From Myxococcales bacterium (lineage in GTDB: Bacteria; Myxococcota_A; Polyangia; Polyangiales; Houyiibacteriaceae), in assembly GCA_019637115.1 (NCBI GenBank), contig JAHBWH010000069.1, positions 1 through 37,968 of the forward strand: a DNA stretch of 37,968 nt. Reading direction: 5' to 3'. Every line of letters begins with the position of its first letter. Positions within the stretch are counted from its first letter, which is position 1. This document shows, piece after piece, positions 1 through 37,968 of the stretch. The notes under the pieces are model-generated. The model did no database searches. It saw nothing but the letters and a program-made list of their open reading frames with translations, and had not been told where the DNA came from. The position numbers were made by a program, and so were the translations under genes.

Positions 1-1434
1 CGCCGCCGTGCAGGCGTCGAGCGCACGCTCCACCCGCAGCGCCCACGCGGCCTCCGAGTGCGGCGCGCCCGGCTCGTGCCAGTGGAAGAGATCGGCGCCG
101 AAGACGTAGCCCAGGCTCGCGAGGCGGTCGCGGAGCTGCAGGGTCACGCAATAGTTGTCGCGGTCGTCCGAGTCCTCGAAGACGCCGTCCCCGTCGAGAT
201 CGGCGCACGTCCCCCCGCCGCCGCTGTCGAGATAGATGGCCACCGGGCCCCGCTCGGTCCAGCGGTGGACGAGCGCGTCACGTCCGTCGCGCGCGAAGGC
301 TCCCCACCCGAGCGACGACGACATCGCCATCACGCAGCCCGCCAAGCGCGGCCGGCTCAGAGCCGCGTAGAGCGAGACGAGCCCCCCGAGCGACGAGCCC
401 ATGATGGCGAGGCTCGCGCCGGACGCCGCGACGCCGTAGCGCGCGCGGACGAAGGGAAGGATCTCCGCCTCGACGAGCTCGAGGTAGACATCCGCGCCGC
501 CGCCGACCGCCCCGGAGCCGCCGAGCTCGTCCTCGACGTGGGTGTAGGTGAAGAAGCGATCGCTCGCGTTGTCGACCGCTACGGCGAGCAGATCTCGGTG
601 GACGCGCTCGAGCGTGGCGTCCACCCGCCAGCTCCCGAACGCGCCGCCCGATCCGAAGACGTTCTGGCCGTCGTGGAGCAGCAACGTCCGCGTGGTCGGT
701 GCAGGCCGAGTCCCGCCGAGCACGGACCAGACCGCCCCGGCCGGGACGCGCACCCGCACGCTCCGCGTCGCGAGCGAGGGCGCCGCGAAGCCCGGGGAGC
801 GCTCGAGCCATGGCTGCCCGACGGGTGGCGCAACCCAGCCGTGCTCGCCGTTCGCGTCCTCCCCGTAGCAGGTGGCCTCGCTGGGCGGCAGGAAGGACGC
901 GTCGACGAACCATTTGTACTTGGCGCCGCGCGGCGCGGCGTCGAAGCGCTTGACGACGAGGTAGTGCGCGCCGCTCGCGAGGCGCTCGGCGCGATCGGCG
1001 TCGGGGGCCCAGCCGTTCGGATCACCGACCCAGCTCACCTCGGTCGCGCCGATCTGGCGCGTCACGAAGACCCAGCGCTCGCCGTCGGTCAGCGGCCAGC
1101 GGTCGGTGCGCGCGACGTCCGTGAGGATCGCGTCCGCCGTGGCCGCGTCGAGCGAGGGCCCGCGCAGGGCAGCCAGCACCTCGTCGAAGCGGGTGACGAG
1201 GCTCCCGCCGGCGTCCATCGGGCCGACGTCGGCTGCTGCGTCGGCGGGGCTGACGTCGGCTGCCGCGTCGGCGAGGGCCGCGTCGGCTGCCGCGTCGGCG
1301 AGGGCCCCGTCGGCGACCGCGTCCACGAGCGCCCCGTCGACGAGCGCCGCGTCCACGAGCGACCCGTCAGGCGGGACGTCCTCCGGGCCACAAGCCCAGA
1401 GCACGACGGAGAAGAGAGAGGAGGCCACGCGCAC
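1..1434 (-). CDS. Lipoprotein esterase, alpha/beta-hydrolase (3' end off window)
   Basis: The frame stays open to the window edge, so the C-terminus is missing; 478 codons are visible. The N-terminus has a hydrophobic stretch ending in the lipobox LWAC, suggesting an exported lipoprotein. A low-complexity Asp/Ala linker (about residues 20-80) follows. Next is a region reading VSWVGDPNGW that resembles the early-set (CBM48-like) domain of enterochelin-esterase relatives. Then comes an alpha/beta-hydrolase of the esterase-D/Fes type: LLLHDGQNVFG, the elbow GSSLGG with probable nucleophile Ser348, and a late HEPGAAHSEAAW segment with the likely catalytic His. A DLDGDGVFEDSDD stretch looks like a Ca-binding loop. 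The GTG at 1434 was chosen because an in-frame stop lies at 1462-1464 and no ATG lies between; GTG 1428 is the alternative. No good ribosome site is visible. The substrate cannot be named. Confidence 0.8.
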   Translation of the reverse strand, partial: MRVASSLFSVVLWACGPEDVPPDGSLVDAALVDGALVDAVADGALADAAADAALADAAADVSPADAAADVGPMDAGGSLVTRFDEVLAALRGPSLDAATADAILTDVARTDRWPLTDGERWVFVTRQIGATEVSWVGDPNGWAPDADRAERLASGAHYLVVKRFDAAPRGAKYKWFVDASFLPPSEATCYGEDANGEHGWVAPPVGQPWLERSPGFAAPSLATRSVRVRVPAGAVWSVLGGTRPAPTTRTLLLHDGQNVFGSGGAFGSWRVDATLERVHRDLLAVAVDNASDRFFTYTHVEDELGGSGAVGGGADVYLELVEAEILPFVRARYGVAASGASLAIMGSSLGGLVSLYAALSRPRLAGCVMAMSSSLGWGAFARDGRDALVHRWTERGPVAIYLDSGGGGTCADLDGDGVFEDSDDRDNYCVTLQLRDRLASLGYVFGADLFHWHEPGAPHSEAAWALRVERALDACTAA

Positions 1435-1532
1435 CCGGAGAGCATGCGCCGACGCGCCACTTCACGCGACCCGATGTCGAGTGACGTCGCCGACACCACC
1501 ACCCAGCGGCCACCAGCGGCTCGTGTCGAGGC

Positions 1533-1690
1533 TCAGTACAGCGAACCGGAAGTTCGCGACCAGGCAAAGAGGCGCCCGTGCAGCAAGGCGCGACGAGGGA
1601 GCGGGCCGTTGGCCCGTGACTGAGGAGCAACGCAGCTCGACGGGATGGATCTGCCGCACCTGGTCACGAACTTCCGGGGAGCTGTACTCA
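1533..1690. repeat. Long imperfect inverted repeat between two minus-strand genes
   Basis: The arm at 1533-1562 and the reverse complement of 1661-1690 match at 25 of 30 positions. Perfect cores are AGTACAGC and CCGGAAGTTCG. About 98 nt separate the arms. The right arm covers the stop codon of the lipoprotein gene at 1688. It may be a terminator-like or processing structure at the end of the respiratory operon, or a relic of a small mobile element. No T-tract is obvious. The gap 1435-1687 holds no convincing gene. Confidence 0.7.
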
Positions 1691-2539
1691 GGGCGTGCCG
1701 CGCGGATCCGGTGCCCCGTAGTCCGGCAGGGGCGGCGGCTCGGGGGACTCGAGCGACTCGTGCTCGCGCAGCCCCGCGAGGTCGCCGACCACGTTCCCTT
1801 CGTCGTCGGTGAAGATCGATTCGCGCCCGAAGACCGTATACACGCGGACCGTCCGACCGAGCGACGGCTCGTAGCGATCCTCGTCGCGCCGAAGCGCGAC
1901 CTCGGTGATCTGTTCGACCAGCTTGCGGAACTCGAGCACGGGGCCGCGCGTGATCTCGCCGACCTCCAGGTTGCTCGCGCGAATCCAGGGCGTCACGGAC
2001 GCGCGTCCGGGTCCGATCACCGCCACCGGCCGCGCGCCGTTGAAGCGGTGGTGCTCGAGCCCATCCTCGCTCCGCCGGATCATCGTCGGCGGCTCCGCCT
2101 CGAGCTGATAGACGCGGACGTCGGGCCGACCGTCCGGCGGCGCGCCCGGGATGGCCATGCGCTTCCATGCGCGAAGCGGTCGCCAAGCGTCGTCGTAGAC
2201 CACCTCGACATCCGTGAGCTGGCGCTCCCACGCCTGGTGGACCGTCAAGACGTAGTGGCAACCGCGGCGCGCGAGCGACCAGCGCTCGGTCACGCTCTTC
2301 TCGCGCATGGTCGGCCCCGCGCGCAGGTACCCCGAGGCCAGCATCTCCTCGTCCGCGCGAGCGTCCGCGTTCTCACCCGGGCAGCTCGGATAGGGCAGCC
2401 GCTCGACCTGCTCGACCCGGACCCGTGGGAGGCAATCGTCACAACCCGCCAGCACGGCGAGGAGCGCAAGCGCTCGGACGCAGCGCGGCCCGCGCGCAGG
2501 GTTGCGTGCGGGCCGCTCTTTCACGGAGCTCGGCGCCAT
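1688..2539 (-). CDS. Putative lipoprotein at the end of the respiratory operon
   Basis: A 283-residue protein that I do not recognise. The N-terminus is basic, then hydrophobic (about residues 21-32), and ends in the lipobox LAGC with Cys33, so lipidation and export are likely. The mature part is soluble-looking and charged, with no membrane helices and no known catalytic motif. Cys36, Cys53 and a Cys near residue 94 could form disulfides. The ATG at 2539 lies 10 nt after the ctaF stop, which places it as the last gene of the act-cta operon and suggests co-expression with the oxidase. Whether it helps assembly or is merely linked is unknown. The open frame runs further upstream, but that part is an Arg/Pro-rich shadow of ctaF. 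Confidence 0.72.
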   Translation of the reverse strand: MAPSSVKERPARNPARGPRCVRALALLAVLAGCDDCLPRVRVEQVERLPYPSCPGENADARADEEMLASGYLRAGPTMREKSVTERWSLARRGCHYVLTVHQAWERQLTDVEVVYDDAWRPLRAWKRMAIPGAPPDGRPDVRVYQLEAEPPTMIRRSEDGLEHHRFNGARPVAVIGPGRASVTPWIRASNLEVGEITRGPVLEFRKLVEQITEVALRRDEDRYEPSLGRTVRVYTVFGRESIFTDDEGNVVGDLAGLREHESLESPEPPPLPDYGAPDPRGTP

Positions 2540-2549
2540 CGAAGGACGC

Positions 2550-3197
2550 TCACTCCTCCGGCAGGTCGTCGGCCGCGGCCTCGTCGGCCTCGTCGGCGAC
2601 ATTGGCCTCGGCGACATCGGCGTCGACGCCCTCCGCCTCCGCGCCCTCGACGTCGACGCCCTCGGCCTCGATCTCTCCGGCCTCCGCCTCGACGGCCTCA
2701 TCGGCCCCCGCCGCCGCTGAAGCTTCGACCTCGCCCTCGTCGCTCGCCGCGGGCGTCGCCGCGGCGGCCTCCACGGGGCGAAGCGGCTGGAAGGGACCAT
2801 GCTCGGTGATGAGCGCCGCCGTCCCGTGGGCGTACTGCCCCGTGGCCGGGTCCACCCGCAGGCCGCTGAGGCTCTGTTGCCGGCCGCGGTGCGACGTGTC
2901 GTTCACGGTGTAGCCGAGGAAGATGGCCACGAAGAGGAACGACCCGAGGAAGAAGAGCTTGTTGAAGCCCTTCTCCCAATGAAGGTGCATGTAGAACCCC
3001 ATCACGAGGCCTGCCTTCATCGTGGCGACGACGATCGCCACGAAGAGGTTCCAGTCGCCGAGGCGGATGTTGTAGGCCCCCACCGTGACGAGGGTGAGGA
3101 AGAGCAACGCGCCGAGGATGGCGAGGTTGAACTTGGTCGTGGAGACGTGAGCGTGGACGTGGTAGCCGTCCGCGTGGTCGTCGTGCGAGTGCGCCAT
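2550..3197 (-). CDS. ctaF: Cytochrome c oxidase subunit IV with acidic C-terminal tail
   Basis: Small membrane subunit of the caa3 oxidase, 215 residues. The His-rich N-terminus (MAHSHDDHADGYHVHAHVS) is followed by three predicted helices at about 23-44, 51-73 and 82-99. The segment VVATMKAGLVMGFYMHLHWE is typical of the prokaryotic COX4/CyoD-like family. These proteins are usually about 100-120 residues. The extra length is a tail from about residue 140 made almost only of Ala, Glu, Asp and Val, probably disordered and strongly acidic. It follows ctaE by 10 nt. The family assignment is firm; the tail's role is unknown. Confidence 0.88.
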   Translation of the reverse strand: MAHSHDDHADGYHVHAHVSTTKFNLAILGALLFLTLVTVGAYNIRLGDWNLFVAIVVATMKAGLVMGFYMHLHWEKGFNKLFFLGSFLFVAIFLGYTVNDTSHRGRQQSLSGLRVDPATGQYAHGTAALITEHGPFQPLRPVEAAAATPAASDEGEVEASAAAGADEAVEAEAGEIEAEGVDVEGAEAEGVDADVAEANVADEADEAAADDLPEE

Positions 3198-3207
3198 GGT
3201 CGTCTCG

Positions 3208-3951
3208 TCAGTCGATGAGGTAGAGGAGCGGGAAGAGGTAGATCCAGATGAGATCGACCAAGTGCCAGTAGAGGGCGACGAGGTCGACGGGCGTGTTGAA
3301 GTCCTTGCTGAACTCGCCCCGCTGGTTGCGACGCCACACCCACAAGATGATGCCGATGCCCACGAGCACGTGGATGCCGTGCAGGCCGGTCATCACGAAG
3401 TAGATCCCGTAGAACGTGCGGATGTGATACGGCACGAGGTTGGGGCCCGCGGTGTGGTAGGCCGCGTTGATCGCCGCCTCGACCTCCTGGAAGAAGGCCT
3501 CCGGCGGCGCGCTGCCGCAGTCGAAGCCCGGGCACCCCCAGTACTTCCCCGGCAGGATGCCGACGTGGATCTTGTGGGTGTACTCGAAGTACTTGACGAT
3601 CATGAACCCGAAGGCGAAGCCGATCGTCAGCAGGAGGAAGAAGCTCGTGCCCTTCCGGTCGCCGAGCTGAGCCTTCTGGACGGCCATCACGGCGGTGAAG
3701 CTCGAGACGAGCAGCACCACGGTGTTGATGCCGCCCATCTTCCAGTCGAGCAGGTGGGACCCGACCGAGAAGGCCTCGGGGTACCACGTCCGGAAGATGC
3801 CGTAGGCGATGAAGAGCCCGCTGAAAAACAGGATCTCCTGCGCCAGGAACGCCCACATGCCGAGCTTCGCCGCGTCGAACTGCTGGGCGGGGGTCTCGAA
3901 GTGGTGCGCCAGGTACTCTGGACCGTGGTGCGCGTGCGCGTCGGAAGCCAT
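3208..3951 (-). CDS. ctaE: Cytochrome c oxidase subunit III
   Basis: Core membrane subunit of the caa3-type oxidase, 247 residues. Family hallmarks are KLGMWAFLAQEILFFSGLF near the N-terminus, the FEYTHKI segment, TGLHGIHVLVG, and the closing YWHLVDLIWIYLFPLLYLI. The N-terminus is His-rich (DAHAHHGPEYLAHHF). A loop before the HGIH helix carries a Cys pair (CPGFDC, about residues 140-145) and would be exposed to solvent. The gene sits 73 nt after ctaD and 10 nt before ctaF. Confidence 0.94.
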   Translation of the reverse strand: MASDAHAHHGPEYLAHHFETPAQQFDAAKLGMWAFLAQEILFFSGLFIAYGIFRTWYPEAFSVGSHLLDWKMGGINTVVLLVSSFTAVMAVQKAQLGDRKGTSFFLLLTIGFAFGFMIVKYFEYTHKIHVGILPGKYWGCPGFDCGSAPPEAFFQEVEAAINAAYHTAGPNLVPYHIRTFYGIYFVMTGLHGIHVLVGIGIILWVWRRNQRGEFSKDFNTPVDLVALYWHLVDLIWIYLFPLLYLID

Positions 3952-4024
3952 TGCTATCGCTTCTCCTCGAAGAACGTAGAACGGGGAACGGAGAGAGACG
4001 CCGCCGCGAGGCGACGCCTTTCGC

Positions 4025-5713
<1,689 letters not shown>

Positions 5714-5750
5714 GATGGCTGCCTTTGACTTCTTGCCTGGGCCCTGAGGC

Positions 5751-6830
5751 TCACTCGCTGAGGGTCCGCATGTAGGCGATGATGGCGTCGATCTGTCGGT
5801 CGGAGAAGCGGTACGGGGGCATGTTCACCCCGCTGTAGCCCGTCACGATCTTCGCCTGCGGCTGCAGGATCGACTCTCGGATGTAGTTCTCGTCGGCGAC
5901 GCCGGAGGAGCCGTCCGCGAACTGCCGCGTGCTGCCCCAGAGCCCCTGCCACGTGGGCCCGGGCGCGCGCGAGCCGTCGACGCTGTGGCAAGCGTTGCAG
6001 CCGTTCTGGCTGAAGAGGCCCTCGCCCCAGCACGCTGCGGGATCCTCGGCCGCGTCGCAATGGGCGGGCGCTGGCGGCCCTTCCTCGAGGAAGCGGTCGT
6101 AGGCCTCCTGGCTCACGACCCGGACCTCGGCGAGCATCGTCGAGTGGTTGGTGTTGCGACCGGCGGAGTCCTGGATGCCCTGCGGCGCGCCGCAGTACTC
6201 GGCACAAAAGAGAGGGAGCGCGCAGGTCCGCACGCCGTTCGCGTCGGCCCGACCGCAGAAGTGAGCCTCCGGACAGTCCGCGTCCCGCTCGCAGGTGCGC
6301 TCCTCCGTGAGGTGCGTCGCCTCGAACCACAGGGTCGTGTACATGCCGGGGACCACGTCACGCTTGACGCGGAAGGCCGGGATGAAGACCGAGTGGAGCA
6401 CGTCGCTCGAGCTCATGATGAGGCGAACCGGGTGGCCCACCGGGACCTTCAGCACGTTGAGCTCGTCGATGACCCCGCCCTCGTGCTCGAACTCCCAGTT
6501 CCACTGCATGCCACGGACGCGGACATCACGCGCGTTGTCCGGCGCCACGACGCCGTGCATGTAGGTGACGAAGCCCGCGTGGAAGAGCCACGCCAGCAAG
6601 AAGATGGGCGCCACCGTCCACGTGATCTCGAGCACCGTCGCATGACCAGCGGGCTTCGCCTCGTGACCCGGGCGGCGGCGGTACTTGTACGAGAAGTAGA
6701 GCATCGCGCCGACGATCACCACGAAGGACGCGACGCTGATCCAATAGATCGCGTAGTACATCGCGTCGACCTCGGGGGCGATGGTCGAGAGCTGGGGCGG
6801 GAGCTGAACGGTTCCCTGGGGCTGGGTCAT
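5751..6830 (-). CDS. ctaC: Cytochrome c oxidase subunit II with CuA and fused cytochrome c
   Basis: Electron-entry subunit of the caa3 oxidase, 359 residues. Two membrane helices (about 26-47 and 66-90) are followed by the aromatic GMQWNWEF segment and the CuA cupredoxin domain. CuA ligands by motif: His146, Cys209, Glu211 (backbone), Cys213, His229, Met232. The C-terminal cytochrome c domain has CNACH (278-282) and a likely Met337 ligand. Two things are odd. A Cys-rich insertion (about 174-206, with Cys180, 186, 192, 203) precedes the CuA cysteines, and about 14 extra residues separate Cys213 from His229, where usual sequences have only two or three. The start overlaps the SCO stop by 4 nt (ATGA). 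Confidence 0.96.
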
Positions 6831-7738
6831 GCTTCAACCTGCTTGGGCGGAGCCGGCACGGAGTCGGCCACGCGAGAGTCTGGGGAGCGCGGGGGGGTAC
6901 GGGGAGCGGCCTCGTCGAAGAGACCACCGCGACGCTTCTCGCGTCGCCAGAGGATGAAGAGGAAGGTGCCGAGGAAGAGCATGGTGGCGAGGCCACCGAG
7001 CTTCATCACGTTCGAGGCGAAGAGGACGTACCCCTGTCGCTCTTGGTCGTAGGTGTAGCAGTAGAGGAGGATGCGCTCGCCGGCGCTGATGGAGCGACCC
7101 TGCGAGGCCTCGAGCAGCGCGAGCCGCACGTCGCTCGGATCGAAACGGAGCCCGTAGATGTAGCGCGCGAGCTTGCCGCTGGGGGTGAGGAACATCGCGA
7201 CCGCGGCGTGCGCGTACTGGTCCTCGACCTCGTCGTAGAAGTAGCGGTAGCCCGCCGCGACCGTGACCCGGCGGATCGCCTCTTCGTCGCCGACGAGGAA
7301 GTGCCAGTCCGCGCCCTCGCGACCGAGCTGCGCGAGGGACTCTCGGCGCTTCTCCGCCGCCTTCTCGGGCGTGTCGCGCGGATCGATGCTGATCGTGACC
7401 ATCTGGTACTCACGACCCGGGGTCCACTGCTGCTCCTTCGCGACGTTTCGCGTCGCTTCGAGCACGAGGCTGCAGAGCGAGGGGCAGGAGTGGTACGCGA
7501 AGGTGAGCAGGACGGGCCGCTCACCGTCGAGGTAGTCGCCCAGCGTCACTGGCCGCCCCTCGTGGTCGCGGAAGGCGGCGTCGCGCGGCATCTGTTGGTC
7601 GAGTCGCTCGTCGACCCCGATCCGATCCAGGTTCGGTACGGGACGCACCGCGCGGCCCTCCTCACGCACGCCACGCTGCGCGCCGGCGGACGAGACCGCG
7701 GCGAGCGTGAGCGTGAGGGTGAAGAGGAGGCGCGTCAT
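6827..7738 (-). CDS. SCO1/SenC-family copper chaperone
   Basis: Thioredoxin-fold protein that delivers copper to, or reduces, the CuA site of subunit II; 303 residues. A signal peptide (about 1-20, ending SSAGA) is followed by the SCO domain with CPSLC (Cys85, Cys89) and the third ligand His177 in QYAHAAV. TISIDPRDTPEKA is a further family hallmark. Unusually, a single helix near residues 245-265 anchors the C-terminus, and a Pro/Arg-rich tail follows. Its place directly before ctaC, with a 4-nt overlap, fits the role. Confidence 0.92.
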   Translation of the reverse strand: MTRLLFTLTLTLAAVSSAGAQRGVREEGRAVRPVPNLDRIGVDERLDQQMPRDAAFRDHEGRPVTLGDYLDGERPVLLTFAYHSCPSLCSLVLEATRNVAKEQQWTPGREYQMVTISIDPRDTPEKAAEKRRESLAQLGREGADWHFLVGDEEAIRRVTVAAGYRYFYDEVEDQYAHAAVAMFLTPSGKLARYIYGLRFDPSDVRLALLEASQGRSISAGERILLYCYTYDQERQGYVLFASNVMKLGGLATMLFLGTFLFILWRREKRRGGLFDEAAPRTPPRSPDSRVADSVPAPPKQVEA

Positions 7739-7769
7739 GGTCGGGGTCTGGGGTCGAGAGCGGCGGGGG

Positions 7770-8441
7770 TCACTCGCTCGGCGCGTCGGCGCCCGCGATG
7801 CGGCCCTGAATCACGGCGAGCCAGCGCTCACCTTCGGTGACGGTCTCGGCGTTCGCGCTCTGGCGGAGCCGCTCCGCGAGGGCGGCGCCCGCGTCGGCGT
7901 CGGCCTCGAGGCCAGCCGCTCGGGCGCGCGCTTCGGCGGCGACGATCCGGCGGGCGACCTCGTCGGCGCGGCCCCGCAGGAGCGCCGCCTCGGCGACCTC
8001 GCGCGCGTCCTCGTGCTTGCGCAGCGTCCACCCCTCGACGGCCGCGAGCGTCGAGACCGCGTCGTCGACCGAGACGTCGACGCCGTCGTTCCGCCGCGGG
8101 CGCACCGCGGGGACGTTGCGGCCCTGCGAGGTGAGCTGGCCGAGCGCCGCCTCGATGCTCGTCGGGGCCTCGGTGAGCTGCCGGCGCGCGTCCGCGAAGG
8201 CCCGGTCGCGCGCCGTCAGGTAGTCCGCGCGCCCGTCGCCGTCACGGTCGAGATTCTGGACCTTCCGATCGATCTCGGCGTCCGTCATCTTGTTGAAGTA
8301 GGTGTGGAAGAAGGGGATGAGGCCCACCAGCGTCAGGGCGGAGATGGTCGCCCAGATCGCGATGGTCTTGTCCCGGGTGGGGGTGTCGTCGAAGCCGTGC
8401 GGGGAGTGGCCCTCGATCGAACGTTCCGAGTCGGTGCTCAT
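7770..8441 (-). CDS. Unknown single-pass membrane protein with EF-hand-like loop
   Basis: Unrecognised 223-residue protein between actF and the SCO gene, 12 nt after actF. It has one predicted helix at about residues 27-45. Then comes a loop DRDGDGRADYLTARD (Asp65, 67, 69, 73) that looks like a Ca-binding dockerin/EF-hand loop, and an Ala/Arg/Glu-rich helical region to the end. No heme or copper motif is visible. Operon position and topology suggest an accessory or structural partner of the ACIII-caa3 assembly, but that is inference. Confidence 0.8.
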   Translation of the reverse strand: MSTDSERSIEGHSPHGFDDTPTRDKTIAIWATISALTLVGLIPFFHTYFNKMTDAEIDRKVQNLDRDGDGRADYLTARDRAFADARRQLTEAPTSIEAALGQLTSQGRNVPAVRPRRNDGVDVSVDDAVSTLAAVEGWTLRKHEDAREVAEAALLRGRADEVARRIVAAEARARAAGLEADADAGAALAERLRQSANAETVTEGERWLAVIQGRIAGADAPSE

Positions 8442-8453
8442 GAGCTCGCTCCG

Positions 8454-9833
8454 TCAGTGGCTCTGGTGGTGGTGGAGCGACCGCGCGAGGCGGGGGTCAC
8501 CCGTCGGGATGAGCGGGTGCTTCGCCAGCGTGCGGAAGACGTAGGTGAAGAACGCGCCGCCGCAGAGGAGCAGCGCGCCGATGTCGAGGTGGTTCAGGCT
8601 GAAGCGGCCCGCCTGCGGGAGGACGAAGAAGTACACGTCGGCGACGTGCAGCACGAGCAGCCAGACGGCGCCGAACTGCAGCATACCGAGGCGCCGCTTC
8701 ACCATGCGCGAGATGAGGAAGTAGAAGGGCAGCGCGAAGTGCCCGAGCATGAGCGCGAGGCTCCAGAGCTTCCACGCCCCGTCCCAGCGCTTCTGGAACC
8801 AGGTCGACTCCTCGGGGATGCCGGCGTACCAGATGAGCATCCACTGCGAGAAGCTCACGTACGCCCAGAAGCACATGAAGCCGAACATCATCTTGCCGAG
8901 GTCGTGAAAATGCTCGGTGTTGATGGCGTTCCCGACGATGCCGCGGCGGTGCAGGCTCACGCCGAAGACGATGAGGAGCGCGAAGATGCTCATCGCCGAG
9001 CCGGCGAACACGATCACGCCGAAGATGGTCGAGTACCACGAGGGCTCGAGGCTCATCAGCCAGTCGAACGCGGCGAAGGTCAGCGAGAGGCCGAGCAGGA
9101 TCGCGCCGAGCGCGGACCACTTCTTCATCTTCAGGCTGAGCGCGATGCTCTTCGCACGATCGGCGCCGTCCTGCTCGAGGCTCCGCCTCAGGTAGAACTG
9201 CGAGAATCCGATCCAGATGAGCCAGTAGAAGAGCGCGAAGATCGCCCAGCGCGTGGCGTTGAGGTAGGGCGCCTTGTGCTCGATGACATGATGGTGGGCG
9301 GCCTCCATCTGCGGGGTGTGGGCGCCGTGCGCGCCGTGCCCATCGTCGTGGCCGTGGTCCTGCGCGTAGGCGACGCTCGCGCCGAGCAAGGACGAGTGGT
9401 GGTCGTGGTCGTGGTCGTGGTGACCGTCCTCGTGCCCGTGATCGTCGTGGTGCGCCCGCATCCACTCGTCGTAGAGCGAGAACTTCCCGCCGAGCACACC
9501 AGCCGCGAAGGGCAGCCAGAGCACGAAGACGACGATCGCGCCGCTCGCGAAGACCTCGGCGATGCGCCGCGCCGTGATGCCCCAGTGGCCAGTCGTGAAG
9601 TGCAGGGCGATGACGTAGAAGAGGCCCCCGAAGACGAGGGTCAGCACGGTCATCACGCCGAAGAGGTACGAGTAGCCGAAGCGCTCGGGGTCACTCATGA
9701 ACCCGAAGACGCAGAGCAACAGGCCCACCACGGTGAGCACGGCGGACGCCTGCCACGCGGTCTTCGACCAGAGCACGTCGCTCGCGGGGATGCGGTAGTC
9801 GGGCTTCTTGCCCGTCTTCTTGGCAGAGCTCAC
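8454..9833 (-). CDS. actF: Alternative complex III subunit ActF with His-rich loop
   Basis: Membrane subunit of alternative complex III (quinol:electron acceptor oxidoreductase), related to the NrfD-like ActC; 459 residues with about 10 predicted helices. FGFMCFWAYVSFSQWMLIWYAGIPEE and the SLEPSWYST segment are typical. Between predicted helices 3 and 4 lies a loop (about residues 127-187) with some 19 histidines mixed with Asp and Gly. The start is GTG at 9833, overlapping the actE stop as GTGA; the open frame upstream is a shadow of actE. Confidence 0.92.
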   Translation of the reverse strand: MSSAKKTGKKPDYRIPASDVLWSKTAWQASAVLTVVGLLLCVFGFMSDPERFGYSYLFGVMTVLTLVFGGLFYVIALHFTTGHWGITARRIAEVFASGAIVVFVLWLPFAAGVLGGKFSLYDEWMRAHHDDHGHEDGHHDHDHDHHSSLLGASVAYAQDHGHDDGHGAHGAHTPQMEAAHHHVIEHKAPYLNATRWAIFALFYWLIWIGFSQFYLRRSLEQDGADRAKSIALSLKMKKWSALGAILLGLSLTFAAFDWLMSLEPSWYSTIFGVIVFAGSAMSIFALLIVFGVSLHRRGIVGNAINTEHFHDLGKMMFGFMCFWAYVSFSQWMLIWYAGIPEESTWFQKRWDGAWKLWSLALMLGHFALPFYFLISRMVKRRLGMLQFGAVWLLVLHVADVYFFVLPQAGRFSLNHLDIGALLLCGGAFFTYVFRTLAKHPLIPTGDPRLARSLHHHQSH

Positions 9834-10465
9834 TGCAGCCCCTCCACGTTCATCGCCGTCTGGCGTGAGGCCTGGCTGATCTGCAGGGCCCGGACGTAGG
9901 CCACGATGGCCCACCGGTCGTCCTGCGGGATGCTGTGCGCGTACGCCGGCATGTTGCGGATGCCGTTCGTGATCGTCGCGTAGAGCTGACCGTCGGGCAT
10001 GTGCCGGATCCGGTCGTCATGAAGCGTCGGCGCCGCGAGGGCGGAGAAGCCGAGCTGCTGCACGCGCGTCGAGACGAGACCCTGCCCATCCCCCGCGAGC
10101 CCGTGGCAGGGCGCGCAGAAGATGTCGTGGCGCTCGTGGCCGCGCGCGAGGAGGGCCTCCATGCCGCCCTTGCGCTCGATCACCGGGCCCGGGATCTCGA
10201 GGAGCCAAGCCGAGCCGTCCTCGGTGCGGCCGCTCGACAAGGTCGGGTCGACCTCCATCTCGCGGGCCACGGCGCCCTCGACGAGCGGACGCATCGTGCG
10301 CCCGTCCTCGAAGAACTCGCTCCGCTCCTGCGGGTCGTAGCGCGGTTGGTCGTACATGTTCCGAATGGGAACGATCGGGGGCTCCTCCGAGACCTGCCCA
10401 CGGCAACCCAGCGCGGGGGCCGCGAGCGCGGTGAGGATGCCCATCAGCGTCAAGAGGCGGGTCAT
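9830..10465 (-). CDS. actE: Alternative complex III subunit ActE, monoheme cytochrome c
   Basis: Monoheme cytochrome c subunit of ACIII, 211 residues. The N-terminus is a signal sequence ending ALGC (Cys21), so it is probably a lipoprotein facing the periplasm. The PIRNMYDQPRYDPQERSEFFEDGRTMRPLVEGAVARE block is characteristic of ActE. Heme attachment is CAPCH (117-121), with Met172 (RNMPAYA) a likely axial ligand. The ATG at 10465 overlaps the actD stop by 4 nt. The open frame extends far upstream through actD as an antisense-type shadow, so the signal peptide decides the start. Confidence 0.94.
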   Translation of the reverse strand: MTRLLTLMGILTALAAPALGCRGQVSEEPPIVPIRNMYDQPRYDPQERSEFFEDGRTMRPLVEGAVAREMEVDPTLSSGRTEDGSAWLLEIPGPVIERKGGMEALLARGHERHDIFCAPCHGLAGDGQGLVSTRVQQLGFSALAAPTLHDDRIRHMPDGQLYATITNGIRNMPAYAHSIPQDDRWAIVAYVRALQISQASRQTAMNVEGLQ

Positions 10466-11499
10466 CCGATCTCCTCCTCGACGAGCTCGAGGTAGCTCGG
10501 CTCGGTGGACTCGAGCAGAGCGCGGGTCTTTTTCATGTCGAACTTCTGGTCCCCCACCTCGATGGAGATGAAGAACTTGTCGTCCGTCGCCGCTTCGAAG
10601 CGGTCGGACTCGAAGATCGGGTGGTGGTGCCGCGGCAGCTTCGCGAAGTGCAAGATGCCGAAGAGCGTCCCGAAGCCGGTGAGCAGGATGGTCAGCTCGA
10701 ACATGATCGGGACCATCGAGGGGAAGGCCCCGATGCCGGTCGGCTTGCCGCCGATGATGATCGGGTAGTCCCAGTTGTTCATGTACTGGATCATGAGCAC
10801 GGCGCTCACGAGCCCGACCATGCCGGCGATGAAAGAGACGAAGCCGAGCTTCGTCGGGGGCAAGCCCATGGCGTCGTCCAGGCCGTGAACCGGGTACGGA
10901 GTGTGGCAGTCCCACTTCTCGTAGCCCGCGTCGCGCACCTTCTTCGCCGCCTCGGCGAGCGCCTCCGGGCTCTCGTACTCCGCGAGGTAGAGCGCGGGAC
11001 GCTTCTCCGGCTCGCCCTCTCCCACGTGCGAGATCCGCGCGGCGTCGGCCTTCTTCTGGGCCTCGATCGCCTGCGCGCTCGCCGCCTTCGCCGCCTTCGA
11101 CGCCTCGGCCGCCCGCTCGGACGCCTCGAGCGCCTTCTTGGACTCGGCAGCGGCAGCGGCCTCGTCGCCCTTCGCGGCCGCCTTCGCCGCCTTCTTCGCA
11201 GCGTCCTTCGCGACCTCGGCCGACGTGCGCGCCTTCACGGCGTCGACCTCGGCCTCGTCGGCCGCAGCTTCGGCCTCGCCGGCTGCGGCCTTCGTGACCT
11301 TCGAAGGGACGTGCTTCTCGTCGTCCGCCGCTTCGCGCGCGGCGCGCTCGGCGAGTCGCTCGGAGGCCTTGGCGTCGTCCGCGGCAGCCTCGGCCTTCGC
11401 GGCCGCGTCCGCAGCGATCTCTTCGGCGCTCGGCGCACCGACCCCGAGGAGGGTGCTCTTCTTGCGCGGCTTGTCGTCGTCTTTGGTGTCGTCCGCCAT
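10462..11499 (-). CDS. actD: Alternative complex III subunit ActD with long Ala-rich extension
   Basis: DUF3341-type ACIII subunit. The family domain occupies only the C-terminal half (about residues 165-345): YLAEYESPEALAEAAKKVRDAGY, then two predicted helices, with the DCHTPYPVHGLDDAMGL motif before them and GDQKFDMKKTRALLE after. Typical ActD proteins are about 170-200 residues. Here about 160 residues precede the domain, made of Ala, Lys, Glu and Asp in a pattern suggesting a long helix or coiled coil. The ATG at 11499 is 3 nt after the actC stop. The subunit assignment is firm; the extension is unexplained. Confidence 0.92.
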   Translation of the reverse strand: MADDTKDDDKPRKKSTLLGVGAPSAEEIAADAAAKAEAAADDAKASERLAERAAREAADDEKHVPSKVTKAAAGEAEAAADEAEVDAVKARTSAEVAKDAAKKAAKAAAKGDEAAAAAESKKALEASERAAEASKAAKAASAQAIEAQKKADAARISHVGEGEPEKRPALYLAEYESPEALAEAAKKVRDAGYEKWDCHTPYPVHGLDDAMGLPPTKLGFVSFIAGMVGLVSAVLMIQYMNNWDYPIIIGGKPTGIGAFPSMVPIMFELTILLTGFGTLFGILHFAKLPRHHHPIFESDRFEAATDDKFFISIEVGDQKFDMKKTRALLESTEPSYLELVEEEIG

Positions 11500-11502
11500 G
11501 AT

Positions 11503-12972
11503 TCACTCCGCGGGCGCCGGCGCCACCTCGGCGCCGTGGTCGTGAGCGTGCTCGTGCTCGTCGTCGTGATGCTCCGCGTGCGGGTGCGCGTGCGGGAGCG
11601 TCGCCTTGATCTCCGCGATGGCGAACATCGGGATCCACCGCACGAAGAGCAGGAAGAGCGTCATGAAGAGGCCGAAGGTCCCGAGGTAGAGCGCGATGTC
11701 CACCCAGGTCGCCTCGAAGCTGCCCCAACTACCCGGCAGGAAGTCGCGGTAGAGCGAGGTCACGATGATGACGAAGCGCTCGAACCACATGCCGATGTTG
11801 ATGAAGATGGTGATGACGAACATCGCCGGGATGCTCGTTCGGATCCGCTTGAACCAGAAGAGCTGGGGGCTGATCACGTTGCAGCTGACCATCGCCCAGT
11901 AGCTCCACCAGAGCGGGCCCCAGTTGCCCATCTCGTCGAGGTAGCCGAAGCCGAGTCGGTTGTGGAAGAAGACCCACGACTCGTAGGGGTTGCCCGAGTA
12001 CCACGCGATGAAGAACTCGAGCGCGTAGGCGTACCCGACCATGATCCCGGTCGCGAGCATGAACTTGTTCATCAAGTCCAGGTGCTTGAGCGTGACCAGG
12101 TTGTGCAGCCCGAAGACCGCGCGCACGATGAGCATCAGCGTGAGCACGAGCGCGAAGCCGCTGAAGACGGCGCCTGCGACGAAGTAGGGCGGGAAGATCG
12201 TGGTGTGCCAGCCCGGCATCACGGAGGTCGCGAAGTCGAACGAGACGACCGAGTGCACGGAGAGCACGAGGGGCGTGCTGATGGCGGCGAAGATGAGGTA
12301 GCCGCGCTCGTAGTGCTGCCAGTGCCGGTGCGAGCCGCGCCAACCGAGCGCGAGCGCGCCGTAGATGCGCTTGCGCAGGAGGGACTTGCTGCGGTCACGC
12401 AGGGTCGCGAGGTCGGGGATGAGGCCGACGTACCAGAAGATCACCGAGATGGTGAGGTAGGTGTTGACCGCGAACACGTCCCACATGAGAGGGGACTTGA
12501 AGTTCGGCCACATCGCCATCTGGTTGGGGATGGGGAAGAGGTAGTAGTCGAACCAAGGGCGGCCGGTGTGGAGCGCTGGGAAGATCGACGCGCAGAGGAC
12601 GGCGAAGACCGTCATCGCCTCCGCGAAGCGGTTGATGCTCGTGCGCCAGTTCTGCCGAAAGAGGAAGAGGATGGCGCTGATGAGCGTGCCGGCGTGACCG
12701 ATGCCGATCCACCACACGAAGTTGGTGATGTCCCAGGCCCAGTAGTTGGGGCTGTTGTTACCCCACACGCCGACGCCCATGGTCACGAGGTAGCCGATGC
12801 AGGCCACCATCAGACCGAGCAGACCGACGCTCGGGAGGAAGAGGATCCACCAACCGCGCGGCGCCTTGGTCTCGGTGACCCGACAGACCGCCTCGGTGAC
12901 GTCGTTGAAGGTGGTTCCCTCGGGGAGGAGACTGCGCTCCCCGAGCTCGGTGATGGGAGCTGCGGCGCTCAT
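11503..12972 (-). CDS. actC: Alternative complex III subunit ActC, NrfD/PsrC-like
   Basis: Integral membrane subunit thought to hold a quinol site; 489 residues with about 10 predicted helices. Recognisable segments are [39 protein letters not shown] and [38 protein letters not shown], all typical of ActC. The C-terminal tail is His-rich ([20 protein letters not shown]). The ATG overlaps the actB stop by 4 nt (ATGA at 12969-12972). Confidence 0.96.
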
Positions 12973-15900
12973 CCGTGAGCCTCCCCGTCGTGGCCGTGAC
13001 CACTGGCGAGATGCGGGTTCGGGTGTCGAATCTTGGCGAGGAAGGTCGTGCGCGGCTGTGCGCCGACCTCGGCCAGGAGCTTGTATCGGCGGTTCGTGGC
13101 GTCCGCGCGCGAGACGCGGCTGTCGCTGTCGTTCAAGTCACCGAAGACGATCGCGCCCGTCGGGCAGGCGGCCTGGCAGGCGGTGATGATGTCCCCGTCG
13201 CGAAGCGGCCGCTGCTCCCGGCGCGAGGCGAACTTCGCGGCCTGGATGCGCTGGACGCAGTACGAGCACTTCTCGATCACGCCGCGCATCCGAACCGTGA
13301 CGTTCGGGTTGAACTGCATCTTGCGCAGCTCCGGGAACTCCCCGTGGAAGCCCCAGGGGTCGTCGAGGTGATTGTGCCAGTCGAGGTAGTTGAAGCGCCG
13401 GACCTTGTACGGGCAGTTGTTGGCGCAGTAGCGGGTGCCGATGCACCGGTTGTACGCCATGTCGTTGAGGCCCTCGGGGCTGTGCGCCGTCGCGTTGACG
13501 GGACACACGTTCTCGCAGGGCGCCTCCTCGCAGTGCTGGCAGCCGATGGGCTGCATCGCGATCTCGGGGGCGTCGACGTCGTCACCGACGAAGTAGCGGT
13601 CGATGCGGAGCCAGGCCATCTCTCGGCCTCGCTTGACCTCCTGCTTGCCGACGGCCGGGATGTTGTTCTCGGCCTGGCACGCGATCGTGCAGGTGTTGCA
13701 ACCCGTGCACGCGGAGAGGTCGATGACCATCCCCCATTTGTGCAGCGGGCGACCCGTCGCGACCTCGCGCGGCGAGTAGTCGACCTGGGTCCAGAGCGGC
13801 CCGATCGCGTCCATCTCGACCGTGCGGTACGAGGCGAACTCGGGCTCGGCCTTGTACTGCTCGAGGGTCGCGTCGATCGCGATCGGGCGCCCCTCCATGT
13901 AGCCGTGCTCTTGCGTGAAGACGAGGTCGTACTTCGCGCCGGTCTTCTCCGCGCGCGCGCCGCTGGCGAAGCCGAAGCCGTCGACCGTGCGCAGCGGGTA
14001 GACGTCGAAGCCGCCCGCGGTCCAGCTCGGCTCGGGGCCAACGCCCGGCCACGTCTGCTGGTTGCCGTAGCGCCCCGCCGCCGTCCGCCCCCACCCGAGC
14101 ATGAGCGAGATGGAGTAGTCCGCGTGGCCCGGCACCGCGGCGACCGGGAGCTCGACGCGGCGGTCGCCGACGCTGAGGCGGATCATGTCGCCGTTGCGCA
14201 GCCCGAGCTCGTCGCGGGTGCGACGCGACATGATGGCTGCGTTGTCCCAGGCGAGCTTGCTGATCGGGTCGGGCGCCTCGAGCGCCCAGAGGTTGTTCGC
14301 GTGGCGCCCGTCGAAGAGGGCAGCGTCGGTGAGGAACTGGACCTCGAGGTTGTCGCGCCCGAGCGCGGCGCGCTCGGGTGCCTCGCGGACGGCGAGGGCG
14401 ACGGCCTCCGCCTGCACCGACACGGGGAGCGGCGCCTCGGAGGTGCCGGGGACGGCGCCGGCGTGCAAGACGCGCCGCCACTCGCGCTCGAGCGCCGCGG
14501 CGCCGACGCGGTCGCGGAAGGTGCGGCGAACGAGGTGATGGCCCCGCCAGTTGCGCTCACCGGCGACCATCGCGAGCAGCTCGAGCGGGCTGCGCCCGCC
14601 GAAGAGCGGCGCGATGAGCGGCTGCTGGATCGAGATGGTGCCGTCGACCGAGCGCTGGTCACCCCAGGTCTCGAGCTCGTGCGCGAGCGGGACGTGCCAG
14701 GTGCAACGCTGGCTCGTCTCGTCGCGATGCGACGAGAGGTGCACCGTCGTCAGGCCGTCTCGCCCGAGGAGCTCGGCGAAGCCGAGATCCGCGGGAGCGT
14801 CGAAGGCCGGGTTGCCGCCGAGGATGAAGAGGGTGCGGACGCTCCCCAGCTCGGACGCGAGCTCGCGAATGGACGCGGTCGAGACCGGCTGGTCGGGATC
14901 CGAGGGCGAGTGGTAACGGACCGCGCCGCCGACCGCGCCGAGCGCGTGGTTGATGGCGGCCGCGAGCGCGTGCACCCGCGCAGGCTGACGCAACCCGGGC
15001 ACGATGAAGCTGCGACCAGGCTGCGTGCGATTGCTGCGCTCCGGGACGCCCGCGAGGTCGTCCGCCAGCGCGGCGATGAACGCGCTCCAGCCCTCGTCCG
15101 CCCGGGCGCCAGCGACCGCCGCCGAGACCGCGCCGAGCTCCACGCCTCGCTCCCCGAGCGCCTTCGCGAGGCAGCCCAAGAAACGCTCGACGTCCTGCGC
15201 CGCCACCCGGAGGCGATGGTCGGCGGACGCGCCCGTGACCGTGAAGGCGCCCTCGACGCTGTAGAGGCGGAGCATGTGCTGCCGCTCCGGCTGGGTCAGG
15301 CTGCGGCGCGCGCCGTAGCCTCGCCCCGCGCGCACCGAGCCCGGCTCGGTGCCGAGGAAGTCGCTGTCGAGGGCGAGCACGACGTCCGCCTGCGCGACAT
15401 CGAAGACCGGCATCGCGGGCTGGCCGAACGCGAGGCGGGCGCCTTCGCGCTGCGCGTCGTCGTTGATCGGCGCGTAGGTGTGGATCTTCGCCTGCGGGAA
15501 GCGCTGCTGGAGGAGCCGGCGGACACGGAGGACCGAAGGGCTGTTCGTGGGCTGCATGAGCACGCGCAGGCCTGCGCCCCCGTCGCGCTCGTGCGCGCTC
15601 ACGAGCGCGCGGAGCGCCTCGTCGAGCTCCGCGAAGGTCTTGTCGACGAGCGTGTCGCCCTCTCGCTGGGCGGGGCCCTGCGAGCGGTCGGGATCGTAGA
15701 GGTCCCAGATGGCCTGCTGCGCGAGCAGGTCCGTCGCGCCGAGGCTCGAGGGGTGCTCGGGGTTGCCCTCGATTTTCGTCGGCCGCCCCTCGTGGCTCGT
15801 GACGACGAGCCCGAGCGCGTCGTTGCCGCGCTGGGTCACCGTCGCGAAGTGGAGCGGGATGCCCGGCTGCAGGTACTCCGGCCCCTCGACGTAGGGGAGG

Positions 15901-16202
15901 ATGTTCTCCACGGGACGTCGAATGCACGCTTGGAGGCTGAGCGCCGCGGCCGCGGTCCCGCTGGTCGCGAGGAAGCCACGACGGCTGAGCTTGGGCTGGT
16001 CCGCGAGCCGGTCTTCACCGGCGCTGCGCTTCTTCAAGAGCGCGCTCGTGCCGACGAGCCCATCGAGGAAGCCCCCCGCGGAGGGCGCCTCGGTCTCGGC
16101 TCGGGCCTGTTTGTCTTCGGGAGCGGCGAGCTTGTCCTCGAGGCTACGCCACATGGCGCGGCCCTTTCCTACGGGAAGCTCGTTAGGCTTGCGACGGCTC
16201 AT
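12969..16202 (-). CDS. actB: Alternative complex III subunit ActB, molybdopterin-oxidoreductase-like with Fe-S domain
   Basis: Largest ACIII subunit, 1077 residues. It fuses a molybdopterin-oxidoreductase-like region (about 95-800) to a four-cluster ferredoxin region (about 825-1020). A twin-arginine-type signal ([10 protein letters not shown], Arg74-Arg75) sits after a long leader, as usual for ActB. Fe-S motifs in order: [41 protein letters not shown] paired with CQAACP. In the family the molybdopterin-like half carries no Mo cofactor. The C-terminus is mildly His-rich. It starts 15 nt after actA. Confidence 0.96.
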
Positions 16203-16217
16203 GTCTTCACGCCCTCG

Positions 16218-16856
16218 TCAGCGGTGGCAGCCCGAGCAATGCTCGGGGGGGTTCACGCGCGCTACGTGTTCGGCCATGTTGGAGAGCCACGCCTGGTCGG
16301 GCTCCCACTCCATGTTCGTGATCTCGTCGCGCGGGCGGAGATTCGGACCGGGGTCGCGGTGGCACTCGAGGCACCACTGCATCGCGATGGGCTGGTCCAC
16401 GCGGACCACCTCCATCTGGTCGATCCGCCCGTGGCAGCTGACGCAACCGACGCCTGCCGCGAGGTGGACCGAGTGATCGAAGTACGTGTGATCCGGCAGC
16501 ACGTGCGCCTTCACCCACGCGATGGACTCGCCCGTCTCCCAGCTCTCGCGCACCGGCGCGAGGCGGGCCGACTCGGGGTGCACGACCGAGTGGCAGCCCA
16601 TGCAGGTCTGCGTCGGCGGGATGTTGGCCTTGGCCGAACGCTCCACCGCCGAGTGGCAGTAGCGGCAGTCCATGCCGAGCTCACCCGCGTGCAGGCGATG
16701 GCTATACGGCACCGGCTGCTCCGGCTCGTAGCCAACCTGGAGGTGGCTCGGTGAGAGGTAATACCAAATCGCTCCCACGAGCCCGATGCCGCCGACGGTC
16801 GCGGCGCCACCGAGCATCAGCGGCAGGAGATTGAGAGAGCGGGGGAAGATCTGCAT
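16218..16856 (-). CDS. actA: Alternative complex III subunit ActA, pentaheme cytochrome c
   Basis: First gene of the respiratory operon; 212 residues. One N-terminal helix (about 10-33) anchors a periplasmic domain with five heme-attachment motifs: CRYCH (64), CMGCH (85), CVSCH (138), CLECH (162) and CSGCH (207). The last heme motif ends just one residue before the C-terminus. The VPYSHRLHAGELGMDCRYCHSAVE block is typical of ActA. It passes electrons from the ActB clusters toward cytochrome c. An AGGA-like element lies upstream of the ATG. Confidence 0.95.
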   Translation of the reverse strand: MQIFPRSLNLLPLMLGGAATVGGIGLVGAIWYYLSPSHLQVGYEPEQPVPYSHRLHAGELGMDCRYCHSAVERSAKANIPPTQTCMGCHSVVHPESARLAPVRESWETGESIAWVKAHVLPDHTYFDHSVHLAAGVGCVSCHGRIDQMEVVRVDQPIAMQWCLECHRDPGPNLRPRDEITNMEWEPDQAWLSNMAEHVARVNPPEHCSGCHR

Positions 16857-16888
16857 CTCGGAGTCGTTTCCTGGGGCTCGCGGCCCGC

Positions 16889-16917
16889 CTTTTAGGCGAA
16901 GGGCCGACCGCGGACAA
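16889..16917 (-). promoter_or_regulatory. Possible sigma70-type promoter of the act-cta operon, or a hairpin
   Basis: On the minus strand TTGTCC (16917-16912), a 17-nt spacer and TAAAAG (16894-16889) precede actA. The -10 lies inside a dyad, CGCCT-AAA-AGGCG, flanked by GGCC/GGCC, so the same bases could form an RNA hairpin at the end of the upstream gene. No T-tract follows. Only 70 bp separate the two genes, so read-through is also possible. Confidence 0.4.
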
Positions 16918-16926
16918 GTCGAGAAT

Positions 16927-17397
16927 TCAAGGCGCGGCGAGGATTTGTGCGACCTCGCGCGCGTGAGCGGGACAATTGCGTGCGATCAGCACGAGGCGGA
17001 GCGTGCCGTCGGCGGTGAGGGCGCGGGTGCGCACCGCCTCGGGGGCGATCTCGCGCGGGGCGCCCGCGTCCGAGGACGGGTCTCGAAGGGTCGCGCGGAC
17101 CGCGACGAGCATGCCGTCGTGCACCTCGAAGCGCGCCTCGAGGACCTCGGCGTCGGCGGACGACGAGACGAAGTCGAGCCGGACGACGCCGTCGTCTCCA
17201 ACGCTCGTCTCCCACGTCCCTTCGTGCGTGAAGCGGGCGCGAACGTCCGCGGCCGTCATCCCGAGCCGCACGCCGAGGGCTGCGGTCGGGTCCCCGTCGC
17301 GAACGGATGCTCGTACGAGCGCCCAGCTGGCTGGCACGACGAGTGCCAGCGCAGCCGCGGCGACCCAGAGCTTGGATGGCTGGGCCTCGGGCTTCAT
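16927..17397 (-). CDS. Unknown small exported or anchored protein
   Basis: 156 residues, not recognised. A hydrophobic N-terminal helix (about 9-28) is a signal peptide or anchor. The rest is polar, and the segment ALGVRLGMTAADVRARFTHEGTWETS resembles the G-M-t-xx-dV-xxxF repeat seen in several small periplasmic proteins. The C-terminus reads RLVLIARNCPAHAREVAQILAAP. The gene lies 70 bp upstream of actA on the same strand and could be co-transcribed. The ribosome site is weak. Confidence 0.65.
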   Translation of the reverse strand: MKPEAQPSKLWVAAAALALVVPASWALVRASVRDGDPTAALGVRLGMTAADVRARFTHEGTWETSVGDDGVVRLDFVSSSADAEVLEARFEVHDGMLVAVRATLRDPSSDAGAPREIAPEAVRTRALTADGTLRLVLIARNCPAHAREVAQILAAP

Positions 17398-17552
17398 GCG
17401 TGCGCCGGGGGGCTAGGGCTCGTGACGCGGCGAGTCAAGCTGACGTTGGGTCACGTGGGGAGTTTCCCGAAATCCCACGTGATCCTGCGCAACGGCGCGC
17501 CGCGCGGCGGATGCGCTGGTGCCGAGGCGACCTTTCGGCCTACAACCCCTCC

Positions 17553-18209
17553 ATGGCCGATCAGAGCTCGCGTGACGGGATGGGGTACCACACGAGCGCC
17601 ATCCTCCAGTGGACCGCGGCGCAACACGCGCCGCACGACGCGGGGCTCGTCCGCGCGTTCGAGGCGCCTTCGCGCGAAGAGATGCCCGCGATCCAGATCG
17701 GCCCGAACGAAGGCCGGACGCTCGAGCTCCTTCTTCGGCTCGCTGGCGCGCGGAAGGTCGTCGAGATCGGCACCCTCGCGGGCTACTCGGCGATCTGGAT
17801 GGCGCGGGCGCTGCCTCCGGGCGGGCATCTCTGGACCTTCGAGCGCGAGGCCCACCACGCGGCCGTCGCCCGGGCCAACTTCGAAGCGGCGGGGGTCGCG
17901 GAGCGCGTGACGATCTTGGTCGGGGACGCGCTGGAGAGGTTGGCGGAGATCGAGCCCGAGGGGCCCTTCTGCGCGGTCTTCGTCGACGCCGACAAGGGCA
18001 ACTACGATCGCTACGGCCGCTGGGCGGCCGAGCACGTGCGTTCGGGCGGCCTGCTCCTCGGCGACAACGCCTTCTTCTTCGGGCGCCTGCTCGAGGAAGG
18101 CGACGCGGAGGCGGCCGCGATGCGTCGCTTCCACGAGGAGAGCCGCGCCGCGTTCGACACCGTCTGCCTCCCCACGCCCGATGGGCTGCTGCTCGGCGTC
18201 CACCGCTGA
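17553..18209 (+). CDS. SAM-dependent O-methyltransferase, class I
   Basis: 218-residue methyltransferase of the caffeoyl-CoA/catechol O-methyltransferase-like family (Methyltransf_3). Visible motifs: NEGRTLELLLRLAGARKVVEIGTLAGYSAIWMA (SAM-binding motif I, EIGTLAGYS), LWTFERE (end of strand 2, Glu binding the SAM ribose), VGDALERL and VFVDADKGNYDRY (motif IV with the metal-binding Asp), then GGLLLGDNAFF. The ATG at 17553 gives the usual family length. A further in-frame region upstream is non-coding shadow. Substrate unknown. It is divergent from the gene at 16927 across a 155-bp gap. Confidence 0.88.
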   Translation: MADQSSRDGMGYHTSAILQWTAAQHAPHDAGLVRAFEAPSREEMPAIQIGPNEGRTLELLLRLAGARKVVEIGTLAGYSAIWMARALPPGGHLWTFEREAHHAAVARANFEAAGVAERVTILVGDALERLAEIEPEGPFCAVFVDADKGNYDRYGRWAAEHVRSGGLLLGDNAFFFGRLLEEGDAEAAAMRRFHEESRAAFDTVCLPTPDGLLLGVHR

Positions 18210-18258
18210 CGCGCGGAGATCGAAGCCCCTGACGCCATTGCTGTAGCATCGCCGGCGG

Positions 18259-20244
18259 ATGCGACGTTCGGTCCCCCCTCCCCCTCCTCCGCCTCCGCCC
18301 CCCCGCGCGCGGATCGGCCGCTACGAGATCATCGATCGCATCGCAGTGGGCGGGATGGCCGAGGTCTTCCGCGCGCGCGAACCCCGCGCGATCGGCGAGG
18401 CGCGCACGATCGTGCTCAAGCGCATGCTGCCCCACGTCGCCGCCGAGGCGAGCGGCGTCGCCATGTTCGAGGAAGAGGCTCGCCTCGCGGCCCACGTGCG
18501 GCACCCGAACGTGGTCGAGCTGCTCGGGATCGTCGAGGCCGACGGCCAGCCACACCTCGCGCTCGAGTACGTCCCCGGCTGCGATCTCTGGCGCCTTTCA
18601 CGCTGGCTCATCCGCGAAGGTCGGACGCTGGGGCTCGACCTCGTCGTGTTCGTGCTGGCCGAGCTGGTCGCGGGCCTCGAGGCAGTGCACGAAGCGCGCG
18701 ACGAGCGCGGGGAACCGCTCGGGATCGTGCACCAGGACGTGAGCCCGTCGAACGTGCTGCTCTCGGTGCACGGCGACGTGAAGCTCGGCGACTTCGGGAT
18801 CGCGAAGGCCGCCGCGCTGCGCGCGCACCCGGGCGTGTCGCTGCGGGCGAAGGGCAAGCTCGGTTACCTCGCGCCCGAACAGGTGATCGGGGGCGTCGCG
18901 ACGCACGCCACCGATGTCTTCGCTGCGGCGGTGATCGCGGCGGAGCTCTTGCTCGGCCGCCCGCTCTTCGGCGGCGCGAGCGAGCTCGCGGTCTTGCTCG
19001 CGATCCGCGACGCGAACGTCCAACCCCTGCTCGAGCTCGCGCTGCCGGCGGAGCTCGAGGCGCTCCTCGTCGAGGCGCTCGCGCGAGATCCCTCGGCGCG
19101 GCCGGCGACGGCGAGAGAGCTCGCGGCGCGCCTCGCCCCCTTCGTGGCGGGGCCACCGAGCGTCCTGCGCCGTGAGCTCGCCGGGCTCGTGCTCCAGGCT
19201 TCGGGCCTCGAGCTCGGCGAGGCCGAGCCGACGCCGCTCGGTGAGGTGCCCCTCTCCGACGCGCAGCGTACGCCGCTCACCGAAGAGGTCCCCTCGAAGA
19301 CCTACGAGGTCCACACCGCGAGCGGCGAGCGACGTGGCCCCTGGACCTTCGCGCAGCTGGTCGAGGCGATCGCGACCGGCCGCGTCGGCGTCGACGATCG
19401 CGTCTCGACGAACGGCGGCGCCCCCGAGCCCCTCCACCGCGATCCGGCCCTCGTCCGCCACCTCCCGCTCTCGTCGCTCACGGCCGTCACCCGGGACGCC
19501 GATCTCGCGCGCGAGCCCGATGTTCGCTGCGCCTTCGCTCAGGGGGGCTTCGTCCGTGCCTTGGCCGAGAGCGCGCTCCGTCGCGAGTCGGGGCTTTGGC
19601 TGTGCGAGCAGGCGGGCGTGCGCAAGGAGGTCTACGTCCACCTCGGGGCCCCGGTCTTCGTCGGCTCGAACGTGGCGGGCGAGCTGCTCGGCGAGTCCCT
19701 CGTCGCGCGGGGCGTCCTCTCGCGCGGAGAGCTCGACATGGCGCTCGCGGTCTTGCCGCGGTTCGATGGTCGCCTCGGCGACACGCTCGTCGCGCTCGGT
19801 TTGGTCGAGCCCGTGCAGCTCTTCCGGACGATCGCCGAGCAGGTCCGCGAGAAGCTGCTCGACCTCTTCACGTGGCAGGGCGGGACCGCCGAGCTCTATC
19901 GCGGCGTCCCCGCGCCCCCGAGCGGCTTCCCGCTCGACCTCGACGTGTGGGAGATCATCGACGCGGGGTTGCAGCGGCGGCTCGACGCCGGGCTCGAGGA
20001 GGATCGCTTCCAAGACCACCTGTTGAGCTCGATCGGCCGCGTGCCCGGGCGCGCGGACCACGGCGCGCTCCCGAGCCCCCTCGCCGAGCTCCTCGCGCGC
20101 CTCGAGAGCCCAACGCCTCTTCCGGAGGTCGTCGAGGCGCTCGGCTCGACGGACGATCGGCGGCGTGGCTACCGGATCGTCGCGCTCGCGCTGGGGCTCG
20201 ACCTCGTGCGTTGGGCCGAGCCCGCCGAGCCCTTGGCCCGCTGA
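18259..20244 (+). CDS. Hanks-type Ser/Thr kinase with GYF-like and PATAN/DUF4388-like domains
   Basis: 661 residues. After a run of ten prolines, the kinase domain (about 21-300) shows a glycine loop IAVGGMAEVF, Lys54 (IVLKRML), the catalytic loop HQDVSPSNVLL with Asp160, DFG (178-180) and APE (205-207). The HRD arginine is Gln, so this is a non-RD kinase, but all catalytic residues are present. A GYF_2/DUF4339-like domain follows (about 347-400, RGPWTFAQLVEAI). Next is a PATAN/DUF4388-like domain (about 425-560, KEVYVHLGAPVFVGSNVAGELLGESLVARGVLS). No membrane helix is visible, so it is likely cytoplasmic. The 49-bp gap to the methyltransferase allows co-transcription. Confidence 0.9.
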   Translation: MRRSVPPPPPPPPPPRARIGRYEIIDRIAVGGMAEVFRAREPRAIGEARTIVLKRMLPHVAAEASGVAMFEEEARLAAHVRHPNVVELLGIVEADGQPHLALEYVPGCDLWRLSRWLIREGRTLGLDLVVFVLAELVAGLEAVHEARDERGEPLGIVHQDVSPSNVLLSVHGDVKLGDFGIAKAAALRAHPGVSLRAKGKLGYLAPEQVIGGVATHATDVFAAAVIAAELLLGRPLFGGASELAVLLAIRDANVQPLLELALPAELEALLVEALARDPSARPATARELAARLAPFVAGPPSVLRRELAGLVLQASGLELGEAEPTPLGEVPLSDAQRTPLTEEVPSKTYEVHTASGERRGPWTFAQLVEAIATGRVGVDDRVSTNGGAPEPLHRDPALVRHLPLSSLTAVTRDADLAREPDVRCAFAQGGFVRALAESALRRESGLWLCEQAGVRKEVYVHLGAPVFVGSNVAGELLGESLVARGVLSRGELDMALAVLPRFDGRLGDTLVALGLVEPVQLFRTIAEQVREKLLDLFTWQGGTAELYRGVPAPPSGFPLDLDVWEIIDAGLQRRLDAGLEEDRFQDHLLSSIGRVPGRADHGALPSPLAELLARLESPTPLPEVVEALGSTDDRRRGYRIVALALGLDLVRWAEPAEPLAR

Positions 20245-20263
20245 GCGCGCGCGCGAGCCTCTC

Positions 20264-20311
20264 GAGGGACCGCGTTCTTCGGGGGCCGTGGCCGACCGCG
20301 TGAGGTCCCTC
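20264..20311. repeat. Inverted repeat after the kinase gene
   Basis: GAGGGACC (20264-20271) and GGTCCCTC (20304-20311) are perfect complements separated by 32 nt that include a second small CGCG pairing. It lies between the kinase stop and the ftsY promoter, so it could be a rho-independent-like end signal, but it lacks a T-tract. Confidence 0.4.
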
Positions 20312-20334
20312 CAGTGGACCGCAACACACCCGCG

Positions 20335-20364
20335 TTGACGGCTGCGCGACCGGCTCTCTATAGT
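20335..20364 (+). promoter_or_regulatory. Sigma70-type promoter of ftsY
   Basis: TTGACG (20335-20340), an 18-nt spacer and TATAGT (20359-20364) match the vegetative consensus at five of six positions in each box. Transcription would begin near 20371, leaving a leader of about 32 nt before the ATG at 20403. Confidence 0.75.
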
Positions 20365-20402
20365 CGGCGCGCCGCGGGCCTCGTCGCCCGGCGCCCTACA
20401 TC

Positions 20403-21734
20403 ATGAGCACCACCACGATCCTCATCCTCGTCGCCGTGGTCGTGGTCGTCGCGATCGCCGCGCTCGTCCTGCGAAAGAAGGCGCCCGAGGCGCTCCCGAA
20501 GGACGACCAGGCTCCGACGCCACGACCCCACGCCGACGCGCCGCGTGAGCCGCGCCCTGCAGAGCGCGCCAAAGCCGAGCCCGAGCCCGCCGCCGAAGCC
20601 GCCCCCAAAGCGTCCGCCACCACCGACACGACGGAACCGGAGGCGGAGCCCTCGGCCGCCGAGGCGCCCGCGCCGAGAGAGCGGGAGACCACCCAAGAGA
20701 TCCGACCCGAGCAGATCGAGGAGGAGATCGCCGCGGTGCAGGCGCCCGCGAAGGCCGCGCCTGCGAAGGCCGCGCCCCCCGCGCGCGCGAGCGCAGACGA
20801 CATCGCCGCGTACCGCGACGGGCTCGCGCGCACTCGCGGCGGGTTCATGGCGCGCCTCGCCCGCCTCTTCGGCAAGAAGGAGTCGCTCGACCCCGCCGTC
20901 CTCGACGAGATGGAGGAGATCCTCCTGACCGCCGACATCGGCGTGAGCACCGCCGAGAAGCTCCTCGCGGGCCTGCGCGCAAAGGTCGAAGCGGGGGCCG
21001 TTCCGAGCGGTGACGCTGCGTGGAGCGAGCTCCGAGAGGCCGCGACGGCGATCCTCACCGCGCACGGCGGCGGACCGGTTCGCCTCGCGCAGACGCCGAC
21101 CGTGATCCTGGTCGTGGGCGTCAACGGGGTGGGCAAGACCACGACGATCGGCAAGCTCGCGAGCACCTACCGCGAAGCCGGGAAGAAGGTGCTCTTGGCG
21201 GCGGGAGACACGTTCCGCGCGGCCGCGGTGCTCCAGCTCGACGTCTGGGGAAAGCGCAGCGGCGCCGAGGTCGTCAAGGGCAAGGACCGCGCAGATCCGA
21301 GCGCGGTCATCTTCGACGCCGTGAAGAAGGGCGTCGAGACCGGCGTGGACGTCGTGATCTGCGACACCGCGGGCCGCCTGCACACCAAGACGCCGCTGAT
21401 GCAGGAGCTCGAGAAGGTCGGCCGGACGGTGGAGAAGGCGCTCGGACGCCCCGCGGACGAGGTGCTCCTCGTCCTCGACGCCACGACGGGGCAGAACGCC
21501 ATCCAGCAAGCGCAGATCTTCAAGGAGGCCCTCCCCGTCAGCGGGATCGTGCTGAGCAAGCTCGATGGCAGCGCCAAGGGTGGCGTGATCCTCGGCATCG
21601 TCGACCAGCACCAAGTGCCCGTCCGCTACGTGGGGCTCGGCGAGCGCATCGAGGATCTCAAGGAGTTCGAGGCGAGCGGCTTCGTGGAAGCCCTGTTCAC
21701 GAAGAGCGAAGAGACAGATTCCGACGCCTCGTGA
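20403..21734 (+). CDS. ftsY: Signal recognition particle receptor FtsY
   Basis: 443 residues. The N-terminus is a hydrophobic helix (about 4-23) followed by a Pro/Ala/Glu-rich linker to about residue 130, giving a membrane-anchored FtsY. The NG domain follows: G1 GVNGVGKTTTIGK (239-251), AGDTFRAAA, DTAGR (321-325), VLLVLDATTGQNA and SKLDGSAKGG (G4). The closing GLGERIEDLKEF is the family end motif. It receives ribosome-nascent-chain/SRP complexes at the membrane. A strong promoter lies directly upstream and the next promoter begins 4 bp after its stop. Confidence 0.97.
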   Translation: MSTTTILILVAVVVVVAIAALVLRKKAPEALPKDDQAPTPRPHADAPREPRPAERAKAEPEPAAEAAPKASATTDTTEPEAEPSAAEAPAPRERETTQEIRPEQIEEEIAAVQAPAKAAPAKAAPPARASADDIAAYRDGLARTRGGFMARLARLFGKKESLDPAVLDEMEEILLTADIGVSTAEKLLAGLRAKVEAGAVPSGDAAWSELREAATAILTAHGGGPVRLAQTPTVILVVGVNGVGKTTTIGKLASTYREAGKKVLLAAGDTFRAAAVLQLDVWGKRSGAEVVKGKDRADPSAVIFDAVKKGVETGVDVVICDTAGRLHTKTPLMQELEKVGRTVEKALGRPADEVLLVLDATTGQNAIQQAQIFKEALPVSGIVLSKLDGSAKGGVILGIVDQHQVPVRYVGLGERIEDLKEFEASGFVEALFTKSEETDSDAS

Positions 21735-21737
21735 CGG

Positions 21738-21767
21738 TTGAAGTCTCGAAAGTGTGCGTGGTATAGT
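21738..21767 (+). promoter_or_regulatory. Sigma70-type promoter of the outer-membrane barrel pair
   Basis: TTGAAG (21738-21743), an 18-nt spacer and TATAGT (21762-21767). It begins 4 bp after the ftsY stop and has the same -10 and spacing as the ftsY promoter. The predicted leader to the ATG at 21893 is about 120 nt. Confidence 0.7.
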
Positions 21768-21817
21768 CCGGCCCGCTCGCTCAACCGGGCTGTTTTGCCA
21801 ACGATTTCAGCAGTTTG

Positions 21818-21840
21818 CGAGGCGCACCAACCGCGCCTCG
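21818..21840 (+). promoter_or_regulatory. Leader hairpin upstream of the first outer-membrane barrel
   Basis: CGAGGCGC (21818-21825), a 7-nt loop and GCGCCTCG (21833-21840) form a perfect 8-bp stem, followed by AGTGTTT. It lies between the predicted promoter and the start codon, so it could be an attenuator or an mRNA-stabilising leader structure. A second palindrome GCCCGCGGGC lies at 21860-21869. Confidence 0.5.
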
Positions 21841-21892
21841 AGTGTTTCAGGGTTGGCACGCCCGCGGGCGGGCCGAGAGGTGGAAGGTCCCC

Positions 21893-22831
21893 ATGAAGCA
21901 ATCGTTCTCCGCGCCGATCACGGCTCTCCTCGCAGCGCTCATGCTGCTGAGCGTGCCGCGCATCACCTCGGCGCAGATGGACTTCTCACTCGACGACGCC
22001 GAAGAACCGGTCGAAGACGACTCGGGCGGCAGCATGGACTTCGGCGTGGACGACGCCGAAGGCGGCGATGGAGACGTCTTCGGCCAGCTCGCCTCGGGTG
22101 ACGACACCCTCGGCGCGGACACCGACGGCCGCGAACGCCGCACGGAGTCGGCCGAAGAGATCTTCGCCGTCCAGCAGATCTACGCGCTCCGCCTGAACCG
22201 GGTCGAGCTCGCGCCATCCGCATCGTTCACCATCAACGACCCCTACGCCTCGCACCCCGCCATCGCGCTGGCGCTGAACTACTGGTTCACGAACGTGCTC
22301 GCGGTCGGCGTGTCGGGTCAGTGGTTCCAGTTCGGTGACCCGCAGCGCCGAGAGTCGGACCTGAATTTCTTCGTCCGCCGCTCGACGCGCCTCGGCATCC
22401 CGGTCAACGAGTGGCAGGTCGGCGCGTACCTGAACTTCACGTACGTGCCCTTCTACGGCAAGTTCGCCGTCTTCAACGAGTTCATCTTCCAGTGGGATGC
22501 CTACATCGTCGGCGGCGTCGGCTTGATGCGCACCCGGCCGATCCCGGTCATCGACCCGGAGATCCGCGAGTTCGACTTCCAGAACCGCGTCGCCTTCAAC
22601 CTCGGCATCGGCTTCCGCGTCTTCCTCTCGCGCTTCGCGGGCATCTTCGTCGAGTTCCGCGACTACGCCTTCCTCGAGAAGTTCGAGAACCTGGAGGTGT
22701 CGGTCGGCCCGGCGCGTCGTGATCGCGACACCTGGTTCAGCCCGAACACGACGTTCTCCAACAACGTGACGGTGCAGGTCGGCTTCACGCTCTTCTTCCC
22801 GTTCACCTTCGAGTACCGCCTGCCCAAGTGA
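21893..22831 (+). CDS. Outer-membrane beta-barrel protein, first of a pair
   Basis: 312 residues. A signal peptide ends near ITSAQ (about residue 28). An acidic, repetitive segment with two MDF-x-DDAE copies (about 29-70) follows, then a barrel region of alternating aromatic strands that ends in phenylalanine-rich FFPFTFEYRLPK. It looks like the outer-membrane beta-barrel family common in Myxococcota. Strands such as YWFTNVLAVGVSGQWFQF and FYGKFAVFNEFIFQWDAYIVGGVGL align with the next gene, so the two are paralogs. GGAAGG sits just before the ATG. Cargo or function unknown. Confidence 0.85.
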   Translation: MKQSFSAPITALLAALMLLSVPRITSAQMDFSLDDAEEPVEDDSGGSMDFGVDDAEGGDGDVFGQLASGDDTLGADTDGRERRTESAEEIFAVQQIYALRLNRVELAPSASFTINDPYASHPAIALALNYWFTNVLAVGVSGQWFQFGDPQRRESDLNFFVRRSTRLGIPVNEWQVGAYLNFTYVPFYGKFAVFNEFIFQWDAYIVGGVGLMRTRPIPVIDPEIREFDFQNRVAFNLGIGFRVFLSRFAGIFVEFRDYAFLEKFENLEVSVGPARRDRDTWFSPNTTFSNNVTVQVGFTLFFPFTFEYRLPK

Positions 22832-22845
22832 GTGGAGCCGCGACG

Positions 22846-23727
22846 ATGACCAAGCGTTTTCTCGTTGTTTTGACCGCCGCCGCCGCCCTCCTCGCGGTCG
22901 ACGCCGCGCGGCCGACCTCGCGCGCCTCCGCTCAGGAGGTGCAGATCACCGGTCCGCTCGCGGGGCAGCCCGCCGTGCGCCGGATGCGGCTCTACCGCAA
23001 GGGCCGGTTCCTGCTCGAGCCGAACTTCAGCTTCACGCTCCAGGATCCCTTCGTGCGCACCCTCTACGCGGGCGCGCACCTCGGCTTCTACTTCACCGAT
23101 TGGCTCGGCGTCGGCGTCTGGGGCGCGTACGGCGTCGCGGGCATCAACACCGGGCTGACGCGCCAGATCGAGCAGAACGGCGTCACCACCGACCGCAACC
23201 GGCTGAGCTTCCCGACGCGGGAGAATTTCCGAGAGCAGGTCGCGCGCATGACCTTCGTCGCCGCGCTCCAGCTCGAGTTCATCCCGCTCCGCGGCAAGCT
23301 CGCGCTCTTCCAGAAGCTCTTCGTGGACACCGACTTCCACATCTTCGTCGGCGCGGCCGCGGTCGGCCTGACGGAGCGCGCGGACGTCGCGCTCGTCGGC
23401 TCCGGCTCCGCGGTGTCGAACCAATGCGCGATCGACAACCTCGACTGCCTCGCGCGCTCGCAGACGGACCGACAGAACCGCGTGGCCATCGCACCGACCT
23501 TCGGCGCGGGCCTCACGATGATGTTCAACAACTTCATCGGCCTGAGCTTCGACTGGCGCGGCATGCCCTTCGCCGTGAACAACTCGGGCACGGACGAGAG
23601 CGGGTCGAACGCGGGCGACTTCCCCGACGGCTCGATCGACAGCCAGGACCGGTTCTTCCGCTTCAACCAGATGATCCAGCTGGGCATCGTCATCTACCTG
23701 CCCCCGCAGCCGACGATCACGGAGTGA
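22846..23727 (+). CDS. Outer-membrane beta-barrel protein, second of a pair
   Basis: 293 residues from the ATG at 22846. A GTG at 22828 overlaps the previous stop as GTGA and is an alternative, but the ATG gives a cleaner signal peptide (MTKRFLVVLTAAAALLAVDA, cut near ASAQ). The barrel follows: GRFLLEPNFSFTLQDPFVRTLYAGAHLGFYFTDWLGVGVWGAYG and LRGKLALFQKLFVDTDFHIFVGAAAVGL mirror the preceding protein. Two Cys in NQCAIDNLDCLA probably form a surface-loop disulfide. Transcribed with its paralog; a strong terminator follows. Confidence 0.84.
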   Translation: MTKRFLVVLTAAAALLAVDAARPTSRASAQEVQITGPLAGQPAVRRMRLYRKGRFLLEPNFSFTLQDPFVRTLYAGAHLGFYFTDWLGVGVWGAYGVAGINTGLTRQIEQNGVTTDRNRLSFPTRENFREQVARMTFVAALQLEFIPLRGKLALFQKLFVDTDFHIFVGAAAVGLTERADVALVGSGSAVSNQCAIDNLDCLARSQTDRQNRVAIAPTFGAGLTMMFNNFIGLSFDWRGMPFAVNNSGTDESGSNAGDFPDGSIDSQDRFFRFNQMIQLGIVIYLPPQPTITE

Positions 23728-23749
23728 CCAGCGCCTCCTCCGACTGACC

Positions 23750-23780
23750 AAGGGCCCCTCACACGGGGCCCTTCGTCGTT
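23750..23780 (+). terminator. Rho-independent terminator after the barrel pair
   Basis: AAGGGCCCC (23750-23758), a 6-nt loop and GGGGCCCTT (23765-23773) form a perfect 9-bp stem, followed by CGTCGTT. It lies 22 nt after the second barrel's stop codon. Confidence 0.85.
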
Positions 23781-23863
23781 CCGTCCTTCGCCTCGCGCTG
23801 CCCCCACCCAAAGGCGCAGCAGGTCGAAGTGCGGAGAGGCGACGAAAGGGCTAAAAGCCCTGG

Positions 23864-25036
23864 ATGCGTCGGAAGAGCCCCGAGACCTTGGCCGTGCATG
23901 GTGGCGAGCCGCGCCGCTACGACTTCGACGCCCTCGCGGCGCCGATCGTCCAGACGGCGACCTATACGTTCCGCGACACCGCCGAGCTCGTGGCCTTCTT
24001 CGAGGGCCGGACGAGCCGCGAGGAAGAGTACGGTCGCTACGGCAACCCCTCCGTCCGGCTCGTCGAGCAGAAGGTGGCCGCGCTCGAGGGGGCCGAGGAC
24101 GGCATCGCCTTCGCGAGCGGGATGGCAGCGGTCACGACGGCGATCCTCGCGCTGGTGAAGAGCGGGTCGCACGTCGTGCTCTTCAGCGACTGCTACCGCC
24201 GCACCCGTCAATTCGTGACGACCTTCCTCGATCGTTTTGGCGTCAGCTCGACCTTGGTGCCCCCCGCCGACCTGGACGCGCTCGAGGCCGCCCTGAGGCC
24301 GGAGACGAAGCTCGTGGTCAGCGAAGCGCCGACGAACCCGTACCAGACGGTCCCGGACCTCCCGCGGCTCGCCCGAATCTGCCGCGAACGTCGGATCAAG
24401 ACGCTGATCGACTCGACCTTCGCGACGCCCGTGAACCTGCGGCCCATCGAGCACGGGATCGATCTCGTCGTGCACTCGGCAACGAAGTACCTCGGGGGCC
24501 ACAACGACGTGCTCGGGGGTGTCCTCGTCGGCAAGCAGGGGCTCGTGTCGATCGTGCGCGATCTGCGGCACGTGCTCGGCGGCGTGCTGGACCCGCACGC
24601 GGCCTACCTGATCCATCGTGGGATCAAGTCGCTCGCGGTGCGGGTGCGGCAGCAGAACGCGTCTGCGCTGGCTATGGCGCAGACGCTCGAAGGGCACCCC
24701 CGCGTGCGCCGCGTCTGGTACCCCGGCCTCGCGAGTCATCCGAACCACGAGGTCGCACGTGAGCTGATGACGGGGTTCGGAGGTGTCGTGACCTTCGAGC
24801 TGGACGCCAGCCTCGAGGAGACGAGCGCCTTCATCGACGCGTGCGAGATCCCGCGCATCGCGCCGAGCCTGGGCGGAGTGGAGTCGCTGATCGAGCAACC
24901 CGCGCTGATGAGCTACTTCGAGCTGACGACGGAGCAGCGCCAAGCCGTCGGGATCTCCGACTCGCTCGTCCGCTACGCGGTCGGCATCGAGGACGCCGAC
25001 GAGCTCATCGCCGACCTGCTGCGCGCCCTCGGCTGA
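23864..25036 (+). CDS. Cystathionine gamma-synthase-like PLP enzyme
   Basis: 390-residue PLP-dependent enzyme of the Cys/Met metabolism family. Lys208 in HSATKYLGGHND is the Schiff-base lysine; Asp183 (LIDSTFATP) contacts the pyridine nitrogen. EYGRYGNPS, SEAPTNPY and PSLGGVESLIEQPA are family motifs. SDCYRRTRQF resembles the plant-type cystathionine gamma-synthase (DCYRKTR) more than methionine gamma-lyase. It probably makes cystathionine from an activated homoserine and cysteine, but a lyase role cannot be excluded. The ATG has no clear ribosome site, and a small dyad (AGGGCT-AAA-AGCCCT, 23847-23861) ends just before it. Confidence 0.88.
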   Translation: MRRKSPETLAVHGGEPRRYDFDALAAPIVQTATYTFRDTAELVAFFEGRTSREEEYGRYGNPSVRLVEQKVAALEGAEDGIAFASGMAAVTTAILALVKSGSHVVLFSDCYRRTRQFVTTFLDRFGVSSTLVPPADLDALEAALRPETKLVVSEAPTNPYQTVPDLPRLARICRERRIKTLIDSTFATPVNLRPIEHGIDLVVHSATKYLGGHNDVLGGVLVGKQGLVSIVRDLRHVLGGVLDPHAAYLIHRGIKSLAVRVRQQNASALAMAQTLEGHPRVRRVWYPGLASHPNHEVARELMTGFGGVVTFELDASLEETSAFIDACEIPRIAPSLGGVESLIEQPALMSYFELTTEQRQAVGISDSLVRYAVGIEDADELIADLLRALG

Positions 25037-25040
25037 GCCA

Positions 25041-25064
25041 GGAGCCCGGCCGTGTCACGGCTCC
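25041..25064 (+). terminator. Possible hairpin terminator after the PLP enzyme
   Basis: GGAGCC (25041-25046) and GGCTCC (25059-25064) can pair across 12 nt that themselves contain CCGTG/CACGG. It starts 4 nt after the stop codon. No T-tract follows, so termination is uncertain. Confidence 0.4.
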
Positions 25065-25074
25065 GCGCCGGTAC

Positions 25075-25141
25075 GCATCGGCTCCACGTACGCTCTCACC
25101 TAGTCGCTGGAGTTGAAACGCGGCCAAGATGCGGCGCGGGA
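25075..25141. repeat. Hairpin repeat module, copy A
   Basis: About 67 bp, running from GCATCGGCTCC to GCGGCGCGGGA, closely similar to copy B at 25252-25319 with one indel. Its centre, CCTAG-TCG-CTGGA (25099-25111) flanked by a TCTCA/TGAAA-type pairing, folds as a hairpin with a G-T wobble and one mismatch. Confidence 0.75.
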
Positions 25142-25146
25142 GGGCT

Positions 25147-25250
25147 GCGCGTCACGTTCGGCGAACCGCGCGTCGCGTTCGGCGAGCCGCGCGTCGGTTC
25201 GGCGAGCCGTGTGTCGCGGTCGGCGAGCTGCGCGTCGCGTTCGGCGAGTG
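25147..25250. repeat. Five 21-bp tandem repeats between the two hairpin modules
   Basis: Units begin at 25147, 25168, 25189, 25209 and 25230; consensus GCGCGTCGCGTTCGGCGAGC plus one base. The third unit is 20 bp. The units are diverged at a few positions each. A 21-bp period keeps reading frame, but the 20-bp unit would break it and no start or ribosome site is convincing, so I treat the stretch as non-coding. Confidence 0.8.
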
Positions 25251-25251
25251 C

Positions 25252-25319
25252 GCATGAGCTTCCATGTACGCTTTCACCCAGTCGCTGGGTTTGAAATGCA
25301 ATCGAGATGCGGCGCGGGA
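25252..25319. repeat. Hairpin repeat module, copy B
   Basis: About 68 bp, from GCATGAGCTTCC to GCGGCGCGGGA. The centre CCCAG-TCG-CTGGG (25277-25289) is a perfect 5-bp stem, extended by TTTCA/TGAAA with a TT bulge. The stretch 25037-25350 contains only these repeats and the possible terminator; no gene is seen in it. Confidence 0.78.
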
Positions 25320-25350
25320 CGGATGGCCCAAGCGCATGCGATGGCGGCGC

Positions 25351-25779
25351 TCAGGGGGTGGGAGCGCGCCACCCGGAGGTGTCGTGGGGGACGCCCTCCC
25401 CTGCCTCGACGAGCACGTCGACCAGCGCCTGGTGCCACGCGGCGTCGAGCCCCTCGGGGACGACGTAGGCGACCACGGTGGCCCTCAGCGCCCGCTGGAG
25501 CGCTGCGGGGGCGCTCGCGAGGCGTGGCCCGAGCGCGCGCACGAGGTCGGTCGCGCGGAGCGTACGCAGCTCGAAGGCGCCTTCCCCCCCCTCGGCGTCG
25601 AAGGTCACGAGGAAACCGAGCGCGCGGGTCCGCACGCGGCATGCGAGCCCCCTCGAGCCGAGCTGCTCGACGAGCACCTCGGGTCCGAGGACGTCGCGCG
25701 GCGAGAAGACCAGCGTCTCGCGGAGAGGCGTCTCGCCGAGAGGCGTCTCGCCGAGAGGCGTCTCGCGGGGAGGCTTCAG
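25351..25779 (-). CDS. Small unknown gene at the end of the nuo operon, possible CTG start
   Basis: The frame is open from just inside nuoI to the stop at 25351 and has strong GC bias at third positions. No ATG, GTG or TTG occurs before GTG 25677. A CTG at 25779 overlaps the nuoI stop as CTGA and is preceded by GAGAAGGG, so translation may start there by coupling (142 residues); from GTG 25677 it would be 108. The N-terminal part is a pentapeptide repeat of GETPL. The rest (VFSPRDVLGPEVLVEQLGSRGLACRVR) looks like a small folded domain that I do not recognise. No membrane helix or metal motif. Confidence 0.6.
   Translation of the reverse strand: MKPPRETPLGETPLGETPLRETLVFSPRDVLGPEVLVEQLGSRGLACRVRTRALGFLVTFDAEGGEGAFELRTLRATDLVRALGPRLASAPAALQRALRATVVAYVVPEGLDAAWHQALVDVLVEAGEGVPHDTSGWRAPTP
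25723..25767. repeat. Three 15-bp tandem repeats coding GETPL
   Basis: Units GAGAGGCGTCTCGCC begin at 25723, 25738 and 25753, with degenerate copies on both sides. Fifteen bases keep frame and encode a pentapeptide on the minus strand in the small gene after nuoI. Each unit is partly palindromic (GAG-GCGT-CTC). Confidence 0.8.
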
Positions 25780-26369
25780 TGACCCTTCTCGCGATCGATG
25801 CCCGGGTGCGTCGGGTCACCCGGCTCATGGCGAGGGTTCGCCGTCAGGAACGTGCCGTCGCGCCCGGGGAGGTTGAGCAGCGTGTCCTTGTCGTAGAGGA
25901 AGTGGTCACGCGCCGTCGAGGGCGGCATGTGCAGCCCCGTGTCCATCCGGATCGCGTCGCACGGGCAGGCTTCGACGCAGTAGCCGCAGTAGATGCAGCG
26001 GAGCTCGTCGATGGTGAAGACCGCCGGGTAACGCTCGTAGCCGTGGCGCGGATCGTCCTCGCCATACTCCGCCGCCTCGATGTGGATGCACTGCGCCGGG
26101 CAGGCGGTGCTGCAGCAGAGGCAAGCGACGCAGCGCGGCGAGCCGTCCGCACGCTGGGTGAGGCGGTGAATGCCCCGGAAGCGCGCGGGGTACTCCCGCT
26201 TCTCCTCCGGATAGCAGACCGTCGCGATCTCCTTCTTCTCCTCGGGACCGAAGGTGTTCTTGAAGAACCGCTTCGAGGTGACGATGAGGCCCTTCGCGAT
26301 CTCGGGCACGTACATCTGCTCGAGCGCGGTGCGCTTCTTCTTCTCGATGACCTTGACGCCGATGGCCAT
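25776..26369 (-). CDS. nuoI: NADH-quinone oxidoreductase subunit I
   Basis: Fe-S subunit of complex I that carries clusters N6a and N6b in the peripheral arm; 197 residues. Two 4Fe-4S motifs are complete: CVACLCCSTACP (from Cys80) and CIYCGYCVEACP (from Cys125). The N-terminal EIAKGLIVTSKRFFKNTF is the amphipathic segment that lies against the membrane, and EKREYPARFRGIHRL is typical. The ATG at 26369 lies 11 nt after nuoH. The frame upstream is shadow. Confidence 0.96.
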   Translation of the reverse strand: MAIGVKVIEKKKRTALEQMYVPEIAKGLIVTSKRFFKNTFGPEEKKEIATVCYPEEKREYPARFRGIHRLTQRADGSPRCVACLCCSTACPAQCIHIEAAEYGEDDPRHGYERYPAVFTIDELRCIYCGYCVEACPCDAIRMDTGLHMPPSTARDHFLYDKDTLLNLPGRDGTFLTANPRHEPGDPTHPGIDREKGH

Positions 26370-26380
26370 GTCGTTGCCTC

Positions 26381-27817
26381 TCAGGTCCAGAGCAGGACGA
26401 TGATGCCCGTCAGGAGGATGTTGGCGATGGAGAGCGGGAGCAGGCCCTTCCAGCAGACCTTCATGATCTGGTCGTAGCGGAAGCGCGGGAGGGTCCAGCG
26501 GATCATCAGCTGGAGCCACATCAGGATCGCGATCTTCAGGAGGAAGGCGATGACCTGGATGACGATGACCGCCCAGTGCTGGAGCGCGATCGTGTCCTGG
26601 ATGACCCAATCGGTCATCGGGATGACGAGCTCCCACGTCCCCGGCAGGTCGAAGCCGCTTCGGTAGAGGAAGGGAACGTCCCAGCCGCCGAAGAAGAGCA
26701 CCGTGGCGAGCGCACCGAGCACGACGACCTCCACGAACTCACCCGCGAAGAACATGCCGAACTTCATGCCCGAGTATTCGGTGAGGTAGCCACCGACGAG
26801 CTCGCTCTCGCCCTCTGGCAGGTCGAAGGGGACGCGCTTGGTCTCCGCGATCGCGGCGAAGAGGTAGAGCACGCACGCGATCGTGAGCGGTGGGATGAAG
26901 ATTCCCCAGATCCCCGCCTCGTGCTGCCACATGACGATCTCCTCGAGCCGGAGGCTGTCGTAGATCATGAAGCAGGGGACGATGGTCAGGCCGAGCGCGA
27001 CCTCGTAGGAGACCATCTGGCTCGCGGCGCGCAGACCGCCCATCAGCGAGTATTTGTTGTCGGAGGAGTAACCGCCGATGGCGGCGCCGACGACGCCGGT
27101 GCCGGCGATGGCGAAAATGAAGAGGATGCCGATGTCGAGCGACGCGATCTGCATCGGAATCGCTGTCGCCACGCCGCCACTCCCGTCGCACGCCATGACC
27201 GTCGCCACGTCGCGCGGGACGACGTCGGTCGCGCACTCGAGAAAGAGCGTGTCGGCGAAGGGCACGACCGCGAACGCCGCGATCGCCGTCACCATCGTCA
27301 GGATCGGCGCGATGCTGAAGAGGAGCTTGTCCGCTTTCGGCGGCACGAAGTCCTCTTTGAAGATCATCTTGATGGCATCGGCGAGCGGGTGAAGCAGACC
27401 GAGGAGCGCGATCTTGCCGCCGCTCTCGACGATACCTCCGTGGACCTTGTGGCCCACGCGCGCCAGCACGCCGAGGATGCCGAAGCCCACGACCGCCAGG
27501 TAGTAGGTCTTCGCCTCTTGGCCGAAGAGCGTCTCGCGCGACGAGAGCAGGAGGATGACGAGCGCCACGATCGCGAGACCCGCCGCGAAGAAGGACCCGA
27601 AGATGCCAGCCTCGAGCGGCTTGAGGGTCAACCTCAGGCCCTCGACCACGCTCCGGGGCAACGGGATGTGCGCGCGGTGCGGGCCGACGCGGTCCTGCAT
27701 CATCGCGCTCTGGCGGCGCTCGGCCCAGAGGAGGACCGGGGCGAAGGCGCCGACCGCGACGATGACCACGAAGAGGATCTTCGCGATGGCGAGGAGGATC
27801 TGGGTGAAGAGGTCCAT
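26381..27817 (-). CDS. nuoH: NADH-quinone oxidoreductase subunit H, enlarged
   Basis: Membrane subunit at the quinone-binding interface of complex I. Hallmarks: WAERRQSAMMQDRVGPHRAH, LADAIKMIFKED, SSDNKYSLMGGLRAASQMVSYEV, PFDLPEGESELVGGYLTEYSGMKFG and LPRFRYDQIMKVCWKGLLPL. The protein is 478 residues against about 325-350 in well-known NuoH. The extra length is mainly an insertion at about residues 51-141, between the GPHR loop and LADAIK, with two predicted helices (about 72-92 and 104-120). A smaller loop at about 190-224 holds Cys195 and Cys210. It starts 5 nt after nuoG. Confidence 0.94.
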   Translation of the reverse strand: MDLFTQILLAIAKILFVVIVAVGAFAPVLLWAERRQSAMMQDRVGPHRAHIPLPRSVVEGLRLTLKPLEAGIFGSFFAAGLAIVALVILLLSSRETLFGQEAKTYYLAVVGFGILGVLARVGHKVHGGIVESGGKIALLGLLHPLADAIKMIFKEDFVPPKADKLLFSIAPILTMVTAIAAFAVVPFADTLFLECATDVVPRDVATVMACDGSGGVATAIPMQIASLDIGILFIFAIAGTGVVGAAIGGYSSDNKYSLMGGLRAASQMVSYEVALGLTIVPCFMIYDSLRLEEIVMWQHEAGIWGIFIPPLTIACVLYLFAAIAETKRVPFDLPEGESELVGGYLTEYSGMKFGMFFAGEFVEVVVLGALATVLFFGGWDVPFLYRSGFDLPGTWELVIPMTDWVIQDTIALQHWAVIVIQVIAFLLKIAILMWLQLMIRWTLPRFRYDQIMKVCWKGLLPLSIANILLTGIIVLLWT

Positions 27818-27822
27818 CGGTC

Positions 27823-29427
27823 TCAGGCCGTCGCTTGCGGCTGCTCGGCCGCGGGCTTGGTTGCGTTCATGTCCTTGCGGACGTCACCGGTGCGCTCGTA
27901 GCCGAGGTCGAAGCCGAGCTCGCGGCCGACCGCGACGAGGGTGCGCCACGCCGGCTCGATCCCTTCCGGGCTCGGCACCGCGCGCTCGAAGGTCTGCGCG
28001 AGGCCGTCGGCGTTCACGAAGGTGCCGAAGGTCTCGGCCCAGCTCGCGACCGGGACCTGCAACGAGGCCGCCCGGACGAGGGGCCCGTCGTTGCTGGCGA
28101 GCGTGATCACGACGTCCAGCTTCTCGAGCGCGGCGAGCGCCCCCGCGGCCTCTCCGCCGTGATGACCGAGCGCGAGCACCGCGCTCACCTGACCCGCGAG
28201 CACGTCCCCGATCAGGTCGTCGAGGTCGCCGAGGGCGCGCCCCGCGACCTTCTCGGCGCCCGCGCGGTTCGGGTTCGGATCCGGGTGCTTGAGGATGTCG
28301 TCACCCGTCCAGCCCATGTCCTCGGCCTGCCGCGCGGCGAGGTAGAGGCGACTCGCCCCGAAGCGCTCGGCGAAGCGCGCGAGCACGAAGTTGTCCTCGG
28401 AGGACATCCCCGCGCCGAGCACGATCGCCAGCTTGCCCCGATCGGTCAGCCCCTCGAGCTTCGCGGCCACCTCGGCCGCGGCCTCCTCGGGCAGCAGCTT
28501 CTCGATGTCGGCGCCGCGGCCGAGCACCGGCGTCACGAGCCGTCCCTCGTGGACCTCCGAGTAGGTCATCATCCCGGCGTCACACATCCAGAAGCGGTTG
28601 ACCGCCATGTTGTCCCGCGGGCGCAGGCGATAGACCTTGCCGTAGCGTGGGTCGTGATCGACGTGGGTGTTGCAGCCACGCGCGCAGCCGGTGCAGACGC
28701 CCTCGGCGCTCTTGAGGAACCACACCCGCGCCTTGAAGCGGAAGTCACGGCTCGTGAGTGCGCCGACCGGGCAGACGTGCTCGGTCATCAGCGAGTAGTC
28801 GTGATCGAGCTCGCGGCCGGGCGCGAGGACGATCTCGTTCCGGTTGCCCCGCTCGCGCATGTCGAGGACATGGTCCTGGGCGAGCTCGTCGCAGACCCGG
28901 ATGCAGCGCGTGCACATGATGCAGCGCTCGGCGTCGTAGACGATCGTCGGGCCGAAGCGGACCCCCTTGGGCTTGTGCACGGGCTCGGTGCGCTTGCGCT
29001 TGAGCGTGTGCTGGTGCTCCTCGTAGTAGTCCTGGAGCTTGCACTCGCCGGCCTGGTCGCAGATAGGGCAATCGACGGGGTGGTTGAGGAGCAGGAGCTC
29101 CTGGACCGCCGCCTGCGCCTTCTGGACCTCGGCGCCGACCGAGTCGACGTCGGCGCCCTCCTCGGCGGCTTGTTGGCAGGCCGGGACGAGCTTGGGCTTC
29201 GTGTCGGGCACGTAAGCCTTCTTCTTCTCGTCCCACTTGAGGATCGGCATCGCCATCGGGCGGCCGCTCTTCACGTGCACGAGGCACATCCGGCAGTTCG
29301 CGGCGACGCTCAGGCCGGGGTGCCAGCAGTAGTGCGGGATCTCGACGCCCGCGCGCCAGGCTGCGCGGATGATGGTGTCCCCCTTCTCGAAGGGGATCTC
29401 CTGGCCGTTGAGCTTGAAGGTCGGCAT
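27823..29427 (-). CDS. nuoG: NADH-quinone oxidoreductase subunit G
   Basis: 534 residues from the ATG at 29427. The 2Fe-2S ferredoxin domain has Cys34, 45, 48 and 84. Next is the His-Cys cluster site HPVDCPICDQAGEC (His116, Cys120, 123, 129), then CIMCTRCIRVC with CPVGALTS. A further motif, CTGCARGC plus a Cys in WMCDAG, matches the N7 cluster site kept in some bacteria. The molybdopterin-like C-terminal domain is much shorter than in the ~900-residue E. coli protein. A GTG at 29475 overlapping nuoD is possible, but MPTFKLNGQEIPF is the natural N-terminus. Confidence 0.94.
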   Translation of the reverse strand: MPTFKLNGQEIPFEKGDTIIRAAWRAGVEIPHYCWHPGLSVAANCRMCLVHVKSGRPMAMPILKWDEKKKAYVPDTKPKLVPACQQAAEEGADVDSVGAEVQKAQAAVQELLLLNHPVDCPICDQAGECKLQDYYEEHQHTLKRKRTEPVHKPKGVRFGPTIVYDAERCIMCTRCIRVCDELAQDHVLDMRERGNRNEIVLAPGRELDHDYSLMTEHVCPVGALTSRDFRFKARVWFLKSAEGVCTGCARGCNTHVDHDPRYGKVYRLRPRDNMAVNRFWMCDAGMMTYSEVHEGRLVTPVLGRGADIEKLLPEEAAAEVAAKLEGLTDRGKLAIVLGAGMSSEDNFVLARFAERFGASRLYLAARQAEDMGWTGDDILKHPDPNPNRAGAEKVAGRALGDLDDLIGDVLAGQVSAVLALGHHGGEAAGALAALEKLDVVITLASNDGPLVRAASLQVPVASWAETFGTFVNADGLAQTFERAVPSPEGIEPAWRTLVAVGRELGFDLGYERTGDVRKDMNATKPAAEQPQATA

Positions 29428-29455
29428 CGGACGCTGTCTCTTTCGAGGGCCCGCC

Positions 29456-30676
<1,221 letters not shown>

Positions 30677-30715
30677 GTGCCTCTGTGCCCGTTGGAGAGA
30701 AGAAAGAAAGTCGGC

Positions 30716-31411
30716 TCAGCTTTCACCGGCTCGCGCGGCGGCGAGCTCCTCGGCCTGCGCCTCGGCGACCTCCGAGTCGCTGAGCGCGCGCCGCTGGCCT
30801 ACCTGGAGCCCGATCGCGGGCGAGACCTGCTCGTCGCGCCCCGCGAGGCGCGCCTCCCAGTCGATGCGCGCGAAGGGCTGCCCCTCTTCGATGCCGAAAG
30901 GGGGGAGCTTCAGGGTGTCGTCGACGTCGCGGTACTCCACGAGGGGCTGCACCCGATCGATCGGGTAGTCCTTGCGGAGCGGGAAGCCCTCGAACTCTTC
31001 GTAGAGGAGGATGCGACGGAGGTCCTTGTGGCCCTCGAACGCGATCCCGAACATGTCCCAGACCTCGCGCTCGGCCCAGTTCGCCCCTGGCCACACCGTC
31101 GTGAGCGTCGGGAGCTTCTCGCCGTCCTTCACGTACGTCTTCACGCGGATGCGATGCTTCTTGTCGAGCGAGCGCACGAGCAGCAGCACGTCGAAGCGCG
31201 GCTCACCCTGCATCTCGCGCTCGGGCCAGTCCACCGCCGTCAGGTCGGTGAAGTGGTCCATCGACAGCTCCGGGTCGTCGCGCAGGAAGGTCGCGACGGA
31301 GACCCAATGCTTCGGCGCGACCACGACCTCCTCGTCGCCGCGAAAGCTCGCGGTCTCGAGGATCACGTCGCCGAGCTCCTTCTGGAGCCGGGTGATGACC
31401 TTCTTGCTCAT
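30716..31411 (-). CDS. nuoC: NADH-quinone oxidoreductase subunit C
   Basis: 30-kDa-type subunit of the complex I peripheral arm; 231 residues. Diagnostic segments: FTDLTAVDWPE, RIRVKTYV, PTLTTVWPGANWAEREVWDMFGIAFEGHKDLRRILL and FEGFPLRKDYPI. The C-terminal ~35 residues are Ala/Glu-rich and extend beyond the usual domain. The ATG overlaps the nuoB stop by 4 nt (ATGA). Confidence 0.95.
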   Translation of the reverse strand: MSKKVITRLQKELGDVILETASFRGDEEVVVAPKHWVSVATFLRDDPELSMDHFTDLTAVDWPEREMQGEPRFDVLLLVRSLDKKHRIRVKTYVKDGEKLPTLTTVWPGANWAEREVWDMFGIAFEGHKDLRRILLYEEFEGFPLRKDYPIDRVQPLVEYRDVDDTLKLPPFGIEEGQPFARIDWEARLAGRDEQVSPAIGLQVGQRRALSDSEVAEAQAEELAAARAGES

Positions 31412-31974
31412 TCGCCCTCCTTACCGCGGCCGAGGCCGCGGCGGACGCGGAGCTGCGCGAGCTCGGGGACCTCGCGAGGCGGGACGCTCACCGGCTCGCG
31501 GTTGCCCTTCTCGATCTTCTCCATGAGGAGCATGAGCCCGTCGAGGACGGCCTCCGGGCGCGGCGGGCAGCCGGGGATGTACACGTCGACGGGGACGATC
31601 TTGTCGACGCCGGGGATGGTCGTGTAGTTGTCGTAGAAGCCGCCGCAGCTCGCGCACGTCCCGAAGGCGACGACCCATTTGGGCTCCGTCATCTGCTCGT
31701 AGATGCGCTTGAGCGCCGGCCCCTGGCGCTGGCTGATCGTCCCGACCACCCAGAGCACGTCGCTCTGGCGCGGGCTGAAGCGCGGCGCCTCGGCGCCGAA
31801 GCGCGCGATGTCGTAGCGCGGCGAGGCGACCGCGAAGAACTCCATGCCGCAGCAGGCGGTCGCGAAGGGGTACTGGAAGAGCGAGTACTTCCGTGCCCAC
31901 GCGAGCAAGGCTTCGAGCTTGGTGGTGACGAAGCCGTCGTTCGGGCTGCCGCCCAGAACCTTCATCGTTCCCAT
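31408..31974 (-). CDS. nuoB: NADH-quinone oxidoreductase subunit B
   Basis: PSST-type subunit that carries terminal cluster N2, which reduces quinone; 188 residues. Cluster ligands sit in ATACCGMEFF, GTCASCGG and PGCPPRPEA. YDIARFGAEAPRFSPRQSDVLWVVGTIS is typical. The start at 31974 has AGGGAG 7 nt upstream and overlaps nuoA by 13 nt. ATG 31965 overlaps the nuoA stop as ATGA and is also plausible (three residues shorter). Confidence 0.95.
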   Translation of the reverse strand: MGTMKVLGGSPNDGFVTTKLEALLAWARKYSLFQYPFATACCGMEFFAVASPRYDIARFGAEAPRFSPRQSDVLWVVGTISQRQGPALKRIYEQMTEPKWVVAFGTCASCGGFYDNYTTIPGVDKIVPVDVYIPGCPPRPEAVLDGLMLLMEKIEKGNREPVSVPPREVPELAQLRVRRGLGRGKEGE

Positions 31975-32321
31975 TCGAGGGCTCCCTTCTTCCACTCGTA
32001 GACGAGGGTGATGGCCAGCACGGCGAGGAAGATCACCATCGCGACGAAGCCCACCCAACCGAGATCTCGGAAGAGGGCCGCCCACGGGTAGATGAACGCC
32101 GCTTCGATGTCGAAGACGACGAAGGAGATCGCCGTCAGGTAGAACTTCACGCTCTGGCGGAGGTGGCTCGCGCCCGTGGTGTTCGAGCCCGACTCGTAGG
32201 GCAAGAGCTTCTCGGGCGTGGGCTTCTTGGGGCCGGCGAGCGAGGTCGCCGTGAACATACCGAGGGCCACCAGGGTGGCCACCAGCAGCATCAAAAAGAC
32301 GGGGAGGTAAGCGCTGAGCAT
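31962..32321 (-). CDS. nuoA: NADH-quinone oxidoreductase subunit A
   Basis: Small membrane subunit, 119 residues, three helices. PYESGSNTTGASHLRQSVKFYLTAISFVVFDIEAAFIYPWA is the family signature; where many NuoA have a Cys in the loop (PYECG), this one has Ser. First gene of the nuo operon, with a promoter upstream at 32397-32425. Confidence 0.93.
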   Translation of the reverse strand: MLSAYLPVFLMLLVATLVALGMFTATSLAGPKKPTPEKLLPYESGSNTTGASHLRQSVKFYLTAISFVVFDIEAAFIYPWAALFRDLGWVGFVAMVIFLAVLAITLVYEWKKGALEWER

Positions 32322-32360
32322 CGGGCGGCGGGCTCCAGGCTGCCGTGGCAGGGCGAATTC

Positions 32361-32394
32361 CTCTGAATTCGCGACAATCTGCCGAGATTCAGAG
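32361..32394. promoter_or_regulatory. Dyad at the predicted nuo transcription start
   Basis: CTCTGAAT (32361-32368) and ATTCAGAG (32387-32394) are perfect complements 18 nt apart. The right arm begins 2 bp from the predicted -10 box, so the dyad spans the predicted start site. It could be a repressor operator or a 5' leader hairpin. Confidence 0.5.
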
Positions 32395-32396
32395 CG

Positions 32397-32425
32397 CTTG
32401 TAGCGTCGCGCCGAGGTCCCGTCAA
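32397..32425 (-). promoter_or_regulatory. Sigma70-type promoter of the nuo operon
   Basis: On the minus strand TTGACG (32425-32420), a 17-nt spacer and TACAAG (32402-32397). The leader to the nuoA ATG would be about 70 nt. Confidence 0.65.
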
Positions 32426-32560
32426 TCGAGTCCGTTCGGGAGACGCGCGTCGAGCGCCGGCGGAGTGGTGGTGCGCGGGCGACTGTGCGATGGTCCGCCG
32501 CCGACGGGGAGCGCCCAGCGCCCCGCGTGACGACGTGAGAACGACGTGAGGGGAGAGACG

Positions 32561-34423
32561 TTGAGACACCTCGTGGTCGGCGGCGCCATCGCGCTCGCCT
32601 TCGCAGCCGGCGCGGCAGAAGCTCAGGCCGAGGCTCAGACAGAGGCACCGACGGAGGCACCGACGGAGGCGACGGAGGCCCAAGAGCTCCGCTTCGCCGA
32701 TCGCCTCGAACGATCGGTCGACCGGTTCTTCGCAGACTGGATCGTTGGCCCCATGGCGTCGGTCCTCTTCTTCGACGTCGTCGCTTGGGACGATCCCCCT
32801 GCCCCCGGCGATACCGCCGCGCGTCGCGCCTTCGAGGCCGCGCCCCCGGCGTTCGAGCCGAGCGCGAGCGATCTCGGCTGGGTGCTCAACGCCATCAACC
32901 ACTTCGCGGAGGACAAGCTCGTGTCGATGGTCGGCGAGGACGCCGCGGGGGCGATCGTCCGCGCGCGACCCGCAGAGGGCTTCGCGGACGTCCACGCCAT
33001 CGACGATCTGGAGGGGGTGGGCGCGTGGGAGCGCCACCTCCTGCTCGCCCACGCCCACGCGCTCACCCTGCCCTTCATCGTGCTCTGGCTCGTGCTCGGG
33101 GCGATCTTCTTCACCTTCCGCTACGGCTTCCCGAACCTCCGGGCCTTCGGGCACGCGATCGCCATCACCCGCGGCAAGTTCGACGACCCGGACGACCCGG
33201 GCGAGGTCAGCCACTTCCAGGCGCTCTCGTCGGCCCTCTCGGCGACCGTGGGTCTCGGCAACATTGCGGGCGTGGCGGTCGCCGTGAGCATGGGCGGCCC
33301 CGGCGCCGTGCTCTGGATGATGATCGCGGCGTTCTTCGGGATGTGCTCGAAGTTCTCGGAGTGCACGCTCGGCACTCTCTACCGCGAGGTGGACTCGAAG
33401 GGCCACGTCTCGGGGGGGCCGATGCGGTACCTCGACAAGGGCTTGTCCGAGATGGGCCTCGGCGGGCTCGGGAAGGTGCTCGCGGTCGGCTTCGCGGTGA
33501 TGTGCGTCGGCGGCAGCTTCGGCGGCGGCAACATGTTCCAGGCCAACCAGAGCTGCGCTCAGATCGCGGCCGTCGTGCCTCTCTTCCAGGGTCCCGGGGG
33601 CAAGCTCGTCTACGGCATCGTCCTCGCGTGCTTCGTGGGCGCCGTGATCATCGGCGGCATCAAGCGCATCGGCCGCGTCGCCGAGCTCATCGTGCCGTTC
33701 ATGTGCGGCGTCTACGTGCTGGCGGGCGTCGCGGTCGTGTTGATCCACGCGGCGGACGTGCCCGCCGCGGTCAGCCACATCGCGTCGGAGGCCTTCAGCC
33801 CCCGAGCAGTCGGGGGCGGCATGCTCGGCGTGCTCGTGATTGGCTTCCAGCGCGCGGCCTTCTCGAACGAGGCGGGGGTCGGCTCGGCCTCGATCGCGCA
33901 CGCGGCGGCGACGACGAAGGAGCCGGTCCGCGAGGGCATCGTGGCCCTCCTCGAGCCCTTCATCGACACGATCGTCGTCTGCAGCATGACGGGGCTCGTC
34001 GTCGTCATCACCGGCGTCTACCAGTCGGGCGGCGAGGGCGTCGAGATGACCAGCGCCGCGTTCGACACGGTCATCCCCGGCTTCAAATACGTGCTCACGG
34101 CCGCGGTCGTGCTCTTCGCGTTCTCGACCATGATCAGCTGGAGCTACTACGGCGAGCGGTGCTTCACGTACCTCTTCGGCACGCGCACCTCGATGCTCTA
34201 CCGGCTGATCTTCCTCGGCTTCACCGTGCTCGGCGCGATCCTGAACCTGGGCAACGTCATCGCCTTCTCGGACCTGATGATCCTCGGCATGGCCTTCCCG
34301 AACATCCTTGGCATGGTGTTGCTCTCGGGGAAGGTGCGGCGCGCGTTCGACACGTATTGGAGCGATCTGAAGGCTGGGAAGATGACCCCTCGAACGCAGC
34401 CGTCCTCCGCCCGAGACGCTTGA
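32561..34423 (+). CDS. AGCS-family sodium:amino-acid symporter with exported N-terminal extension
   Basis: Membrane symporter of the alanine/glycine:cation family, importing a small amino acid with Na+. Signatures: ALSATVGLGNIAGVAVAVSMGGPGAVLWMM, GGPMRYLDKGL, IGGIKRIGRVAELIVPFM and AAFSNEAGVGSASIAHAAA. It has 620 residues against about 450-550 usually. The extra N-terminus begins with a signal-like helix (LVVGGAIALAFAAGAAEAQ), then an EAPTEAPTEATEAQE repeat and a soluble region of about 120 residues before the first core helix. TTG 32561 was chosen because GAGGGGAGAG lies at ideal distance; GTG 32546 is the alternative with a poorer site. Divergent from the nuo operon. Confidence 0.88.
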   Translation: MRHLVVGGAIALAFAAGAAEAQAEAQTEAPTEAPTEATEAQELRFADRLERSVDRFFADWIVGPMASVLFFDVVAWDDPPAPGDTAARRAFEAAPPAFEPSASDLGWVLNAINHFAEDKLVSMVGEDAAGAIVRARPAEGFADVHAIDDLEGVGAWERHLLLAHAHALTLPFIVLWLVLGAIFFTFRYGFPNLRAFGHAIAITRGKFDDPDDPGEVSHFQALSSALSATVGLGNIAGVAVAVSMGGPGAVLWMMIAAFFGMCSKFSECTLGTLYREVDSKGHVSGGPMRYLDKGLSEMGLGGLGKVLAVGFAVMCVGGSFGGGNMFQANQSCAQIAAVVPLFQGPGGKLVYGIVLACFVGAVIIGGIKRIGRVAELIVPFMCGVYVLAGVAVVLIHAADVPAAVSHIASEAFSPRAVGGGMLGVLVIGFQRAAFSNEAGVGSASIAHAAATTKEPVREGIVALLEPFIDTIVVCSMTGLVVVITGVYQSGGEGVEMTSAAFDTVIPGFKYVLTAAVVLFAFSTMISWSYYGERCFTYLFGTRTSMLYRLIFLGFTVLGAILNLGNVIAFSDLMILGMAFPNILGMVLLSGKVRRAFDTYWSDLKAGKMTPRTQPSSARDA

Positions 34424-34463
34424 CGCTCCGCGTCAGAACGCGCGACCATGGAGGACTTCGAGA

Positions 34464-34482
34464 GCGGCGCCCCGAGCGCCGC
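34464..34482 (+). terminator. GC-rich hairpin between symporter and kinase genes
   Basis: GCGGCGC (34464-34470), loop CCCGA and GCGCCGC (34476-34482) form a perfect 7-bp stem 40 nt after the symporter stop. No T-tract follows, so it may only attenuate read-through into the kinase gene. Confidence 0.35.
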
Positions 34483-34509
34483 GGAGAGGGCGCCCGCGCG
34501 CCGGTGACG

Positions 34510-36486
34510 ATGAAGGACGGTGCGAGCGAACCCAGAGGGGCGGTGCCGACGCCCTCCCCCGAGACGGTGAGTTGCCCTCACTGCTCGAGCGCACACCCGC
34601 GCACGTGGTCGCATTGCCCGACGACCGGAAAGCCGCTGACCACCGGGCCGGCGCTCGTCGGCCGCGTCATCGCGGGGCGCTATCGCATCCGCGGCCTGCT
34701 CGGCGAGGGCGGCATGGGGGCGGTCTACGAGGCAGAGCACCTCGCCGTCGGCCGCCGCGTCGCGCTCAAGCGCCTCCACCCCGAGCTTGCGACGGACGCG
34801 AGCTCGGTCAGCCGCTTCCAGCGGGAGGCGCGCGCGGCGGGCGCGACGGGTCACGAGCACGTGGTGGACGTGCTCGATCTCGGCTTCGCCGAGGATGGCG
34901 CGCCCTACCTGGTCATGGAGCTCCTCGCGGGAGAGAGCCTCGCGCAGCGGCTCGCGCGGCAGCGGCTCCTCCCCTCGGACCGCGCCGCGAGCATCGCCGG
35001 CCAGGTGCTCTCCGCCCTCGAGGCGGTCCACGCGCTCGACGTCATCCACCGCGACCTCAAGCCGGACAACATCTTCCTCACGCGACGAGGCGGGCGCAGC
35101 GACTACGTGAAGGTCCTCGACTTCGGTGTTTCGAAGATGGCCGCCGACAGCAAGGATCCGAAGCTCACGCGCACGGGCATGATGGTCGGCACGCCGCATT
35201 ACATGTCGCCAGAGCAGGCGCGCGGCGTCCGCCAGCTCGACCATCGCGTCGACCTCTACGCGGTCGGGGTAATCCTCTTCGAGTGCTTGGCCGGCCAGCT
35301 CCCGTTCCACGCCGACAACTATCACGCCCTCCTGCAGTCGATCTTGGCCCGCGAGGCCCCGTCGCTCGTGACCTTGGTGCCGACGATCGACCCGAAGCTC
35401 GCCGCCGTCGTCGCCCGCGCGCTCGCCAAACGACCCGAGGACCGATACCCGGACGCGCGGGCGATGTGGGAGGCCCTCGTGCCTTTCGGCGCGCCCCAGC
35501 TCGCGGAGATTCGCAGCTCCCATCCGCCCCCCTCGGCGGGCGCGCCTCGGCCTGGCGCCGCGACCGAGAGCCTCGCGATGGGCCGCATGCCGACGAGCCC
35601 GATGGAGGCGTCGATGCTGGCCTCGAAGCTGGAGGAGGCCCGCCCCGCCTTCGGCATCGCGCGCCCCCGCGCGGCGAGCGCGCTCGGCGGCGGGCTGTCC
35701 CCCGTGACGCTCGCGACGCCCGCGCCGCTCGACCCGGCCCCGACGCCCCCGACCTGGTCCACCCGCTCCGACACGCGGCGCTTCGTCGCCCAGAGCGCCG
35801 ACTGGTCGGACTCGCGGGCCGACCTGCTGACCTTCGACGCTTCGCGCCTGCGGAGCACCGACGCCCCACGCGAGAGGTCGACCCCGACCGGGCGACGCTT
35901 CACCGCCCGCCCCGACGCGCCGATCGTGGACGAGGCGCCGCCGAGCCCGGGACGACTCAAGGGCGCGCTCCTGCTCGGGGTGCTGGGCTCGCTCCGCGCC
36001 AAGCACGGCGCCAACGCCGTCGAGGCCGTGCTGGCCTCGCTGGGCGACGACCGGCGCACCTTCGGCAGCGGCCTCGTGCCGGTCGCGTGGGTCGACGATC
36101 GACCCGCGCGACGCTTGCTCGAGACGATCGAGCGCCAGCTCGGGGGCGCGGACGGCCGCGCTTGCCGGACGTTCGGGCGCGAGCTGGCCAAGCGCGAGCT
36201 ACCGAGGACCCACCGGCTGCTCCTCCGATCGGCGCCCGACACCGCCATCGCGAAGCTCCCCGTGATCTGGCGCTCCTACGCGGAGGGGTCCCAGATCCAG
36301 CTCGACCCCAGCGAGACGGGCTCGGTGCGGATCGACGTCGAGGCGGGCCCGCAGGGGTGGCATTTCCTTCACGTCATGGCCGGCGTGGTCGAGGGCTTCC
36401 TCGAGCTCTGCGGCGCGCGCGAGGTGAAGGTCTCGGTGGTCGAGCGCAGCTCGGAGCGCGCGTCCCTCTCGGTGCGCTGGCGCTAG
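34510..36486 (+). CDS. Hanks-type Ser/Thr kinase with N-terminal zinc-ribbon-like motif
   Basis: 658 residues. The N-terminus has CPHC and HCP (Cys22, Cys25, Cys36) that resemble a short zinc ribbon. The kinase domain (about 52-320) is complete: GEGGMGAVYEA, Lys87, HRDLKPDNIFL with Asp182, DFG (204-206) and GTPHYMSPEQARG. A Pro/Ala-rich linker leads to a C-terminal domain (about 475-658, from GRLKGALLLGVLGSLRAKHG to SLSVRWR) that resembles the myxobacterial DUF2378/TIGR02265-like domains; this match is tentative. No membrane helix is visible. ATG 34510 was chosen; GTG 34504 two codons upstream is equally possible. It lies 86 bp after the symporter gene. Confidence 0.88.
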   Translation: MKDGASEPRGAVPTPSPETVSCPHCSSAHPRTWSHCPTTGKPLTTGPALVGRVIAGRYRIRGLLGEGGMGAVYEAEHLAVGRRVALKRLHPELATDASSVSRFQREARAAGATGHEHVVDVLDLGFAEDGAPYLVMELLAGESLAQRLARQRLLPSDRAASIAGQVLSALEAVHALDVIHRDLKPDNIFLTRRGGRSDYVKVLDFGVSKMAADSKDPKLTRTGMMVGTPHYMSPEQARGVRQLDHRVDLYAVGVILFECLAGQLPFHADNYHALLQSILAREAPSLVTLVPTIDPKLAAVVARALAKRPEDRYPDARAMWEALVPFGAPQLAEIRSSHPPPSAGAPRPGAATESLAMGRMPTSPMEASMLASKLEEARPAFGIARPRAASALGGGLSPVTLATPAPLDPAPTPPTWSTRSDTRRFVAQSADWSDSRADLLTFDASRLRSTDAPRERSTPTGRRFTARPDAPIVDEAPPSPGRLKGALLLGVLGSLRAKHGANAVEAVLASLGDDRRTFGSGLVPVAWVDDRPARRLLETIERQLGGADGRACRTFGRELAKRELPRTHRLLLRSAPDTAIAKLPVIWRSYAEGSQIQLDPSETGSVRIDVEAGPQGWHFLHVMAGVVEGFLELCGAREVKVSVVERSSERASLSVRWR

Positions 36487-36576
36487 CGCTGGGCCGCTAG
36501 CGCTGAGCCGCTAGCGCTGAGCCGCTGGCGCTGAACCGCGCGCTGGGCCGCTAGCGCTCAGTCGCTAGCGCTCGCC
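36481..36576. repeat. Array of 14-bp repeats with palindromic core CGCTAGCG
   Basis: Units begin at 36481, 36495, 36509, 36523, a 12-bp degenerate unit at 36537, then 36549 and 36563. The consensus is CGCTAGCGCTGAGC. Five units contain the perfect palindrome CGCTAGCG. The first unit contains the stop codon (TAG) of the kinase gene and the array ends about 45 bp before the aminopeptidase start. Confidence 0.85.
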
Positions 36577-36619
36577 CGCTCGCTCGAACTTCCGGGCGCG
36601 CGTGATAGCCTGCGCGCGC

Positions 36620-37942
36620 ATGACATCCTCTGGTGCTCCTTCGTACGCCCTCCCCCTCGAGCGACGCGCGCGCGTTCTCGACGCCATCGGCCCCGGTGTG
36701 GTGGTCCTGCCCGCCGCCCCCGTCCACCACCGCAACGGAGACGTCGAGCACCCTTACCGACAGGACAGCGACTTCTTCTACCTCACGGGCTTCGACGAGC
36801 CGGAGAGCGTGCTCGTCCTGACCAACCAGCACCCCGAGCATCGCACGGTGCTCTTCCTGCGGCGCCGCGATCCGGAGCGAGAGATCTGGGATGGCCCCCG
36901 CGTCGGCGTCGAAGGCGCGGTCAGCGAGCTCGGGGTCGACGCCGCCTTCGACATCGAGGAGCTCGACGAGCGCTTGCCCGACTACCTCGGCGACGTCGAT
37001 CGCGTGCACGCCCGCGTGGGTCGCGGGCACCCGTTCGAGGCGCGGCTCTTTCGCGCCCTCGAGGTCGTCCGGGGTCGCGCCCGCAAGAAGGTGCGCGCGC
37101 CGAGCGAGCTCGTCGACCCCGGCAAGACCCTCCACGAGATGCGCCTGCGGAAAGGCGCGTACGAGCTCGAGGTGATGCGGCGCGCGGCCGTGATCACGCG
37201 CGACGCCCACCTCGCGGCGATGCGCGCCGCCCGGCCCGGCCGCGCGGAGTACGAGGTCGAGGCCGAGCTGCTGAGCGTCTTTCGACGCGGCGGCGCGGAG
37301 CGTCCGGCGTACGAGAGCATCGTCGGCTCCGGGCCGAACGCGACGATCCTCCACTACCGCGCGGGCCGTCGCCGAATCGAAGAAGGCGAGCTCGTGCTCA
37401 TCGACGCGGGCTGCGAGCTCGACTACTACGCGAGCGACGTGACGCGCACGTTCCCGGCGAGCGGGCGCTTCTCGCCCGAGCAGCGCGCCCTCTACGACGT
37501 CGTCCTCGCGGCGCAGCGCGCCTGCATCGAGGCCACGCGGCCGGGCGCGACGGTCGACGGGATCCACGAGGTCGCCGTCGAGGTGACCACCCGCGGCCTG
37601 CTCGAGCTCGGGCTCTTGACGGGATCGCTCGAGGAGAACCTCGCGGAGCACCACTACCGGAAGTTCTTCATGCACCGCACGAGCCACTGGCTCGGCATGG
37701 ACGTGCACGACGTCGGCGCCTACTACGTCGGCGGGGAAGCGCGCCCGCTCGAGCCAGGGTTCGTGCTGACGATCGAGCCGGGCATCTACGTCGGCGTCCG
37801 CGAGGACGTCGACGCGAAGTGGCGCGGCATCGGCATCCGCATCGAGGACGACATCGTCGTCACGGCGGACGGTCCCATGAACCTGACCCACGACATCCCG
37901 ACGGACGCGGACGAGATCGAACGCGTGCTCGCCGAGCGCTGA
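36620..37942 (+). CDS. pepP: Xaa-Pro aminopeptidase (M24B)
   Basis: 440-residue metallopeptidase that removes an N-terminal residue preceding proline. The N-terminal AMP_N domain (about 10-140) has HPYRQDSDFFYLTGFDEPE. The C-terminal pita-bread domain has all five metal ligands: Asp262 and Asp273 (LIDAGCELDYYASDVTRTFP), His356 (SHWLGMDVHDVG), Glu386 (IEPGIYV) and Glu409 (IRIEDD). MHRTSHWLGMDVHDVGAY is the PepP signature. The ATG at 36620 begins the natural domain; GTG 36602 would add six residues. No strong ribosome site is visible. A hairpin follows the stop. Confidence 0.93.
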   Translation: MTSSGAPSYALPLERRARVLDAIGPGVVVLPAAPVHHRNGDVEHPYRQDSDFFYLTGFDEPESVLVLTNQHPEHRTVLFLRRRDPEREIWDGPRVGVEGAVSELGVDAAFDIEELDERLPDYLGDVDRVHARVGRGHPFEARLFRALEVVRGRARKKVRAPSELVDPGKTLHEMRLRKGAYELEVMRRAAVITRDAHLAAMRAARPGRAEYEVEAELLSVFRRGGAERPAYESIVGSGPNATILHYRAGRRRIEEGELVLIDAGCELDYYASDVTRTFPASGRFSPEQRALYDVVLAAQRACIEATRPGATVDGIHEVAVEVTTRGLLELGLLTGSLEENLAEHHYRKFFMHRTSHWLGMDVHDVGAYYVGGEARPLEPGFVLTIEPGIYVGVREDVDAKWRGIGIRIEDDIVVTADGPMNLTHDIPTDADEIERVLAER

Positions 37943-37966
37943 CTGTCGAGGGCGATCAGCGCGCTC
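37934..37966 (+). terminator. Hairpin overlapping the aminopeptidase stop codon
   Basis: GAGCGCTGA (37934-37942) pairs with TCAGCGCGCTC (37956-37966) with a 2-nt bulge across 13 nt. The window ends here, so any T-tract cannot be seen. Confidence 0.35.
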
Positions 37967-37968
37967 CC

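Follow-up and report, generated by a model that had tools for sequence, protein, structure and literature searches.

The repeat block that lies between two convergent open reading frames (ORFs) in the window, a stretch of 37,968 nucleotides from a Myxococcales bacterium, very probably consists of two remnants, both old and inactive, from a single family of IS66-type insertion sequences. Specifically, its two modules are homologous to the right end of these elements, and the 21-bp tandem array between them is homologous to the heptad codons of their transposase. Since the modules are element ends and the array is a piece of a transposase, the block amounts to commonplace genome debris; it is neither a novel RNA nor a novel repeat system.

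The block occupies positions 25083-25325 within a gap of 314 bp, flanked on the left by a PLP-enzyme-like ORF (+ strand, 23864-25036) and on the right by a - strand ORF (25351-25677), which is followed by a NuoI-like ferredoxin ORF (25776-26636). The initial annotation had described two direct modules around a 21-bp array, placed between convergent genes, and both the architecture and the position are borne out: the modules (25083-25147 and 25261-25325, 65 nt) have the same orientation, a spacing of 178 bp and 82% identity, while Tandem Repeats Finder places an array of 4.9 units with 86% matches at 25147-25248, one of the units being 20 bp long instead of 21. It is doubtful that this is the only gap of more than 300 bp in the window, as had also been stated; a rough tiling of ORFs based on GC3, with no gene caller behind it, suggests at least two more (approximately 2801-3207 and 32086-32545). 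Other tandem repeats are found in the window, namely four near-perfect 15-bp units (GCGTCTCGCCGAGAG) at 25713-25774, immediately past the 3' end of the NuoI-like ORF, which is on the - strand, and four 28-bp units (GCGCTGAGCCGCTAGCGCTGGGCCGCTA) at 36474-36580, shortly ahead of a long ORF on the + strand at 36602.

The module is not confined to the window. When the organism's own genome was searched (8.88 Mb in 434 contigs, referred to here by C-numbers), module B matched 22 other places at E<=0.01, copy A being among them at 2.4e-11, and a longer consensus of 178 nt, extending into a near-palindrome, matched about 40 distinct places, the best of them 97% identical over the full length. These counts are lower bounds, because scoring was limited to the best 40 first-look candidates and because contig ends hold several of the copies; for the latter reason, the family probably contributes to the fragmentation of this assembly. 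The genome-wide count that the initial annotation had proposed thus bears out its reading of the block as a dispersed, MITE-like repeat, of which the genome has many copies; the refuting outcome that it had named, a module restricted to this one place, did not occur. Beyond this genome, the module consensus was not found in 36 relatives, where weak and short matches were restricted to the generic CGCGCGAAGCGCGCG palindrome, and a degenerate module pattern had no match in 84,980 species genomes, a collection from which records of the genome itself or of very near ones were possibly excluded. Similarly, no relative of the transposase pieces was found in the 84,980-genome collection, in the 36 relatives or in plasmids.

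The termini of the family are those of a transposable element. The terminal 14-mer GTACGCGTTCACCC occurs at 52 genomic sites with at most one mismatch, as compared to 3 for a reversed control, and the termini mostly begin with GTAC, with some GTAAGCG and some GTATGCG, the perfect match between inverted ends spanning only about 15 bp, where IS66 ends have 20-30 bp. Elements bounded by inverted pairs are present in C22 (663 bp), C112 (75 bp), C113 (76 bp) and C388 (328 bp). Just outside the ends, 8-bp direct repeats are perfect in the first three (GGAAAGGC, GTGTCCCC and GAGACGTC, respectively), and in C388 the flanking repeat matches at 7/8 positions. Three perfect duplications and one of 7/8 were thus seen among nine inverted pairs, and perfect repeats at offsets of 1-3 bases were absent from the same nine; the 8-bp flanking repeats are transposition scars. 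The derivative in C22 retains the near-palindrome, both ends and the target duplication. The left end of the element carries strong palindromes of its own (CCTCCTCTGGGCCGCGCGCGGCGCGCGGCCCAGAGGAGG), observed in C27 (1501-1830 of the locus taken from it) and also in C408, C409 and C420, and therefore both ends are palindrome-rich.

The connection to a transposase comes from two contigs in which the IS66 DDE domain (Pfam DDE_Tnp_IS66, PF03050) scores above the cut-off, C27 (two pieces) and C118. The C27 pieces lie inside an element whose start is the terminus of this family, and in C118 a transposase piece is followed by a near-palindrome of about 117 bp and then by the module in reverse orientation; from these arrangements it follows that the module constitutes the right-hand end of an IS66-type element, taken from the tip inward. 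Another dispersed repeat, in inverted orientation at 1532-1621 and 1656-1693 of the window, is 89% identical to a C118 repeat (approximately 2701-2794) beside the transposase piece. The C27 transposase begins about 283 bp past the left tip with LETRVRDLEAKLADRDAQLAERDAQLAEQAAKLAEQAAQLEKLQKQLAKLTGQLKRNSSNS, a heptad coiled coil, after which comes an IS66-like motif. Each heptad of the coiled coil corresponds to 21 bp (codons for L-A-E-R-D-A-Q), and the array is antisense to these codons.

Indeed, the window array is 91.5% identical over 71 bp to heptad codons in C155 (E 3.8e-22) and is similar to those in C27 and C22. Its - strand frames (LAERDAQLADRDTRLAE and DARLAERDARFAERDAQ) give the reading LAERDAQ-LADRDTR-LAE, then a one-base frameshift, then DAR-LAERDAR-FAERDAQ. 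The number of heptads varies among copies (C27, C155, C408 and the window), and the coiled-coil piece on its own has no IS66 Pfam model above the cut-off, the best IS66-like hint being DUF6444 (E 0.002). The initial annotation had considered the block a repeat or an RNA rather than a gene, which is half wrong: the array is a decayed transposase coding fragment on the - strand. The C27 transposase gene is also interrupted at five places (14543-14621, 14780-14856, 15145-15221, 15648-15725 and 15733-15810) by a GC-rich palindromic repeat of 77 bp (GAGGGGCTTCGCCCCTCCCCC...GACGCACGAGCTC), further copies of which are located at C155:10422-10498, C22:25686-25762, C146:38381 and C301:18606. This repeat keeps the frame open at some insertion places (peptide RGASPLP..ALTR.L), has 7/11 of its strong genomic copies within IS66 elements and is reminiscent of protein-coding palindromic repeats such as the RPEs of Rickettsia.

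With these copies at hand, the parts of the block can be assigned. Module A is an IS66-type right end on the - strand (25088..25147), with its tip at 25088, running inward to 25147, and with the transposase sense on the - strand. Against the right-end copies of C118, C155 and C22 it shows 82-84% identity, it matches the family consensus at E 2.9e-12, and its terminal inverted repeat (25088..25100, +, GTACGCTCTCACC) has two mismatches to GTACGCGTTCACC. The heptad-codon remnant of the N-terminal coiled coil, with one frameshift, extends over 25144..25248 (-), and a spacer of 17 bp (25249..25265), in which no homology to the element was detected, separates it from module B (25266..25329, -). Module B is another right end from this family, with its tip at 25266 (GTACGCTTTCACCC), one mismatch in the terminus and 81-83% identity to those same three copies. 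Module A joins the array directly at approximately 25147, the point at which the near-palindrome and the transposase body are found in fuller copies; A and the array together thus represent an internally deleted copy. Both modules are about 85% identical to the consensus, and hence both remnants look old. In the window, only the right ends and the array match the element, with neither a left end nor a visible target duplication.

An intact copy was not found in the fragmented assembly of the genome, and the full structure was therefore pieced together from several copies. Such an element would begin with a GTACGCGTTCACCC inverted terminal repeat, followed by a left region rich in palindromes and then by one transposase gene, whose product would have a heptad coiled coil at the N-terminus, a region like a zinc finger and a DDE domain; a near-palindrome of about 117 bp and a right end of about 60 bp would complete it. 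Presumably, the transposase would bind these ends and, on inserting a copy, duplicate 8 bp of the target. One copy in the window would then have lost its transposase body, bringing right end A next to the coiled-coil codons that form the array, and would have lost its left end too, with right end B, the second one, located just beyond; the order of these deletions is conjectural.

Modules A and B may derive from two insertions or from one. It is a real, if less favored, possibility that a single IS66 remnant had its right end, with some flank, duplicated locally in tandem: the upstream flanks of A and B both contain GTACGCT and CGCTGG and are weakly alike (7/2000 random 30-mers score as high, and the likeness is weaker for shorter stretches). 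However, the distance between A and B (approximately 0.22) makes them no closer to each other than either is to intact copies elsewhere (0.17-0.19), in a comparison of pairwise distances over about 60 columns, which are too few for a tree, and module B has no second array beside it. It is unlikely that the block belongs to an IS66-derived MITE family, restricted to this lineage, that has been under selection for its long near-palindromic right end and its variable heptad number (as extra transposase binding sites and for multimerisation), with dispersed ends that are still active sites of mobilisation or rearrangement in this genome.

A structured RNA, either a small RNA or a bidirectional terminator formed by two hairpin modules, would suit the location between convergent ORFs, and module B indeed folds better than its shuffles (z -2.65), through an imperfect subterminal palindrome at 25272..25299 (hairpin TTTCACCCAG-TCG-CTGGGTTTGAAA, DNA fold -6.9 kcal/mol). 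The two modules had been thought to fold a similar hairpin, but this applies to B alone, module A having a z of +1.18, with 187/200 shuffles folding at least as well; the fold of the family consensus does not stand out either (z -1.0). The covariance analysis suggested by the initial annotation gave a score of 0.079 against 0.070 for shuffled alignments (130/500 as high), no measure for the proposed pairs across 17 copies was better than shuffles, and the RNAalifold consensus proposed a different helix with no compensatory changes. Rfam had no match to the block, its one sub-threshold match (E 0.14) being in the upstream gene and outside the block. With a hairpin in B only and no covariation, and with modules that are transposon ends, the structured-RNA reading is unsupported and highly improbable. 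The palindrome of module B may be a transposase-binding feature. A REP/BIME array mobilised by a RAYT (Y1) transposase resembles this family in that copies are dispersed, palindromic and extragenic, but a profile search of the genome for Y1_Tnp (PF01797) found none, and the terminal inverted repeats and 8-bp target duplications seen here are not made by REPs; the REP-like part of the initial annotation was accordingly rejected and deserves practically no credence.

The IS66-type assignment, by comparison, agrees with the known family in transposase and target duplications. IS66 elements are described with inverted terminal repeats that begin with GTAAGCG, and with 8-bp direct repeats (PMC11946415; the latter also in PMC3281130), and the ISBst12 group of IS66 has a single transposase ORF (PMC12898284). 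The present family shares the DDE_Tnp_IS66 domain, the 8-bp target duplications and inverted ends of the form GTA.GCG, and differs in the fourth terminal base (GTAC in most copies instead of GTAA), in the long near-palindrome before the right end and in the interruption of transposase copies by the 77-bp repeat. In the non-intact C27 element, the stretch of about 283 bp from the left tip to the transposase start shows no sign of tnpA or tnpB and leaves little room for other genes, which may fit the ISBst12-like group. The copies in C22, C112, C113 and C388 are like IS-derived MITEs in their size, in carrying an inverted repeat at either end along with target duplications and in lacking an intact transposase, but they are heterogeneous deletion derivatives and no uniform MITE, and the window copies have one end each. 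This is thus an unnamed IS66-type family with MITE-like derivatives, as set against the published IS66 signature. A puzzling repeat block is in this way explained as mobile-element debris of a familiar kind, and it illustrates that the codons of a coiled coil can be mistaken for a tandem repeat in intergenic DNA.
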